Of a DNA stretch of 64,000 nucleotides, positions 1 to 64,000 are shown piece after piece. The translations under genes and the position numbers were made by a program. The number at the start of each line of letters is the position of its first letter. The stretch's first letter is position 1. The notes under the pieces are model-generated. The model was given only the letters and a program-made list of their open reading frames with translations, had not been told where the DNA came from and did no database searches. Origin of the DNA: Mycolicibacter heraklionensis (lineage in GTDB: Bacteria > Actinomycetota > Actinomycetes > Mycobacteriales > Mycobacteriaceae); NCBI GenBank assembly GCA_001673575.1, contig LZME01000086.1, positions 28,238 through 92,237 of the forward strand, read 5' to 3'.

Positions 1-1474
1 GGACGAACTGGTCGGCGGCCGCGACGTTGTACTGATGGTCACCAAGCTGGGTGGCGATGAACTGGAGAACGCCACTGAGCGTGTCGACCGGGCCTTCCCC
101 GTTGTTGTCCTCGTTGGCGGCGATCCAGGTGAATCCCGGGAACGTGCTCGGGTCAGCGAGGTCGGTGGACAGCTGCGTCAGCGGAAGCAGGTGGTCCTGC
201 AAGTAATCAGGGGTGTTGCCGTAGACGTAACCGAATTGTGTGAACGGCAGCTCGTCGGCGGAGTAGTCACCGGATGACACGAGGTCACCGGCGGTCGGCA
301 TGCTCTGCGCGTAGCCGGCCCACGATATGCCCGCCTGATCCATTTCCTGCATGAGGTTCGGTGCGTCGATGGAGTTCGGGGCGGAGTTGTAGTCGATGCC
401 GAAGTCCGATCCCCCCAGGATCCGGAAGTAGTTGGGGTCGCTGGGGTGGCCCAGCGCGTAGTAGTTGTCGTCATAGCCGTAGGTGTTGATCAGGCTGTTC
501 ATGTACGGCGCGTTGGGACTGCCGACGATGTCGGCGGCACCCTTGTTCTCCATGTAGATGACGAACACGTGGTCCAGTTGACCGACGTCGGATGCCGGCG
601 CCACCAGCGGCGCGGCGGTAAGGCTGGGATCGCCGACCGTGAACGACTCGTTGTCGGCGTAGGCGCCGTTGTAGTCGCCGAGGTACTGGTTTTCGTCGGT
701 GAAGGTCGTGGTCACCTTTGCGGAGACCGCGCCGTCCGGGACTGTCCCCGTGATCTCGCGTTCCTCAAATCCGGTGAAACCCCAGCGATCCCAGACCGTG
801 ACGGGGTTGAGCGAGCCGGTGCCCACCACATTCCCGTCGGCGTCGAGGAAGCTGACCTGCACTGAGGCATAGGACGGGTTCCACGTTTGGCCACCCAGAT
901 CGGCACTGAGCGCATACGGCGTTCCGGCCGCGCCGGTGACGTCGACGGTTTGGCTGATGGTGGAGGTGCCCACCGGTCCGCCGCCGGCGAAGTTGTCGCC
1001 GCCGCCCGGCGGCGCGGTCTGCGGAAAGCCGAACAACCCCGACACCGTCGGCAACGGAAAAGCCACCGGGGACGGATATCCGACCGGGGTGCCGTAGGCG
1101 ATCACGGTCGGCGTGCCGGTCTCGGTCCAGCCCGGAATGGTCACCCCGCTATAGCCGGACCCGGACGGATCGGCTGTTTCGAAGCCCGGGTTGACCAGCA
1201 GGTTCTGACTCATCAGTTGCGTGTCGGCGTGGAGCGGGGCAATCGGATCGAGACTGTTGAGCCAGCTGACGAGTTCGGTGTCCAGCTGTGGACCCAGGAC
1301 CGTGGTGACCGAGTCCTGCTCCAGGAAACTTGTCATCGCATTGAGGACTTGGTCGATGAAGACGTCGAACTCATCGGCATGGGCTTCGGGCGCGGACGCC
1401 AACTGCCCCAGTCCCAGCGCCACAACCACGCTGGCCGCGCCCGTCATCCCCATCCTCAGACGCCGAAGAGCCAT
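1..1474 (-). CDS. Secreted phosphoesterase (phospholipase C/acid phosphatase-like), 3' end outside window
   Basis: The minus-strand frame opens at the ATG at 1474 and stays open to the window edge, giving about 491 codons. The N-terminus is a signal peptide: Arg-rich start, hydrophobic stretch, and an ASAPEAHA-type cleavage region near residue 33. Residues of roughly 95-250 begin NLLVNPGFE and look like a beta-sandwich or carbohydrate-binding module. From about residue 295 the motif DHVFVIYMENKG is the opening of the phosphoesterase family that includes phospholipase C and AcpA-type acid phosphatases, where the Glu-Asn pair sits at the active site. The C-terminus with the remaining catalytic residues is not visible. 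It likely acts outside the membrane on phosphate esters; the substrate cannot be told. A GAGGA lies upstream of the ATG. Confidence 0.75.
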   Translation of the reverse strand, partial: MALRRLRMGMTGAASVVVALGLGQLASAPEAHADEFDVFIDQVLNAMTSFLEQDSVTTVLGPQLDTELVSWLNSLDPIAPLHADTQLMSQNLLVNPGFETADPSGSGYSGVTIPGWTETGTPTVIAYGTPVGYPSPVAFPLPTVSGLFGFPQTAPPGGGDNFAGGGPVGTSTISQTVDVTGAAGTPYALSADLGGQTWNPSYASVQVSFLDADGNVVGTGSLNPVTVWDRWGFTGFEEREITGTVPDGAVSAKVTTTFTDENQYLGDYNGAYADNESFTVGDPSLTAAPLVAPASDVGQLDHVFVIYMENKGAADIVGSPNAPYMNSLINTYGYDDNYYALGHPSDPNYFRILGGSDFGIDYNSAPNSIDAPNLMQEMDQAGISWAGYAQSMPTAGDLVSSGDYSADELPFTQFGYVYGNTPDYLQDHLLPLTQLSTDLADPSTFPGFTWIAANEDNNGEGPVDTLSGVLQFIATQLGDHQYNVAAADQFV

Positions 1475-1571
1475 GGTTCCGACAATCCTCAGGCACCGCT
1501 AGGCCGTCAAGAAGCCCCAGCTAATACATTTCAGAGCCACAGGAAGTCGACAGAATCGCGCGACCGTGGGG

Positions 1572-3536
1572 TTAGCCGAACAGATCGGCCAGGCTGAAGC
1601 TCGGAGTGTCGGCGATCAGGTCGGACATGTTCGCCCACTGCTGGGCTGCCTGGGCACTGAGTTCGGTCGGCCAGTCGTCGTTGGCGGTCAGGATCACCGT
1701 CGCCAGGTTGTCCCGGGCATTGAGCAGTCCGGCCAAGATGCTGGTGTTGGGGTCGAACAGCAATCCGTCGATAGCGGGGATGAACAACTGGGGCATCACC
1801 ACCGAGAGGGCGGTCTGCGCCAGCCCTAGTGCGATGGGCAGGTTGATGTTGCTGGCCAGCAGCGGCAGGGCGTTCCAGACCGCGGACAGGCTGTCCATCG
1901 GGTTTTCCAGGACACTGCGCACCACGGCGTCCCAATCCGGGCTGAGCGCCTCGGTGAAGCGCAGCTCCATCGGCGTGACGGGCTGGCTGGCGAAGACGGC
2001 CTCGAAGTTCTCATTGCCCATCAGGCCTTGCAGCCCGTTCATCAGGAGGTTCTGCAGCACCCAGTCGGGCTGGGCGGTCATCCGGGACATATCCAGCGCA
2101 TAGCCGTAGGACAACACTCGCTGCGTCATGTCGGCGGCGAACTCCTCGGGGCTCACCGTCGGGGTGCCGTCGGGGAGGTAGTCGTTGAGCTCGCTGATCG
2201 GCACGACTTGAGCCGTCACTCCCAGTCCCAAGACGCTGTCGGGATCGGCGACGTGTTCGAAGCGCGCGAAGATCTCGCCTCGCGACAGGCCCCCGGTGTC
2301 CAGCCAGTTCGCCACGCCCGGATTGGTGGCGCTGACAACGTAATAGGTGTAGCCATCGGGGTCGTGGTAGGTCGTGGTGTGGTTCAGCGTGGATTGCGCC
2401 ATGACGTAGGGCAGCGCACCGCCGTAGACGTTCATCAGTTGAATGCCGCTGTAAGCCGACTCCACGTTCGGCACCTTGATGACCAGAGCCTCATCGGAAT
2501 CCAGGTCGAAGTTGCCGCCGGTGACCACCGCACTGGCCAGGCCGGCACCGTAGCTCGTCTGGGGGCCCAGGTCATGCATGGTGTTGGCGGGAATGTTCAT
2601 GCCTACCGAGGCGCCGCCTTCGATTGCCCGCGTGTTGAACGGGCCGACGACCTGAGCGAAGGCACTGAAAAGGGTGGTGAGGATCGAGTCGACCGATCCG
2701 AGGCCACCGGAATCTGCCAGCGTGGTCGACACCGGGTCGTCACTGGGGAAGAACCCGCCCTCGGGGATAGCGAAGAACGGCGGGCAGTCGGCCACACATT
2801 GCACGGTGACGCTGCCCGGACCCTTCGCCCAGTCGCCGAGGATGTCCCGGATCAACAGCGACGCGGCGCCGCCGACGGTGGCGTCGGTGGTGTCCATGAA
2901 GTTCAGCGCTCCGGCCGGCGCCTCCGGTCCGATGTAGACGGTGAAGGTGCCGTCGGGATTGAGCACCAAGCCGTCGCCCAGTTCCAGGTCTTCGATCGCC
3001 TGCGCCGTGCCGCCGGTGATGGCCTGCGTGCTGATCGCGAAATGCTCCGTACCACCGCCGAGGGTGCCGTGCAGGACGTAGGTCGCACCGGGCGCCAGAC
3101 CGGCGGTCACCCGGTAATAGATGTCGGGGGTGAAGAAGTCGAAATACTGCCGTGGCTCGGTGGCGTTGCCCGCGATCGCCTCTGGCGACTGAAAGAAAAC
3201 GCCGTTGAACAGTTGGGTGACTCGTGAGAGGCCGGCGCTGAGCAACTGGTAGTTGGTGTTCTGCAGCATCAACATCACGTTGTCTTCGCTGCCGGGCGTC
3301 GCGTACGGCAAGGTCATGTTGAGCTCGACCAGCCGCTGCATCTCCGCGATCAGCGCATCGATCGCGGGCTGGAACCCGTACGTCGCTGTCAACGCCACCG
3401 CGGGCGGCGCGCTCGCCGCGGCCGTCACCGGCGAGCCCATCACCAGCGACAACGCGCTGCCCACCGCGGCCGCGGCGACGCCGTACCGCTGGATGCGGCT
3501 CGGCCGGCCCACTGCTCCGCTTGCGATCACGCCCAC
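1572..3536 (-). CDS. Large exported protein of unknown function
   Basis: This is a protein of about 654 residues with an N-terminal signal-like segment (Arg-rich start, then an Ala/Val-rich hydrophobic run ending near ASAPPAVA). GTG at 3536 is preferred because GGGGAG at 3547-3542 lies 5 nt upstream; GTG at 3542 would overlap that site and GTG at 3530 is also possible. The central part (strings such as GLVLNPDGTFTVYIGPE and LLIRDILGDWAKG) faintly recalls the beta-rich domain of DUF1214-type proteins, and the divergent neighbour is a DUF1254/DUF1214 lipoprotein, but I do not assign a family with confidence. The rest is Ala/Leu-rich without a recognisable catalytic motif. The upstream 165 bp to the divergent gene are AT-rich for this genome and probably hold both promoters. 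Confidence 0.7.
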   Translation of the reverse strand: MGVIASGAVGRPSRIQRYGVAAAAVGSALSLVMGSPVTAAASAPPAVALTATYGFQPAIDALIAEMQRLVELNMTLPYATPGSEDNVMLMLQNTNYQLLSAGLSRVTQLFNGVFFQSPEAIAGNATEPRQYFDFFTPDIYYRVTAGLAPGATYVLHGTLGGGTEHFAISTQAITGGTAQAIEDLELGDGLVLNPDGTFTVYIGPEAPAGALNFMDTTDATVGGAASLLIRDILGDWAKGPGSVTVQCVADCPPFFAIPEGGFFPSDDPVSTTLADSGGLGSVDSILTTLFSAFAQVVGPFNTRAIEGGASVGMNIPANTMHDLGPQTSYGAGLASAVVTGGNFDLDSDEALVIKVPNVESAYSGIQLMNVYGGALPYVMAQSTLNHTTTYHDPDGYTYYVVSATNPGVANWLDTGGLSRGEIFARFEHVADPDSVLGLGVTAQVVPISELNDYLPDGTPTVSPEEFAADMTQRVLSYGYALDMSRMTAQPDWVLQNLLMNGLQGLMGNENFEAVFASQPVTPMELRFTEALSPDWDAVVRSVLENPMDSLSAVWNALPLLASNINLPIALGLAQTALSVVMPQLFIPAIDGLLFDPNTSILAGLLNARDNLATVILTANDDWPTELSAQAAQQWANMSDLIADTPSFSLADLFG

Positions 3537-3707
3537 GACCACTCCCCGATCTTGTTCATGATTCTCTGGTTTAAATCACGGCGAATTTTTATTTTCCGAC
3601 GATACGTCGAGGGCTTGGCGGGTGCAATAGTCGCCGCGCCCCGCCGCAACCCGTGTCGATAAACCCCTTGCCTGCATCAACCGGGACCGCCCGGTAGGTT
3701 GCGCTGC

Positions 3708-4856
3708 ATGTCCAAGCGATGGCTTTCTGCGTGCGGAACGGTGACAGCAGCACTGGTCCTGAGCGGATGCGGGCTGACCGTGACGAAGACCGGCACCGAC
3801 CCGGTGGCGCACCTGGCCCCCCGCAGCACCCCCAACGGCATGGTGTTGGTGTCGCCGGACAATTTCGTGCGGGCCGTCACCGACCAGGAATTCACCAACA
3901 TCGTCAACGAAAACGGCTTCGGCCGTTTCTTCCACATGCGCGACGTCACCCCGGTTGACAGGCAGCTGGTGGTGCGCTCCAACCGGGACACCTTGTATTC
4001 GGCTGCGGTGTTCGACCTGCAGGCCAGTCCGGTCACCCTGACCCTGCCCGATCCCGGTCAGCGGTACATGTCGGCGCAGGTGATCAACCAGGATGAATAC
4101 GTCACGGACATGTTCTACGGCGGCGGCGAGCACACCCTGGATCAACAACGTGTCGGAACCCGCTATGTGGCCGTCGCCATTCGCATCCTGGCCGATCCCA
4201 ACGATCCCGCCGACCTGGCCGCAGCACACCGCCTGCAGGACGCGATCACCGCGCAACAAGACGACACCGGCAGCTTCGACGTGCCCCGCTGGGATCCGGT
4301 CAGTCAGAAGAAGGTCACCGACGCGTTGTTGGAGCTGGCCCAGACCATCCCCGACACCCGGGGCATGTTCGGCACCGAGGCCGACACGGACCCGGTACGG
4401 CATCTGATCGGGGCGGCCGCGGCGTGGGGCGGCAACTCCGAGAAGGAGGCGCTGTATCTCAACGTCACCCCGGCCCGCAACGACGGCAACACGGTGTACC
4501 GCCTGACCGTCAAAGACGTTCCGGTGAAAGCGTTCTGGTCGGTCACCGTCTACAACAAGAACGGCTACTTCACCGAGAACCCGCAACAGGCGTACTCGGT
4601 CAACAACATCACCGCGGACAAAGCGGCGGACGGATCGGTGACCGTGCAGTTCGGGGGTTGCTCGGACGACAACACCGTCAATTGCCTGCCCACCACGCCG
4701 GGATGGAACTACATGGTCCGGCTCTACCAACCGGACAAGGACATCTTGTCGGGTAAGTGGGTCTTCCCGGCGGCGCAACCGGAAGAGTCGGCCAGCAGCG
4801 AGACCCGGTCTCCGGCACCCAGCCCAGCGCCCGCGCCGTCGCGGCCGGCACGCTGA
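3708..4856 (+). CDS. DUF1254/DUF1214-type lipoprotein
   Basis: The protein has 382 residues starting at ATG 3708; a TTG nine bases upstream is in frame but the AGG at 3696-3698 fits the ATG. The signal peptide ends in a lipobox, LSGC, with the lipid-modified Cys at residue 21, so the mature protein is membrane-anchored on the outside. The body matches the DUF1254-DUF1214 pair: an N-terminal part with VRSNRDTLYSAAVFDL, and a C-terminal part with DVPVKAFWSVTVYNKNGYF. The tail is Pro/Ser/Ala-rich and low in complexity. Family members are common in actinobacteria but have no settled function. It is transcribed away from the exported protein at 1572-3536. Confidence 0.85.
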   Translation: MSKRWLSACGTVTAALVLSGCGLTVTKTGTDPVAHLAPRSTPNGMVLVSPDNFVRAVTDQEFTNIVNENGFGRFFHMRDVTPVDRQLVVRSNRDTLYSAAVFDLQASPVTLTLPDPGQRYMSAQVINQDEYVTDMFYGGGEHTLDQQRVGTRYVAVAIRILADPNDPADLAAAHRLQDAITAQQDDTGSFDVPRWDPVSQKKVTDALLELAQTIPDTRGMFGTEADTDPVRHLIGAAAAWGGNSEKEALYLNVTPARNDGNTVYRLTVKDVPVKAFWSVTVYNKNGYFTENPQQAYSVNNITADKAADGSVTVQFGGCSDDNTVNCLPTTPGWNYMVRLYQPDKDILSGKWVFPAAQPEESASSETRSPAPSPAPAPSRPAR

Positions 4857-4900
4857 CCGCAGGGGCCCGCACTCGGCAAAGCCGGTTGAGGAGGTAGTTG

Positions 4901-5719
4901 GTGGAAAAGCAGTTTCGCTTCGGCGTGGGCCTGAACCCGATCCGGTCGGCGACCGAACTCGCCGAGACCGCGCGGCGGCTGGAGGGCTTCGGCTTCGACG
5001 TCCTGCACGTGCCCGACCATCTTGGCGCCCCGGCACCCTTCCCGGTCCTGGTCGCCGCTGCCGCGGCCACCTCGACGATCCGGCTGGGCACCTACGTGCT
5101 CAACGCCGGCTTCTACAAGCCGGCGCTGCTGACCCGCGACATCGCCGACACCGACGTACTCTCGGGCGGGCGACTGGAGGTGGGGCTGGGTGCAGGCTAC
5201 GTGCGCGCGGAGTTCGAGGCCGCCGAGCTGCCCTTTCCCAGCGCCGGTCGCCGCGTCGAATACCTCGAGCACGTGACGAAATATGTAGCGACACACCAGC
5301 CGCGCGTGCCCATCCTGATCGCCGGCAGTGGTGACCGGCTACTGACCACGGCAGCGCGCCACGCCGACATCATCGGATTGACCGGGTCGCGGGTGGACGG
5401 CGCCGACGATTCGCTGGCCGAGCGAATCGACTTCGTCCGCGCGGCCGCCGGCAACCGGTTCGATGCCCTCGAACTGAACCTGGCCATCACCGCGGTGCCG
5501 ACCGACGGCTCCGGGACACCCAATCTGTCGCTGACCCGCCGGTTCGCGCCGACACTGTCGGATGAGGAACTGCTGGCCTCGCCCGCGGTGCTGTCCGGAT
5601 CGGTTGACGAGATGGCCGACACGCTGCGCGAACGCCGCCACCGCTACGGGATCAGCTACTTCACCGTTCAGCAGCAACACGCCGAGGCCTTCGCGGAGGT
5701 CATCGCCGCGCTGCGGTGA
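4901..5719 (+). CDS. LLM-class F420-dependent oxidoreductase
   Basis: The 272-residue protein is a bacterial luciferase-like (TIM-barrel) flavin/F420 oxidoreductase. Supporting strings are GFDVLHVPDH, RLGTYVLNAGFYKPALLTRDIADTD, and the glycine-rich GGRLEVGLGAGYVRAEFE, typical of F420-dependent mycobacterial members; the N-terminus resembles the TIGR03621 subgroup. GTG 4901 is chosen because GAGGAGG at 4888-4894 lies six bases upstream; a TTG at 4898 is in frame. The last 13 codons and the stop lie inside a direct repeat (5680-5730) that recurs at 7719-7769 on the other side of the restriction-modification cassette, so the 3' end of this gene marks an insertion point. The substrate is unknown. 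Confidence 0.9.
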   Translation: MEKQFRFGVGLNPIRSATELAETARRLEGFGFDVLHVPDHLGAPAPFPVLVAAAAATSTIRLGTYVLNAGFYKPALLTRDIADTDVLSGGRLEVGLGAGYVRAEFEAAELPFPSAGRRVEYLEHVTKYVATHQPRVPILIAGSGDRLLTTAARHADIIGLTGSRVDGADDSLAERIDFVRAAAGNRFDALELNLAITAVPTDGSGTPNLSLTRRFAPTLSDEELLASPAVLSGSVDEMADTLRERRHRYGISYFTVQQQHAEAFAEVIAALR

Positions 5720-5730
5720 CCAGCGCCCAC
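5680..5730. repeat. Left copy of the direct repeat flanking the RM cassette
   Basis: This 51-bp segment matches 7719-7769 at 48 of 51 positions; the differences are a CG/GC swap and one G/A. It encodes the last codons of the LLM oxidoreductase, ending VIAALR and stop, and on the other strand the last codons of a copy of the small membrane protein gene. The similarity fades leftward over about nine more bases. Confidence 0.9.
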
Positions 5731-5754
5731 TGCCCGTGCACGAGAGTGATTTGG

Positions 5755-6594
5755 TTACAAGAACTTTCGCAGCCGGGCAGCATCCTCGATATCGCTGCGG
5801 AACTTGTCGAGAGTGCTCAACGTATACATGCCGTCGATCGCCCGATCATCCCAGAGCTGATGGATCTTCCGCAGGTCCGAGACGCGATTCTTCCAGCCGA
5901 TCCCATCAATCACTGCGATCACAAACTGCCGTGGCGAGCGGACCTCTGCCATCTCCTCGATCTCCCGCACCGCGTCGGTGAGCTTGCTCCCCGTCGAGTC
6001 GTAGCCCTTTGCTGCGACCACGATCTCTGCGGCACTGCCGTTAGGGATGACCAGGTCACACGGAGCGGTACGCCCGCTGCGCCCTACGAAACGCGTGCGC
6101 GTCTCATAAGGCAGGCCGAGTCCCTTGACGACGGCTTCGATCTCGTCTTCTACGTGACGGCCCTGCTGTCCGGCAGCTGCAGCCGCGGCCCGGGTACCTG
6201 CACGCGCGATGAGTACATCCGCGGCCCCGTACTGCGCGTGTAGTTGCGCAACGGTCTGCGGTACCAGAAAGTACGCGTCGTCGAGCCAGTCGATCAGCTC
6301 CGAAGCTCGGGTGCGGGCAAGCCGCACCCAGCCGGAGGTATCAAACTCATGTTTGAGCGCATTCTTGAGCTTCTCCTGGCCAAGGCCGGTAAAGAGTGCC
6401 AGCACGGGTACGTCGTGGGGGTTGGCGGTCACCCACGCAGTGAGCGACGCGCGATCGATCGTTGGCAGGGCAGCCAGCGACACGACCGCGCGACGGATAG
6501 CGTCGGTCTCGGGCGTAGCGGCGAGCGGGTCGATGTGCGCACTCAAACGGCCGAGTGCACCGAGGTAATCAGGGAAGGCAACGGCGTCGCTCAT
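5755..6594 (-). CDS. DpnII-like type II restriction endonuclease
   Basis: The 279-residue protein has the C-terminal region of the DpnII/MboI-like restriction endonuclease group. The putative PD-(D/E)XK core is Asp180 (CDLVIP) followed by IVVAAK at 191-196 and GYDSTGSKLTD. The usual acidic residue of the E-x-K half appears as Ala194 (A-A-K), so the metal ligand may be replaced or supplied from elsewhere, for instance from EDEIEAVV at 149-156. The start overlaps the methylase stop by 4 bp (ATGA), so the two are translationally coupled with the methylase first. Base composition is visibly less GC-rich than the neighbours. The pair sits between two convergent host genes inside a direct repeat. 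GATC recognition is only an inference from family resemblance. Confidence 0.8.
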   Translation of the reverse strand: MSDAVAFPDYLGALGRLSAHIDPLAATPETDAIRRAVVSLAALPTIDRASLTAWVTANPHDVPVLALFTGLGQEKLKNALKHEFDTSGWVRLARTRASELIDWLDDAYFLVPQTVAQLHAQYGAADVLIARAGTRAAAAAAGQQGRHVEDEIEAVVKGLGLPYETRTRFVGRSGRTAPCDLVIPNGSAAEIVVAAKGYDSTGSKLTDAVREIEEMAEVRSPRQFVIAVIDGIGWKNRVSDLRKIHQLWDDRAIDGMYTLSTLDKFRSDIEDAARLRKFL

Positions 6595-7652
6595 GCATTG
6601 GTTCCGACAAACAGGTACTCGGACACGTCGCGGCGGGTGGCCGCCGAGTGCGTTCCAAAGCTGTACTTGTGGTCGACGGCGATTTTCCGGACGTCAGTCT
6701 TCACCTTGCCGAGCAAGTCGACGATCCGGCTGGCATCGGGAAGCGCGTTCGAAGAGTAGGACAGCACGATCGCGCCCGCATCCTCGAACCGCTCAAAGGT
6801 CCGCAGTAGCGCGTCCTCGATCGTGCGCTTGTAGGCAAACGGGGTGAATCGCTTGGCTATCTTCTTGGTCTTTGTCTCTTCCATGATCGTGACATCGCGC
6901 CAGTAGACGCTTAGTCCTTCGAGGAAGTGATACCGCTTCATGTAGTCGGCGTCGTCCCGCGGCGGCGCGTAGGGCGGGTCCAGATACACCAGGTCCGGGG
7001 TCTCGACGTCCAGGTCGAAGATATCGCCGGTGACCGTGCGGCTCTTGCCTCCGTTACTGAACACGACGGCGTTGTACTCCGCGGCAGCACGACGAAAATG
7101 CTCCCGCAGCGTCATGCGGAGATCACGGCGGCCGTCAGCGTACTTGCTGGAGTCGGTGAAGGTGAACACCCCGCGAGGTTGGCGTCGAGCAGCGGAGAGC
7201 ACCAGCGCGGAGATCGCGATGTCTCGCTTGAATCCGGTCAGCTGATCGATGTGCGACCACGCCGAATCGAGGAACGCACGATCCTCCGGGGTGTAGTAGA
7301 GCCCGTCGAACTTGGTCTGGATGAAGTCACGGTCATCGGCCGCCGGTCCGCAGATCAGGTCAATGTCCGCAGCGGTGAGTCGCACAGACGAGTTAGCAAC
7401 AGTCGCCCGGGTGATCATGCCGGGGAACGCGAGAAAATCGTTGCTCGTGACCGAGAACCCTTGTGCCTTTAACAGGTACGAGACCACCCCAGAACCGGAG
7501 AACGCATCGATGGCCGTTTCGCCGCCAAGATCGGCAAACAACCGCTCCAGGTGCGGCAACAGTTGGTATTTCGAGCCCATGTAGCGCAGCCGCGGAAACC
7601 TCTGGGCCCGTTCAAGAACCTCGGCCGTCGTTACCGACCTCGACTGCGTCAT
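6591..7652 (-). CDS. D12-class (Dam-like) N6-adenine DNA methyltransferase
   Basis: The 353-residue protein has the D12-class layout: a motif X-like RYMGSK near residue 24, the SAM-binding motif AIDAFSGSG near 47-55, and the catalytic DPPY at 225-228 (YLDPPY). This motif order is that of the alpha group, to which Dam and M.DpnII belong. It would methylate adenine in the target of the downstream nuclease and protect host DNA. ATG 7652 is preferred because GGTGA lies four bases before it; ATG 7673 is in frame upstream. Local sequence is noticeably poorer in GC than the flanks (for example 6841-6900 is near 50%), consistent with acquisition by transfer. Confidence 0.88.
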   Translation of the reverse strand: MTQSRSVTTAEVLERAQRFPRLRYMGSKYQLLPHLERLFADLGGETAIDAFSGSGVVSYLLKAQGFSVTSNDFLAFPGMITRATVANSSVRLTAADIDLICGPAADDRDFIQTKFDGLYYTPEDRAFLDSAWSHIDQLTGFKRDIAISALVLSAARRQPRGVFTFTDSSKYADGRRDLRMTLREHFRRAAAEYNAVVFSNGGKSRTVTGDIFDLDVETPDLVYLDPPYAPPRDDADYMKRYHFLEGLSVYWRDVTIMEETKTKKIAKRFTPFAYKRTIEDALLRTFERFEDAGAIVLSYSSNALPDASRIVDLLGKVKTDVRKIAVDHKYSFGTHSAATRRDVSEYLFVGTNA

Positions 7653-7718
7653 GACGTCACCATGACACAGCATTACGACAGTCCCCGGCAGGCCCGGTAC
7701 GTGTCCGGCTCACGAACC

Positions 7719-7769
7719 CGCCGAGGCCTTCGGCGAGGTCATCGCCGCACTGCGGTGACCAGCGCCCAC
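7719..7769. repeat. Right copy of the direct repeat flanking the RM cassette
   Basis: This segment matches 5680-5730 at 48 of 51 positions. On the plus strand it reads as a detached end of an LLM oxidoreductase gene (AEAFGEVIAALR, stop). On the minus strand it encodes the true C-terminus of the gene at 7739-8155 (VTAVRR, stop). Confidence 0.9.
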
Positions 7770-8155
7770 ACCGAAAAGCCCAGCGCACCCACTACGGCGA
7801 CGGCGCCGATGTAGAGGCCGTAGCCGGCGGTGATCGGCGCCGCGACGTTCAACCGGTAGTACCAGATGCCCAATGCAGCGATGACCGCAGAGTCCAGCAC
7901 CGCGACCACCGCGGCCAGCCGGGTGAAGAGTTCCCGAGCCACCATCGCGCCGGCCACCAACAGAACGGAGGCGAGCAGCACGATCAGCTGGCCGACACCA
8001 AATCGGGGCGGCAGCGCGATGGCACCGGCGCTGCCGCCGATCGCGCTGGCATGCCCGCCGCCGTTGGCCGACGTGGTCAGCCACGGCAGCCATGCACTGG
8101 CCGACAGCAGGGCCGCGCACAGCGCAATCAGCCAACCGGGACGCGAGCGAGTCAT
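7739..8155 (-). CDS. Small four-helix membrane protein
   Basis: The 138-residue protein has four hydrophobic segments, around residues 8-26, 52-70, 78-97 and 105-133, and no catalytic motif. I do not recognise a named family. It follows the ABC-F gene on the same strand with a gap of nine bases. A TAGTGT hexamer (8167-8162), formed partly by the ABC-F stop codon, lies six bases before the ATG and could give a leaderless transcript. Its last codons lie in the right-hand direct repeat of the RM cassette, and it was probably once convergent with and overlapping the LLM oxidoreductase gene. Confidence 0.8.
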   Translation of the reverse strand: MTRSRPGWLIALCAALLSASAWLPWLTTSANGGGHASAIGGSAGAIALPPRFGVGQLIVLLASVLLVAGAMVARELFTRLAAVVAVLDSAVIAALGIWYYRLNVAAPITAGYGLYIGAVAVVGALGFSVWALVTAVRR

Positions 8156-8164
8156 GTTGTGACA

Positions 8165-9751
8165 CTAGCTCGCATCAACCAGCACGCCGCTGCGTGGCAT
8201 TGTCAACGTTCGCCTCAGGCCGAGCCGTGCCAGGAAGTCGTCGTCGTGACTCACCACGATGAAGGCTCCCCGATAGCCCTCCAGTGCGTCGACGAGCTGA
8301 CCGACGCTGTCCAGATCGAGGTTGTTGGTCGGCTCGTCGAGCAGCAGCAGCTGCGGCGGTGGATCGGCGAGCAGTAGTTGGGCCAGCGCGACGCGGAAGC
8401 GCTCACCACCGGACAGGGTGCCGATCGGCCGGGCCACACAGTCGGCGGTGAGCAGAAACCGGGCCAGTTGGGCCCGTACCGCCTGCGGCTGCCTGCCGGA
8501 GACCGCCGACACCGCGTCGAACGCCGACACCGCGTCGTCCAGGTGGTCCAGGCGTTGCGGCAGGTATCCGACCCGGTCGGTCAGCAGTCGCCCGGCATCG
8601 CCCGTCAGCAGCGCTTCCAGCAACGTCGTCTTGCCCACCCCGTTCGGGCCGTCCAGGGCGATGCGTTCCGGTCCCTGCACGATGATCGGTCCGTCGGCTC
8701 CCGGCAGCTCGGCCAGCCGGCGGCTGTTGGGCACCTCTGGATCGGGCAGGTCCACGCGAATGTGTTCCTCGCGACGGACCCGAGCGGATGCGGCGTCCAG
8801 ATCGGCTTGGGCGTCACGGACCCGACCGTCAAGATGCCCGCGCAGCTTGCCCGCCGAAACCTGGGCATTGGCAGCGTTCTGGTTCATCACGATCTTCGCG
8901 GCACGCTTGTTCTGTTGGGCGACCTGGGCGCCCCGGTTGCGTCGGGCAAGTTTGGTCTCGGCTTCCACGCGCTGACGCTTCTCCACCTTGACCACCTGTT
9001 CCGCGGTGCGGGCAGCCGTCCGGGCGGCGGCCTGCTCGGCCTCCAGATGTGCCCGCCAGCCGCTGTAGGGGCCGCCGAATGTGGTGAGTCGCCCGTCGTA
9101 AAGCTCAGCGGTGCAGTCCATCTGCTCCAGCAGCGCGGTGTCATGGCTGGCCACGATGAGCGCACCCGGCCACGTATCGACCAGGCGTGCCAGCCCGGTG
9201 CGCGCGGCGCGGTCCAGGTTGTTGGTCGGTTCGTCGAGCAGGGTGATCGGTGCGGCCGCCAGCCGCAGCCCGGTCAACGCCACCAGCATGACCTCCCCGC
9301 CGGACAGTTCGGCGACGCGGCGATCGAGGTCGCCCGAGGAAAACCCGATATCGCGCAGTGCCGCATCGGCGCGTGCTTCGATGTCCCAGTCGTCACCGAC
9401 CACCTCGAAATGGGCCTCGGCGGCATCACCGCCTTCGATGGCCCGCAGGGCGGCGAGTCGATCGGCGACGCCGAGCAACTCGGCGATCGAGGCGTCGGTA
9501 TCGAGGGTGAGCAGCTGCGGCAGGTAGGCCACCTGCCCGGCAGTGGTGATGTGCCCGGTTGTCGGCCGCAGTTGCCTGGCGATGAGCCGTAGCAGGGTGG
9601 ATTTGCCGGCGCCGTTGGCGCCCACCAGGCCGGTGCGGCCGATGCCGAACGAGCCGGTGACGCCGACCAGCGCGGCACTGCCGTCGGGCCAGGTGAAGCC
9701 GACATCGGTCAGGGTGACGACAGCCTGAGAGTCAGAAGAAGGAAAGGACAT
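8165..9751 (-). CDS. ABC-F family ATPase (ribosome-protection/antibiotic-resistance type)
   Basis: The 528-residue protein carries two ABC ATPase domains in one chain and no membrane segments, which defines ABC-F. Domain 1 has Walker A GANGAGKST and signature LSGGE with DEPTNNLD. Domain 2 has GPNGVGKTT, LSGGE and LLLDEPTNNLD. A charged linker rich in Arg, Lys and Ala lies between them. Family members act in the ribosomal E site, either dislodging antibiotics or regulating translation; the mycobacterial relatives I know (Rv1473-like) belong to the WhiB7 antibiotic response. The start ATG has GGAG five to six bases upstream. A 130-nt leader with a short peptide and hairpins precedes it, together with a promoter that fits WhiB7 control. 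It is probably an intrinsic resistance factor; the drug class is not visible. Confidence 0.9.
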   Translation of the reverse strand: MSFPSSDSQAVVTLTDVGFTWPDGSAALVGVTGSFGIGRTGLVGANGAGKSTLLRLIARQLRPTTGHITTAGQVAYLPQLLTLDTDASIAELLGVADRLAALRAIEGGDAAEAHFEVVGDDWDIEARADAALRDIGFSSGDLDRRVAELSGGEVMLVALTGLRLAAAPITLLDEPTNNLDRAARTGLARLVDTWPGALIVASHDTALLEQMDCTAELYDGRLTTFGGPYSGWRAHLEAEQAAARTAARTAEQVVKVEKRQRVEAETKLARRNRGAQVAQQNKRAAKIVMNQNAANAQVSAGKLRGHLDGRVRDAQADLDAASARVRREEHIRVDLPDPEVPNSRRLAELPGADGPIIVQGPERIALDGPNGVGKTTLLEALLTGDAGRLLTDRVGYLPQRLDHLDDAVSAFDAVSAVSGRQPQAVRAQLARFLLTADCVARPIGTLSGGERFRVALAQLLLADPPPQLLLLDEPTNNLDLDSVGQLVDALEGYRGAFIVVSHDDDFLARLGLRRTLTMPRSGVLVDAS

Positions 9752-9766
9752 GGGGTCTCCGGGAAG

Positions 9767-9784
9767 GTCAGCGGGAGCGCTGAC
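9767..9784 (-). promoter_or_regulatory. Hairpin in the ABC-F leader with an alternative pairing partner
   Basis: GTCAGCG and CGCTGAC form a 7-bp stem with a four-base loop just upstream of the ABC-F ribosome binding site. Its 5' arm (extended to GTCAGCGC, 9784-9777) is also fully complementary to GCGCTGAC at 9824-9817, which covers the stop codon of the leader peptide, so two structures exclude each other. In addition, GGTCTC in the leader peptide coding region (9844-9839) can pair with GAGACC at the ABC-F Shine-Dalgarno (9759-9754). Confidence 0.55.
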
Positions 9785-9817
9785 AACCGGGACCGGACTA
9801 CGGCAACTCGGCGGTGG

Positions 9818-9859
9818 TCAGCGCGCGGACAGCGGCGTGAGACCGACGATGCCTGTCAT
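9818..9859 (-). CDS. Putative 13-residue leader peptide upstream of ABC-F gene
   Basis: A perfect AGGAGG (9872-9867) sits seven bases before an ATG that opens a 13-codon reading frame, MTGIVGLTPLSAR, ending in TGA. This is the strongest Shine-Dalgarno in the area yet drives no other gene. The frame lies between the promoter and the ABC-F start and its stop codon is part of an RNA pairing element, as expected for a stalling or attenuation peptide. An earlier ATG at 9864 would give only two codons. Expression is inferred, not shown. Confidence 0.55.
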   Translation of the reverse strand: MTGIVGLTPLSAR

Positions 9860-9889
9860 TCCATGACCTCCTGTGCAGGGACGTCCGCC

Positions 9890-9930
9890 ACCCTAGCGGC
9901 GGGATGGCGCGGCGTGCAACCGATTAACTC
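9890..9930 (-). promoter_or_regulatory. Promoter of the ABC-F leader, WhiB7-like
   Basis: On the minus strand TTGCAC (9919-9914) and TAGGGT (9895-9890) are separated by 18 bases, a good sigma-A promoter. The segment GAGTTAATCGG directly upstream of the -35 box is the kind of AT-rich element that WhiB7 contacts next to the -35 of its targets. The promoter overlaps the 3' end of the upstream SRPBCC gene. The predicted transcript starts near 9883. Confidence 0.6.
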
Positions 9931-10361
9931 GGCGCGAAAACCGCGACGAACTTGCGCAGCGACTCGTTGATGTCGCCCTTGAGCGCGGCGGCCACCAGCA
10001 TGCCGATCGGGCCGAACAGGGCCGGACCGCCCAGGTGTACGTCGAAACTGACCTTGGAGCCGTCGCCTTCCGGCGTGACCTTGGCGAGCAGCTTGATCTT
10101 GACCCCGCCCTTGCCGTCGCCGTTGAGGGTCATGCCGGTGGGCGGCTTGTAGTTCACGATCGTCCACCTGACCTTGTTGAGCATGCCCTTGACCTCGACG
10201 ATCGACTCCAGCGTCGTGCCCTTTTCGAGGGTCTCGGGCAGCGCACTGCGCCATACCCGGTGAATGGTCAGCCACTCTTTGTAGCGGGACAGATCCGAGG
10301 CGTGCGCCCAGGCCTCTTCGGGAGGCAGCGGGACGTCGATGGATCCGGAGAGCTTGGCCAT
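9924..10361 (-). CDS. SRPBCC (START-like) protein, Rv0910-type
   Basis: The 145-residue protein starts at ATG 10361 with AAGGGGAAAG upstream; the longer in-frame ATG at 10427 would run into ctpE. It begins MAKLSGSIDVPLPPEEAWAHASDL and ends LFGPIGMLVAAALKGDI, matching the polyketide cyclase/dehydrase fold of Rv0910, which is listed in M. tuberculosis as the toxin partner of a small Rv0909 antitoxin. Here it follows ctpE after 26 bp and no small antitoxin gene lies between or beside them. A hydrophobic-ligand or regulatory role is an alternative to toxicity. Confidence 0.85.
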   Translation of the reverse strand: MAKLSGSIDVPLPPEEAWAHASDLSRYKEWLTIHRVWRSALPETLEKGTTLESIVEVKGMLNKVRWTIVNYKPPTGMTLNGDGKGGVKIKLLAKVTPEGDGSKVSFDVHLGGPALFGPIGMLVAAALKGDINESLRKFVAVFAPS

Positions 10362-10387
10362 GTCGTGCTTTCCCCTTGTGTCGCGGT

Positions 10388-12802
10388 TTATCGCTGGGTC
10401 ATTGTGGTCGTTGCCGACTCCCGCCACAACTTCGGCCGCTCACCGAGCATGCCGCCCCGGGCCCACCACATCGCCTCGATGGCGGCCGCGCCGAGCACGC
10501 CGATACCGAGCGCCTCCAACGTCAGCGCCACGTTGGAGGGGTCCAGCAGGAACTTCTCCCGGGTCAGTGGCATCGCGAAGATCGCCACGTAGGCCAACCC
10601 GCAGCTGATCACCAACAGCAGTCGCCACCATTGATAGGGCCGCGCCACCACCGCCAGCACCCATCCGGCGGTGGTCAGCAAAGTGATCAACGCACTGGTG
10701 GAGGCCTGGATCTGCTGGACCGCGGTGGCTTCGCTGCCCCGGTAGGCCACCAGGTAGGACGCGAATGTGGCGATGCCCACCACCACGCCGGCCGGCAGCG
10801 CCCCGCTCATCACCCGCCGTACGAAGCCGGGGTGCGCCCGCTCATTGTTCGGTGCGAGCGACAGGACGAACGCGGGGATGCCGATGGTGAACCACGCCGC
10901 GACCGTGACATGGATCGGCTGGAACGGATACAGCAACGGCTTGGTGCCGAACAATGCCGACGCCAGGCCGACCAGCCCGACCAGCAGTGCGAGCAGCACG
11001 GAATACACCGTCTTGGTCAAAAACAGGTTCGCCACCCGCTCGATGTTGCCGATCACCCGGCGCCCCTCCCCCACCACGTAGGGCAGGGTGGCGAATTTGT
11101 TGTCCAACAACACGATCTGGGCCACCGAGCGAGCCGCTGAGCTGCCCGCCCCCATCGCGACACCGATGTCGGCGTCCTTGAGTGCCAGCACATCGTTGAC
11201 GCCGTCGCCGGTCATCGCCACCGTGTGGTCGCGCGCCTGCAAGGCGTGCACCATGGCCCGCTTCTGATCGGGGCGCACCCGGCCGAACACGGTGTGGTCC
11301 TCCAGCGCACCGGCCAGTCGGTCCGGTTCGGTGGGCAGCTTGCGGGCGTCCATCGCCTCTCCGGACAACCCCAGCTCCGCGGCCACCGCGCCCACCGACA
11401 CCGCATTGTCGCCGGAGATGACCTTCACTGACACGTCCTGCGCGGCAAAATAATCCAGCGTCTCGCGGGCGTCCGGTCGCACCTTCTGCTCGAGCACCAC
11501 CAGCGCCGCCGGAGTCACCTGTCCCGGCGCTTCAGGGTGGTCGACGGGTTGGTCGCAGATCCCCAGCAACAAGACACGCAGGCCGCGCGCCCCGATCCGT
11601 TCGGCCTGCGCGGCGGCCGCCGAGGACGGTTCGAGCAGGACATCGGGCGCCCCGATCACCCAGTTGCCGTGCTCGGAAAAGGAGACACCGCTCCATTTGG
11701 TGGCCGACTTGAACGGGGCGCAGGCGCTCGACGTCCAGCCCGGCGATGTCGGGAACGCCTCGGCGATGGCCTGGATGCTGGCGTTGGGGCGGGCGTCTTC
11801 GGCGGCCAGCGCGGCCAGCGCTTGGTGTACCGGAAGGCCTTCGGCGCCATCGAGTTCGGCGACCTCCGACACCCGCATCCCGTTCTCGGTGAGGGTGCCG
11901 GTCTTGTCGGCGCAGACCACGTCGACGCGGGCCAGGCCTTCGATCGCGGGCAGTTCCTGCACCAGGCATTGCCGTTGCCCCAGCCGCACGACCCCGACCG
12001 CGAACGCCAGCGACGTCATCAGCACCAGACCCTCGGGAACCATCGGCACCAGGGCACCTACCATCGCCAGCACCGATGCCCGCCAGCCCACGTCGGTGGT
12101 GAACAACTGCGTGTAGATGATCAGCAGGCCGGCCGGGATCAACAGGTAGGTGATGAATTTCAGGATCTGGTTGATACCGGTGCGCAGTTCGGATTTCACC
12201 AGGGTGAACTTGCTGGCCTCCTCAGCCAGTTTGGCGGCGTACGCCTCGCGACCCACCCGGGTGGCCCGGTAGGCGCCGCTGCCGGAGACCACGAAACTGC
12301 CCGACATCACCTGGTCGCCCAGGTCTTTACCGATCGGGTCGGCTTCACCGGTGAGCAGGGACTCGTCGACCTCCAGGTCGGATGACTCCAGAACCTCGCC
12401 GTCGACGACGATCTGGTCGCCGGGGCCCAGCTCGATGACGTCGTCGAGCACCACCTGCCCCGGCGGGAGCTGCTGCGTCCCGGAGTGTCTGCGCACCAAC
12501 GGTTTCGCCTGGCCGACAATGGCCAGCTTGTCCAGCGTCTGTTTGGCCCGGATCTCCTGCACCATTCCGATGACGCTGTTGAAGACGATGAGCAACCCGA
12601 ACAGCCCATTGATCAGTGAGCCGGTGGTGAGCACGATGGCCAACAGCACACCCAGGATCGCGTTGATCCGGGTGAAGACGTTGGCTCGGATGATCTCGAG
12701 AACGCTGCGCGCGGCGCGGGCCGGGATGTCGTTGGTCTGGCCCTGCGCGCGCCGCTGGGCGACTTGCGTGTCGGTGAGACCTGCGGTTCGCGCTGTCGTC
12801 AA
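10388..12802 (-). CDS. ctpE: P-type cation-transporting ATPase CtpE
   Basis: The 804-residue membrane pump has all the marks of a P-type ATPase: actuator motif TGEAD, phosphorylation motif [10 protein letters not shown], hinge [18 protein letters not shown], and about ten hydrophobic segments, the last six in the C-terminal 200 residues. It lacks N-terminal CxxC metal-binding modules. Synteny (after the Rv0907-like gene and before an Rv0910-like gene) identifies it as CtpE, which in M. smegmatis has been linked to calcium uptake. The ATG overlaps the stop of the upstream serine hydrolase by four bases, indicating translational coupling. Confidence 0.92.
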
Positions 12803-14370
12803 CGGGTGAACCTTCCCAGCTTGTCGTGATCGAAGTACTCCAGCTGCACCGCGTCCTTGCTGAAGGTGGCTTTAGACACCGTTCCCTCCGCAGCGTTCTC
12901 GCCCTGCAGGGCGAAGGTGAAGGTGTCACCGTCGTAGTGGCTCAACCGGAATCGTTGGTGTTGCGGCCCGAGCGTCACATCGAGCGCACCATGGTCCTCG
13001 GTCACCGTGGCCGGTCCCCAATAGCTGTTGGCGTACTCCCCGACGTACTGCGACAGTGGCCGGGCGGGAGCCGGATGGGCCGGTGGTGGGGCACCCACCA
13101 GCGCGCCTTCGGGTTGCGACATCGGCGCCAGCGCCTGTCGGTACAGCGTCGGCCAGTTCTCCCGGATCTCGCCGTACTGGACCAGGTCCAGGAATTGGGC
13201 GATCAAGGTCTCGGGGACCCCGATCGGGGTGGCGTTGGTCAGCACCACGATTCCGACGTCCTGCGACGGCAGAGCCGAAAACGCGGTCGCGGCGCCCAGC
13301 AGGAAAGCGCCCGAGTGGCCGTACTGGGTGCGCCCCGATGAGGTGATCGACACGTTGAATCCCTCGCCGTAGAAGCCGGGCCGGGCGGTGCCGACCCCGG
13401 CGGGGGCACTGATCACCTGCGGCGTGATCGCGGGGAGCAACGCTTCGGGCGCGATGATCCGGGTGCCGTCGTGGCTGCCGTTGGCCAGCACCATCGCCAG
13501 CCAGCGGGCCATGTCGTTCACCGAGGAACTGACTCCCCCGGCCGGTGACTGGGCGTCCGGATTGCGTTGGTACCGCGGCTGATAACTGCCGTCGGTCTTG
13601 ATATGGGTGAGTGCACGGTTGGGTCGGGCCAGAAAGTCCGCGTAGCGGGAGCTGGTCGAGGCCATCCCCAGCGGCCGGTACAGCACGTCGGCCGACAGCT
13701 GCTCCCAGGGCACGCCGGCGCCGGCGGCCACCGCCTCGGCGGCGGCGGTCAGCCCGAAGTTGGTGTAGTCGTAGTTGCTACGGAACGGGGCCAGCGGCAG
13801 ATATCTGAGCCGCTGCAGCACTTCCCGGCGGTCGTAGCCGAGGTCTTCGAGTCGGTCGCCGGCGTGATCGGGCAGCCCGGACCGATGGGCGTACAGGTCG
13901 GCCATGGTGACGTGGTCGGTGACGTAGGCGTCCGACAGGGCGAACCAGGGCAGCTGTGTCACCACCGGGGTGTCCCAGGCGATGGTCCCCGCGCTGATCT
14001 GCTGTGCCACCACGGTGGCGCCGACGGGTTTGGACATCGAAGCCAGCTGGAACACCGTGTCGGCGTTGACCGCATTGTCCGGTCGGTCACCCTTGCGGGT
14101 ATCGCGCACCCCAAAGCCTTTGGCGTACACGGTCTTCCCACCGTGGACGACCGCGACCGCCAGCCCGGGTATTCCGGTGCTGGCCATCAGGTCCTGCGCC
14201 AGGCCGTCGAGTTTGGCCACCGCGGCATCGACGCGTCCCGCGGGAATGTCGACGCCAGAAACCTCGTTGGGCGGGGTGTCGTGCTGCGCGGCCGGAGTCG
14301 CCGCCGGAGTGCACGCGCTCAAAGCAACGGCCAGCACAGTGGCCCCGGCCGTGGCCGCCCACCTGGTCAT
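12799..14370 (-). CDS. Beta-lactamase-family serine hydrolase, lipoprotein (Rv0907-like)
   Basis: The 523-residue protein starts at ATG 14370, after GGAGG and 4 bp downstream of the previous gene. A signal peptide ends in the lipobox LSAC with Cys20. The class C beta-lactamase/DD-peptidase fold is shown by the nucleophile motif SMSK (SxxK), a YTNF (YxN) motif, and a later GHSGAF replacing KTG. It is therefore an extracytoplasmic esterase or peptidase anchored to the membrane; the substrate is unknown. The gene is coupled to ctpE downstream (4-bp overlap) and lies in one run from echA6 to ctpE. Confidence 0.88.
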
Positions 14371-14374
14371 GGCG

Positions 14375-15487
14375 CTAGAGCCTCCACCACGCCATAGGCG
14401 CGGCGGCGCCGGGCTGCACCCGGCCACCGGGCCTGGGCACTGCCGTCGATATCCCCGCGGCGTCGGCGGCGACCAGCAGCCGTTCGACCGGCTCGGCCCA
14501 GCGGTGCGGCGCCAACCGGAAGGTGCCCCAGTGAATCGGCACCAGCAGGCCCGACGGCGAGGCATTCAAGTCGAGGTGCGCCTGAACCGCTTCCTCCGGG
14601 TTCATGTGGACGTCGGGCCAGGCGGTGTTGTAGGCCCCGATCGGCAACAGTGTGGCGTCGAACGGGCCGTGCTGGGCGCCGATCGTGCTGAAGCTGCCGG
14701 TGTAGCCGCTGTCCCCGCCGAAGTAGACCCGGTGGCCGGGGCCGGCGATCACCCACGACGCCCACAGGGTCTGGTTGCGGGTCAGGAATCGTCCGGAGAA
14801 ATGCCGAGCCGGGGTGCAGGTCAGCGTCAGCTCGCCCAGCGTGGTGTTCTCGTCCCAGTCGAGTTCGATCACCCGCTCCGAGGGAATGCCCCACGCACGC
14901 AGGTGCGCTCCGACGCCCAACGGGACGATGAACGGCGCCCGCTGGCTGCGGGCGAGCGCGGTGACGGTGTCGATGTCGAGGTGGTCGTAGTGGTCATGGC
15001 TGACGACGATCGCGTCGACCGCAGGCAGCGCCGCGAGTCCCACCGGCGGGGGGTGCAGCCGTCGCGGCCCGACCGCATCCGACGGCGAGCAGCGTTCACT
15101 CCAGACCGGGTCGGTCAGAACCCGATAGCCGTCGATCTCCACCAGTGCCGTCGCGTGTCCCAGCCAGGTGATCGCCAGCGGCTCGACGTCGACACTGAAG
15201 GCGGGCACCTCCAGCGGGATCGGCGCCGAGGGCCGTCGCCCGATGCGATCGGCGAACAGCTCACGCACCATCAGCCGCTGCTGTTCCCGGTCCATATTGA
15301 CCATTGCGGCGCGTTCGATGTTGTGGAAGACGCCGTCGCGGTAGTTGCTGGAGCGAGTGGCCACCGCATTGATCGCGGTGGGTGCCGCGCCCAACGCGGC
15401 GGGCGTGCCGCGCAGCGCACGAAGCGTCCAGCCACCAGCGGCCAGCGACGCTGTGGTTCCCGCCAGTCGAAGTGCCCCACGCAGCAT
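14375..15487 (-). CDS. Metallo-beta-lactamase-fold hydrolase, NAPE-PLD-like (Rv0906-like)
   Basis: The 370-residue protein has the metal-binding motif VSHDHYDHLD (HxHxDH) and the overall pattern of N-acyl-phosphatidylethanolamine phospholipase D-like proteins: an N-terminal helical segment, TWLGHATALVEIDG, and FGGDSGYTGSF. The last His-containing block, LLVPIHWGTFRLAPH, is also present. ATG 15487 (MLRGALRL) is taken as the start because it gives a hydrophobic N-terminus; an in-frame ATG at 15538 is possible and no strong ribosome site decides. It probably hydrolyses a phosphodiester or lipid at the membrane. It lies in the echA6-to-ctpE run. Confidence 0.85.
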   Translation of the reverse strand: MLRGALRLAGTTASLAAGGWTLRALRGTPAALGAAPTAINAVATRSSNYRDGVFHNIERAAMVNMDREQQRLMVRELFADRIGRRPSAPIPLEVPAFSVDVEPLAITWLGHATALVEIDGYRVLTDPVWSERCSPSDAVGPRRLHPPPVGLAALPAVDAIVVSHDHYDHLDIDTVTALARSQRAPFIVPLGVGAHLRAWGIPSERVIELDWDENTTLGELTLTCTPARHFSGRFLTRNQTLWASWVIAGPGHRVYFGGDSGYTGSFSTIGAQHGPFDATLLPIGAYNTAWPDVHMNPEEAVQAHLDLNASPSGLLVPIHWGTFRLAPHRWAEPVERLLVAADAAGISTAVPRPGGRVQPGAAAPMAWWRL

Positions 15488-15553
15488 GACGACGAGTCTA
15501 TGGTGGCGACCCGCGGGCTCCGCCGCGTTTGCGGTCACCGCGCCGGTCCCTCG

Positions 15554-16285
15554 TTAGGCGCCCTGGAACTTCGGCGGCCGCTTCTCCACCCGCGCCACCT
15601 GAGCCTCGATGACGTCCTGGCTACCCCACGCCTTGTCGAACAGCTCCTTATGCACCGGCTGCTGCTCCTCGTAGGCGCCGTCGTCGTTGAGCACCCGCTT
15701 GGCGTGCTGCAGCGCCAGCGGCGCCAGCCCGGCGATCTCGTGCGCCCAGGCCTGCGCGTCGGCAAGGGTGCCGATCCGGTTGGCCATCCCGGTCAGCAGT
15801 GCCGCGTCGGCGGGCAACTTCTCCGCGGTCAGCATCATCGACCGTGCCCGCCCGTAGCCGACCAGTGAGGTCAGCCGCCGGATGCTCCAGTTGTCCAGCG
15901 CCAGACCGTACTTGGCGACCGGGAACTGGAAGAACGCTTCGGGGGCCGCCACCCGCAGATCACAGACCATGGCCAACTGCAGGCCGGCGCCGATCGCCGC
16001 GCCGTTGATGGCGCCGATCACCGGCACCGGGACGTCGGCGATGCTCTGGTGCAGCGCGACCAGCTTGTCGGGGTAGTCGGCGGCGAACGCGTCCCCGGAC
16101 AGGTCCGCGCCGGCGCAGAACACCGTGCCCTGCCCGGTCAGCACGATCGCCCGGACGTCGTGGGTGGCGGCGTCCAAGACCGCCTCCCGCAACTCGGTGA
16201 CGAGCTGGGAGTTCAAGGCGTTGCGACGCTCGGGGCGCTGCAACTCGATAGTCGTGACGGCTTCATCGCGGGTAACACCGATCAT
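15554..16285 (-). CDS. echA6: Enoyl-CoA hydratase/isomerase-family protein EchA6
   Basis: The 243-residue crotonase-fold protein has [11 protein letters not shown], the oxyanion-hole strings [12 protein letters not shown] and [21 protein letters not shown], and a family-typical C-terminus. Length and context (divergent to accD3 and followed by Rv0906/Rv0907/ctpE homologues) identify EchA6. In M. tuberculosis EchA6 is described as binding acyl-CoA for delivery to mycolic acid synthesis and as lacking hydratase activity. Its ATG lies eight bases after a minus-strand TAGGCT box, so the message is probably leaderless. Confidence 0.9.
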
Positions 16286-16313
16286 GAGATCCCAGCCTAA
16301 TTACGCTGACGCT
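16286..16313. promoter_or_regulatory. 28-bp divergent promoter echA6/accD3
   Basis: Only 28 bases separate the echA6 and accD3 start codons. TAGGCT on the minus strand (16299-16294) and TACGCT on the plus strand (16302-16307) lie back to back around TAATTA, each 6-8 bases from its start codon. Both transcripts would be leaderless, and their -35 regions would fall within the opposing gene. Confidence 0.65.
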
Positions 16314-17816
16314 GTGAGCCGGACCGGGGCCGATGAAGTGCGCGACGCGGTGCTGGATCGCGGCTCGTTCCTCAGTTGGGACGCCGCGCCGCTGGCCGTG
16401 CCGACCAGTGACGCTTACGCCGCCGAGCTGGCGGCCGCCCGGGCTGCCAGCGGCCGCGACGAGGCCGTCCTGACCGGCGAGGGCCGGATCAACGGCCGCC
16501 GGGTCGCGGTGATCGCCAGCGACTTCGACTTCCTGGCCGGCTCCATCGGGGTCGCGGCCGCCGAGCGGATCACCGCAGCAGTCCAGCGGGCCACCGCCGA
16601 ACGCCTGCCATTGCTGGCGTCGCCGAGTTCGGGCGGCACCCGGATGCAGGAGGGCACCGTCGCATTCCTGCAGATGGTGAAGATCGCCGCCGCGGTCGAG
16701 CTGCACAAGCGCGCTCACCTGCCCTACCTCGTCTACCTGCGCCACCCCACCACCGGCGGGGTGTTCGCGTCGTGGGGTTCCCTGGGGCACGTCACGTTGG
16801 CCGAGCCGGGGGCATTGGTGGGTTTTCTGGGCCCGCGGGTCTACGAACAGCTCTACGGTGCCCCGTTCCCGCCGGGCGTCCAGACCGCCGAGAACCTGCA
16901 GGCCTACGGCGTCATCGACGGCGTCATCCCGCTGAAGTGGCTGCGACGCACCTGTTCGCGGGCGTTGAAGGTGATGCTCGACGATCCCGGTCCGGCTCCC
17001 GCGAAACCGGCCCCAGAGCCGATTCCCGACATCGCGGCGTGGGACTCCGTCTGTGCGTCGCGGCGTCCGGATCGGCCGGGCGTCGGGTTTCTGCTGCGGC
17101 ACGGCGCCACCGAACGCGTCTTCCTCTCGGGCACCGGCAGCACCGAACGCGGTGCCACGATCTTGCTGGCATTGGCGCGCTTCGGCGGCCAGCCCGCCGT
17201 GGTGTTGGGGCAGCTGCGGGGCGCAGATCGGCTGACCGATCCGGTGGCGCTGCGCGATGCCCGCCGCGGCATGGCGCTGGCCGCGGGCCTGCGGCTGCCG
17301 CTGGTGTTGGTGATCGACACCCCGGGCCCGGCGTTGTCGGTGGAGGCCGAGCAGGGCGGATTGGCCGCCCAGATCGCGGCGTGCCTGGCCGAGCTGGTCA
17401 CCCTCGAGGTGCCGACGGTGTCGGTGCTGCTGGGTCAGGGCAGTGGCGGACCGGCACTGGCGATGGTGCCGGCGGATCGGGTGCTGGCGGCGTTGCACGG
17501 CTGGTTGGCGCCGTTGCCGCCGGAGGGCGCCAGTGCCATCGTGTTCCGCGACACCGACCACGCCGCGGAACTCTCCGCCGCGCAGGGCATCCGTTCGGCG
17601 GATCTGCGGGCGCACGGGATCGTGGATGTGATCGTGGGCGAGCACCCGGATGCCGCTGAGGAGCCGATCGACTTCGCCAAGCGCATGTCGCGGGCCATCG
17701 CCGTCGAACTGTCAGCCCTTGGCGGGGTGCCCGCCGAGCAGCGGATGGCGGCCCGGTTGGAGCGCTACCGCCGGATCGGGTTGCCGAATCTCAACGAAAC
17801 CGACGTTTCGCAGTGA
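16314..17816 (+). CDS. accD3: Acyl-CoA carboxylase beta subunit AccD3
   Basis: The 500-residue carboxyltransferase has both crotonase-like halves of the beta subunit: an N-terminal half with LLASPSSGGTRMQEGTVAF and TGGVFASWGSLG, and a C-terminal half with ALAAGLRLPLVLVIDTPGP and VSVLLGQGSGGPALAM. It would transfer CO2 from biotin on an AccA-type subunit to an acyl-CoA. Start GTG 16314 is six bases after TACGCT and gives the expected length. The C-terminus is unusual: the final residues ETDVSQ and the stop codon are encoded by the left arm and loop edge of palindromic repeat A (17795-17854), implying that the repeat defines the gene end. Confidence 0.9.
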   Translation: MSRTGADEVRDAVLDRGSFLSWDAAPLAVPTSDAYAAELAAARAASGRDEAVLTGEGRINGRRVAVIASDFDFLAGSIGVAAAERITAAVQRATAERLPLLASPSSGGTRMQEGTVAFLQMVKIAAAVELHKRAHLPYLVYLRHPTTGGVFASWGSLGHVTLAEPGALVGFLGPRVYEQLYGAPFPPGVQTAENLQAYGVIDGVIPLKWLRRTCSRALKVMLDDPGPAPAKPAPEPIPDIAAWDSVCASRRPDRPGVGFLLRHGATERVFLSGTGSTERGATILLALARFGGQPAVVLGQLRGADRLTDPVALRDARRGMALAAGLRLPLVLVIDTPGPALSVEAEQGGLAAQIAACLAELVTLEVPTVSVLLGQGSGGPALAMVPADRVLAALHGWLAPLPPEGASAIVFRDTDHAAELSAAQGIRSADLRAHGIVDVIVGEHPDAAEEPIDFAKRMSRAIAVELSALGGVPAEQRMAARLERYRRIGLPNLNETDVSQ

Positions 17817-17854
17817 AAGTGCGAGTAGCGGCCTGCAAAACGTCGGTTTCGGCG
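17795..17854. repeat. Palindromic intergenic repeat, copy A
   Basis: Arms of 19 bp (17795-17813 and 17833-17851) pair with one mismatch around a 19-base loop. The loop TGAAAGTGCGAGTAGCGGC is identical to that of copy B at 32004-32060, and the arms are nearly so. The loop begins with the accD3 stop codon. It lies between convergent genes and has no T-tract, so a plain terminator role does not explain the conserved loop. Confidence 0.85.
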
Positions 17855-17887
17855 GTTAGTGTCGGCGACGGGCCGAACCAGGCCGAC

Positions 17888-18742
17888 CTAGCCGGTGATC
17901 ATCGCTACGGCCACCCCTGCCAGCACCATCCCCATCACCTGCCGCAGCCGCACCCGCTCCCCGAGCAGGACGACCGCCAAGATCACCGTGGCGGCCGGGT
18001 ACAGCGAGATCAGCACGCTGGCCAGTGACAGCAGCGCGAGCTTCAATGCGAACAGCATGGTGACATTGGCGGCGGTGTCGAGCAGTGCGATCAGGAACGC
18101 CAGCCGCAGCGGTGTGCCGGTCGGCACGCTGAGATTGCGGCTCATCGCCGCGACGGCGATCACCAGGACGGTGGCCGCGGCACGTGCGAACAACAGCGGC
18201 CACAGGCCGGAATCCGATGGCGTGCGGTCCAGGAAGACGAAGTTCAGCCCCAGGGCCACCCCCGAAGCGACCGTCAACCAGAGCACGCGATGGCTGAGCC
18301 CCGGCCGATGGACGCCGTCGTCGCCGGCGTGCCAGCTGATCAACACCACCGCACCCAATGCCACCGCGATACCTGCGCTGGCCAGCATGCCGGGCCGCTC
18401 CCCCAGCATCCGCCCGACGCACACCGGCACGCTGGCATCCACCACCGCGGCCAGGGGTGATACCACCGAGATCGGGCCGGTGGCCATGGCCGCGTAGAAC
18501 CACCAGATGCCCAGCGCCTGGCTGAGTCCACCGAGCATGCCCAAGACGACCGTGCTCGTCGTGATGTGCCCGCCGCCGATCAGGGCGAGCATTCCGAGCA
18601 TCACCATGGAGACCGGCGTGGACACCAAAACCACGCGAAGGGCGGCGACTCGCCGCGACGCGACACCGCCCACGAAGTCGCTGATCCCGAAGCTGGTGGC
18701 CGACGCCAGCGCCAATCCCTGTGCGGTGGGTGAACCGATCAC
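17888..18742 (-). CDS. EamA/DMT-family transporter
   Basis: The 284-residue protein has ten predicted hydrophobic helices in two EamA repeats (roughly residues 5-140 and 150-284). The repeat signature is seen in FYAAMATGPISVVSPLAA and FALKLALLSLASVLISLYPAATVILA. Such proteins export or import small metabolites such as amino acids or nucleosides; the substrate cannot be read. It converges on accD3 across repeat A. Upstream, 18743-18941 holds about 200 bases of lower-GC DNA in which I see no gene. Confidence 0.85.
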   Translation of the reverse strand: MIGSPTAQGLALASATSFGISDFVGGVASRRVAALRVVLVSTPVSMVMLGMLALIGGGHITTSTVVLGMLGGLSQALGIWWFYAAMATGPISVVSPLAAVVDASVPVCVGRMLGERPGMLASAGIAVALGAVVLISWHAGDDGVHRPGLSHRVLWLTVASGVALGLNFVFLDRTPSDSGLWPLLFARAAATVLVIAVAAMSRNLSVPTGTPLRLAFLIALLDTAANVTMLFALKLALLSLASVLISLYPAATVILAVVLLGERVRLRQVMGMVLAGVAVAMITG

Positions 18743-18941
18743 GCAGCTGCCCTGGCAGCTGCGGCCCGCTTGGCGGCCTTAACGTTCGATGTGACGATCA
18801 CGGCGGAAAGCCTAAGTGGGCATTTAGCTTGGAAACTCCTGCGTTTGCGGGATCTTTGCGCCCGACCGCCCGATGTTCGCAGGTCGGTGCATTTAAATTC
18901 ACTTGGATTTAACCCCGCCTCCGAGCGCTCGCACCCGGGGT

Positions 18942-20705
18942 TCACGCCAACGAGCGCAGCCAGGCGTCGTGCAGCGCGGCGTAGTGGCCCTCGGCGCGAA
19001 TCAGCTCGGCCGGCGGCCCGTCCTCGACGATGCGCCCGTCCTCGATGACCAGAACCCGTTCGGCGATCTCCACGGTGGAGAGCCGGTGGGCGATCACCAG
19101 AGCGGTCCGCCCGGCCAGCACGCTGCGCAGCGCCTTCTGCACCATCCGTTCGCCGGGAATGTCCAGCGAGGATGTCGCCTCGTCGAGGATCAGTACCGCC
19201 GGGTCGGCGAGGAAGGCGCGCGCGAAGGCGATCAGTTGACGCTGGCCGGCCGAGAGCCGCCCACCTCGCTTGGCGACGTCGGTGTCGTAACCGTCGGGCA
19301 GGGCGGTGATGAACGCCTCGGCACCCACGCTCGTTGCCGCGGCGGCCACCTCTGCGTCGGTCGCGCCGGGACGGCCGAAGCGGATGTTGTCGGCGACGCT
19401 GCCGGTGAACAGGAAGTTTTCCTGGGTGACCATTACCACGTGGCGACGCAGCGTCGCCTGGGTGAAGCCACGCAGGTCGATGCCGTCCAGCGTCACCGCT
19501 CCCGACACCGGGTCGTAGAACCGGGCAATCAGCTTGGCGATGGTGGACTTCCCGGCGCCGGTGCTGCCGACCAGCGCCACGGTCTGGCCGGCCGGGATGT
19601 TCAGCGATAACCCGTCCAACACCGACTGGCCGCCCCGGTACCCGAAATACACGTCACGCAAAGCGATCTCACCGCGCACCTCAGCAGGAACGGTCTGCGG
19701 AGCCGCCGGGTCGGTGACGGCGGGCTTTTCGGCCAGCACCCCGGCCAATTTCTGCAGCGCCGCGGTCGCCGAGGAGAAGATGTTGAGGAACTGGCTGATG
19801 TCCTGCATGGGATCGAAGAACATCCGCAGATAGAGCAAGAACGCGGTGAACGTCCCGATCGTCATGTGCCCGTGCAGGACTCGCCAACCCCCGTAGAGCA
19901 GCACCACACCGGTGGTGAGGTTGCCCACCAGCTTGATGCCGGGTGAGAAGATCGCGACCAGTTTGAACGCCCGCTCGTTGACCGCGCGGTAGCGGTCAGC
20001 GACCTCCATGAAGATCTCCTGATTGCGGGCCTCACGGCGATACGCCTGTACCGCCTTGATCCCGGTCATGGTCTCGGTGAACTGCACAATCACCCGCGCC
20101 GCATGCTCGCGCACCGCGGTGTAGGTCTTGGCGGACTCGTCTTGGAACCAGCGCAGCAACACCACCAGCACCGGGAACGCGGTCAGACACATCAGGCCGA
20201 GCCGCCAGTCCAACATGATGAGCAGCACCGCCGTGCCCGCCATCGTGAGCGCGGCGCTGACCAGTCCGTCCAGCCCGGACTGCAGCATCTCCTGAATGGC
20301 GTCGACGTCGTTGGTCAGCCGGCTGACCACCCGCCCCGAGGTGTAGCGCTCGTGAAATTCGACGTCCAGCCGCTGGAAATGACGGAAGACCCGTCGCCGC
20401 AACTCCAGCAGCACCTGCTGGCCGATCTTGCCCGACCACTGCAGAAAGACCATCCGGGTGCCGGCCTGGGTGAGCACGACGACCGCGAGCGCAATCACGA
20501 TCACGCCCAGCTGCCGGGTCGAGCCGTCCGCGGCGATCGGCGGTATTCCGCGGTCGATGCCGCGCTGCGCCAGCAGCGGAACCGCCAGCCGGGCGGCGTT
20601 TTCCACCAGCACGGCCAATGCCAGCAGCAGCGCCGCGCCGCGGTAGGGACGCAGCAACGACCACAGCAGGGCCCGCGCCGCGACCCGGCCCGGCTCGGCC
20701 GTCAC
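18942..20705 (-). CDS. ABC exporter half-transporter, canonical ATPase site
   Basis: The 587-residue protein is a fused six-helix membrane domain (residues 1-320) and ATPase domain. It has Walker A GSTGAGKST, signature LSAGQ (Gly to Ala), Walker B VLILDEATSSLD with the catalytic Glu, and the H-loop AHRLS. Its ATG overlaps the stop of the upstream half-transporter by four bases, so the two are made together as a heterodimer. Related mycobacterial pairs (Rv1272c/Rv1273c-like) are implicated in lipid or drug transport; the substrate here is unknown. Confidence 0.9.
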   Translation of the reverse strand: MTAEPGRVAARALLWSLLRPYRGAALLLALAVLVENAARLAVPLLAQRGIDRGIPPIAADGSTRQLGVIVIALAVVVLTQAGTRMVFLQWSGKIGQQVLLELRRRVFRHFQRLDVEFHERYTSGRVVSRLTNDVDAIQEMLQSGLDGLVSAALTMAGTAVLLIMLDWRLGLMCLTAFPVLVVLLRWFQDESAKTYTAVREHAARVIVQFTETMTGIKAVQAYRREARNQEIFMEVADRYRAVNERAFKLVAIFSPGIKLVGNLTTGVVLLYGGWRVLHGHMTIGTFTAFLLYLRMFFDPMQDISQFLNIFSSATAALQKLAGVLAEKPAVTDPAAPQTVPAEVRGEIALRDVYFGYRGGQSVLDGLSLNIPAGQTVALVGSTGAGKSTIAKLIARFYDPVSGAVTLDGIDLRGFTQATLRRHVVMVTQENFLFTGSVADNIRFGRPGATDAEVAAAATSVGAEAFITALPDGYDTDVAKRGGRLSAGQRQLIAFARAFLADPAVLILDEATSSLDIPGERMVQKALRSVLAGRTALVIAHRLSTVEIAERVLVIEDGRIVEDGPPAELIRAEGHYAALHDAWLRSLA

Positions 20706-22486
20706 CGTCGCGCCCAGTCGACGAGGTGTTCGGCGCCGTCGTCGAGCTCGTCGTCTGCCGCCAGCAGGTAGCGGTACCGCGGCACCTCGGCCAGCAGCTC
20801 GGCGTGGGTACCGACCGCGGTGACGGTCCCGTCCTCGACCAGCGCCACCCGATCCGCCAGTGCCAAGGTGGACGCCCGGTTGGCCACCACCAGCCCGGTG
20901 ATCGGCGTGCGGCCCGGGGCGCCGCCAGAACCCAGTACCCGGCGCAGCGCATCGGTCACCGCGGCCTCGGTGTGCACGTCCAGGGCCGACAGCGTGTCGT
21001 CGAGCACCAGGATCGTCGGCGCCGCCACCAGGGCCCGGGCCAGCGACAGCCGCTGCCGCTGCCCGCCCGACAGGCTCATGCCCTGCTCCCCGATGCGAGT
21101 GTCCAGCCCGGACGGCAGGTCATAAACGAAGTCAGCCGAAACTGTCGATATGGCGCGGGCCAGCTCCGCGTCGCTGGCATCGGGTCGCCCCAGCCGCAGG
21201 TTCTCGGCCACCGACATCGAGAACAGGGTGGGGTCGTCGAAGGCCGTCACCACCGCCGAGCGCAACGCCGCCAGGGTCAGCGTCCGGATGTCCCGGCCCC
21301 CGATGACGATCTGTCCCTCGGTGACGTCGTAGAGCCGGGACAGCAGCATCGCCAGCACCGACTTGCCGGAGCCGGTGGCGCCCACCAGAGCGACGGTCTC
21401 GCCCGGGTCGACGGTGAGAGTGACCCCGCGCAGCACCCAGGGGCCGGCATCATCAAAGCGGAATCCGACGTCGCGCAACTCCAGCCGGCCCGACGGCGGC
21501 ACCGGGTCATCCCCATCGGTGATCTCGAGGGGCGCGCGGAATATCTCGGTGATCCGATCGGCGGCGGTCATCGCCTCATGGGTGGCCGACAACAGGAAGC
21601 CCAGCGCCGACAGCGGCCAGATCAGCGACAGCATCAACGTGATGAAAGCGACCAGGGTGCCCATCGTGACCAGGTGGTGTCCGGCGGCGTACGCGCCGAA
21701 CGCGACCACGGAGATCAGGGTGAAGTTCGGGATCACCTCCAGCAAAGTCCAAAACTTCGACGACACCACGACCTTCTCCACGCCCAGGTCGCGCAGCTTT
21801 GCCGCCTCGGCGTCGAAGCGTGCGAACACGTAGTCCTCGCGCCCGAACGCCTTGATGGTGCGCAGGCCCACCGCGGACTCCTCGACCACGGTGGCCACCT
21901 GGCCGGCCTGGTCCTGCGCTTGGCGCGTCAGCCGGGTGTACTGGCGCCGGAAGTGCTGGATGGCCAGCATCACCGGCACGATCGATGCGGACACCACCAC
22001 ACCCAGTGGCCAGTAGAGCACCAGCAGAATGGCCGTCACCACGATGATCTGCACCGTGTTGAGCACCAGGAACACCACCACGAACGACAGGAAGCGTCGC
22101 ACGGCGGACAGGTCGTTCATGATCCGCGACAGCAGCTGGCCGGACTGCCAGCGACCGTGAAAGGTCAGCGGCAGAATCTGCAGCCGGGCGTACAGGTCCT
22201 TGCGGATGTCGGCTTCCACGCCCATGGTGCCGTGCGCGATCAGCCAGCGCCGCACGAACCACAGCAGCGCCTCGATGACGCCGAGCGCGGTCGCCGCCGT
22301 CCCCAGCGTCCACAGTCCGGGCTGGTCGCGGTGCAGTACCGGCCCGTCGATGACGGCCTTGGTCATCAGCGGGATCACCACGGTGGCGACCAGACTGAGC
22401 ACGGCCACCGTCACCATGGCGATCCACCGCGCCCGGTAGGGGCGCAGGTAGGGCAACAGGCCGCGCAGCGCGGACGCCGGTTTCAC
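20702..22486 (-). CDS. ABC exporter half-transporter, degenerate ATPase site
   Basis: The 594-residue partner has the same membrane-plus-ATPase layout. Walker A is GATGSGKS and the signature is a canonical LSGGQ, but Walker B reads ILVLDDTLSALD, with Asp in place of the catalytic Glu, and the H-loop His is replaced (VANRAS). Combined with the altered LSAGQ of the partner, one of the two composite ATP sites should be impaired, as in known heterodimeric exporters. The gene is divergent from prrA with 69 bases between start codons. Confidence 0.9.
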   Translation of the reverse strand: MKPASALRGLLPYLRPYRARWIAMVTVAVLSLVATVVIPLMTKAVIDGPVLHRDQPGLWTLGTAATALGVIEALLWFVRRWLIAHGTMGVEADIRKDLYARLQILPLTFHGRWQSGQLLSRIMNDLSAVRRFLSFVVVFLVLNTVQIIVVTAILLVLYWPLGVVVSASIVPVMLAIQHFRRQYTRLTRQAQDQAGQVATVVEESAVGLRTIKAFGREDYVFARFDAEAAKLRDLGVEKVVVSSKFWTLLEVIPNFTLISVVAFGAYAAGHHLVTMGTLVAFITLMLSLIWPLSALGFLLSATHEAMTAADRITEIFRAPLEITDGDDPVPPSGRLELRDVGFRFDDAGPWVLRGVTLTVDPGETVALVGATGSGKSVLAMLLSRLYDVTEGQIVIGGRDIRTLTLAALRSAVVTAFDDPTLFSMSVAENLRLGRPDASDAELARAISTVSADFVYDLPSGLDTRIGEQGMSLSGGQRQRLSLARALVAAPTILVLDDTLSALDVHTEAAVTDALRRVLGSGGAPGRTPITGLVVANRASTLALADRVALVEDGTVTAVGTHAELLAEVPRYRYLLAADDELDDGAEHLVDWARR

Positions 22487-22555
22487 GCAGTCGACCCTAG
22501 ATTGATCGGAGCGACCCGCGGCGCATCCCGCGCTTGGTAGCCATGTTCAGGCAAA

Positions 22556-23266
22556 ATGGCGACCATGGACAACGCCGCTGCCTCCCCCCGGGTCTTGGTC
22601 GTCGATGACGACTCCGACGTGCTCGCCTCGCTGGAACGCGGACTGCGCCTGTCTGGCTTCGAGGTAGCGACGGCGGCCGACGGCGCCGAAGCGTTGCGCA
22701 GCGCCAAGGAAGCCCGTCCCGACGCCATCGTGCTCGATATCAACATGCCGGTGCTCGACGGCGTGAGTGTGGTGACGGCACTGCGGGCCATGGGCGACGA
22801 CGTGCCGGTCTGCGTGTTGTCCGCGCGCAGCTCGGTCGACGACCGGGTGGCCGGGCTCGAGGCCGGCGCCGACGACTACCTGGTCAAGCCGTTCGTGCTC
22901 GCCGAGCTGGTGGCGCGGGTTCGGGCGATGTTGCGGCGGCGCGGGTCGGCGGCCAGCTCCTCCTCGGAGACCATCACGGTGGGCCCGCTGGAAGTCGACA
23001 TCCCGGGCCGCCGCGCCCGGGTCAAGGGCGTGGACGTGGATCTGACCAAGCGGGAGTTCGACCTGTTGGCCGTGCTCGCCGAACACAAGACCGCGGTGTT
23101 GTCGCGCGCGCAGCTGCTCGAGCTGGTCTGGGGCTACGACTTCGCCGCCGACACCAACGTCGTCGACGTGTTCATCGGCTACCTGCGACGCAAGCTGGAG
23201 GCCGGTGGGGCCCCGCGGCTGCTGCACACCGTGCGCGGGGTCGGCTTCGTCCTGCGAACCCAGTGA
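22556..23266 (+). CDS. prrA: Two-component response regulator PrrA
   Basis: The 236-residue protein has an N-terminal receiver domain ([10 protein letters not shown] acidic pocket, phospho-acceptor Asp in [11 protein letters not shown], conserved Lys in DYLVKPF) and a C-terminal OmpR-type winged helix ([11 protein letters not shown] and [13 protein letters not shown]). It matches mycobacterial PrrA almost throughout; PrrA is essential in M. tuberculosis and responds to intracellular growth and nitrogen or redox cues. ATG 22556 is used by analogy with the M. tuberculosis N-terminus; ATG 22565 is also in frame. The stop overlaps the prrB start. Confidence 0.95.
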
Positions 23267-24618
23267 GCGCAGACGTGAACGTCATGAAGCTGCTGCGGCG
23301 CATCTTCGCCAGAACACCGTCGCTGCGGACCCGGGTGATGCTGGTGACGGCGATCGGCACCGCGATCGTGACGGTCATCATCGGCGCCATCGTGTGGGTC
23401 GGTATCACCAACGACCGCAAGTATTGGCTGGACCGCCGGCTCGACGAGGCGGCCGGGCTGACCGTCCCGCTGATCGGCCTGGGTGAACTGCCCCGGTCGG
23501 CCGGCGCCACCGACGCGGTCATCACACTGCGGCGGGCCAACCAAGTGACCTCGAACTCCTCCGTGGTGCTGCCGGAGCTGGAGCCGGGTTATGCCGACAC
23601 CGAGATCGACGGTGTGCGCTACCGGGTGCGCACCGTCGACATCCCCGGGCCGGGGCCACGGTCGCTGGCCGTCGGCGCCACCTACGACGCCACCCTCGCC
23701 GACACCAACAACCTGCACCGCCGGGTGATCCTGCTCTGTACCGTCGCGATCGGGGCGGCGGCGCTGCTGGGCTGGCTGCTGACGGCATTCGCGGTGCGGC
23801 CCCTGCGACGCCTGGCGCAGCAAGCGCGCTCGATCGACGCCGGTGATGAACGGCCCGATATCGAAGTGCGCGGCGCCACCGAGGCGGTGGAGATCGCCGA
23901 GGCGATGCGTGGCATGCTGCAGCGGATCTGGACCGAGCAGGATCGGACCAAGGAGGCCCTGGCCTCCGCCCGTGACTTCGCCGCGGTCTCCTCGCACGAG
24001 CTGCGCACCCCGCTGACCGCGATGCGCACCAACCTCGAGGTGCTGACCACCCTGGACCTGCCCGACGACCAGCGCAAGGAGGTGCTGCACGACGTCGTGC
24101 GGACCCAGACCCGGATCGAGGCGACATTGTCGGCTCTGGAGCGGCTGGCGCAGGGCGAACTGTCCACCTCCGACGATCACGTGCCGGTCGACATCACCGA
24201 TCTGCTCGACCGGGCTGCCCACGACGCGATGCGGGTCTTCCCCGACCTGAACGTCTCGCTGGTGCCGTCGCCGACCTGCATCATCGTCGGGCTGCCCGCC
24301 GGACTGCGGCTGGCCGTCGACAATGCGATCGCCAACGCGGTCAAGCACGGCGGCGCGACCCAGGTGCAGTTGTCGGCGGTCACCTCACGCGAAGGCGTGG
24401 AGATCGCCATCGACGACAACGGCGGCGGGCTTCCCGAGGAAGAGCGCCGCATCGTCTTCGAGCGGTTCTCCCGCGGGTCGACGGCATCGCATTCGGGCTC
24501 CGGTCTCGGCCTGGCCCTGGTGGCGCAGCAAGCCGAACTTCACGGCGGCACGGCGTCTTTGGAAGACAGCCCGCTGGGCGGGGTGCGTCTGCTGCTGCGG
24601 CTCCCACCACCGAGCTGA
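23263..24618 (+). CDS. prrB: Sensor histidine kinase PrrB
   Basis: The 451-residue membrane kinase has two transmembrane segments (about residues 25-45 and 150-170) around an extracytoplasmic sensor region, then a HAMP domain. The H-box is [12 protein letters not shown] and the ATPase domain contains [12 protein letters not shown] (N box), DDNGGGLP (G1) and GSGLGLALV (G2). It phosphorylates PrrA. GTG 23263 overlaps the prrA stop (GTGA); the ATG at 23284 would give the N-terminus seen in M. tuberculosis and is a fair alternative. Confidence 0.95.
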
Positions 24619-24637
24619 GCGCACTAGGCCCGGCTCG

Positions 24638-25291
24638 TCACTTGTTTTTCGTCGAATTGTCCTTGCGCCAGGTGTCCCAGCGCTGGAAGCCGGCTGCCGC
24701 GGCGGTCTGCTCGTCTTTGAACCACACCTCGGCGATCGTCGCGTCGTAGGCCGGGCTCGCCGGAGCGTGGTAGAGCATCGAGTCCTCGTTGCCCTTGACC
24801 GTCCAGCCCACCGGACCGCTGCCGCCGGGGCCGGCCTTGGCCGATCCCGGACCGAATGGGCCCGGCGGCACCTCCTCGACTTCGACCAGTTTGGCTCTAC
24901 CGTTGAGGCCGCGCGCGGCCGTGCCCTTGTCCCACCGGGTGAATCCTGCTGCGGCGGCGGCACTCTCCTCGGCGAACCACACTTCGGCGATCGTCTGGTC
25001 ATACCAGGGGCTGTCCGTGGTGTGGTACAGCATCGAGTCCTCGTTGCCCTTGATCGTCCAGCCGGTCGGGCCGACGCCGCCGGCACCGGCGCGTGCCGAG
25101 CCCGCGCCGTAGGGCGCTCCGCCGACCGCCATCGCGCTGGTCTCGCTCTCCGAGGGAAGCGTGCCGCCGGCGGCACCGGGTGTCGCCGATACCGGCACCT
25201 CGCGTTTGACCCGCCGGATGGTGAAGGCGAACGTCAACAGCAGACCCAACAGAAATGACAGTCCCATCAGCCAACAATTGACGCCGTGCAT
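24638..25291 (-). CDS. arfC: ArfC-like membrane protein with two sunset-type repeats
   Basis: The 217-residue protein has one N-terminal transmembrane helix (residues 8-25) and two copies of a motif of about 38 residues, IKGNEDSMLYHTTDSPWYDQ followed by AEVWF and AAGF-RW (around 79-118 and 158-200). These are the small sunset domains found in ArfC. It is the last gene of the arf operon; its ATG overlaps the arfB stop (TGATG). In M. tuberculosis ArfABC is needed for rapid ammonia secretion and growth at low pH. The exact role of ArfC is not settled. Confidence 0.88.
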   Translation of the reverse strand: MHGVNCWLMGLSFLLGLLLTFAFTIRRVKREVPVSATPGAAGGTLPSESETSAMAVGGAPYGAGSARAGAGGVGPTGWTIKGNEDSMLYHTTDSPWYDQTIAEVWFAEESAAAAAGFTRWDKGTAARGLNGRAKLVEVEEVPPGPFGPGSAKAGPGGSGPVGWTVKGNEDSMLYHAPASPAYDATIAEVWFKDEQTAAAAGFQRWDTWRKDNSTKNK

Positions 25292-25443
25292 CAGTGGGCT
25301 CCTATCTCACGCGAGCCGGGAAGCGCCGCCACGGCGTCTTCCTTGCTGGTGCGGCGGAGCGAGACGACGGTGAGCAACCAGGCCACCGCCGAGCCGACCG
25401 CGAATGCCAGCAGGTACCAGAGCCAGTGAATGACGAAATCCAT
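25291..25443 (-). CDS. arfB: ArfB-like single-helix membrane peptide
   Basis: This 50-residue frame starts MDFVIHWLWYLLAFAVGSAV and ends with GSREIGAH. Residues 6-28 form one transmembrane helix and a basic/polar tail follows. AAGGAG lies seven to eight bases before the ATG and overlaps the arfA stop, and its own stop overlaps the arfC start, so arfA-arfB-arfC are tightly coupled. Position and size match ArfB (Rv0900). Confidence 0.85.
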   Translation of the reverse strand: MDFVIHWLWYLLAFAVGSAVAWLLTVVSLRRTSKEDAVAALPGSREIGAH

Positions 25444-25455
25444 TGCAGCTTCTCC

Positions 25456-26472
25456 TTAGCTCACGGTGATCGCGACGCGACGATTTTGGGCACGGCCGTC
25501 GGGTGTCGCGTTGCCGGCGATCGGGTCGGCCGAGCCGAATCCCTTGGACGTAACGCTGTTGGCGGGGACGCCGTGGGACACCAGGAAGTCGGCGACGGAC
25601 TTGGCGCGGGCGGCGCTGAGCGGCACATTGATTCGGTCGTTGCCGGTGTCGTCGGTGTAGCCGTTGACCGCGACGCGGGCGTTGTGGCAGCCCTTCACCT
25701 TCTCCGCCACCCGGGCCAGTTGCTCCTTCGTGGCGACCGACAAGGTGTAGCCATTGGTGACGAACCTGACCGGCGTGCTCATCAGCGCGGTGATATCGGC
25801 CTGCAGATTGCCGCAGTCGCCGGCCGGGCTCGGGGTCGGCGCACCGATCGCACTCGGGGCCGCCTGCGTCTCACTGTCCGAGACCCGAATGTCGTTGAGC
25901 AGCTTCAGGTTCGGCCACGCAGCTTTCGCGGCCGCCTCGACGGCAAACTTGACCGCGTCGGACGCCGCGGTTCCGATCAGACTGACGGTGTCGTCGACGA
26001 TCTTGAATTTGAAGTCCGGCATGGACACTGCGGCCTTGAACACCGATCCCAGGCTGGACAGGTCGGGTGCGGTGACGCCGCCCTTGATGTTGAGATTGTC
26101 GACCAGCTGCACACCACTGCCGAACACTCCCTTGAGCATGTCGAGCAGTCCGGTTCGCGTGGCAACGTCAGGCAGATCCCCATTGAGGGTGATGACATTG
26201 CCGTTGCGCAGAATCGCCAGCGGGGCGAAGGACCACCCCGGCGGGCTCACGCTCGGTACCGAAAGCGACAGCGTCGGCGCGGCGACGTTCGGCGTACTGG
26301 TGTTCGGACCATTGATGTCGAGTTCGGAGCGATCGGTTATTCCGTAGCCAATCAGGGCCAGTAGCAACGGGATTGCCGCCAGGGCTACGAACCAGCCGAT
26401 ACCGGGAGGCCGGCGGTAGAACCGCGAGACCTTTCGCCAGCCAGTCACAGTGCGGTTTTCTGAGCCTGGCAT
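25456..26472 (-). CDS. arfA: ArfA/OmpATb, BON-plus-OmpA envelope protein
   Basis: The 338-residue protein has an N-terminal transmembrane anchor (about 27-46), a central BON-type region (about 85-200), and a C-terminal OmpA-like peptidoglycan-binding domain (NGYTDDTGNDRINVPLSAAR and GFGSADPIAGN). Two cysteines in the OmpA domain (DCGNL and KGCHN) match the disulfide of OmpATb. It has been described as a pore-forming or acid-adaptation protein. GGAGGATCC directly precedes the ATG. A BON-only paralogue lies just upstream at 26553. Confidence 0.93.
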   Translation of the reverse strand: MPGSENRTVTGWRKVSRFYRRPPGIGWFVALAAIPLLLALIGYGITDRSELDINGPNTSTPNVAAPTLSLSVPSVSPPGWSFAPLAILRNGNVITLNGDLPDVATRTGLLDMLKGVFGSGVQLVDNLNIKGGVTAPDLSSLGSVFKAAVSMPDFKFKIVDDTVSLIGTAASDAVKFAVEAAAKAAWPNLKLLNDIRVSDSETQAAPSAIGAPTPSPAGDCGNLQADITALMSTPVRFVTNGYTLSVATKEQLARVAEKVKGCHNARVAVNGYTDDTGNDRINVPLSAARAKSVADFLVSHGVPANSVTSKGFGSADPIAGNATPDGRAQNRRVAITVS

Positions 26473-26552
26473 GGATCCTCCTTGACAACGAAAAACACCC
26501 GCGAGTCCAGGACACCGCGAGTGTAGAAGTTTCGATTTGTCGATGGAGGCAA

Positions 26553-27050
26553 TTAGTCGTTTTTGGTGGACTTTTCCCCGCTCTGGGAGCTTGTCGCGAG
26601 CTCGTTGACGATGCGGGCCCGCACCCAGGCGTCTTCGGCTGCGGCCTGCACGGCGGCCGCCTCGTCCGCTCTAGCCGCGGTCCCGCGCAACGTCACGGTG
26701 TCGCCGGTGACTGCAACAGTGAAATCGCCGATGCCCGCGGCCGCCTCGAACACCGGGGCCGCGCCGGAGAAGTCGACGGTCACCGCTCCGGGCACCACCC
26801 CGAGGCGGTCGATGACGGTGACGTCGTCGCTCGAGGTGATCACCGCGTCCAGCAGCTCTCGTTTGGCTGCCGGATCGGCCACGTCCCCGGCCAGCGTGAA
26901 TTCAGTGCCGTGACGGGTCACCGACACCGGCACCGGCGCGGCGGCGGGCTGCGGGACGGCCACGGGTTGGTGCGCGCGTCCCAGCAGGCCGTAACCGATC
27001 GCAGCGAGCAGCGCCGTTACCAGCGTCGCCCCGATCAGCCGGGCACGCAC
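26553..27050 (-). CDS. Membrane-anchored BON-domain protein, paralogue of the ArfA N-terminal half
   Basis: The 165-residue protein has an N-terminal transmembrane anchor (residues 4-24) and then a region that aligns with the ArfA BON part over about 105 residues. Shared landmarks in order are LAGD/LNGD, a LLD helix, VFEAA/VFKAA, DTVTLRGTAA/DTVSLIGTAA and an AAEDAW/AAKAAW helix. It has no OmpA domain and ends in a charged tail. Its GTG begins immediately after the stop of the FKBP gene. I know no counterpart at this place in M. tuberculosis. It is probably a duplicated and shortened ArfA relative acting in the same envelope process. Confidence 0.8.
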   Translation of the reverse strand: MRARLIGATLVTALLAAIGYGLLGRAHQPVAVPQPAAAPVPVSVTRHGTEFTLAGDVADPAAKRELLDAVITSSDDVTVIDRLGVVPGAVTVDFSGAAPVFEAAAGIGDFTVAVTGDTVTLRGTAARADEAAAVQAAAEDAWVRARIVNELATSSQSGEKSTKND

Positions 27051-27419
27051 TCAGCGGGTGCCGAGTAGGTCGATCACAAAGACCAGGGTCTTGCCGGCCA
27101 GCGGATGCCCGGTTCCGGCGGGCCCGTAGGCCAGCTCCGGCGGGATCACCAACTGACGCCGGCCGCCCACCTTCATGCCTGGGATGCCGTCCTGCCATCC
27201 GGCGATGAGCCCGTCCAGCGGAAATTCCAGGGATTCGCCGCGGTTCCACGAGCTGTCGAATTCCACGCCGTTGTCGTAGTCGACACCGAGGTAGTGCACG
27301 TTGACGACCCCGCCGGGGACGGCCGCGGGGCCTTCCCCGACGACGATGTCCTCGATGACCAGGTCGGCGGGCGCCGGGCCGGTAGGAACGGTGATCTGTG
27401 GCTTGGCCGCATTAGTCAT
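27051..27419 (-). CDS. FKBP-type peptidyl-prolyl cis-trans isomerase
   Basis: The 122-residue protein is a single FKBP domain: [39 protein letters not shown], and IPPELAYG with FVIDLLG at the end, including the aromatic residues of the active-site pocket. It has no signal peptide, so it acts in the cytosol on proline peptide bonds. It lies five bases downstream of gltA2 on the same strand and is contiguous with the BON gene. Confidence 0.93.
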
Positions 27420-27424
27420 GGCGG

Positions 27425-28723
<1,299 letters not shown>

Positions 28724-28822
28724 AAGGAACCCCTTTGCGCTATTCGGCTGACCAGATTGGGCGTGTATAGGAAAAGGTAGTCGGTTCCAGGCCAGCGCGC
28801 CCGCCCGGGGCCGAGGTATCTC

Positions 28823-30115
28823 CTATCGGCGTGACGGTGGCGGCTCCCGGTGTACATCGGCTGGCCGCCGATAGCGCAGGAAAGCGGGCGCTGCCAGGGC
28901 GGCAAGCACCACGCCCACCACCACCAGGGCGCCGCCGCCGGCGGACGCCGCGGCCGTCCCCACCACCGCCCCGGCGGCGCCGTGCACCGCATCGGCGAGC
29001 CGCGGGCCACCAGCGACGATCACCGTGAACACCCCCTGCAGCCGGCCGCGGATCTCGTCGGACGCGGCCTGCTGCAGCATCGTCGACCGGAACGCCGCCG
29101 AGACCATGTCCGCGGCACCGCCGACCGCCAGGAACACCAGCGCCACCCACAGCGCTCGGCCCGCGTGCCCGCCGCCGTGCCCGACCGCGAGACCGAAGCC
29201 GATCATGGCCACTCCCCAGACCACGATCGCAGCCACGACGGCCAGGCCCTGACGGGTGATCCGCGGCAGCCACCCTGAGAACACCCCGCCGAGCACCGCC
29301 CCGGCCGACATCGCGGCGGCCAGCAGCGCCATGGTGGTGCCGCCCTCGACCGGCCCGCCGAAGTCCGCGCTCGCGATCTGCGGGAACAGCGCCCTCGGCA
29401 TGCCGAGGATCATCGCGATCAGGTCCACCACGAACGACATCAGCACCACGGTGTTGCCGGCCAGGTAACGGAACCCGTCCAGCACGGCCGCGATCCCGAA
29501 CCTGGACGGTCCGGCCGACTCGACCGGTGGCATGGGCGCCAGCCGAATCGTTGCCCAGATCGGGAAGATGCACGTCGCCGCGTCGATCAGATAGAGGGTG
29601 GACAGATCCACCCAGCCGAGCAGCAGCCCGGCCAGCAGGGGCCCGACGATCGCGCCGAACTGCATGACGGTCATGTTGAGCGAATTGGCGGCAGGCAGAT
29701 CCTTGCCGGCCACCAGCCGCGGAATCGCCGCGGATCGGGTCGGCGCATTGACCGCATAGAAGCCCTGCTGCACACCCAGCAGTACGAGCACCACCCACAC
29801 GTTCTCGAGTCCGGCCGCGGCTTGTATCCACAGCAACAGCGAGGCCGCCGCCAGCCCGCAGGAGGCGATGATCAACAGCTTGCGGCGGTCCATGGCGTCG
29901 GCCCAGGCGCCGCCGAGCAGACCGAAGACGACCAGTGGCACCAGCGCGAACAGACCGGACAGCCCGACGTAGGCCGAGCTGCGGGTCAGCGCATAGATCT
30001 GTACCGGCACCGCGAAGATGGTCAGGTTCGCCCCGATGACGGTCGGGATTCCGGCCACCCACAACCGCCGAAAGTCGGGGCTGCGCAATGGGGTGGTGTC
30101 GGCGAAGATCCTCAC
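28823..30115 (-). CDS. MFS transporter, EntS-like
   Basis: The 430-residue protein has twelve hydrophobic segments and the MFS loop motif GGAWADAMDRRKLL between helices 2 and 3. The sequence around QQGFYAVNAPTRSAAIPRLV is typical of the enterobactin exporter-like branch. It begins GTGAGGATC at 30115. It is probably an efflux pump for small molecules; the substrate is unknown. It lies downstream of pdxH on the same strand with a 16-base gap. Confidence 0.88.
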   Translation of the reverse strand: MRIFADTTPLRSPDFRRLWVAGIPTVIGANLTIFAVPVQIYALTRSSAYVGLSGLFALVPLVVFGLLGGAWADAMDRRKLLIIASCGLAAASLLLWIQAAAGLENVWVVLVLLGVQQGFYAVNAPTRSAAIPRLVAGKDLPAANSLNMTVMQFGAIVGPLLAGLLLGWVDLSTLYLIDAATCIFPIWATIRLAPMPPVESAGPSRFGIAAVLDGFRYLAGNTVVLMSFVVDLIAMILGMPRALFPQIASADFGGPVEGGTTMALLAAAMSAGAVLGGVFSGWLPRITRQGLAVVAAIVVWGVAMIGFGLAVGHGGGHAGRALWVALVFLAVGGAADMVSAAFRSTMLQQAASDEIRGRLQGVFTVIVAGGPRLADAVHGAAGAVVGTAAASAGGGALVVVGVVLAALAAPAFLRYRRPADVHREPPPSRR

Positions 30116-30131
30116 CGCGGCGACACCGGAC

Positions 30132-30791
30132 TCACGGTTGGAGTCGCTCCACCCGCCCGCCGGTCACCCGAATCCGGTTGTGCAACCGGCCTTCCCGGCC
30201 CTGCCAGAACTCCACCACCTCCGGGGCGATCCGGTAGCCGCGCCAGTTCGCCGGCGCGGGGATCGACTCGGCGCCGGAGAATTGGGCCGTCACCGCCTCC
30301 AACTGCGCCAGCAGTGCGGCCCGTGACGCGATGGGCTGCGATTGCTGCGAGGCGCAGAAACCCAATTGAGACGCCCGTGGTCGGTGTGACCAGTACTCGG
30401 CGCTGACCGACTCGTCGAGCTGGGTGACCGGTCCGCGAATGTGGACCTGGCGGCCCAGCTGATACCAGGGAAAAGTGGCCGATGCGTACGGTGTCGCGGC
30501 CAGCTCCGCAGCCTTGGCGGAGTCGGTGTCGGTGAAAAACGTCACACCGTTCTCGTCGAGGTTCTTGCACAGCACCGAGCGGCTGACCGGGCGGCCGGCT
30601 TCGACCGTCGCCAGCACCATGGCGTTGGGTTCAGAGATCCCGGCGCGCTCGGCGTCGCCGATCCAGTTGCGCAGCAGAACCTCCCAGCCGTCCTCGAGCC
30701 AGTCCGCGTCGAGGTCGCCGCTGTTGTCCTTCTCCTGGTATTCCACTCGCATCGCCGCCAAGTGCTCGTTGTCGGGGCCGGTCCTGTGCAC
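30132..30791 (-). CDS. pdxH: Pyridoxine/pyridoxamine 5'-phosphate oxidase
   Basis: The 219-residue FMN enzyme makes pyridoxal 5'-phosphate. Family signatures are [50 protein letters not shown] and the C-terminal [13 protein letters not shown] with RLQP end. It is divergent from citA; the 85-bp gap contains a 12-bp perfect palindrome at 30829-30840. Confidence 0.94.
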
Positions 30792-30823
30792 CGCACAACG
30801 CTACGCCCAGCCGCAGACCAGCC

Positions 30824-30848
30824 GTCGTTACCGGCCGGTAGCAACGAC
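30824..30848. promoter_or_regulatory. Palindrome between pdxH and citA, possible operator
   Basis: TACCGGCCGGTA (30829-30840) is a perfect 12-bp palindrome, flanked by GTCGT on the left and AACGAC on the right, which extend the dyad with a two-base offset. It lies in the middle of the short divergent gap, where a regulator could control both genes. Confidence 0.4.
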
Positions 30849-30876
30849 TGGGCGCCGGGGTGGAAGAATCCACGGT

Positions 30877-31992
30877 ATGACTGCTGCGGTCCCGGAGAAC
30901 TTTGTCGCCGGCCTGGAAGGCACGGTTGCCTTCACTACTGAAATCGCCGAACCGGACAAGGACGGTGGCGCGCTGCGCTACCGCGGCGTGGACATCGAGG
31001 ACTTGGCCGGCAAGGTCGGCTTCGGCGATGTATGGGCTCTGCTGGTCGACGGCGACTTCAGCCGTCCGCTGGCTCCCGCCGAGCCGCTGGAGCTGCCGAT
31101 TCGCACCGGCGACGTCCGAGTCGACGCCCAAGCCGGTGTGGCGATGCTGGCGCCGCAGTGGGGCTTTGAGCCGTTGCTGGACACCGACGACACCACCGCC
31201 CGCGACCAGCTGGCCCGCGCGTCGGTGATGGTGCTGTCCTATGTCGCGCAGTCGGCTCGTGGCCAGGAGCCTGCGGTGTCGCAGCAAGCGATCGACGAGT
31301 GCTCCACCATCACTGAGCGGTTCATGACCCGCTGGCGCGGCGAGCCCGACCCGCGGCACACCGAGGCGATCGACGCCTACTGGGTCTCGGCGGCCGAGCA
31401 CGGCATGAACGCCTCGACATTCACCGCCCGGGTGATCGCTTCGACCGGCGCAGACGTCGGCGCGGCGCTGTCCGGCGCGATCGGCGCGATGAGTGGCCCG
31501 CTGCACGGCGGCGCCCCGGCGCGGGTGATCCCGATGATCGCCGAGGCGGAGCGCACCGGTGACGCGCGCGCGGTCGTCAAGGGCATCCTGGACCGGCGCG
31601 AGAAGCTGATGGGCTTCGGACACCGGGTGTACCGCGCCGAAGACCCGCGCGCTCGGGTGCTGCGGGCCACCGCCAAGCGCTTGGATGCCCCGCGGTTTGA
31701 GGTGGCCGCAGCACTGGAGCAGGCGGCGCTGGCCGAGCTTCGCGAGCGTCGCCCCGATCGGGCCATCGAGACCAACGTGGAGTTCTGGGCGGCGGTGATC
31801 CTCGACTTCGCCGAGGTGCCCCCGGCGATGATGCCGGCGATGTTCACCTGTGGCCGCACCGCGGGCTGGTGCGCCCACATCATGGAGCAGAAGCGGCTGG
31901 GCAAGCTGGTACGCCCGTCGGCGATCTACGTCGGTCCGGGGCCGCGCAGCGCGGAATCCGTTGCGGGCTGGGAACACGTCACCAAAGCCTGA
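30877..31992 (+). CDS. citA: Second citrate synthase CitA
   Basis: The 371-residue protein is a short-type citrate synthase or 2-methylcitrate synthase. It has RYRGVDIEDLAGKVGFGDVW, EHGMNASTFTARVIASTGAD, GALSGPLHGGAPARV-like (MSGPLHGGAPARV) and [18 protein letters not shown] 30877 gives the N-terminus MTAAVPENFVAGLEG; longer in-frame extensions overlap pdxH and are unlikely. Together with gltA2 the strain has two such enzymes; which prefers propionyl-CoA cannot be told from the sequence. Confidence 0.93.
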   Translation: MTAAVPENFVAGLEGTVAFTTEIAEPDKDGGALRYRGVDIEDLAGKVGFGDVWALLVDGDFSRPLAPAEPLELPIRTGDVRVDAQAGVAMLAPQWGFEPLLDTDDTTARDQLARASVMVLSYVAQSARGQEPAVSQQAIDECSTITERFMTRWRGEPDPRHTEAIDAYWVSAAEHGMNASTFTARVIASTGADVGAALSGAIGAMSGPLHGGAPARVIPMIAEAERTGDARAVVKGILDRREKLMGFGHRVYRAEDPRARVLRATAKRLDAPRFEVAAALEQAALAELRERRPDRAIETNVEFWAAVILDFAEVPPAMMPAMFTCGRTAGWCAHIMEQKRLGKLVRPSAIYVGPGPRSAESVAGWEHVTKA

Positions 31993-32003
31993 CGCTTGTG
32001 CCC

Positions 32004-32060
32004 CGAGACCGACGTTTTGCAGTGAAAGTGCGAGTAGCGGCCTGCACAACGTCGGTTTCG
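32004..32060. repeat. Palindromic intergenic repeat, copy B
   Basis: Arms of 19 bp (32004-32022 and 32042-32060) flank the same 19-base loop found in copy A at 17795-17854. It lies between the convergent citA and fprB genes, 12 bases after the citA stop. The match of the loop as well as the arms shows common origin. Confidence 0.85.
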
Positions 32061-32070
32061 GCGCAATAAC

Positions 32071-33762
32071 TCAGCTGCGCCGCAGTGCGCGGAGCAGGTT
32101 CTGCAGCAGCGGCAGATCCGAGTGGTCCTTGACCTCGTCGAGCATGTCCGGCACCCGGGTGAACTTCACCCGCGGGCGATCTTGCGCTTCGCCGCGAGCG
32201 ATCTCGGCTTTGTCGATGGCCTTCCAACCGGCGGCGTCGATGACTTCGGGCCGATGCGCGTGCACCATCCGGGCGACTGCCCGCGGCCCGGCGATCGGCT
32301 CCGTCAGCAGACCTGCGTTGTAGTCGGCGGCCAGCGTCTGAATGGTCTTGAGCGAATCAGACTTGTTGGAGCCGATAAATCCGTTGGTACCGCGCTTGAT
32401 CCAGCCCGACACATACGCCCCCGGAACACGCGCGCCGGTCGCCGGGTCGATCACACGGCCGCCCTCGTTCGGGACGACGCCGGCAGCGTCGTCGAATGGC
32501 AGGTCAGCGATGGGCGTTCCGTGGTAGCCGATCGAAGTCAGCACCAGTCCGGCGTCGATGCGTCGCACCTGATCGGTTCCGGTGACAGTGAACTCCACTG
32601 CGCTGCAACGGTCATCCCCGAGAACTCGGGCCGGGGTCAACTCGTAGGTGAATCGAATCCGGGGACGGGTGATCGGTGCCGACGCGTCACCCAGCTTGCT
32701 CAAGATCTCCAGCTTCTGCCGGGCCAAGGTGTCTTGAACCGTCGCCAGGTCATCACGCACCCGGGCATGGTCCTCGGCGTCGAGGACCACCTCAGCGGTC
32801 TGCGTCAGCCCCACCAGCTCGGGCAGGGTGAACGCAGAAGACGCGGGGCCGCGTCGGGCGACGATCACCACTTCGGAAACAGCCGAGTCCCGCAGCGCTG
32901 CCAGCGCGTAGTCGGCGATGTCGGTGCGAGCCAGCCGGTCCGGGTCGGCGGTGAGCACGCGTGCCACGTCGAGGGCGACGTTGCCGTTGCCCACGATCAC
33001 CACCCGTTCGCAGCTGAGATCGACTGGCAGGTCGGCGAACTCGGGATGCCCGTTGTACCATCCGACGATCTCGGTCGCGGTGCCCGTTCCGGGCAGCCCC
33101 ATCCCAGCGATCTCGAGGCGCCGGTCGTGCAGCGCACCCGAGGCGTACAGCACGGCGTGGTGGTGCTGCAGCAGGTCCGCGTGGCTCAGGTGCTTACCCA
33201 CCTCGACGTTGAGGAAGAACTGGAAACCACGGCGAGATGAGATCTCGTCGAACAACCGGGTGGCCAGCTTGGTGCGCTGGTGATCCGGGGCGACGCCGGC
33301 CCGCACCAACCCGTAAGGGGTGGGCAGCTTCTCGAACATATTCACCAGCACACCTTGCTGGGTCAGCAGTTCGTCGGCCGCGTACATGGCCGCCGGGCCG
33401 GAGCCGACGATGGCCACGGTCAGCGGATATTTGCCGCGCTGATGCAGCTCGGCGGCCGGCAGGATGGGCGCCAGCTTGGAGGTCGGCGGCAGCTTCACCC
33501 CGGCAGGCCGTTCCGGGTAGAACGACTTGTTGATCTCCACGAACGGCAACTGTTCGCCCATCACCTTGGTGTGCGGGACGATCGCGTCGACCGGGCAGGC
33601 ACGCACGCAGGCGCCGCAGTCCACACACGCATCGGGGTCGATATAGAGCATCTCCGACGTGGCGAACTCAGGCTCGTCCGGCGTGGGGTGAATGCAGTTG
33701 ACCGGGCAGGCGAACACACACGACGCGTCGTTACAACACGCCTGGGTAATTACGTGCGGCAT
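32071..33762 (-). CDS. fprB: Ferredoxin/ferredoxin-NADP reductase FprB
   Basis: The 563-residue flavoprotein is a fusion. Residues 1-70 form a seven-iron-type ferredoxin with CCNDASCVFACPVNC and CVDCGACVRACPVDAI. The remainder is an adrenodoxin-reductase-like FAD/NADPH module: VAIVGSGPAAMYAADELL for FAD, VVIVGNGNVALDVARVL for NADPH and GWIKRGTNGFIGSNKSDS. It passes electrons between NADPH and ferredoxins, for example for cytochrome P450s. It starts 15 bases after the AurF-like gene, suggesting co-transcription. Confidence 0.95.
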   Translation of the reverse strand: MPHVITQACCNDASCVFACPVNCIHPTPDEPEFATSEMLYIDPDACVDCGACVRACPVDAIVPHTKVMGEQLPFVEINKSFYPERPAGVKLPPTSKLAPILPAAELHQRGKYPLTVAIVGSGPAAMYAADELLTQQGVLVNMFEKLPTPYGLVRAGVAPDHQRTKLATRLFDEISSRRGFQFFLNVEVGKHLSHADLLQHHHAVLYASGALHDRRLEIAGMGLPGTGTATEIVGWYNGHPEFADLPVDLSCERVVIVGNGNVALDVARVLTADPDRLARTDIADYALAALRDSAVSEVVIVARRGPASSAFTLPELVGLTQTAEVVLDAEDHARVRDDLATVQDTLARQKLEILSKLGDASAPITRPRIRFTYELTPARVLGDDRCSAVEFTVTGTDQVRRIDAGLVLTSIGYHGTPIADLPFDDAAGVVPNEGGRVIDPATGARVPGAYVSGWIKRGTNGFIGSNKSDSLKTIQTLAADYNAGLLTEPIAGPRAVARMVHAHRPEVIDAAGWKAIDKAEIARGEAQDRPRVKFTRVPDMLDEVKDHSDLPLLQNLLRALRRS

Positions 33763-33777
33763 GACCTGAGGGCGGCG

Positions 33778-34818
33778 CTATGCGACCGAGGCGGCAACGG
33801 GCGTCAGATGCGCGCGCTGCGGCTGGCTGCGGAACCGGGACGGCGCGCCGTGGATCCGGCAGATCCGCCACACCAACTTGGCGATCGGGTTCATCAGACC
33901 GGTGTCGTGGCAGAGCATCCGGACGTCGCCGAACATGTCCTGCAACATCTGTCGGGCCTCGACCGACCGGAAGAAGATGTCCTTGCGGACCTCGCGCGGG
34001 ATGTCGAACTCGGTCCAGAACGCCTTGGGCGGCACCACGATGGCCGAACACAGGATCCGCATCACGATCGGCACGTACAGCGACAGCCAGAACCGCTTAC
34101 GACGAGGCAGGTTCGGAATGCGCTTGTGCAGATATTCGTGCGCGAACGAGATGTGCCGCGCCTCCTCGGCCACGTGAATGGCCATCACCCGTTCCATGAT
34201 CGGGTGCAGGGTCTTGCCTTCGCGCAGGATGGCCTTCTGGATGTGGTCGATGGGCTCTTCGCCGGCGAGGATGCCGAACCAGAAGGGGATCGGCAGCGGT
34301 CCGGCGACCAGCGGAATGAACGGCTGCACCCACTTGAGCAACCGCGGCATGCCGGGCACGTCGGCGCCGATGTGATTCACCATCTCCTGGAACATCATGG
34401 TGTGGTTGCACTCTTCCACCGCCTCGTGCAGGCAGTAGCGGTACTCGGGTGAGCCGTTGGGCGTCCAGAACGCGTATTCCATCAAGCCGCGGATCAGGAT
34501 CGACTCGAAGTGCAGTCCGACCTTGGCGACGTTGGCCTGGCGCCACATGCCGATCTTGATCTGGACGTCCTCGGGCTGCGCCTGGTACCACCAGTGCCGA
34601 CCGATCGGGTCGGTACCCGGCAGGATCCAGCGCGGGTCGTTCTCGGTGACCTTGAACTCCGGAGTGTCCCAGTCGATGTCGGTGTACGGATTGAAGTTCC
34701 GGCGCACCGACCCTTCCGACAAGGTGTTGAGGATCTCGACGTAGTTCGCGTCGTCGGTCACTTCCATGTTGGCTCGCCACCGGCGCACGATTCGGGTTCG
34801 AGCGGCTTTTTGAGCCAT
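33778..34818 (-). CDS. AurF-like diiron oxygenase (Rv0885-like)
   Basis: The 346-residue protein has two carboxylate-His blocks of a diiron site in the AurF (p-aminobenzoate N-oxygenase) pattern: EAVEECNHTMMFQEM and HVAEEARHISFAHEYLHK. ATG 34818 is preferred since GGAGG lies eight bases upstream; the GTG at 34827 would overlap it. It is probably an oxygenase or a related diiron enzyme. The ferredoxin/reductase FprB encoded directly downstream is a plausible electron donor, an inference from position. The upstream gap to serC carries three GGTAC repeats. Confidence 0.87.
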   Translation of the reverse strand: MAQKAARTRIVRRWRANMEVTDDANYVEILNTLSEGSVRRNFNPYTDIDWDTPEFKVTENDPRWILPGTDPIGRHWWYQAQPEDVQIKIGMWRQANVAKVGLHFESILIRGLMEYAFWTPNGSPEYRYCLHEAVEECNHTMMFQEMVNHIGADVPGMPRLLKWVQPFIPLVAGPLPIPFWFGILAGEEPIDHIQKAILREGKTLHPIMERVMAIHVAEEARHISFAHEYLHKRIPNLPRRKRFWLSLYVPIVMRILCSAIVVPPKAFWTEFDIPREVRKDIFFRSVEARQMLQDMFGDVRMLCHDTGLMNPIAKLVWRICRIHGAPSRFRSQPQRAHLTPVAASVA

Positions 34819-34866
34819 TGGAGACACCTCCAGCAGTCGTTTACATTCAGTAGGCTTATGTACAAC

Positions 34867-34887
34867 GGTACCGCAGGTACTGGGTAC
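34867..34887. promoter_or_regulatory. Three clustered GGTAC motifs upstream of the AurF-like gene
   Basis: GGTAC occurs at 34867-34871, 34876-34880 and 34883-34887; the first and third extend to the palindrome GGTACC. They lie 49-69 bases before the ATG of the diiron gene and about 120 bases before serC. The spacing could suit a regulator site, but nothing identifies one. Confidence 0.3.
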
Positions 34888-34959
34888 CCGTCCAGACTCC
34901 GGATCAACACTGTGGGCGTGACAGGTGTCGAGCGCTTTGGGTGATCCACGTCACAATAA

Positions 34960-36123
<1,164 letters not shown>

Positions 36124-36315
36124 GCTCGGCTCTGCACAGTGCTCTGAACCCGACAGGTCCGCCATGCTTATGCGGCAGTCCCAGCGTCGGCTCTCCTGCA
36201 TCGAGCCTCGCTGAACCGCCGTAATCAGATCGTTATAACGCCCGCGTGTCACGACGGGCGGGGCCGTTCACTGGACTAGAGTCCGCACGTAACCGGGCGT
36301 TCGCAAGGAGAAGTC

Positions 36316-37092
36316 ATGCGGGAACTGAGGGCCATCGGCCTCGACGTCGACGGCAAGCACATCATCTGCGAAAGCGCCGGCGACGGCGAAGACCACACCG
36401 AGATGTTCCGGGTGCGTATCGACGACCGGTTGCGCGGCGCTGTGCGCGGCGAGGGCCATCGCGTCGGACAGAATCCGGCCGATGCGGGCAGCAGCATGCT
36501 GCGCCCCAAAGACATCCAGGCACGCATCCGCGCCGGCGCCTCGGTCGAACAGGTGGCTGCCGCCGCCGGGGTGGACGTCGCCCGCGTGGAGCGCTTCGCC
36601 CACCCGGTGCTGCTGGAGCGGTCCCGGGCCGCAGAACTCGCAACCGCTGCCCACCCGGTGCTGTCCGACGGCCCGGCGGTACCGACCCTGCTGGAGGTCG
36701 TCACCTCCGCGCTGGTGACGCGCGGCTTGAGCTCCGACAGCAGCAGCTGGGACGCGTGGCGCAATGACGACGGGCGCTGGACGGTGCAGCTGGCCTGGAA
36801 GGCCGGCCGCTCGGACAACGTCGCGCACTTCCGGTTCACTCCGGGCGCGCACGGCGGAACAGTGACCGCTGTCGACGACGCGGCCATGGAATTGATCGAC
36901 CCCGGATTCGGGCGTCCACTGCGGCCGGTCGCCGCGGTGGCCGAACTGGACTTCGAGGCTCCGGCCGCCCCTGCGGTGGTCGAAGAGGAGCCGGTGCAGC
37001 AGCGCGCGGGGACCCGCGCCCGCCGCAGCAAGCCCGAAGTCCCGGGCTGGGAGGACGTCCTGCTCGGGGTGCGCTCGACCGGTCAGCGCTGA
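36316..37092 (+). CDS. sepH: Septation protein SepH
   Basis: The 258-residue protein has the DUF3071 layout: a conserved N-terminal domain (MRELRAIGLDVDGKHIICES, then SSMLRPKDIQARIRAGASVEQVAAAAGVD with a helix-turn-helix look), a WTVQLAW region, and a basic low-complexity tail. SepH in Streptomyces and mycobacteria binds FtsZ and promotes its assembly during division. AAGGAG precedes the ATG by seven bases. Its 3' end overlaps the convergent small membrane gene by ten bases. Confidence 0.9.
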   Translation: MRELRAIGLDVDGKHIICESAGDGEDHTEMFRVRIDDRLRGAVRGEGHRVGQNPADAGSSMLRPKDIQARIRAGASVEQVAAAAGVDVARVERFAHPVLLERSRAAELATAAHPVLSDGPAVPTLLEVVTSALVTRGLSSDSSSWDAWRNDDGRWTVQLAWKAGRSDNVAHFRFTPGAHGGTVTAVDDAAMELIDPGFGRPLRPVAAVAELDFEAPAAPAVVEEEPVQQRAGTRARRSKPEVPGWEDVLLGVRSTGQR

Positions 37093-37358
37093 GCAGCCAG
37101 CGCCAGCAGCACCAGCCACGCACCCGCCACACCGATTCCGGCGCCCAAGGCCAACCATCGCAGCACCGGCGTGCGTCGCCAGCCCCATACCGTGGGCGCC
37201 AACCCGCCCACCGCGATCAGGTTGAGCGCCACCGCCAGCGCCGGGTGGACGCGCAACAGACCCAGGCTCAGCACGGTGATCGCGGTGCCGGTCACCGCCG
37301 CGACGAATCCCGCCACAGTCAGACCCGTCCCCCACGGCGTACTGGGGGTGGACGTCAT
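37083..37358 (-). CDS. Small membrane protein (Rv0882-like)
   Basis: The 91-residue protein has three hydrophobic segments (about residues 12-33, 42-58 and 66-88). It has no known motif. Its ATG overlaps the stop of the upstream methyltransferase gene by four bases and its stop lies within the convergent sepH. Position suggests the Rv0882 transmembrane protein. Confidence 0.8.
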   Translation of the reverse strand: MTSTPSTPWGTGLTVAGFVAAVTGTAITVLSLGLLRVHPALAVALNLIAVGGLAPTVWGWRRTPVLRWLALGAGIGVAGAWLVLLALAAQR

Positions 37359-38188
37359 TCCGGCAGCCTAATGCGCTCGTAGAACGCCAGCGCGGCGGCG
37401 GTGGCGACGTTGAGCGAGTCGGTTCCCCGCGACATCGGGATGCGGACCCGCATGTCGCTGGCGCGCATGGCCCGCTCGGACAGGCCCGGCCCCTCCGCAC
37501 CGACCAGCACCGCCACCGGCTCGTCGCGCACCTTCGTCATCGCGCTCGACAACAGCTCGGCCCGCGGGTCCGGCGTCATCGCCAGCAGCCGGAAACCCTG
37601 CTCGCGCAGCATCGTCAGATCACCGGGCCAGTCCGTGGAACGGGCGAACGGCACCAGCAGGGCATGCCCCATCGAGACCCGCACCGAGCGCCGGTAGAGC
37701 GGATCGGCGCAGCCACTGCCGAACACCACCGCGTCCACCCCCAACCCGGCACCGTTGCGAAAGATCGAACCCAGATTCTCGTGGTCGTTGACGCCTTCGA
37801 GCACCGCGATCGTGCGGGCCCCGGCGACCAGATCAGCCACCGACGGCTCGGGCACCCGCGAAGCGGCGGCCAGCACACCGCGGTTGAGATGAAAGCCCAC
37901 CACCTCGGCCATCACCTCGGCGGACACCCGGTAATACGGGACGTCCGGGGCGTCGGGTGCGGTCAGGTCGGGCGTCAACTCCGTCAGCCGCCGTTCGGTG
38001 CCCAGCAGCGCCCGCGGGGTGAACCGCGATGCCAGCATCCGCTGCACCACCAGCACGCCTTCGGCGATCACCAGCCCCTTACCGGTGGGCAAGTCCGGGC
38101 GACGATCGATGCTGTTCAGATCGCGGAAGTCATCCAGCCGGGAATCGCTGGGGTCATCGATATCGACAACATCGACGTCCCTGGGCAT
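37355..38188 (-). CDS. SpoU/TrmH-family RNA 2'-O-methyltransferase
   Basis: The 277-residue protein has the SPOUT knot motifs: motif 1 VNDHENLGSIFRNGAGLGVD, motif 2 LVGAEGPGLSERAM, and motif 3 RIPMSRGTDSLNVATAAALAFYE. The N-terminal 90 residues resemble the substrate-binding extension of TrmH/RlmB relatives. It transfers a methyl group from SAM to ribose 2'-OH in tRNA or rRNA; the site is unknown. TAAAGT on the minus strand (38201-38196) lies seven bases before the ATG. Confidence 0.92.
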   Translation of the reverse strand: MPRDVDVVDIDDPSDSRLDDFRDLNSIDRRPDLPTGKGLVIAEGVLVVQRMLASRFTPRALLGTERRLTELTPDLTAPDAPDVPYYRVSAEVMAEVVGFHLNRGVLAAASRVPEPSVADLVAGARTIAVLEGVNDHENLGSIFRNGAGLGVDAVVFGSGCADPLYRRSVRVSMGHALLVPFARSTDWPGDLTMLREQGFRLLAMTPDPRAELLSSAMTKVRDEPVAVLVGAEGPGLSERAMRASDMRVRIPMSRGTDSLNVATAAALAFYERIRLPE

Positions 38189-38195
38189 TGCGGGA

Positions 38196-38219
38196 ACTTT
38201 ACCGGCGACGCGCTAACGT
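38196..38219. promoter_or_regulatory. Divergent leaderless promoters of the SpoU and DUF2530 genes
   Basis: TAAAGT on the minus strand (38201-38196) is seven bases before the methyltransferase ATG at 38188. TAACGT on the plus strand (38214-38219) is eight bases before ATG 38228. Both fit leaderless or nearly leaderless transcripts. Confidence 0.55.
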
Positions 38220-38227
38220 CAACGGCG

Positions 38228-38497
38228 ATGACCCCTCAGCACTCCCCGGAGCCCTCCCTCCAGCCGCCACCGCTGCCGACCGCGCTACTGCGGGTCTGGC
38301 CGGTGATCGGCGCCGGCGTCGCCGGTTTCTGCTGCGCGACCGTCGCAGCGTTCACGGTGCCCGCACTGGAAGGGTGGCGACCGGTGAGCCTGGCGGGACT
38401 CGGCGTCGGGATGGTGGGCACCACAATTTTTCTGGTGCAACGCGGGGCGGCACGACGCGGCGCGCGCGGAGCCCAAACCGGGCTGGAACACGAATAG
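38228..38497 (+). CDS. DUF2530-type membrane protein
   Basis: The 89-residue protein has a Pro-rich N-terminus, two transmembrane helices (about residues 22-45 and 54-72) and a basic tail. Its pattern matches the DUF2530 family of actinobacterial membrane proteins (Rv0879c-like). In M. tuberculosis a MarR-type gene (Rv0880) lies between this gene and the SpoU gene; here only 39 bases separate them. Confidence 0.75.
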   Translation: MTPQHSPEPSLQPPPLPTALLRVWPVIGAGVAGFCCATVAAFTVPALEGWRPVSLAGLGVGMVGTTIFLVQRGAARRGARGAQTGLEHE

Positions 38498-38529
38498 AGT
38501 TACGAACCGACGATTCGAGGAGGAACGCC

Positions 38530-38988
38530 ATGGCAGCCCCACTGTTGACAGCACAGGTCGACATCGATGCACCGGTGGCCAAGGTCTGGGCACTGATCTC
38601 CGACTTCCGGCGGATGCCCGAGTGGAGCCCGCAGTGCCGGTGGATGAAGCCGCTCGGTGCGGTGCGCCAGGGCACCCGCACGATCAACTTCAACCGGCGC
38701 GGGCGGATGTACTGGCCCACCAGCTCCGTCATCACCGAGTACATCCCGGAGCGCAAGCTGGCCTTCCGCGTCACCGAGAACCGCAGCGTGTGGACCTACG
38801 AACTCGAGCCGACCGCCACCGGAACTCGGGTCGTCGAGAGTCGGCACGTCGAAAACGGCAACACCACCGCGGTCTCCGCGTTTTTGGTGGGCAAGTTTAT
38901 GGGCGGCACGCCCACCTTCGAACGCGAGCTGGTCGAGGGTATGAACGCTTCACTGAGCAAGATCAAGGCCGCCGCAGAGAACGCCTGA
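38530..38988 (+). CDS. SRPBCC (START-like) protein
   Basis: The 152-residue protein has the START-like pattern: VDIDAPVAKVWALISDFRRM, a WSP motif, beta strands ending VWTYELEPTATGTRV, and a C-terminal helix. GAGGAGG precedes the ATG. Such proteins bind hydrophobic ligands or act as cyclases; no specific role is visible. Confidence 0.85.
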   Translation: MAAPLLTAQVDIDAPVAKVWALISDFRRMPEWSPQCRWMKPLGAVRQGTRTINFNRRGRMYWPTSSVITEYIPERKLAFRVTENRSVWTYELEPTATGTRVVESRHVENGNTTAVSAFLVGKFMGGTPTFERELVEGMNASLSKIKAAAENA

Positions 38989-39046
38989 CGCCCCTGCGGC
39001 GGCGGAGTAACGTCCCCTGAAACGGGCAGGATACTGGGAGGAATCC

Positions 39047-39622
39047 ATGGAAACCGTGAAATCCGCAGTGCGACTACCGAGCATCGCCATCGCAGCGACA
39101 GCTCTGGCGGCCGCCGGCCTGACTCCGGTGGCCGCGGCACCCGAAATCAGCACGCGCGCTGTGACCGCGGTATCGGCTGAGGTCACGCTGGCCGCCAACG
39201 CGATCGTCGACAGCTTCGAAACCCTCGCCGGGCTTGCGCCTTTCGACATGTCCAGCATTGCCGACGAACTCACCGTTCCGGACACTTTCGACCTGTCCGA
39301 AGTCCTGCCCGGCGCGGCCAATGCGTGGGACGTGCCCGGCGCTGCCGACGCGTTCGACATCGTCGGCCTGTTCAACGCGGAAGTGGCAGCCGCCGTAGGC
39401 CTGTTCAACCGCTTCATCAGCCTGCCGTTCACGTTGTTCAACGACTTCGAGAACTTGTTCACCAGCCTGATCAACCTCGACTTCGGCATGGCTTTCAGTC
39501 AGGCGGCCACCATCCCGCTGGACATCGTCAACTACGTGGTCGGCCTACCGGGAGCGGTGGTCAACACCGCCTTCAACATGCTCTTCGTGCTCCCGGGCGA
39601 GTACCTGTTCAACTTCGGTTAG
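39047..39622 (+). CDS. Secreted protein of unknown function
   Basis: The 191-residue protein begins with a signal peptide (basic start, Ala-rich core, VAAAPE cleavage region near residue 32). The mature part is helical and amphipathic, rich in Phe, Leu and Ala, with strings such as LFNRFISLPFTLFNDFENL and hydrophobic stretches near the end. GGGAGG lies before the ATG. It resembles mycobacterial exported proteins of unknown role and no family is assigned. Its stop overlaps that of the convergent gene by four bases. Confidence 0.75.
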   Translation: METVKSAVRLPSIAIAATALAAAGLTPVAAAPEISTRAVTAVSAEVTLAANAIVDSFETLAGLAPFDMSSIADELTVPDTFDLSEVLPGAANAWDVPGAADAFDIVGLFNAEVAAAVGLFNRFISLPFTLFNDFENLFTSLINLDFGMAFSQAATIPLDIVNYVVGLPGAVVNTAFNMLFVLPGEYLFNFG

Positions 39623-40665
39623 GACGTCTCCGGCTCGCCCGGCTCGCCGGAATCCCCTGGGACGTCGGAGATGTCGGCGGACGCTTCGGTGACAGCCTCT
39701 GCTGCGTCAGCCTCGGCGTCGGTTCCGGTTTCGGCCGGTTCCGGCGCCGCTGCTGTTTCGCCGGGAGCCTCGGTCGCTGCTTCGACGACGGCCTCAACCG
39801 CTTCAGTCTCGGCTTCGGTCGCCTCGGTCACGTCGGCAACCGGCTCGGCCGCGCCTTCGGTCGCTTCGGTGACCTCGGCAGCCGGTTCGGCCGCCGGAAC
39901 CGTTGTGACGTCGACGATCTCCAGCACGCCATCGTCATAGGGCTCATATGCCGGGGAACCGGTGCCCGCGGGCGCCGGAGTGTCACTGTGCGCGCCGCAG
40001 CCGTACCGGTTGTCGACCACGTGGCCGTCGGCGGACATTTCGTTACCGCAGACGCCGAACATCGTGCCCAGCTCGCCGGCGAGCGGCAAATAGAAGCCAC
40101 AGTCGCGGCAGATCCGTTTGGTCGACCGTGCCATCGCCGAATCCGGGCCGTGCTCGCCGTCGTGCCAGCGCTGCGCCGCCTCGGCGCGGCCTACCGGACT
40201 CATCAGCCAGCGTCGGCCCAGACCGATCTCGCCGGCCACCTCGTCGAGCTGCGGGTCACCGCTCGAGGTGTAACCCGGCACCAGCCGCGGATCGTCGGCG
40301 GGCGGCGCCAGCAGATCCCCCGGCCCCAGGTCGCCGGGACGCACCCGCTGGTCCCACGGCACCCACTCCGGAGCCAGCAAGGCCGTGGGGCCGGGCACCA
40401 GCACAACCTCACTGACCGTGGGCTCCGTGGCGCCCGGGATCGCCGCGACGACGACGGCCCACTGCCAGCCCTGATAACCGGGCAGCACCGCACCGAACCG
40501 GTGGGTGGCGGCGGTCGGGTCTTCGTAGTCGACCCCCAGGTGCTCGCCAACAGTGTCGGCGCCGCTGAACTCGGCGACCGCCGAGCGGGCGTGCTCGACG
40601 GCCTCGGCCAGCACCGTGGGCACGGCGATGGTCGCAGTGGCTGATTCTGCGCTGGGTCCGGTCAC
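39619..40665 (-). CDS. DUF3027 protein with a long acidic tail
   Basis: The 348-residue protein has a DUF3027-type domain (about residues 1-240) including a Cys cluster, CRDCGFYLP, VCGNEMSADG and YGCGAHSD, that probably binds zinc. Residues 250-348 are a low-complexity tail of Glu, Ala, Thr and Pro with repeats such as EVTEATEG and DVTEATEAE. The M. tuberculosis homologue (Rv0877, as I recall about 260 residues) lacks most of this tail. The function is unknown. It is divergent from the MFS gene. Confidence 0.85.
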   Translation of the reverse strand: MTGPSAESATATIAVPTVLAEAVEHARSAVAEFSGADTVGEHLGVDYEDPTAATHRFGAVLPGYQGWQWAVVVAAIPGATEPTVSEVVLVPGPTALLAPEWVPWDQRVRPGDLGPGDLLAPPADDPRLVPGYTSSGDPQLDEVAGEIGLGRRWLMSPVGRAEAAQRWHDGEHGPDSAMARSTKRICRDCGFYLPLAGELGTMFGVCGNEMSADGHVVDNRYGCGAHSDTPAPAGTGSPAYEPYDDGVLEIVDVTTVPAAEPAAEVTEATEGAAEPVADVTEATEAETEAVEAVVEAATEAPGETAAAPEPAETGTDAEADAAEAVTEASADISDVPGDSGEPGEPETS

Positions 40666-40784
40666 GCGGGTCCCTTCCGTTCAATGACGTCCCTAATACT
40701 GCCGCAGCGCGGCTCCATCAGCCACATGCAGGCACGATCACGGCCTACGCGGTCGTGCGGCGGACATAGGGAAGAATCGCGGAT

Positions 40785-42476
40785 GTGTCTGCACGGCGTC
40801 GTGATCTCCCCGAACCGGGCCGGCGCAGCCGTCCGTCACCGGTCTCCGGCCGAGGTACGCGCAACGGCTCGGCCGGACAGCATCCCGGCATGGCCAACTA
40901 CCCCAGCAACAGCACCGGTGACCAGCGGCAGCGCAAGCCCATGCCCAGCGACAACCGGTACCTGCCACCGCTGCGCGAACACACCGGCGCGCCTCGTCGT
41001 CCCGAGGCTCCGGGTGGTTCGGGCGCCAGCGATCGCGTCACGGTCACTCGAGCTGCCGCGGCGCGAAGTCGCGAAATGGGCTCGCGGATGTATGGGCTGG
41101 TGCAACGGGCCGCCACCGCCGACGGCGCCGACAAATCCGGACTGACCGCCCTGACCTGGCCGGTGGTGGCGAACTTTGCGGTGGACGCGGCGATGGCCGT
41201 CGCGCTGGCCAACACCTTGTTCTTCGCTGCGGCGGCCGGCGAGAGCAAGGGCCGGGTGGCGCTGTATCTGCTCGTGACAATCGCGCCGTTCGCGGTGGTC
41301 GCGCCGCTGATCGGTCCCGCCCTGGACCGCGTCCAGCATGGCCGGCGCGCGGCGTTGGCCATGTCGTTCTCGCTGCGGACCCTGCTGGCTCTGGTGCTGA
41401 TCGCCAATTACGACGGTGTCGCGGGCACCTTCGGCTCCTGGGTGCTCTACCCGTGCGCGTTGGCGATGATGGCGCTGTCGAAGTCGTTCACGGTGTTACG
41501 CAGCGCGGTGACGCCACGGGTCATGCCACCGTCGATCGATCTGGTGAGGGTCAATTCCCGGCTGACGATGTTCGGCCTACTCGGCGGCACGATCGTCGGC
41601 GGCGGTGTCGCCGCGGCGGCCGAGTACATCTTCACCGGGCTGCTGCAGCTGCCGGGCGCACTGTTGGTGCTCGTGGCGGTCTCGGTGGCCGGGGCGGTGC
41701 TGTCGATGCGGATCCCGCGATGGGTGGAAGTGACCGCCGGTGAAATCCCGACCACCTTGAGCTACCGCTTCGACGAACGGCCCCGAAGCTGGCCCGAACA
41801 GGTCCGGCGGGCCGGCGGTGCGCTGAGCCAGCCACTGCGGCAACCGCTGGGCCGCAATATCATCGCTGCGCTGTGGGGCAACTGCACCATCAAGGCCATG
41901 GTCGGATTCTTGTTCTTGTACCCGGCGTTCGTGGCCAAGCAGCACAACGCCGGCGGTTGGGTGCAGCTGGGCATTCTCGGGCTGATCGGAGCGGCCGCCG
42001 GCCTGGGCAACTTCGCCGGGAACTTCACCAGCGCCCGACTGCAACTGGGGCGCCCCGCGGTGCTGGTGGTGCGCTGCACCATGGCAGTGACCGCGGTCGC
42101 GCTGGCGGCAGCGGTCGCCGGGACCCTGGTGATGGCGGCGATCGCCGCATTGGTGACGTCGGGAGCCAGTGCGATCTCGAAGGCGTCGCTGGACGCAGCA
42201 CTGCAGGACGACCTGCCCGAAGAGTCACGGGCCTCGGCATTCGGCCGCACCGAGTCCACCCTGCAACTGGCCTGGGTGTTGGGCGGTGCACTGGGCGTGT
42301 TGGTATATACCGACTTGTGGGTGGGCTTCACCGCGATCACCGCTCTGCTGATCCCGGGTCTGGCCCAGACCATCCTGTCGTTCCACGGCGACTCGTTGAT
42401 TCCCGGCCTGGGGGGCAACCGGCCGGTGCTGATCGAGCAGGACGGTGCCCGCCTCGATCCGGCAAGACAGGGGTGA
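40785..42476 (+). CDS. MFS-type membrane transporter (Rv0876c-like)
   Basis: The 563-residue protein has a hydrophilic N-terminal region of about 120 residues and then about twelve hydrophobic helices (from AVDAAMAVALANTLFFAAAA onward). A charged central loop contains WVEVTAGEIPTTLSYRFDER. It fits the Rv0876c-type MFS proteins. The start codon GTG 40785 is uncertain because several downstream starts are in frame within the polar N-terminus. The following DUF2771-type gene begins seven bases after its stop. Confidence 0.85.
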   Translation: MSARRRDLPEPGRRSRPSPVSGRGTRNGSAGQHPGMANYPSNSTGDQRQRKPMPSDNRYLPPLREHTGAPRRPEAPGGSGASDRVTVTRAAAARSREMGSRMYGLVQRAATADGADKSGLTALTWPVVANFAVDAAMAVALANTLFFAAAAGESKGRVALYLLVTIAPFAVVAPLIGPALDRVQHGRRAALAMSFSLRTLLALVLIANYDGVAGTFGSWVLYPCALAMMALSKSFTVLRSAVTPRVMPPSIDLVRVNSRLTMFGLLGGTIVGGGVAAAAEYIFTGLLQLPGALLVLVAVSVAGAVLSMRIPRWVEVTAGEIPTTLSYRFDERPRSWPEQVRRAGGALSQPLRQPLGRNIIAALWGNCTIKAMVGFLFLYPAFVAKQHNAGGWVQLGILGLIGAAAGLGNFAGNFTSARLQLGRPAVLVVRCTMAVTAVALAAAVAGTLVMAAIAALVTSGASAISKASLDAALQDDLPEESRASAFGRTESTLQLAWVLGGALGVLVYTDLWVGFTAITALLIPGLAQTILSFHGDSLIPGLGGNRPVLIEQDGARLDPARQG

Positions 42477-42483
42477 TGTAGGA

Positions 42484-42993
42484 GTGAAACGCTCGACGGC
42501 CGTACTGGTGTCAGCGCTGACGGTGGTGGCCGCGGCGCTTGCCGGATTCGGCACCTGGTGGTTCAGCCGAGCCGAGGAGCCGCTGCCGCCGCAGATCAGC
42601 GCGTACTCCAACGGGCATCTCACTCGCACCGGGCCGTACATGTACTGCAACGTGCTCAACCTCGATGAGTGCCTGCTGACCGAAGCGCAAGGCACGTTGG
42701 CGGTCGATTCGCGTCATCCGGTGCAGCTGTCGGTGGACGAGAACATCGGGCGAGCTCCGTGGCAGCTATGGCGGCTCTACGACAACCCGGCCGACACCAC
42801 TAAAGAGACCTATCCGGCGGGCAGCACGCTGGCGGTCACCGTCCCCACCGTGGATCCGCAGCGCGGTCTGCTGCGCGGGCTGGTGGTGCAGCTGCCCACC
42901 CTGATCGTCGACGCCAGAACCGGCGAGCTGTTCACAGCGTCGCACGCCGAATGGGCGGTGGGCACGCGCTGGGGCCGAAGCGACCATCACTGA
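42484..42993 (+). CDS. DUF2771-type exported protein (Rv0875c-like)
   Basis: The 169-residue protein has an N-terminal signal anchor (residues 5-27) followed by an extracytoplasmic domain with two cysteines (MYCNVLNLDECLL) and short beta-strand-like segments. The pattern is that of the DUF2771 family in mycobacteria. GTG 42484 follows AGGGGTGA. It is probably co-transcribed with the upstream MFS gene. The end abuts palindrome C. Confidence 0.82.
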   Translation: MKRSTAVLVSALTVVAAALAGFGTWWFSRAEEPLPPQISAYSNGHLTRTGPYMYCNVLNLDECLLTEAQGTLAVDSRHPVQLSVDENIGRAPWQLWRLYDNPADTTKETYPAGSTLAVTVPTVDPQRGLLRGLVVQLPTLIVDARTGELFTASHAEWAVGTRWGRSDHH

Positions 42994-42998
42994 TTCAC

Positions 42999-43054
42999 CG
43001 AACGTGTAATGAGTGCGAAAAATCGCGACGAATCTCGCACTCATTACACGTTCG
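42999..43054. repeat. Long perfect palindrome, element C
   Basis: Perfect 20-bp arms (42999-43018 and 43035-43054) surround a 16-base loop, AAAATCGCGACGAATC. It sits between the stops of two convergent genes. The right arm encodes the last two codons and the TAA stop of the GST gene on the minus strand. It has no T-tract beyond the stem. Confidence 0.85.
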
Positions 43055-44054
43055 GCGCGCCGTGGCCGGCCGGCACCTGCTCGCCGTCCGGCACCGGCCC
43101 CGGCGGTGTTCCGTCCCCGAACGGCCTGCCGCCCAGCGCTTCTCGTCCATGCGGTGACAGCCAATTCGCCAGATCCGGCCCGTCGGGCACGATCTGCGAC
43201 GGATTGATGTCGGCGTGCACGATGTAGTAGTGCTGTTTGATCTGCACGAAGTCGGTGGTGTCGCCGAACCCGGGCGTCTGGAATAGATCCCGGGCATAGG
43301 CCCACAGCACCGGCATCTCAGACAGCTTCTGCCGGTTGCATTTGAAATGTCCGTGATAGACCGGGTCGAACCGGGCCAGCGTGGTGAACAGTCGCACGTC
43401 GGCCTCGGTGATGGTGTCCCCCACCAGGTATCGCTGATCGGCTAGACGGACGCTGACCCAGTCCAGCGCGGTGAACAGCCGGTCGTAGGCGGCGTCGTAG
43501 GCCTCTTGCGTACCGGCGAAACCGCACCGGTAGACCCCGTTGTTGATCTCGGTGTAGATCCGCCGGGCCACCTCGTCGATCTCGTCGCGCAGCGCTTCGG
43601 GGTACAGCTGCGGCGCTCCGTCGCGGTGATAGGCCGTCCACTCGGTGGAGAAGTCCAGGGTGATCTGGGCGAAGTCGTTGGTCACCACCGCACCGGTCGG
43701 CACATCGACCATCGCCGGAACGGTGATCCCCTTGGGGTAGTCCGGTATGCGTTTGAAGTACGCGTCTTGCAGCCGTGGGATCTGTAGCACCGGGTCGACG
43801 CCACCGGGGTCCAGATCGAAGGTCCAGCTGCGCTGATCGTGGGTCGGCCCGCAAAACCCAATGGAGATAACCTTTTCCAGGCCGAGCAGCCGCCGCACGA
43901 TGATGGTGCGATTGGCCCACGGGCAGGCCCGCGCGACCACCAGCCGGTACCGGCCCGGTTCGACGGGATACCCATCACGGCCGTCGGCGGTGATCCGGGT
44001 GGAGATGTAGTTGGTGTCGCGCTGGAAATCGCCGCCGGCGAGGTAGCTGGCCAT
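43044..44054 (-). CDS. Xi-class glutathione S-transferase-like reductase
   Basis: The 336-residue protein has the Xi-class active-site motif ACPWANR near residue 43 with the catalytic Cys, followed by a thioredoxin-like fold (GITVPAMVDVPTGAVVTNDF) and a helical domain containing YLVGDTITEADVRLFTTLARFDPVYHGHFKCN. Such enzymes reduce glutathionyl-quinones. Mycobacteria use mycothiol, so the real thiol partner is likely different. ATG 44054 is used; an in-frame extension to 44153 would overlap fadE10. The C-terminal tail after residue 300 is Pro/Gly-rich and its stop lies in palindrome C. Confidence 0.88.
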   Translation of the reverse strand: MASYLAGGDFQRDTNYISTRITADGRDGYPVEPGRYRLVVARACPWANRTIIVRRLLGLEKVISIGFCGPTHDQRSWTFDLDPGGVDPVLQIPRLQDAYFKRIPDYPKGITVPAMVDVPTGAVVTNDFAQITLDFSTEWTAYHRDGAPQLYPEALRDEIDEVARRIYTEINNGVYRCGFAGTQEAYDAAYDRLFTALDWVSVRLADQRYLVGDTITEADVRLFTTLARFDPVYHGHFKCNRQKLSEMPVLWAYARDLFQTPGFGDTTDFVQIKQHYYIVHADINPSQIVPDGPDLANWLSPHGREALGGRPFGDGTPPGPVPDGEQVPAGHGAPNV

Positions 44055-44080
44055 GCCTACCAGAGTGCCACGATGCTGAT

Positions 44081-46012
44081 CTACGGGGTGGGAAGGAACC
44101 GCCGTGCCAAGTTCGACTCGGTGGAGGCACCCGGTTCCCAGTGGGCAATCCACGGCCCCGTGACCTCGGACGGATCCAGGATGCCGTCCTCCAGCCAGAG
44201 GTAGCGGTCCTGCAGCACTGCGTCGGCCAACCGGGCGTCGGCGCGGTCAGTGTTGGTCCACAACGCGGCAAACAACGCCTCGACCCGGAGCCGGGACTGC
44301 GCGCAGAATGCGTCGGCCAGCTGATAGGCCTGCTGACCTTCGGTCCGGTCGGCCACCCGCTGCGACTCAGCGCGCACGCACACCGCGGCCATCGCGAACA
44401 GCTCCGCCCCGATGTCGACGACCCGCCCTAAAAACCCCTGCCGCTTCTCCATGCCGGCCTGCCAGCGCGCCATGCCGTAGAAGGTGTTGCGAGCCAGCTT
44501 GCGCGACTGGCGTTCGACAAAACGCAGGTGTGTGGCCAGCTCGCCGAACTCGCGGTACGCCATGGGACGTTGGCCTTCCCCGAGTACAAGTCGCGGCAAC
44601 CACTTTGCGTAGAAGCGGCTGGCCCCGGCCGCAGATCTGGCTTTCTGCCCCAGCCCGGCCTTGGGGTTGGCGATCTCCCCGGCGGCACTCAGGTGGGCGT
44701 CGACGGCCTCGCGGGCGATCAGCAGCCGCATGATCTCGCTGGATCCTTCGAAGATCCGGTTGATCCGCAGATCCCGAACCAGTTGCTCCACCGGTACCGC
44801 ACGCTCGCCGCGCGCCGCCAGCGACTCAGCGGTCTCATAACCGCGACCGCCACGAATCTGCAGCAACTCGTCGGCGATGACGCACGCCATCTCGCTAGAC
44901 CACAGCTTGGCCAGCGCCGCCTCGATCCGGATGTCGTTGCGGCCCTCGTCGGCCATCTGACCGGACAGCTCCAGGACCGCCTCCAGCGCGTAGCTGGTCG
45001 CGGCGATGAACGCGATCTTCTTGGCCACGGCCTCGTGCTCGCCGACCGGCCGGCCCCATTGGACCCGCTCGCGGGACCACTGCCGGGCGATCTTCAGAGC
45101 CCATTTGGCCGATCCGGTGGCCATCGCAGGAATGGCCAGGCGGCCGGCGTTGAGCGTGGTCAGCGCGATCTTCAAACCGTCGCCCTCGCGTCCCACCAGG
45201 TTCTGCGCGGGCACCCGAACCTTGTGCAGCCGGGTCACGCCGTTCTCGATGCCGCGCAGCCCCATGAACCTGTTTCGGCGTTCGACAGTGATGCCGGGAG
45301 TATCGGCTTCGACCACGAAGGCACTGATGCCTCCTCGGTGACCGTTGCCGTCGGGCACCCGCGCCATCACCACCAGCAGGTCGGCCACCACCCCGTTGGT
45401 GGTCCACAATTTGACCCCGTCCAGCTCGTAGGCGGCACCGTCCTCGATCGGTCTCGCAGTCGAGGCCAGCCGAGCGGGATCGGAGCCCACATCCGGTTCG
45501 GTCAATAGGAATGCCGAGATGGCCCCGGCCGCACACCGCGGCAGGAACATCTTCTTCTGTTGGTCGGTGCCGGCCAGTTTGAGTGGTTCAGGAACGCCGA
45601 TCGACTGATGGGCGCTCAGCAGCGCCCCGAGGCTGGGGTGCACGCTCGACACCAGCATCAGGGCCCGGTTATAGGCGACCTGCGACATGCCCAGACCGCC
45701 GTATTCGGCGGGGATCTTCAGCCCGAAGCAGCCGAGCCCGGCCAGTCCTTTGACGTATTCGTCGGGGATCTGCGCGTCACGCTCGATAACCGCGCCGTCC
45801 ATGGTGTCGAGAAGCTCCCGCAGCTTGCCCAGAAACTCCTCGGTGCGCGCGCCATCATGATCGGACGGCCTCGGAAACGGGTGGATGAGCGGCAAGGGAA
45901 ACTTCCCGAGGAACAGCCCCTTGGCGAAAGATGGCTTGTCCCAGCCTCTTTCACGAGACTCTTCGGCAACGGCTCGCGCTTGCTCCTCACTGACCTGCAT
46001 CTGCTGCGTCAT
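44081..46012 (-). CDS. fadE10: Acyl-CoA dehydrogenase FadE10
   Basis: The 643-residue FAD enzyme is longer than ordinary acyl-CoA dehydrogenases, as is FadE10. It has GLKIPAEYGGLGMSQVAYNR, AFLLTEPDVGSDPARL for FAD/substrate binding, WTTNGVVADLLVVMARVPDG, and QIRGGRGYETAESLAARGER near the catalytic region, then an extra helical C-terminal domain. It catalyses the first step of beta-oxidation. ATG 46012 follows GGAGGT at seven bases; ATG 46036 is in frame but less well placed. A TTGGT-N5-ACCAA dyad lies 62-76 bases upstream. Confidence 0.92.
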   Translation of the reverse strand: MTQQMQVSEEQARAVAEESRERGWDKPSFAKGLFLGKFPLPLIHPFPRPSDHDGARTEEFLGKLRELLDTMDGAVIERDAQIPDEYVKGLAGLGCFGLKIPAEYGGLGMSQVAYNRALMLVSSVHPSLGALLSAHQSIGVPEPLKLAGTDQQKKMFLPRCAAGAISAFLLTEPDVGSDPARLASTARPIEDGAAYELDGVKLWTTNGVVADLLVVMARVPDGNGHRGGISAFVVEADTPGITVERRNRFMGLRGIENGVTRLHKVRVPAQNLVGREGDGLKIALTTLNAGRLAIPAMATGSAKWALKIARQWSRERVQWGRPVGEHEAVAKKIAFIAATSYALEAVLELSGQMADEGRNDIRIEAALAKLWSSEMACVIADELLQIRGGRGYETAESLAARGERAVPVEQLVRDLRINRIFEGSSEIMRLLIAREAVDAHLSAAGEIANPKAGLGQKARSAAGASRFYAKWLPRLVLGEGQRPMAYREFGELATHLRFVERQSRKLARNTFYGMARWQAGMEKRQGFLGRVVDIGAELFAMAAVCVRAESQRVADRTEGQQAYQLADAFCAQSRLRVEALFAALWTNTDRADARLADAVLQDRYLWLEDGILDPSEVTGPWIAHWEPGASTESNLARRFLPTP

Positions 46013-46073
46013 GTCGGACACCTCCTGATCCAGCAACCGCCGGAGAACCGCTGCTGTTCGCAGGATTAACCAG

Positions 46074-46088
46074 TTGGTGCCAAACCAA
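46074..46088. promoter_or_regulatory. TTGGT-N5-ACCAA dyad upstream of fadE10
   Basis: TTGGT (46074-46078) and ACCAA (46084-46088) form an inverted repeat in the fadE10 upstream region. The half-sites resemble those of the GntR/FCD operator at 47535 but the spacing is five bases, not three. Confidence 0.3.
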
Positions 46089-46127
46089 ACGCCGGTGGAG
46101 GGCCGCCGTCACCGGCGCCGCGGCGGG

Positions 46128-46778
46128 TCAACCGGTTGTCGACGCCGCGTGCAGGTTTCGCACCGTGGGCGACGATTCCACCACGCGCGGATCCGGATAG
46201 GTGCCCAGCAGTCGATCGGCGGTGCCGGAGCTGGTCACGGTGAACCAGTAGTTCTCGTTCTTGAAGTGGTGGTACCGGTGGTTGCGCCACACTGCGCGGT
46301 AGATCGCATGGCGGGGCTTGTAGTCGGTGTGGACGAGGTAGTGGATCCATTCGTAGAACACCAGGAACGTCGCGACGGTCAGGACGAACGTCAGCCCTTT
46401 TCCGATGTCGCCGAAGGCGAGCAACACCAGGGGCGTCAGGGCGATGATCACAATCAGGCTGGGCCACGGAATGAAGATCAGCGGGATGTCGCGCGGGTCG
46501 CGGTGATGCAGACGATGGTCACGGGCCAGCCGCGAGTCGATCGTGACACCCGCCAGAGTACGCGGACGCCAATGCAGGATACCGATGTGGATCAACCACT
46601 CCCCCACGGGTGAAAAAGCCACCAGCGCAACGGCAATGACCGCATCACCCACCGACCAGCCGCCCACCGCCAGGCGCGCTACCCACAGTGCGCCCGCCCA
46701 CGTGATGAGCATCCACGGACTGGGATGCCGGACGAATTCCGCGAAGGCCGCACCCAGCGTCAGCTGCTTGCGGGTCAT
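46128..46778 (-). CDS. Fatty acid hydroxylase/sterol desaturase-family membrane enzyme
   Basis: The 216-residue protein has the His clusters of the membrane diiron hydroxylase family: HIGILHW, DHRLHHRDP, EWIHYLVHTDYKPRH, and RNHRYHHFKNENYWFTVTSSGTADRLLGTYP. About four hydrophobic segments surround them. It probably hydroxylates or desaturates a lipid or sterol chain. The ATG overlaps the stop of the upstream GntR regulator (ATGA), so the regulator and enzyme form one unit. Confidence 0.88.
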   Translation of the reverse strand: MTRKQLTLGAAFAEFVRHPSPWMLITWAGALWVARLAVGGWSVGDAVIAVALVAFSPVGEWLIHIGILHWRPRTLAGVTIDSRLARDHRLHHRDPRDIPLIFIPWPSLIVIIALTPLVLLAFGDIGKGLTFVLTVATFLVFYEWIHYLVHTDYKPRHAIYRAVWRNHRYHHFKNENYWFTVTSSGTADRLLGTYPDPRVVESSPTVRNLHAASTTG

Positions 46779-47497
46779 TGCCGACCCTCCAACTGGTCGG
46801 CGAGCGCGCTGAATGCGGCGGTGCCCAACTCCAGCATCGCCGCGGCGGCCAGCCGCGCAGCGTCGGCGTCCCCGGCGACGATGGCATCGGCGAGCGCCCG
46901 GTAGTGCTCGATGTCGTTGACCTCGGCAGCCATCACGTTGACGAGCGCGTCGAGCGCGGGCACGTATGCCTGGTTCAGCGTGTTGAACAGCAGCCGAAAC
47001 GCGATGGACTCGGCACTGTCGACGATGAGTTCCCAGAATCCCAGAGCACGCCACATCCGTTGCACGGGTTCCGATTCGGCTTCCAACTCGTCCACCATGG
47101 CACCCAGCCGGGTGCGAGCGTCGTCGCCGGCGCGGGCCGCCGCAAGCGCGGCCACCTGAGGACCGATGATGGCGCGGGCCTCGACCAGACTGGCCAAGGT
47201 GGCGCGGTCGACGTCGCCGCCGTGCACGAGCAGCAACGGCAACACGTCCAGCCCGGCCTCGGCGCGGAAGTCGCGCACCACTGTGGACCCGCCCTGGCGG
47301 ACCTGGATGAGACGCGCCCGGTCGAGACGGCCCAACGCCTCCCGGACCGCGGCACGCGATACGCCGAGCGCCTCGGACAGGGTTCGCTCACTCGGCAGGG
47401 TGTCGCCGGGCGTCCGGTCACCGGAGAGCACCTGGCCGGCGAGTTGGGCGAAGATCTCGTCGGGGATCGACTGCCGGAAGATCGGCTTGAGGGTCAT
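46775..47497 (-). CDS. GntR-family regulator (FCD/FadR type)
   Basis: The 240-residue protein has an N-terminal winged helix (TLPSERTLSEALGVSRAAVREALGRLDRARLIQVRQGGSTVV) and a C-terminal all-helical FCD-type ligand domain with AIIGPQVAALAA and a late HYRALADAIVAGD. Such regulators respond to acyl-CoA or organic acids. It is coupled to the hydroxylase gene. ATG 47497 lies seven bases after TAGGGT (47510-47505), so it is probably leaderless. A TGGTCAGACCA palindrome sits just upstream of the promoter and suggests autoregulation. Confidence 0.88.
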   Translation of the reverse strand: MTLKPIFRQSIPDEIFAQLAGQVLSGDRTPGDTLPSERTLSEALGVSRAAVREALGRLDRARLIQVRQGGSTVVRDFRAEAGLDVLPLLLVHGGDVDRATLASLVEARAIIGPQVAALAAARAGDDARTRLGAMVDELEAESEPVQRMWRALGFWELIVDSAESIAFRLLFNTLNQAYVPALDALVNVMAAEVNDIEHYRALADAIVAGDADAARLAAAAMLELGTAAFSALADQLEGRQ

Positions 47498-47534
47498 ACC
47501 GCGCACCCTAGCACCAAATTGGCCGGAGGTCTGG

Positions 47535-47545
47535 TGGTCAGACCA
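47535..47545. promoter_or_regulatory. Putative GntR/FCD operator
   Basis: TGGTCAGACCA is a perfect dyad matching the TNGTNNNACNA consensus of FCD-type GntR regulators. It lies about 25 bases upstream of the -10 box of the regulator gene, near its -35 region. Confidence 0.6.
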
Positions 47546-47620
47546 GTTGGCTCGGCGGCGCGATGCCGCTGCTGCGTTTTCAGTAGTCAGTCGGCGACGA
47601 TCGCCATTACGGGCCTGGGC

Positions 47621-48034
47621 TCAGGCGTCGAGCTCGCGCGCCACGGCCTTGACCACCTCGGAGATCTGCCGAGCGGTCTTGCGGTCGGGGTATTTGCCCT
47701 TGCGCAGCTCCGGCTGCACAGTGCCTTCCAGCAGGGTGATCATGTCCTCGACCATGCCGTGCAGCTCGTCGGGAGTGTGCCGGTGCTCGACAGCCGGCGC
47801 CGCCTCGCGTCGGGTCCGCGACAGGCTCGGCGGGGGGTCGATCAGCTTCACCGTCAGCGCCTGCGGCCCGCGACGTCCGGCGGCGACGCCGAACTCGACC
47901 CGCTGGCCTGCCTTGAGACCCTCTACGCCGTCCGGCAGGGCCGAGGAGCGGACGTAGACGTCCTCACCTTCTTCCTGGGACAGGAAGCCGAAGCCCTTCG
48001 CGGCGTCGTACCACTTCACCTTGCCGGTCGGCAC
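47621..48034 (-). CDS. cspB: Cold-shock-domain protein CspB
   Basis: The 137-residue protein has a cold-shock domain ([28 protein letters not shown]) in residues 1-70 and a helical C-terminal extension ([25 protein letters not shown]) as in Rv0871. It binds RNA or single-stranded DNA. GTG 48034 is chosen because it gives the conserved PTGKVKW start with AGGTGA upstream; ATG 48064 and GTG 48043 are in frame. The 5' leader up to about 48112 has a hairpin. Confidence 0.9.
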
Positions 48035-48085
48035 TGGTCTCACCTGCTTGTCTTGCTTGATCACGTACGTGGGGACATAAAGGAA

Positions 48086-48124
48086 GCGTCCCGCCTGCGC
48101 AGGACGCGTCAGCAGCCGATCTTA
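48086..48124 (-). promoter_or_regulatory. cspB promoter and leader hairpin
   Basis: On the minus strand TAAGAT (48124-48119) could be the -10 box, giving a 5' leader of about 75 bases. Near the 5' end GCGTCC and GGACGC (48107-48102 and 48091-48086) form a stem. Structured leaders are common on cold-shock genes. Confidence 0.4.
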
Positions 48125-48151
48125 CTAGGACAGAGACCCGCAAAACACCCA

Positions 48152-48237
48152 GGTTTCCTCGGTAGGCTGGTGCAGCCGCTGGAGGAGACCAGGACCGGAC
48201 ACCGAAGTCGATGCGGTCGCTCCCCGGCCGACCGAAT
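48152..48237 (+). promoter_or_regulatory. Structured leader upstream of moaA, possible cofactor-sensing RNA
   Basis: GGTTTCCTC (48152-48160) pairs with GAGGAGACC (48182-48190) allowing one G-U, and encloses a GGCTG/CAGCC stem (48165-48169 with 48173-48177) with a three-base loop. A second hairpin pairs CGGTCG with CGACCG near 48214-48236. The gene downstream makes molybdenum cofactor, so a Moco-responsive element is possible, but I cannot match the Moco RNA consensus. Confidence 0.35.
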
Positions 48238-48248
48238 CGGATACGGAT

Positions 48249-49388
48249 ATGACGTTGAGGCAAGCGGGTCTGCGCACTCCGCCACCGCACGCGGATGCTG
48301 CCGACGCGGACCACCAGGAGGCGGCGCGGAAGGCCGCCTTCCACCAAGCCGTGGAGCGTGCCGTCGCCGCGCAGATGCCGACCACCGGGCCGCTGGTGGA
48401 CACCTTCGGGCGGGTGCACACCGATCTGCGGATCTCGCTGACCGACCGCTGCAACCTGCGCTGCACCTATTGCATGCCGGCCGAGGGACTGGACTGGATT
48501 CCCAGCCGGCACCTGCTGAGTGCCGACGAGCTGATTCGGCTGATGCGCATCGGAGTCGACCGACTTGGCATCACCGACATTCGGTTCACCGGCGGCGAGC
48601 CGCTGCTGGCCCGCCATCTCGAAGGTGTGGTGGCCGGCGCCGCGGCACTGCGCCCGCGGCCCGAGATCGCGTTGACCACCAACGGCCTGGGCCTGGCACG
48701 CCGAGCCGGCGCCCTGGTGGCGGCCGGGCTGGACCGCATCAACGTGTCGCTGGACACCGTCGACCGCGCCCACTTCGCCGAGCTCACCCGGCGCGACCGC
48801 CTGCCCGACGTCCTCGCCGGCCTGGACGCGGCCGCGCAGGCCGGGATGCGGCCGATCAAGGTCAATGCCGTGCTCGATCCCAAGATCACCGGCGACGACA
48901 TCATCAACCTGCTGCGCTACTGCCTCCTGCACGGCTACCACCTGCGGGTGATCGAGATGATGCCGTTGGACGCCGACCACAACTGGAACCGTGACGCCGG
49001 GCTCAGCGTCGAGCAACTGCTCGAGACGGTGCAGGCCCAGTTCACCCTGCGGCCCGATCCGAAACCGCGCGGCTCGGCGCCGGCCGAAGTCTGGCTCGTC
49101 AACGAGGGCCCGGACACACCGGCGGGCACGTTCGGGATCATCGCATCGGTATCGCGGCCATTCTGCGGAGACTGCGACCGGACGCGACTCACCGCCGACG
49201 GCCAGATTCGCAACTGCCTGTTCGCCGCCGAGGAGTACGACCTGCGCGCCCTACTGCGAGACGGTTCCGATGACGACGCCATCGAGCAGGCGTGGCGGGC
49301 CGCGATGTGGACCAAGAAGGCCGGCCATGGCATCAACGATCCGGATTTCATCCAGCCGGATCGCCCAATGAGCGCGATCGGCGGCTGA
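48249..49388 (+). CDS. moaA: GTP 3',8-cyclase MoaA
   Basis: The 379-residue radical SAM enzyme carries out the first step of molybdenum cofactor synthesis, from GTP. The N-terminal cluster motif is CNLRCTYC. The C-terminal second cluster is CGDCDRTRLTADGQIRNC, and the protein ends in the conserved Gly-Gly. An extra 45 N-terminal residues precede the radical SAM core, as in MoaA2 of M. tuberculosis. moaD begins three bases after the stop. Confidence 0.95.
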   Translation: MTLRQAGLRTPPPHADAADADHQEAARKAAFHQAVERAVAAQMPTTGPLVDTFGRVHTDLRISLTDRCNLRCTYCMPAEGLDWIPSRHLLSADELIRLMRIGVDRLGITDIRFTGGEPLLARHLEGVVAGAAALRPRPEIALTTNGLGLARRAGALVAAGLDRINVSLDTVDRAHFAELTRRDRLPDVLAGLDAAAQAGMRPIKVNAVLDPKITGDDIINLLRYCLLHGYHLRVIEMMPLDADHNWNRDAGLSVEQLLETVQAQFTLRPDPKPRGSAPAEVWLVNEGPDTPAGTFGIIASVSRPFCGDCDRTRLTADGQIRNCLFAAEEYDLRALLRDGSDDDAIEQAWRAAMWTKKAGHGINDPDFIQPDRPMSAIGG

Positions 49389-49391
49389 TCC

Positions 49392-49673
49392 ATGACTCAT
49401 CAGACCGACGCCGCCGATACCGGCGTCGCGGTGACGGTCCGCTACTTCGCCGCAGCACGGGCCGCGGCCGGAGCCGAATCGGAGACCGTCAGCGTGCCCG
49501 CCGGGGGCGGAGTGGCCGCTTTGGCGCAGACCCTCGCCGCCCGTAATGAACGGCTGGCGGCGGTGCTGATCCGGTGCTCCTACTTGCGCGACGGCGTCGC
49601 GGTGCGCGACCAGGAAGCGGCGTTGCAGCCCGGCGAAACAGTCGACGTACTGCCGCCGTTTGCCGGCGGTTAG
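49392..49673 (+). CDS. moaD: Molybdopterin synthase small subunit MoaD
   Basis: The 93-residue ubiquitin-like protein has VRYFAAARAAAGAE at the start and ends VDVLPPFAGG, with the terminal Gly-Gly that becomes the thiocarboxylate sulfur donor. It works with MoaE (51212-51649). Its last codons and stop are the first part of a 56-bp tandem duplication. Confidence 0.93.
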   Translation: MTHQTDAADTGVAVTVRYFAAARAAAGAESETVSVPAGGGVAALAQTLAARNERLAAVLIRCSYLRDGVAVRDQEAALQPGETVDVLPPFAGG

Positions 49674-49787
49674 CAAGGCTCGACGAAGGAGAGCCGAAGC
49701 TGGACCGCCGAATCAAACCCGGCGGTTAGCAAGGCTCGACGAAGGAGAGCCGAAGCTTGACCGTCGAATCAGACCCGGCGGATAAGC
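49663..49787 (+). repeat. 56-bp tandem duplication after moaD
   Basis: A unit of 56 bp beginning CCGGCGGTTAGC occurs at 49663-49718 and again at 49719-49774 with a few substitutions, and a third copy starts at 49775 but continues for only a dozen bases. The first copy contains the end of moaD; the second is noncoding. Confidence 0.85.
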
Positions 49788-49802
49788 ATGATCTACGTCA
49801 CA
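49787..49802 (+). promoter_or_regulatory. Possible CRP-type site in the rpfA upstream region
   Basis: CATGA-TCTACG-TCACA fits the TGTGA-N6-TCACA pattern with one good half and one weaker half. rpfA of M. tuberculosis is a known target of the CRP homologue Rv3676. Confidence 0.4.
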
Positions 49803-50034
49803 TAACGAATTGATTACGAGCCGACAACAGCTTGATGGAGTGGCCTTTGACCTGCGCGAACGCAGGCGATTCCTGGTGGTTTGAGAAGAACCAGCGAGGA
49901 AAACACCCGGGAGGGCCCTGGGTGACTCAGCGAGTAAGAGCGGTTACGGTACATCTCCGGGTGTATCGAAAATCTTCCGATCGATCCACCTTTCTTCACC
50001 CGTAGCGCCGAGCTCCATCCAACGGGCGAAGAAA
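49803..50034 (+). other. Noncoding upstream region of rpfA
   Basis: This stretch between the tandem repeat and the riboswitch is lower in GC than its surroundings and contains no convincing gene. It should hold the rpfA promoter and the 5' part of a long leader RNA; I cannot fix the transcription start. Confidence 0.5.
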
Positions 50035-51144
<1,110 letters not shown>

Positions 51145-51156
51145 TCACAAACTCCT

Positions 51157-51197
51157 ACGAAAAACGGGGGCCCGGTCATCCGGCCCCCGTTTTTCGT
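51157..51197. terminator. Bidirectional intrinsic terminator between rpfA and moaE
   Basis: Perfect 16-bp arms (51157-51172 and 51182-51197) with a nine-base loop form a GC-rich stem whose ends are A-rich on the left and T-rich on the right (CCCCCGTTTTTCG). It lies between two convergent genes and can terminate from both sides. Confidence 0.92.
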
Positions 51198-51211
51198 GTT
51201 CACACGACCCA

Positions 51212-51649
51212 TCAGGCCGAGCCGACCCACTCCTCAGTGTCGTCGGCGAAGAACTGGTGCTTCCACACCGGCAACCGCGCCTTGATGGTGTCGACAAGCA
51301 GCGCGCAGGCCTCGAAGGCCTCTCGGCGGTGATCGGCCGCCACGGCGGCCACCAGGGCGGCGTCACCGATGTGCAGGACGCCGATCCGGTGGCTGGCGGC
51401 CAGCGCGCGGACCCCGACGGCCTGCTCGGCAACCTCGGCCAGCACTTCGGCCATCACCTGCTCTGCCGACGGGTGGGCGGAGTACTCCAGCCGGGTCACC
51501 TGTTGCCCGTGGTCGTGATCGCGGATCATGCCGACGAATCCGACGACGGCCCCCGCGGCGCGGTGCCCCACCAACTCTTCGTGTTCGGACAACACGATGG
51601 GCGCCTCGGTGATGGCGGCCCGCAGCACCACCGCGCCCGAGCCCGTCAC
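51212..51649 (-). CDS. moaE: Molybdopterin synthase large subunit MoaE
   Basis: The 145-residue protein has the MoaE signatures [47 protein letters not shown] and the active-site Lys region [17 protein letters not shown]. It transfers sulfur from MoaD to cyclic pyranopterin. GTG 51649 overlaps the mog stop by four bases (GTGA); the longer frame to 51778 lies inside mog and is rejected. Confidence 0.93.
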
Positions 51650-52125
51650 CGGTGGTCTCCGCCGGCGAGCTGATCCAAGGCGTGATCCAAGACGTCGGCC
51701 AGCACGCCCAGCCCGTCGCGGACCCCACCGGACGACCCGGGCAGGTTGACCACCAGGCTGCGGCCGGCCACCCCGCACACCCCACGAGACAGGACCGAGG
51801 TCGGCACCTTCGGCAGCCCGGACCGGCGGATGGCATCGGCCAGGCCGGGGATCTCGTAATCGAGCACCGAGAGCGTCTGCGCCGGGGTGTCGTCGGTCGG
51901 TGAGATACCGGTTCCCCCGGAGGTGATGATCACGTCCACCCCGTCGGCCACCGCGGCACGCAGGGCGGCGCCGACCGGCTCGCCGTCCGGCACGACCTCC
52001 GGCTGCACCTCAGCGAAGCCGCGCTGCGTCAGCCAGTCGGCGATGATCGGCCCGGTGCGGTCGGTGTACACCCCGGCCGACGCTCGGGTGGACGCGATGA
52101 TGATTCGGGCGGTCCGGGCGCTCAC
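51646..52125 (-). CDS. mog: Molybdopterin adenylyltransferase Mog
   Basis: The 159-residue protein has the MogA/MoaB fold: [35 protein letters not shown], and [22 protein letters not shown]. It adenylates molybdopterin before metal insertion. It is coupled to moaC upstream and moaE downstream by four-base overlaps, so moaC-mog-moaE form one unit. Confidence 0.93.
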
Positions 52126-52595
52126 GAACGCTCCCAGGCCCCGGTACGGCCGCCGTCCTTGCTCAGCACTCGGATGTTGTCGATGACGGCGGCGCGGTCG
52201 ACGGCCTTGATCATGTCGTAGAGGGTCAGGGCCGCCACGCTGACCGCGGTCAGCGCCTCCATCTCGACCCCGGTACGGTCCGTGGTGCGCACGGAGGCGG
52301 TGATGTCGATCTGGGATTCGCCGATGGTGAAGTCCACGTCGACTCCGGTAAGAGCCAGTTGGTGGCAGAGCGGCACCAGATCGCTGGTGCGTTTGGCGGC
52401 CATGATGCCGGCCACCCGGGCGGTGGCCAACGCGTCTCCCTTGGGCAGCCCGCCGGCCGAGATCAGCTGGATCACTTCAGCGGTGGTGCGCAGCACGCCA
52501 CCAGCGACCGCTACACGCTTGGTGGTCGCCTTGGCGCTGACATCGACCATGTGGGCCGCGCCCCGGTCATCGAGGTGTGAAAGCGGCCCGGTCAT
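52122..52595 (-). CDS. moaC: Cyclic pyranopterin monophosphate synthase MoaC
   Basis: The 157-residue protein has [34 protein letters not shown], and the active-site region [23 protein letters not shown]. It follows MoaA in the pathway. ATG 52595 gives the standard length; the longer frame to 52802 overlaps the small upstream gene in another frame. Confidence 0.95.
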
Positions 52596-52605
52596 GGCGT
52601 CACCG

Positions 52606-52794
52606 CTACCGGTTGACGACGGTGACCGGATGCAGGTAGGGCAGCTCGTCGGACGGCAGCGGGAACACGAGGTCCCCGAACGGCGACAGTGCGCCAGTCC
52701 GATCGGTGCGCAGCTCGCTGACGGCGGGTTCGCCGTCGGTCTTCGGCCAACCGTTGTCGACGTACCGGTTCTTGTTGTCCTGGTTTCCAGCCAC
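52606..52794 (-). CDS. Small conserved hypothetical protein (Rv0863-like)
   Basis: The 62-residue frame ([18 protein letters not shown] start, SELPYLHP-like [14 protein letters not shown] end) sits in the position of Rv0863, ten bases upstream of moaC. It is polar with no membrane segment. The function is unknown. It is divergent from the helicase-associated gene. Confidence 0.7.
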
Positions 52795-52842
52795 GGCACC
52801 ATTCTGACAGGTCGCGATCGACGACGTTCACCGGTTGGGCCT

Positions 52843-52848
52843 TACGCT
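52843..52848 (+). promoter_or_regulatory. -10 box of the leaderless helicase-associated gene
   Basis: TACGCT lies eight bases before ATG 52857, fitting a leaderless transcript. Confidence 0.6.
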
Positions 52849-52856
52849 GGTCGTCG

Positions 52857-55184
52857 ATGACCGAACGCGCCCGGGGTGTCCCACTGGGGTCGTGGCTGGC
52901 CGACCTGCCCGACGAGGATCTGATCCGGCTTCTGAAGCTACGGCCCGACCTCGCCCAACCCCCGCCGGGCAGTATCGCCGCGTTGGCCGCGCGGGCCCAG
53001 GCCCGCCAGTCGGTTCGCGCCGCCACCGACGAGCTGGATTTCCTGCGGCTCGCCGTCCTTGATGCGTTGCTGGAATTGCATGCCGACGGCACCGGCGTGC
53101 CGGTCGCCGATCTGCTGGCCCTGCTCGACGAGCGCGCCCCCGCCGCCGCGGTGACCGAGGCGCTGACCGACCTGATCGATCGGGCGTTGGTTTGGGGCGC
53201 GACCGAATCGAACGCAGTACTGCGCGTCGTCGCCGAGGCGGGCGCAGGCCTGCCCTGGCATCCGGGTCAGGTGACCCGAGAAGAACCGGTAGACAATGAT
53301 GCCGACATCGCCGCACTCCACGAAGCCATCGCCGACCTGGACGCTTCACAGCGTGACCTGCTGGACAAGCTGCTGACCGGCTCCCCGATCGGGCGCACCC
53401 GCGACGCCGCCCCCGACGCACCCGCGGAACGTCCGGTGCCCAGGCTGCTGGCGGCCGGCCTGCTGCGTCGCGTCGACGACGAGACGGTGATCCTGCCGCG
53501 GCTCGTCGGTCAGGTGCTGCGTGGCGAGCAGCCCGGCCCGATCGCGTTGCACGAGCCCGACCCCGTGGTGTCGCACACCACCGCGGCCGATGTCGACGCG
53601 GCGGCGGCCGGCGCGGTGATCGACGTGTTGCGCGAACTCGACGTGATCCTGGCCAATCTAGGCGAAACACCGGTGCCGGAGCTGCGCAGCGGCGGGCTGG
53701 GTGTGCGCGAGGTCAAACGACTGGCCAAAGCCACCGGGGTCGACGAGATCCGGCTGGGCCTGCTGCTGGAGGTCGCGGCGACCGCGCGGCTGATCGCGGC
53801 TGATTTCCCCGACCCGGCGAGCATCGATCAACGGGACTGGCCCGACGCCGACGGCCCGTACTGGGCGCCGACGGTGCTCGCCGACCGGTTCGCCGAGCAG
53901 TCCACCGCGGAGCGCTGGCATCTGCTGGCCGCCACCTGGCTGGATCTGCCGGCCCGGCCGGGTCTGATCGGCAGCCGCGGCGCCGACGGCAAACCCCGGG
54001 CGGCGCTGTCCACCCCGTTGTTCTCCACCGCCGCCCCGCTGGATCGCCGGCTGCTGCTGGGCATGCTCGCTGAGCTGCCCACCGGCGCCGGGGTCGACGC
54101 GGCGACCGCGTCGCAGGCGCTGGTCTGGCGCCGGCCGCGCTGGGCCAACCGGCTCCAGCCCGGTCCGGTGGGCGAGCTGCTCGACGAGGCCCACGCCCTG
54201 GGTGTGCTGGGCCGCGGCGCGCTCAGCTCCCCCGGCCGGATCCTGCTGGCCGCCGGCGCCGACGGCGCTGCCTCCGACGCCGATGATGCGGCCGCGGTAG
54301 CCGCGATGGCCAAGGCGTTGCCCGAGCCGATCGACCATTTCTTGGTGCAGGCCGACCTGACCGTGGTGGTGCCGGGGCCGCTGAAACGTGAGCTCGCCGA
54401 GGAGTTGGCAGTCGTCGCGACCGTGGAATCGGCCGGCGCCGCCATGGTCTACCGGGTCTCCGAACAGACCATTCGGTCCGCCTTGGACGTGGGCCGAACC
54501 GGTGCCGGGCTGCGAGCCTTCTTCGAGAAGCACTCCAAGACCCCGGTGCCGCAAGGGCTCAGCTATCTGATCGACGACGTCGCGCGCCGGCACGGGCAGC
54601 TGCGGATCGGGTTGGCTGCCTCCTTCGTCCGCTGCGAAGACCCCGCGCTGCTGGCCCAGGCGGTCGCCGTTCCGGCCGCCGAGGCGCTGTGCCTGCGGCT
54701 GCTGGCCCCGACGGTGGCGGTGGCGCAGGCTCCGCTTGCCGACGTGTTGGCGGCGCTGCGCGATGCCGGTTTCGCCCCGGCCGCCGAGGATGCCACCGGA
54801 ACGATCGTCGACATCCGGCCACGCGGGATGCGGGTGCACACCCCCGCGGAGCGTCGCGGGCACCGGCAGCACGCCGGTCCCGGTGACGACAGCCTGACCG
54901 CGCTGGTCCGGGTGCTGCGCACGGTGACGTCGGCGCCGTTCGACAACATCAGGCTGGACCCGGTGACCGCGATGATCATGCTCAAGCGCGCCGCGCTGGA
55001 GCGGGCCACGGTGATGATCGGCTACGTCGACGCCGCCGGGGTGGCCACCCAGCGCGAAGTGGCTCCCACCCAAGTGCTGGGTGGACGGCTGGTGGCGTTC
55101 GATTCGACGTCGGGGCAGATGAAGGATTTCGCGATCCACCGCATCACGTCGGTGTCGTCGGCGGGCGAGGATTCGGCGCCGTAA
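52857..55184 (+). CDS. Helicase-associated protein with XPB/Ssl2-like C-terminal domain (Rv0862c-like)
   Basis: The 775-residue protein starts MTERARGVPLGSWLADLPDE and contains several winged-helix-like segments in its first 300 residues. The C-terminal third (from about residue 490, FLVQADLTVVVPGPLKREL) is the domain also found in XPB/Ssl2 helicases, but there is no Walker A or DEAD box, so it is not itself a helicase. The XPB gene follows after 33 bases, suggesting that the two proteins act together in DNA repair or remodelling. Confidence 0.87.
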   Translation: MTERARGVPLGSWLADLPDEDLIRLLKLRPDLAQPPPGSIAALAARAQARQSVRAATDELDFLRLAVLDALLELHADGTGVPVADLLALLDERAPAAAVTEALTDLIDRALVWGATESNAVLRVVAEAGAGLPWHPGQVTREEPVDNDADIAALHEAIADLDASQRDLLDKLLTGSPIGRTRDAAPDAPAERPVPRLLAAGLLRRVDDETVILPRLVGQVLRGEQPGPIALHEPDPVVSHTTAADVDAAAAGAVIDVLRELDVILANLGETPVPELRSGGLGVREVKRLAKATGVDEIRLGLLLEVAATARLIAADFPDPASIDQRDWPDADGPYWAPTVLADRFAEQSTAERWHLLAATWLDLPARPGLIGSRGADGKPRAALSTPLFSTAAPLDRRLLLGMLAELPTGAGVDAATASQALVWRRPRWANRLQPGPVGELLDEAHALGVLGRGALSSPGRILLAAGADGAASDADDAAAVAAMAKALPEPIDHFLVQADLTVVVPGPLKRELAEELAVVATVESAGAAMVYRVSEQTIRSALDVGRTGAGLRAFFEKHSKTPVPQGLSYLIDDVARRHGQLRIGLAASFVRCEDPALLAQAVAVPAAEALCLRLLAPTVAVAQAPLADVLAALRDAGFAPAAEDATGTIVDIRPRGMRVHTPAERRGHRQHAGPGDDSLTALVRVLRTVTSAPFDNIRLDPVTAMIMLKRAALERATVMIGYVDAAGVATQREVAPTQVLGGRLVAFDSTSGQMKDFAIHRITSVSSAGEDSAP

Positions 55185-55205
55185 GCACCGTGTCGGTCGA
55201 CTCCG

Positions 55206-55211
55206 GATAAT
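55206..55211 (+). promoter_or_regulatory. -10 box of the XPB helicase gene
   Basis: GATAAT lies six bases before ATG 55218, so the helicase may have its own leaderless transcript in addition to readthrough from the upstream gene. Confidence 0.5.
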
Positions 55212-55217
55212 GGGCCC

Positions 55218-56873
55218 ATGAGCGAAGTCGACGGGCCGCTGATCGTCCAATCCGACAAGACCGTGCTGCTCGAGGTCGACCACGAACAGGCCGGTTCGGC
55301 TCGCGCCGCCATCGCGCCGTTCGCCGAGCTCGAACGGGCCCCGGAGCACATCCACACCTACCGCATCACGCCGCTGGCGTTGTGGAACGCCCGCGCCGCC
55401 GGCCACGACGCCGAGCAGGTGGTCGACGCCCTGGTCAGCCATTCTCGGTACGCGGTGCCGCAGCCGCTGCTGGTCGACATCGTCGACACCATGGCGCGCT
55501 ACGGGCGCCTGCAGCTGGTGAAGAGCCCCGTGCACGGCCTGACCCTGGTCAGCCTGGATCGCGCGGTGCTCGAGGAGGTGCTGCGCAATAAGAAGATCGC
55601 CCCGATGCTCGGTGCCCGCATCGACGACGACACCGTCGTGGTGCATCCCAGTGAGCGCGGCCGGGTCAAGCAGATGCTGCTCAAGATCGGGTGGCCCGCG
55701 GAAGATCTGGCGGGGTATGTCGACGGCGAGGCCCATCCGATCGACCTGGCCGAGGACGGCTGGCAACTGCGCGACTACCAGGAGATGGCCGCCGACTCGT
55801 TCTGGTCGGGCGGTTCGGGGGTGGTGGTGTTGCCCTGCGGTGCCGGCAAGACATTGGTCGGTGCCGCGGCGATGGCCAAGGCCAAGGCCACCACGCTGAT
55901 CCTGGTCACCAACACCGTCGCGGGCCGACAGTGGAAACGCGAACTGGTGGCGCGCACGTCACTGACCGAAGAGGAGATCGGCGAGTATTCCGGTGAGCGC
56001 AAGGAGATCCGGCCGGTCACCATCGCCACCTATCAGGTGATCACCCGGCGCACGAAGGGTGAATATCGGCACCTAGAGCTGTTCGACAGTCGCGACTGGG
56101 GGCTGATCATCTACGACGAGGTGCACCTGTTGCCCGCGCCGGTGTTCCGGATGACCGCCGATCTGCAGTCCCGCCGCCGCCTCGGATTGACCGCGACGCT
56201 GATCCGTGAGGACGGTCGCGAAGGTGACGTGTTCTCGCTGATCGGGCCCAAGCGTTACGACGCGCCGTGGAAGGACATCGAGGCGCAAGGCTGGATCGCC
56301 CCGGCCGAATGCATCGAGGTGCGGGTCACCATGACCGAGACCGAGCGGATGAACTACGCGGTCGCCGAACCCGAGGAGCGCTACAAGTTGTGCTCGACGG
56401 TGCACTCCAAGATCGCGGTGGTGCGCTCGATCCTCAAGCAGCATCCCGGCGAGCAGACTCTGGTGATCGGCGCTTATCTGGACCAGCTCGAAGAACTCGG
56501 CGAGCAGTTGGACGCCCCGGTGATCCAGGGCTCGACGCGTACCGCCGAGCGCGAGAAGCTGTTCGATGCCTTCCGCCGGGGTGAGATCTCCACCCTGGTG
56601 GTGTCCAAGGTGGCCAACTTCTCCATCGACCTGCCCGAAGCATCGGTGGCCGTGCAGGTCTCGGGCACCTTCGGCTCGCGCCAGGAGGAGGCCCAGCGGC
56701 TGGGCCGGCTGTTGCGCCCCAAGGCCGACGGCGGCGGCGCGGTGTTCTATTCGGTGGTTGCCCGCGACAGCCTGGACGCCGAATACGCAGCGCACCGGCA
56801 GCGGTTCCTGGCCGAACAGGGCTACGGCTACATCATCCGCGACGCCGACGACCTGCTCGGCCCGGCGATCTGA
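55218..56873 (+). CDS. XPB/ERCC3-type DNA helicase
   Basis: The 551-residue SF2 helicase has an N-terminal domain shared with the preceding protein, Walker A LPCGAGKTLVG, motif II DEVH (IIYDEVHLLPAP), motif III GLTATLIREDGREGDVF, the RED motif, and C-terminal motifs VIQGSTRTAERE and SGTFGSRQEEAQRLGRLLRP. This is the bacterial XPB (Rv0861c, annotated ercc3), a 3'-5' helicase. Its repair role in mycobacteria is not settled. Confidence 0.95.
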   Translation: MSEVDGPLIVQSDKTVLLEVDHEQAGSARAAIAPFAELERAPEHIHTYRITPLALWNARAAGHDAEQVVDALVSHSRYAVPQPLLVDIVDTMARYGRLQLVKSPVHGLTLVSLDRAVLEEVLRNKKIAPMLGARIDDDTVVVHPSERGRVKQMLLKIGWPAEDLAGYVDGEAHPIDLAEDGWQLRDYQEMAADSFWSGGSGVVVLPCGAGKTLVGAAAMAKAKATTLILVTNTVAGRQWKRELVARTSLTEEEIGEYSGERKEIRPVTIATYQVITRRTKGEYRHLELFDSRDWGLIIYDEVHLLPAPVFRMTADLQSRRRLGLTATLIREDGREGDVFSLIGPKRYDAPWKDIEAQGWIAPAECIEVRVTMTETERMNYAVAEPEERYKLCSTVHSKIAVVRSILKQHPGEQTLVIGAYLDQLEELGEQLDAPVIQGSTRTAEREKLFDAFRRGEISTLVVSKVANFSIDLPEASVAVQVSGTFGSRQEEAQRLGRLLRPKADGGGAVFYSVVARDSLDAEYAAHRQRFLAEQGYGYIIRDADDLLGPAI

Positions 56874-56895
56874 GGCAACCCACGCCGATCGCGGC

Positions 56896-56901
56896 TAGCC
56901 T
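56896..56901 (+). promoter_or_regulatory. -10 box of the leaderless PNPOx-like gene
   Basis: TAGCCT lies six bases before ATG 56908. Confidence 0.5.
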
Positions 56902-56907
56902 CGCAAC

Positions 56908-57333
56908 ATGGGCCTGTCCAAGGACGAACGCGAGCAGTTTCTGGCCGAGCCGCACATCGCCGCACTGTCGGTGAACGCCGGCGCCGGCCGCGGCCCCCTG
57001 ACCGTGCCGATCTGGTACCAGTACGCTCCCGGCGGCGAACCCTGGGTCTTGACCGGGGCCGGGTCGCGCAAGACGAAGCTCATCGAGGCCGCTGGAAGCT
57101 TCTCGCTGATGGTGGAGCGCACCGAGCCGACGCTGCGCTACGTCGCCGTCGACGGCACCGTCAGCCGCATCGAGCCCGGCAGCGACGAGCTGCACGCCGA
57201 ACTGGCCCACCGCTACCTGCCACCGGAACGGGCCGAGAAGTTCCTCGAGTACGCGCTCGCCGAACTGGGCGAGCAGGTGGTCATCTATCTGCGTCCCCAG
57301 CACTGGATTTCAGCAGACCTGGGGGCGATCTAG
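56908..57333 (+). CDS. PNPOx-like flavin/F420-binding protein
   Basis: The 141-residue protein is a split-barrel member of the pyridoxamine-phosphate-oxidase-like superfamily: an early strand region with GRGPLTVPIWYQYAPGGEPWVLTG, then KTKLIEAAGSFSLMVE and a VAVDGTVSRIEPG strand. Mycobacterial relatives bind F420, FMN or heme. The substrate is unknown. It converges on the small membrane gene. Confidence 0.85.
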   Translation: MGLSKDEREQFLAEPHIAALSVNAGAGRGPLTVPIWYQYAPGGEPWVLTGAGSRKTKLIEAAGSFSLMVERTEPTLRYVAVDGTVSRIEPGSDELHAELAHRYLPPERAEKFLEYALAELGEQVVIYLRPQHWISADLGAI

Positions 57334-57349
57334 GCGCCGCCGGTGCGGC

Positions 57350-57634
57350 TCAGCGCACGCAAACGTCCGCCGGCAGCAGCAGCATCACCGGCCACAGGGC
57401 CACCGAGGTCACCGTCGCCACCTCGTAGACGCTCGACGGCGGTATGCCGTATTGCCGCTCGGCCTGCGCTTGGAGCCGTTCGACGCCGTCGGGGTGCGAG
57501 AACAGCCACACCACGCCGGCGATCACATAGACCAGGCCGAGCCACAGCGCCGACTCGATCAGCGCCCCGACGCTCACCTGGCGGTCGAGAAAACGCAGAA
57601 TCCCCCGAAACCGCGGGGCTTCGGGGGATTCCAC
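57350..57634 (-). CDS. Small two-helix membrane protein
   Basis: The 94-residue frame has two hydrophobic helices (about residues 25-45 and 70-90) separated by a polar segment with GVERLQAQAERQYGIP. The first codons from GTG 57634 lie inside the hairpin that follows fadB, so a shorter form from GTG 57574 (SVGALIES) is a real alternative. The function is unknown. Confidence 0.65.
   Translation of the reverse strand: MESPEAPRFRGILRFLDRQVSVGALIESALWLGLVYVIAGVVWLFSHPDGVERLQAQAERQYGIPPSSVYEVATVTSVALWPVMLLLPADVCVR
57599..57632 (-). terminator. Hairpin after fadB, terminator-like
   Basis: GAATCCCCCGAA and TTCGGGGGATTC form a perfect 12-bp stem with a loop of ten bases, followed on the minus strand by TGCGTTTTC. 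It lies 14 bases after the fadB stop and overlaps the first codons of the next open frame. Confidence 0.7.
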
Positions 57635-57646
57635 GTTGTCACCTGA

Positions 57647-59779
57647 TTACAGCAGCGATGCCGGCGGGTTGAACCGGTCGCCGTAGGTGGCGGCCAGCTC
57701 CTTGGCCCGGGCCACGAAGGCGGCCTTGCCGCCGGGGTAGCCGGTGATGAACTGCGCGGTGCCACCGGTCCAGGCCGGGAACCCGATGCCCATGATCGCG
57801 CCGATGTTGGCGTCGGCGGTCGAGGTCAGCACGCCCTCGTCGAAGCACTTCTGGGTTTCCAGCACCTCGGCGAAGAGCATCCGGTCGATCATGTCCTGCA
57901 GCGGCGGGGTGGAGCTGCCCGAGTTGAACGTCTCCCGCAGGCCCGGCCACAGACCGGTGCGCTTGCCGTCGACGTACTCGTAGAAACCGGCACCCTTCAG
58001 GCGCGACGGACGACCGATCTCGATCATCTTGTCGACGACCTCTTCGTTCCGCTGCTTGGCCAGCGTGCCGCCGGCCGCCTCGACGCCCTCGCGGGTGGCG
58101 ATGGCGATCTTCTGCATCAGCTCCAGGTTGAGCTCGTCGCAGAGCTGCAGCGGAGCGGCCGGGTAGCCGGCCTGCAGACCGGCCTGCTCGATGCTGGCCG
58201 GCTCGACGCCCTCACCGAGCATCATCAGCGCCTCGTTGACGAAGGTGCCGATCACACGCGAGGTGTAGAAGCCGCGGCTGTCGTTGACCACGATCGGGGT
58301 CTTCTTGATGGCCAGCACGTAGTCGAACACCCGGGCCAGCGCCTCGTCGGAGGTCTTCTCGCCCTTGATGATCTCAACCAGCGGCATCTTGTCGACCGGC
58401 GAGAAGAAGTGGATCCCGATGAAGTCCTCCTGGCGCTTCACGCCGGTCGCCAGACCGGTGATCGGCAGCGTGGAGGTGTTCGATCCCAGCAGCGCGTTGG
58501 GCTCGACGATGTCCTCGATCTCCTGGAAGACCTTGTGCTTGAGGTCCTGGCTCTCGAAGACGGCCTCGATCACGAAGTCGACGCCGGCCAGGTCCTGCGG
58601 GTCGGCGGTCGGGGTGATCTTGTCCAGCAGCGCCTGCGACTTCTCAGCGGTGGTGCGCCCCCGCTCGAGTGCCTTGGCTTCCAGCTTCTCCGAGTAGCCC
58701 TTGCCGCGCTGGGCCGCCTCGAGGGAGACGTCCTTGAGCACAACGTCGTAGCCGGCCTTGGCCGACACGTAGGCGATGCCGGCGCCCATCATCCCGGCAC
58801 CGAGCACACCGATCTTGCGGATCGGGGTCTGCGCGATGCCCTCGGGCCGGCTGCCGCCGCCGTTGATGTGCTGCAGGTCGAAGAAGAACGCCTGGATCAT
58901 GTTCTTGGCGACGTTGCCGGTGACCAGCGAGATGAAGTACCGGGTCTCGATGCGGCTGGCGGTGTCGAAGTCCACCTGCGCACCCTCGATCGCGGCCGCC
59001 AGGATGGCGCGCGGCGCGGGCATGTTGGCTCCCTTGACCTGCTTGCGCAGCAGGGCCGGGAACGACGGCAGGATGGCCGCCAGGGCAGGGGTGGCCGGGG
59101 TGCCGCCGGGCATCTTGTAGCCCTTGGCATCCCACGGCTGCACTCCGGCGTCCGGGTTGGCCTTAATCCACGCCTTGGCGGCGGGCACCAGCTCCTCAAC
59201 GGTGGGCAGCACCTCGTCGACCAGGCCGATCTCCTTGGCCTTGGACGGCTTGAAACGGGTGCCTTGGGCCAGCACGTTCATGAAGGCGTTCTGGATGCCC
59301 AGCATGCGCACCGTGCGGGCGACACCGCCGCCACCGGGCAGCAGGCCCAGGGTGACCTCGGGCAGGCCGAGCTGGCTGCCCTTGGCGTCGGCCGCGATGC
59401 GGTGGTGACACGCCAGCGCGATCTCCAGGCCACCGCCGAGAGCGGCGCCGTTGATGGCGGCCACGACCGGCTTGCCGAGGGTCTCCAGGGCGCGCAGGTC
59501 AGCCTTGATGCCCTCGCACTGGTCGAAGACGGCCTGAGCGTCGGCCGGACCGACGTGGATCATCGCCTTGAGGTCACCGCCGGCGAAGAAGGTCTTCTTC
59601 GCGCTGGTGATGACCACACCGGTGACCGAATCCTTCTCCTCGACCAGGCGCTGCACCGCGTTGTGCATGGACTCGCGGTAGTGCTCGTTCATGACGTTGG
59701 CCGACCCAGTCGGGTCATCCAGGGTCAGCGTGACGATGCCGTCGGCATCCTTGTCCCACTTGATGGTGTTCTCTGCCAT
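57647..59779 (-). CDS. fadB: Trifunctional-type beta-oxidation alpha subunit FadB
   Basis: The 710-residue protein joins an N-terminal enoyl-CoA hydratase domain ([20 protein letters not shown]) with a 3-hydroxyacyl-CoA dehydrogenase (NAD motif [20 protein letters not shown], then [17 protein letters not shown] and [12 protein letters not shown]). It catalyses the middle two steps of fatty acid beta-oxidation and pairs with FadA, encoded 15 bases upstream. AGAGGG precedes the ATG. Confidence 0.96.
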
Positions 59780-59794
59780 TTTTTACAAACCCTC

Positions 59795-61006
<1,212 letters not shown>

Positions 61007-61150
61007 GGCGATTCCTCTTCAGTATTTGGTGTTCGATGCGGATCGACTGCGTCTTGGTCGGAGCGTAGTCCCCGAATTCCCAGCCTAACAGGCTGGCCTA
61101 TCAACCGGATGGTTGGTCCATCTGGAGGCCCGCTTCCGGCCGCTCCTTCG

Positions 61151-61209
61151 CCGAGCGTGAAGGTGGCTTCACGCTGGGAGCTTGAACGTGAAGCCAACTT
61201 CACGCTCGG
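61151..61209. repeat. Long palindrome, element D
   Basis: Arms of 23 bp (61151-61173 and 61187-61209) pair with one mismatch around a 13-base loop. It lies in the divergent gap between fadA and dapC, about 20 bases upstream of the dapC -10 box, so it cannot be a terminator for either gene. Confidence 0.85.
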
Positions 61210-61227
61210 CTGTCCGACGACGCCCTT

Positions 61228-61233
61228 TAGGCT
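61228..61233 (+). promoter_or_regulatory. -10 box of leaderless dapC
   Basis: TAGGCT lies eight bases before ATG 61242. Confidence 0.6.
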
Positions 61234-61241
61234 CGGGTCCC

Positions 61242-62444
61242 ATGACGGCGCGGATGGTCTCACGGCTAGAGCCCTATGCCACCACGATCTTCGCCGAGAT
61301 GTCGGCGCTGGCCGCACGGATCGGCGCGGTCAACCTCGGACAAGGCTTCCCCGACGAGGACGGACCGCCGGCCATGCTCGAGGCCGCCCGGGCCGCGATC
61401 ACCGACGGCGTCAACCAATACCCGCCCGGGCCCGGCATCCCCGCCCTGCGCGAAGCCATCGCCGGGCAGCGCGCCCGCAAGTACGGGATCGACTACGACC
61501 CCGATACCGAAGTCCTGGTGACCGTAGGGGCCACCGAGGCCATCGCCGCCGCGGTACTCGGTCTGGTGGAGCCGGGTTCCGACGTGGTGCTGCTCGAACC
61601 GTTCTACGACTCCTATTCCCCGGTGGTCGCCATGGCCGGGGCGCGACGGGCCAGCGTGTCGCTGGTGCCCGACGGACGCGGATTCGCCTTGGATGCCGAC
61701 GCATTGCGACGGGCCATCACCCCGGCGACCCGGGCGCTGATCGTCAACTCACCGCACAATCCGACCGGCACGGTGTTCACCGAGTCCGAGTTGGCCGAGA
61801 TCGCGCGCATCGCGGTGCAGGCCGATCTGCTGGTGATCTCCGACGAGGTCTATGAGCACCTGGTCTTCGCCGAACGGACCCACCGCCCGCTGGCCGCCTT
61901 CGAGGGAATGTCAGAGCGCACCATCACCATCTCCAGCGCGGCGAAGATGTTCAACTGCACCGGCTGGAAGATCGGGTGGGCGTGCGGACCGGCGGAGCTT
62001 TTGGCCGGGGTGCGGGCCGCCAAGCAGTACCTGAGCTATGTCGGCGGTGCGCCGTTTCAGCCGGCGGTGGCGCTGGCGCTGAACACCGAGGACGCCTGGG
62101 TGGCGGCGTTGCGCGCGACCATGCAGGCGCGCCGTGACCGGTTGACCGACGGCTTGCGGGGTATCGGATTCGAGGTGCACGACAGCTTCGGCACCTATTT
62201 CCTGTGCGCCGATCCCCGCCCGCTGGGCTACGACGACAGCACGGCGTTCTGCGCCGAGCTGCCGCACCGGGCCGGGGTGGCCGCCATCCCGCTGTCGGCG
62301 TTCTGTGTGCCTGGTTCGGAAGCGACCGCCCCCGATGTCTGGAATCACTTGGTGCGGTTCACCTTCGTCAAGCGTGAGGACACCATCGACGAGGCGATCC
62401 GGCGACTGGAGACGCTGCGCGACGGGCCCGCTACTGCTCGGTAG
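61242..62444 (+). CDS. dapC: N-succinyldiaminopimelate aminotransferase DapC
   Basis: The 400-residue fold-type I PLP enzyme has GAVNLGQGFPDEDGPPAML, IVNSPHNPTGTVFTE, SDEVYEHLVF, and the Schiff-base Lys in ISSAAKMFNCTGWKIGWA. It acts in lysine and peptidoglycan (meso-diaminopimelate) synthesis. ATG 61242 is chosen over the in-frame 61182 because the latter lies inside palindrome D and upstream of the -10 box. Its stop overlaps the convergent gene by 14 bases. Assignment to DapC rather than another class I aminotransferase rests on synteny. Confidence 0.88.
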   Translation: MTARMVSRLEPYATTIFAEMSALAARIGAVNLGQGFPDEDGPPAMLEAARAAITDGVNQYPPGPGIPALREAIAGQRARKYGIDYDPDTEVLVTVGATEAIAAAVLGLVEPGSDVVLLEPFYDSYSPVVAMAGARRASVSLVPDGRGFALDADALRRAITPATRALIVNSPHNPTGTVFTESELAEIARIAVQADLLVISDEVYEHLVFAERTHRPLAAFEGMSERTITISSAAKMFNCTGWKIGWACGPAELLAGVRAAKQYLSYVGGAPFQPAVALALNTEDAWVAALRATMQARRDRLTDGLRGIGFEVHDSFGTYFLCADPRPLGYDDSTAFCAELPHRAGVAAIPLSAFCVPGSEATAPDVWNHLVRFTFVKREDTIDEAIRRLETLRDGPATAR

Positions 62445-62883
62445 TGGCGTCGTCGCCCATGATTTGCTGACGCAGCCGTTCGGTGGCGATGCTCAGCACC
62501 AGCTTGCTGGCGCGCCGCACGATGAACTCCGGGATCGGCCCGGACGGCTCGACGGTGATATCGAAGCGCACCCGGGTGCTGTCGGGGCCTTCGCGAGTCA
62601 GGGTGTATTCGACGTGCTGGGCGCGTTGCTGGGCCGTCGCCTTGGCATCCCAGACCATCCAGTCTGGACCCCAGTGGTATTCCAGGAGCTCCTTGTCCAC
62701 CAGGCCCAGAATCTTGATGGTGGCCAGCACGTGATGGGGACGGCCGTCCTCGTACTTGTCGAGGACTTCGATCCGCTTGTGCACCGGCGACCACGATGCC
62801 AACTCGGACACATCAGCGAGCGCGTCGAGGATTTTCTCCGGCGGCGCGTCAATCACAATTTCCCGCGATGCTCGAACAGCCAC
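62431..62883 (-). CDS. SRPBCC (START-like) protein (Rv0857-like)
   Basis: The 150-residue protein has REIVIDAPPEKILDALADVSELASWSP and a long C-terminal helix, typical of polyketide cyclase/START-like mycobacterial proteins. It starts at GTG 62883, seven bases after TAGGCT on the minus strand (62896-62891), a leaderless arrangement. It is a paralogue of the gene at 62956 (shared WSP-Y/H, EVLD-YDDGRP and EY-W motifs). Confidence 0.85.
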   Translation of the reverse strand: MAVRASREIVIDAPPEKILDALADVSELASWSPVHKRIEVLDKYEDGRPHHVLATIKILGLVDKELLEYHWGPDWMVWDAKATAQQRAQHVEYTLTREGPDSTRVRFDITVEPSGPIPEFIVRRASKLVLSIATERLRQQIMGDDATTEQ

Positions 62884-62955
62884 TAGATCGAGCCTAACGC
62901 CGAGCCCTCCCAGCGGCGGGATTTCATCGCAGGTGGCGTCAGCTCGCAGGTGGCG

Positions 62956-63399
62956 TCAGCGACTCTTCTTGATCTTGAGCACCTGGTCGCGCAGGCCGTC
63001 GGTGGCGGTCTTCATGCCACCCTTGAGCGTGCTCTTGAGCAGGAACCCCGGGATCGGGATCGACGGGTCGACGTCCATGTCGAACCGCACCTTGGTCTTG
63101 TCACCCTGCGGCGTCAACGTGTACTTGGCGTCCTGTGCCTTGAGCTGACCGGCCGACACCAGGGTCCAGCCGACGCTGTTGTCGGTCCAGCTGTATTCGA
63201 CGACCTGCTCGTCGGTGAGACCGGCCGCCTTGATCTTCATCCGCACCCGGCGCGGACGACCGTCGTCGTAGGTGTCGAGCACCTCAGCACTCTGGTACTG
63301 CGGCGACCAGGACGGAACAGACTCGACGTCGGCGAGGACGTCGAAGATCTCCTCCGCGCTCGCTTCGATAACCACCTCGCGGGAATCCTTGACTGCCAT
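62956..63399 (-). CDS. SRPBCC (START-like) protein (Rv0856-like)
   Basis: The 147-residue protein has REVVIEASAEEIFDVLADVESVPSWSP, EVLDTYDDGRPRRV and a C-terminal helix. It starts at ATG 63399, seven bases after a minus-strand TAGGGT box; the longer in-frame start at 63495 lies upstream of that box. It is the tandem paralogue of 62431-62883. The ligand is unknown. Confidence 0.85.
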   Translation of the reverse strand: MAVKDSREVVIEASAEEIFDVLADVESVPSWSPQYQSAEVLDTYDDGRPRRVRMKIKAAGLTDEQVVEYSWTDNSVGWTLVSAGQLKAQDAKYTLTPQGDKTKVRFDMDVDPSIPIPGFLLKSTLKGGMKTATDGLRDQVLKIKKSR

Positions 63400-63499
63400 G
63401 GCAGGCACCCTAACCACGCGGGCGGTGATGTGTGGGGATTTGGGCCCACCGAGAGTCGCCCCCTCGCCGGGTGGCGGTGGCACGATGGAGGTCATGCAT

Positions 63500-63826
63500 G
63501 TGACCGTCCGGATTGCCGCACCCCTGCTGGCCGCCGCGGCACTGACCGCCGCGCCGGCCGCCCACGCCGATGACGCGAGCTACCTGGCCCGGGTCAACGC
63601 CGCCCCGGTGGCGATCCCGGTCGCCGACCACGTCAAAGTGACCTCAGGGCACTACATCTGCGCCGAGTTGCGGATGTATGGCCATACCGGGACCTACCGC
63701 TCCGGCATCTCGCCGGGTGACCTGGTGCGCCAGCTGACCAACACCTTCTATTACAGCCCCGAAGCCGCCGACGTTCAGATTCAGGCGGCGCAGGCCGAGA
63801 TCTGCCCGGAGACGTTGCGGCCCTGA
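63500..63826 (+). CDS. Small secreted DUF732-type protein
   Basis: The 108-residue protein has a signal peptide ending AAHADD and a short mature domain with YLARVNAAPVAIPVADHV, one Cys in ICAELR and one in EICPETL that could form a disulfide, as in the DUF732 family of mycobacterial secreted proteins. GTG 63500 is preferred because GGAGG at 63487-63491 is eight bases upstream; ATG 63485 would precede that site. Confidence 0.8.
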   Translation: MTVRIAAPLLAAAALTAAPAAHADDASYLARVNAAPVAIPVADHVKVTSGHYICAELRMYGHTGTYRSGISPGDLVRQLTNTFYYSPEAADVQIQAAQAEICPETLRP

Positions 63827-63829
63827 GGC

Positions 63830-64000
63830 TTAGCCGAGGCCGAACCCGGCGCCCGGGCCGCCCTTTGTGTTGAGGTCATCGAGGATCGCCTTGAACATCA
63901 CGATCCCGGGGCCCGACTGGTCCAGCGGCGCGGTCGGGAAGCTTCCATCGCGGACCATGGCGATCAGCAGGTTGTCGATGGTGATCGGCGACCCGTCATC
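63830..64000 (-). CDS. C-terminal end of an unrecognised protein, 5' part outside window
   Basis: The minus-strand frame ending TAA at 63832-63830 is open to the window edge (56 codons). The visible part reads ITIDNLLIAMVRDGSFPTAP and ends in a Gly-rich tail, GAGFGLG. I do not recognise the family. In M. tuberculosis the next gene would be an alpha-methylacyl-CoA racemase (Rv0855), but this tail does not obviously match it. Confidence 0.5.
   Translation of the reverse strand, partial: DDGSPITIDNLLIAMVRDGSFPTAPLDQSGPGIVMFKAILDDLNTKGGPGAGFGLG

Follow-up and report, generated by a model that had tools for sequence, protein, structure and literature searches.

Our analysis suggests, with a probability of roughly 0.6, that a restriction-modification (RM) operon was inserted a single time between two convergent genes of Mycolicibacter, that the insertion was accompanied by a duplication of about 65 bp, and that the operon has since been inherited vertically under selection and has been lost by recombination between the duplicated copies at least once, probably twice. 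This history builds on direct observations: an empty site, the duplication itself, boundaries common to the carriers, co-divergence of operon and flanks, purifying selection, and empty genomes nested among carriers in the flank-gene and rpoB trees. The window, by which we mean the whole 64-kb stretch of DNA analysed, belongs to contig C86 of a genome of 4.72 Mb and has the following features at the locus.

4898..5719, + strand: LLM oxidoreductase, TIGR03621-type, F420-dependent (NCBIfam TIGR03621, E 5.8e-104); left neighbour, its 3′ end lying in the left repeat
5666..5730, + strand: left repeat copy, comprising the last 51 coding nt of the LLM gene, its stop and 11 nt; completes the LLM gene
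5731..7702, no strand: inserted cassette, 1972 bp; GC about 61-65% (the flanks shown having 62-72%), measured in 500-bp windows
5755..6594, − strand: predicted restriction endonuclease (REase), weakly DpnII-like, 279 aa (PF04556, 19.6 bits, cut-off 23)
6591..7673, − strand: D12-class adenine-N6 DNA methyltransferase (MTase), 360 aa (PF02086, 53.7 bits, cut-off 22; PADLOC MTase_II, E 1.3e-88)
7674..7702, − strand: MTase leader, 29 nt, the entire upstream DNA brought by the cassette; contains GGGGACTGTC
7703..7769, − strand: right repeat copy; completes the membrane-protein gene, its far end (needed by the LLM gene only) having a 2-nt indel
7739..8155, − strand: small membrane protein, 138 aa; right neighbour

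The REase and MTase genes overlap by 4 nt and alone occupy the space between the repeat copies, so that there is no room for an integrase or transposase. A sequence-only reading of the same DNA had claimed that the cassette lacks both, and it was right. The nuclease is recognisable mainly through its family: PF04556 matches, at E values up to 0.1, were obtained for all nine REase family members scanned, and residues P178, D180 and K196 are invariant in all 11 aligned sequences. PADLOC gave no match for the REase, and no relative was found in the PDB. From these domain assignments the cassette is a predicted Type II RM operon, and we infer that it restricts DNA. The MTase may have its own promoter within the cassette, because the leader motif GGGGACTGTC resembles, by eye, a motif found 5′ of the MTases at several other loci. 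The right neighbour has no Pfam or NCBIfam match at E 0.001; it is called a membrane protein by eye and after the sequence-only reading.

That reading had also pointed to a 51-bp segment (5680-5730) repeated with three mismatches at 7719-7769 and bracketing the methylase and nuclease genes. Our comparison confirmed this repeat and extended it, in the window to a direct repeat of 55 nt (5676-5730 and 7715-7769; 93% identity, four mismatches) and in M. icosiumassiliensis to two copies alignable over 65 nt. In the window, degraded traces of the extra stretch persist at 7703-7714, and the original duplication thus amounts to about 65 bp (5666-5730 and 7703-7769). The local score of the repeat is 47; the best of just under 3000 150-bp stretches drawn at random from the window scored 30. 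When the 67-bp right copy was used as a query against its own genome, the runner-up match covered 40 bases at 85%, and no third copy of comparable length was found in the window strain. The cassette boundaries are common to the three carriers described below: the left copy terminates 11 nt past the LLM stop, and the right copy starts with GTCCAGCAG in M. icosiumassiliensis, this start being changed in the window and in G069, including the 2-nt indel. These common boundaries divide the insertion into about 65 bp of duplicated and 1972 bp of unique DNA. The LLM stop (5717-5719) lies inside the left copy and the membrane-protein stop (7739-7741, − strand) inside the right one. As the sequence-only reading had it, neither host gene is broken. 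The core of the right copy (7745-7755) is CCGCACTGCGG, a small perfect inverted repeat, and that of the left copy (5706-5716) is CCGCGCTGCGG; the core doubles as codons of the LLM end. A hairpin was considered and rejected, the fold of the left copy being no stabler than its shuffles (z 0.45).

The clade concerned is Mycolicibacter, judging by the closest named LLM matches. We compared the junction in 24 genomes. Of these, 21 came from our sample of 396 genomes of the genus and were chosen for a membrane-gene region at least 77% identical to the window DNA over at least 380 bases; the other three, all named, lie outside that sample. Repeated records were counted once (four such pairs were confirmed and two more taken as repeats), and genomes given G handles were assigned to Mycolicibacter by similarity, further members being possible beyond the sample. 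Four states of the junction were found. Twelve loci are flush, with the ends of the two convergent genes overlapping (UM_WGJ, M. heraklionensis, G022, M. nonchromogenicus, M. arupensis, M. engbaekii, G073, M. longobardus, MYC123, MYC017, G371 and G376). The RM cassette fills three (the window genome, G069 and M. icosiumassiliensis), and a TetR+SDR pair occupies eight (M. algericus, M. kumamotonensis, G086, G149, G308, G331, G362 and G016, the last with the LLM gene absent from the locus). In G347 (locus L306), a metabolic cluster of about 6.9 kb lies between the same two genes; its ORFs look, by eye, hydrolase-like, TetR-like, FAD-monooxygenase-like, SDR-like and acyl-CoA-dehydrogenase-like. 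The repeat is present once in 12/12 flush loci and twice in 3/3 RM carriers; among the TetR+SDR loci it occurs once in seven of the eight and is missing from one, and G347 has one copy, the second being absent. Since four states are found between the same neighbours, the junction is a minor hot spot for cargoes, and the long repeat accompanies the RM insertion alone. These counts agree with the proposal in the sequence-only reading that an empty site should hold a single repeat. Its contrary case of unrelated flanks was not encountered, the flank genes being the same in carriers and empties, and the search that it recommended for other genes between these neighbours yielded the TetR+SDR pair (8/24) and the metabolic cluster (1/24).

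Among 69 more distant loci, the membrane gene was within reach in five and adjoined the LLM gene in none; LLM, SDR, TetR and ABC-F matches below 40% identity were discarded in this locus survey. The junction alignment contains 12 flush rows, two species being entered twice. In G149, a short piece (L063) carries a partial SDR gene, the end of an ABC-F gene and a membrane gene that resembles that of the window at 97%. Because this piece is flanked by runs of N and lies apart from the true locus, we disregarded the second membrane-gene copy as a likely artefact of scaffolding, the piece probably being a contig that is misplaced or foreign.

Relatives of the operon are scattered. The MTase was found in 14 of the 396 genus genomes: the window's, G069 and 12 others, among which one match is weak (36%), one is a fragment and one is split in two, the full-length rest being 72-77% identical. 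In M. palustre, a related RM operon (L117, 11169-13081) is found some 3.3 kb downstream of the LLM gene, a different place from that in the window. The closest MTase matches outside the genus are on Rhodococcus plasmids (80%), where the gene behind the MTase aligns to the nuclease at 63 and 66%; phages gave one MTase match, at 37%. Some of the RM operons look decayed or broken, with the MTase in two pieces in G218 (L176), a fragment of it in G015 (L177) and an internal stop in the match in G338 (L174). Within 1.5 kb, flanking repeats of at least 30 bp were found at 0/12 of the other operon loci (L117 and L167-L177, L177 being a fragment; L178 gave no hit), so that a general habit of long duplications on insertion is not borne out for this operon family. 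Shorter flanking repeats, of 23-29 bp, occur at two of the 12. In G055 (L167, 4119-7421), the final 29 bp of a tRNA-Arg gene are present twice and enclose the operon and ORF remnants, and by eye there is no integrase-like ORF between the copies; this may be a CIME-like mini-island. In G121 (L168, 5793-10637), the operon lies between 23-bp repeats (96%), a Phage_integrase ORF is found just outside, and no tRNA gene was found there. L168 also has a 353-aa ORF, of which L167, by eye, seems to retain pieces only.

The operon may thus travel in att-flanked mini-islands, as at L167 and L168. Therefore, the main rival explanation for the window is that its repeats are attL and attR at gene 3′ ends, left by an integrase that has been lost or that acted in trans. 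CIMEs and other att-flanked mini-islands occur at gene 3′ ends, and repeats that rebuild such ends are typical of integrase att sites. The window cassette is like them in lacking an internal integrase and in having a gene 3′ end restored by direct repeats, and its sister operons lie between the 29-bp tRNA-Arg ends of L167 and the 23-bp repeats of L168, the latter with an integrase outside. However, the cassette leaves no room for an integrase, and none was recognised by eye among the ORFs of the other cargoes of the junction (L063-L065, L306). The junction pattern has 0 exact matches in viral_contigs and no match among phages, its four plasmid matches (81-86%) fall in TRAP transporter genes, and both halves of the repeat appear native. 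Unlike a CIME, the Mycolicibacter site is without a found integrase partner or att relative among viral contigs and phages. Overall, we regard an integrase origin as unlikely, while granting it some weight.

The age of the cassette favours a single insertion with vertical inheritance. Between the window and G069, dS values (Nei-Gojobori) are 0.162 for the REase and 0.172 for the MTase, with 0.143-0.177 for the flanks; between the window and M. icosiumassiliensis they are 0.377, 0.260 and 0.248-0.313, respectively. Since the cassette has diverged between species about as much as its flanks, it is best interpreted as one old insertion that was inherited vertically. Both genes have dN/dS values of 0.04-0.10, indicating purifying selection. 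REase dS (0.38-0.44) lies above that of the flanks, which counts against the main explanation. For the mismatches between the repeat copies, the sequence-only reading had offered either age or the import of a foreign 3′ end together with the cassette. Age would be the simplest reason, because the cassette is as diverged as its flanks and is under purifying selection, whereas nothing in the sequence requires import of a foreign LLM 3′ end and both repeat halves look native.

Constraint is divided between the two copies, clearly for the membrane-protein side and weakly for the LLM side, with small counts throughout. In the membrane-protein part of the repeat, the right copy is changed at 0/93 sites in the three carriers and the left copy at 7/93 (Fisher p 0.014, sites being treated as independent). 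Of the 102 LLM-only sites, 22 differ in the right copy, 14 of them owing to a single stretch that is shifted in two rows; with this stretch (first nine columns) excluded, the right copy differs at 8/75 sites, and the left copy differs at 7/102 (p 0.42). The empties, represented in this comparison by 8/12 flush genomes, differ at 22/272 sites of the LLM-only part, and outside the shifted stretch the right copy is no different. The evidence that the right copy has decayed in its LLM-only part thus comes mainly from one indel. We accordingly rejected a clearly complementary decay of both copies, which is true of the membrane-protein part and of that one indel but not of the remaining LLM part.

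Because the empties show no positive scar, the argument for loss rests on the tree. Four codon-aligned flank genes, with the repeat excluded, gave the order (M. icosiumassiliensis,(M. nonchromogenicus,(UM_WGJ,(WIN,G069)))), where WIN is the window strain; 8/24 genomes were used, M. engbaekii without ABC-F. UM_WGJ groups with the window strain and G069 at 97/98, and the empties UM_WGJ and M. nonchromogenicus nest among the carriers. A clade of carriers was rejected by the flank genes (p 0.00125) and by the flank genes together with rpoB (p 0.00036); rpoB alone gave the same order as the flank genes, with p 0.039 for the carrier clade. Such a clade was not rejected by carB (p 0.375), ileS (p 0.207), rpoB+carB+ileS (p 0.239) or unlinked raw loci (p 0.339). 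We discarded two sets of raw-flank alignments that split the window from G069 despite 95% identity and rejected every clade tried, the carrier clade and window+G069+WGJ alike; these had been aligned although M. engbaekii gave no ABC-F match. In windows touching the junction on both sides, UM_WGJ is nearest to the window or to G069, both carriers. For M. nonchromogenicus, two junction windows are nearest to carriers (one in a tie), and farther out the nearest row varies. Replacement of the cassette in UM_WGJ by an imported empty allele was considered and rejected, as the 200-bp windows next to the junction revealed no tract. It is therefore likely, rather than proven, that the cassette was lost precisely, by recombination between the repeats, the simplest history being one insertion and two losses.

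Patchiness could also reflect transfer instead of loss, the cassette and its repeats being swapped by homologous recombination in the flanks in the style of minimal mobile elements. Four states at one junction in 24 genomes, with different whole-gene cassettes among them, would fit such exchange, as would G376, which is flush, yet has a GGCT protein 94% identical to that of M. algericus, a bearer of TetR+SDR. On the other hand, dS of the cassette is not below that of the flanks, the flank genes of the carriers give an order equal to that of rpoB, and the membrane-protein gene is less identical between the window and M. icosiumassiliensis (87.6%) than between the window and UM_WGJ (90.7%). For the RM cassette, exchange through the flanks is improbable on this evidence. 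Two independent insertions at one place, one in the lineage of M. icosiumassiliensis and one in that of the window, would account for carriers that do not form a clade in the flank and rpoB trees, but with three carriers sharing the same boundaries and a cassette divergence as old as the flanks, we consider this very improbable.

The favoured history, a single insertion followed by vertical inheritance and loss, could have proceeded as follows. A stripped two-gene Type II RM operon of 1.97 kb, encoding an adenine MTase and a DpnII-like nuclease, would have inserted once, before M. icosiumassiliensis and the window lineage separated, at the site where two convergent genes overlap by their 3′ ends. 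The resident DNA at the break would have become duplicated over about 65 bp, the left copy completing the LLM gene and the right copy the membrane-protein gene, so that neither host gene was harmed. Since an identical resident stretch of 65 bp is required on either side of the insert, the joining of long staggered ends, each of them filled in, is a plausible route; the duplication may thus have come from a staggered break or a template switch filled in during end joining. Ku is present in 6/6 genomes examined. The operon would then have been inherited with the chromosome and retained by selection, and would have been lost at least once and probably twice (in UM_WGJ and M. nonchromogenicus), presumably by direct-repeat recombination restoring the original junction without a scar. 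A more speculative extension, to which we attach little credence, is that the gene-end overlap acts as an integrase-free attachment site: the operon would excise as a circle keeping one repeat, leave a perfect junction behind and re-enter any Mycolicibacter overlap by homologous recombination. If true, the RM operon would be a minimal reversible element with ends borrowed from host genes, harmless to both neighbours by construction.

The kind of event that we propose is already known. Passages of PMC3874152 describe RM genes whose insertion duplicates a long stretch of the target, "in the order of 100 bp", and such insertion is also described in a part of PMC3031569, while the corresponding text of PMC1643837 names H. 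pylori for it; Nobusato et al. 2000 and Furuta et al. 2010 are cited for the Helicobacter pylori cases (via PMC3874152, PMC3031569 and PMC1643837). As far as these passages describe them, the Helicobacter cases share with ours an RM unit without a mobile element, an empty site in relatives and a direct target repeat of the order of 100 bp. The Mycolicibacter case differs from them in spanning species, in belonging to an actinobacterium and in that relatives of the operon do not follow the same pattern. A possible further difference is that the target duplicated here consists of two overlapping gene ends, both of which are rebuilt. The minimal mobile elements of Neisseria (Saunders & Snyder 2002), as defined in excerpts of PMC4269198 and PMC3082526, likewise have conserved neighbours and alternative whole-gene cassettes, often RM systems. 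Unlike them, our RM cassette is without sign of exchange through the flanks, and a target duplication is outside the definition quoted there. Among the papers listed for RM systems in Mycolicibacter or mycobacteria, titles and abstract openings contained nothing on the present locus.

What is unusual here is the legibility of the detail, a single clade containing empty sites, filled ones and some that have probably reverted. In the portions of the literature cited above, movement of small RM operons without a transposase or integrase is known as a pattern of genome comparison rather than as a mechanism. The Mycolicibacter junction offers one clade with several named species, a duplication that can be dated against its flanks, and bacteria that possess the end-joining protein Ku. 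Because empty, filled and probably reverted sites occur together and the duplication is datable, this locus offers a clean natural example in which to test how insertions of this type come about and are reversed.
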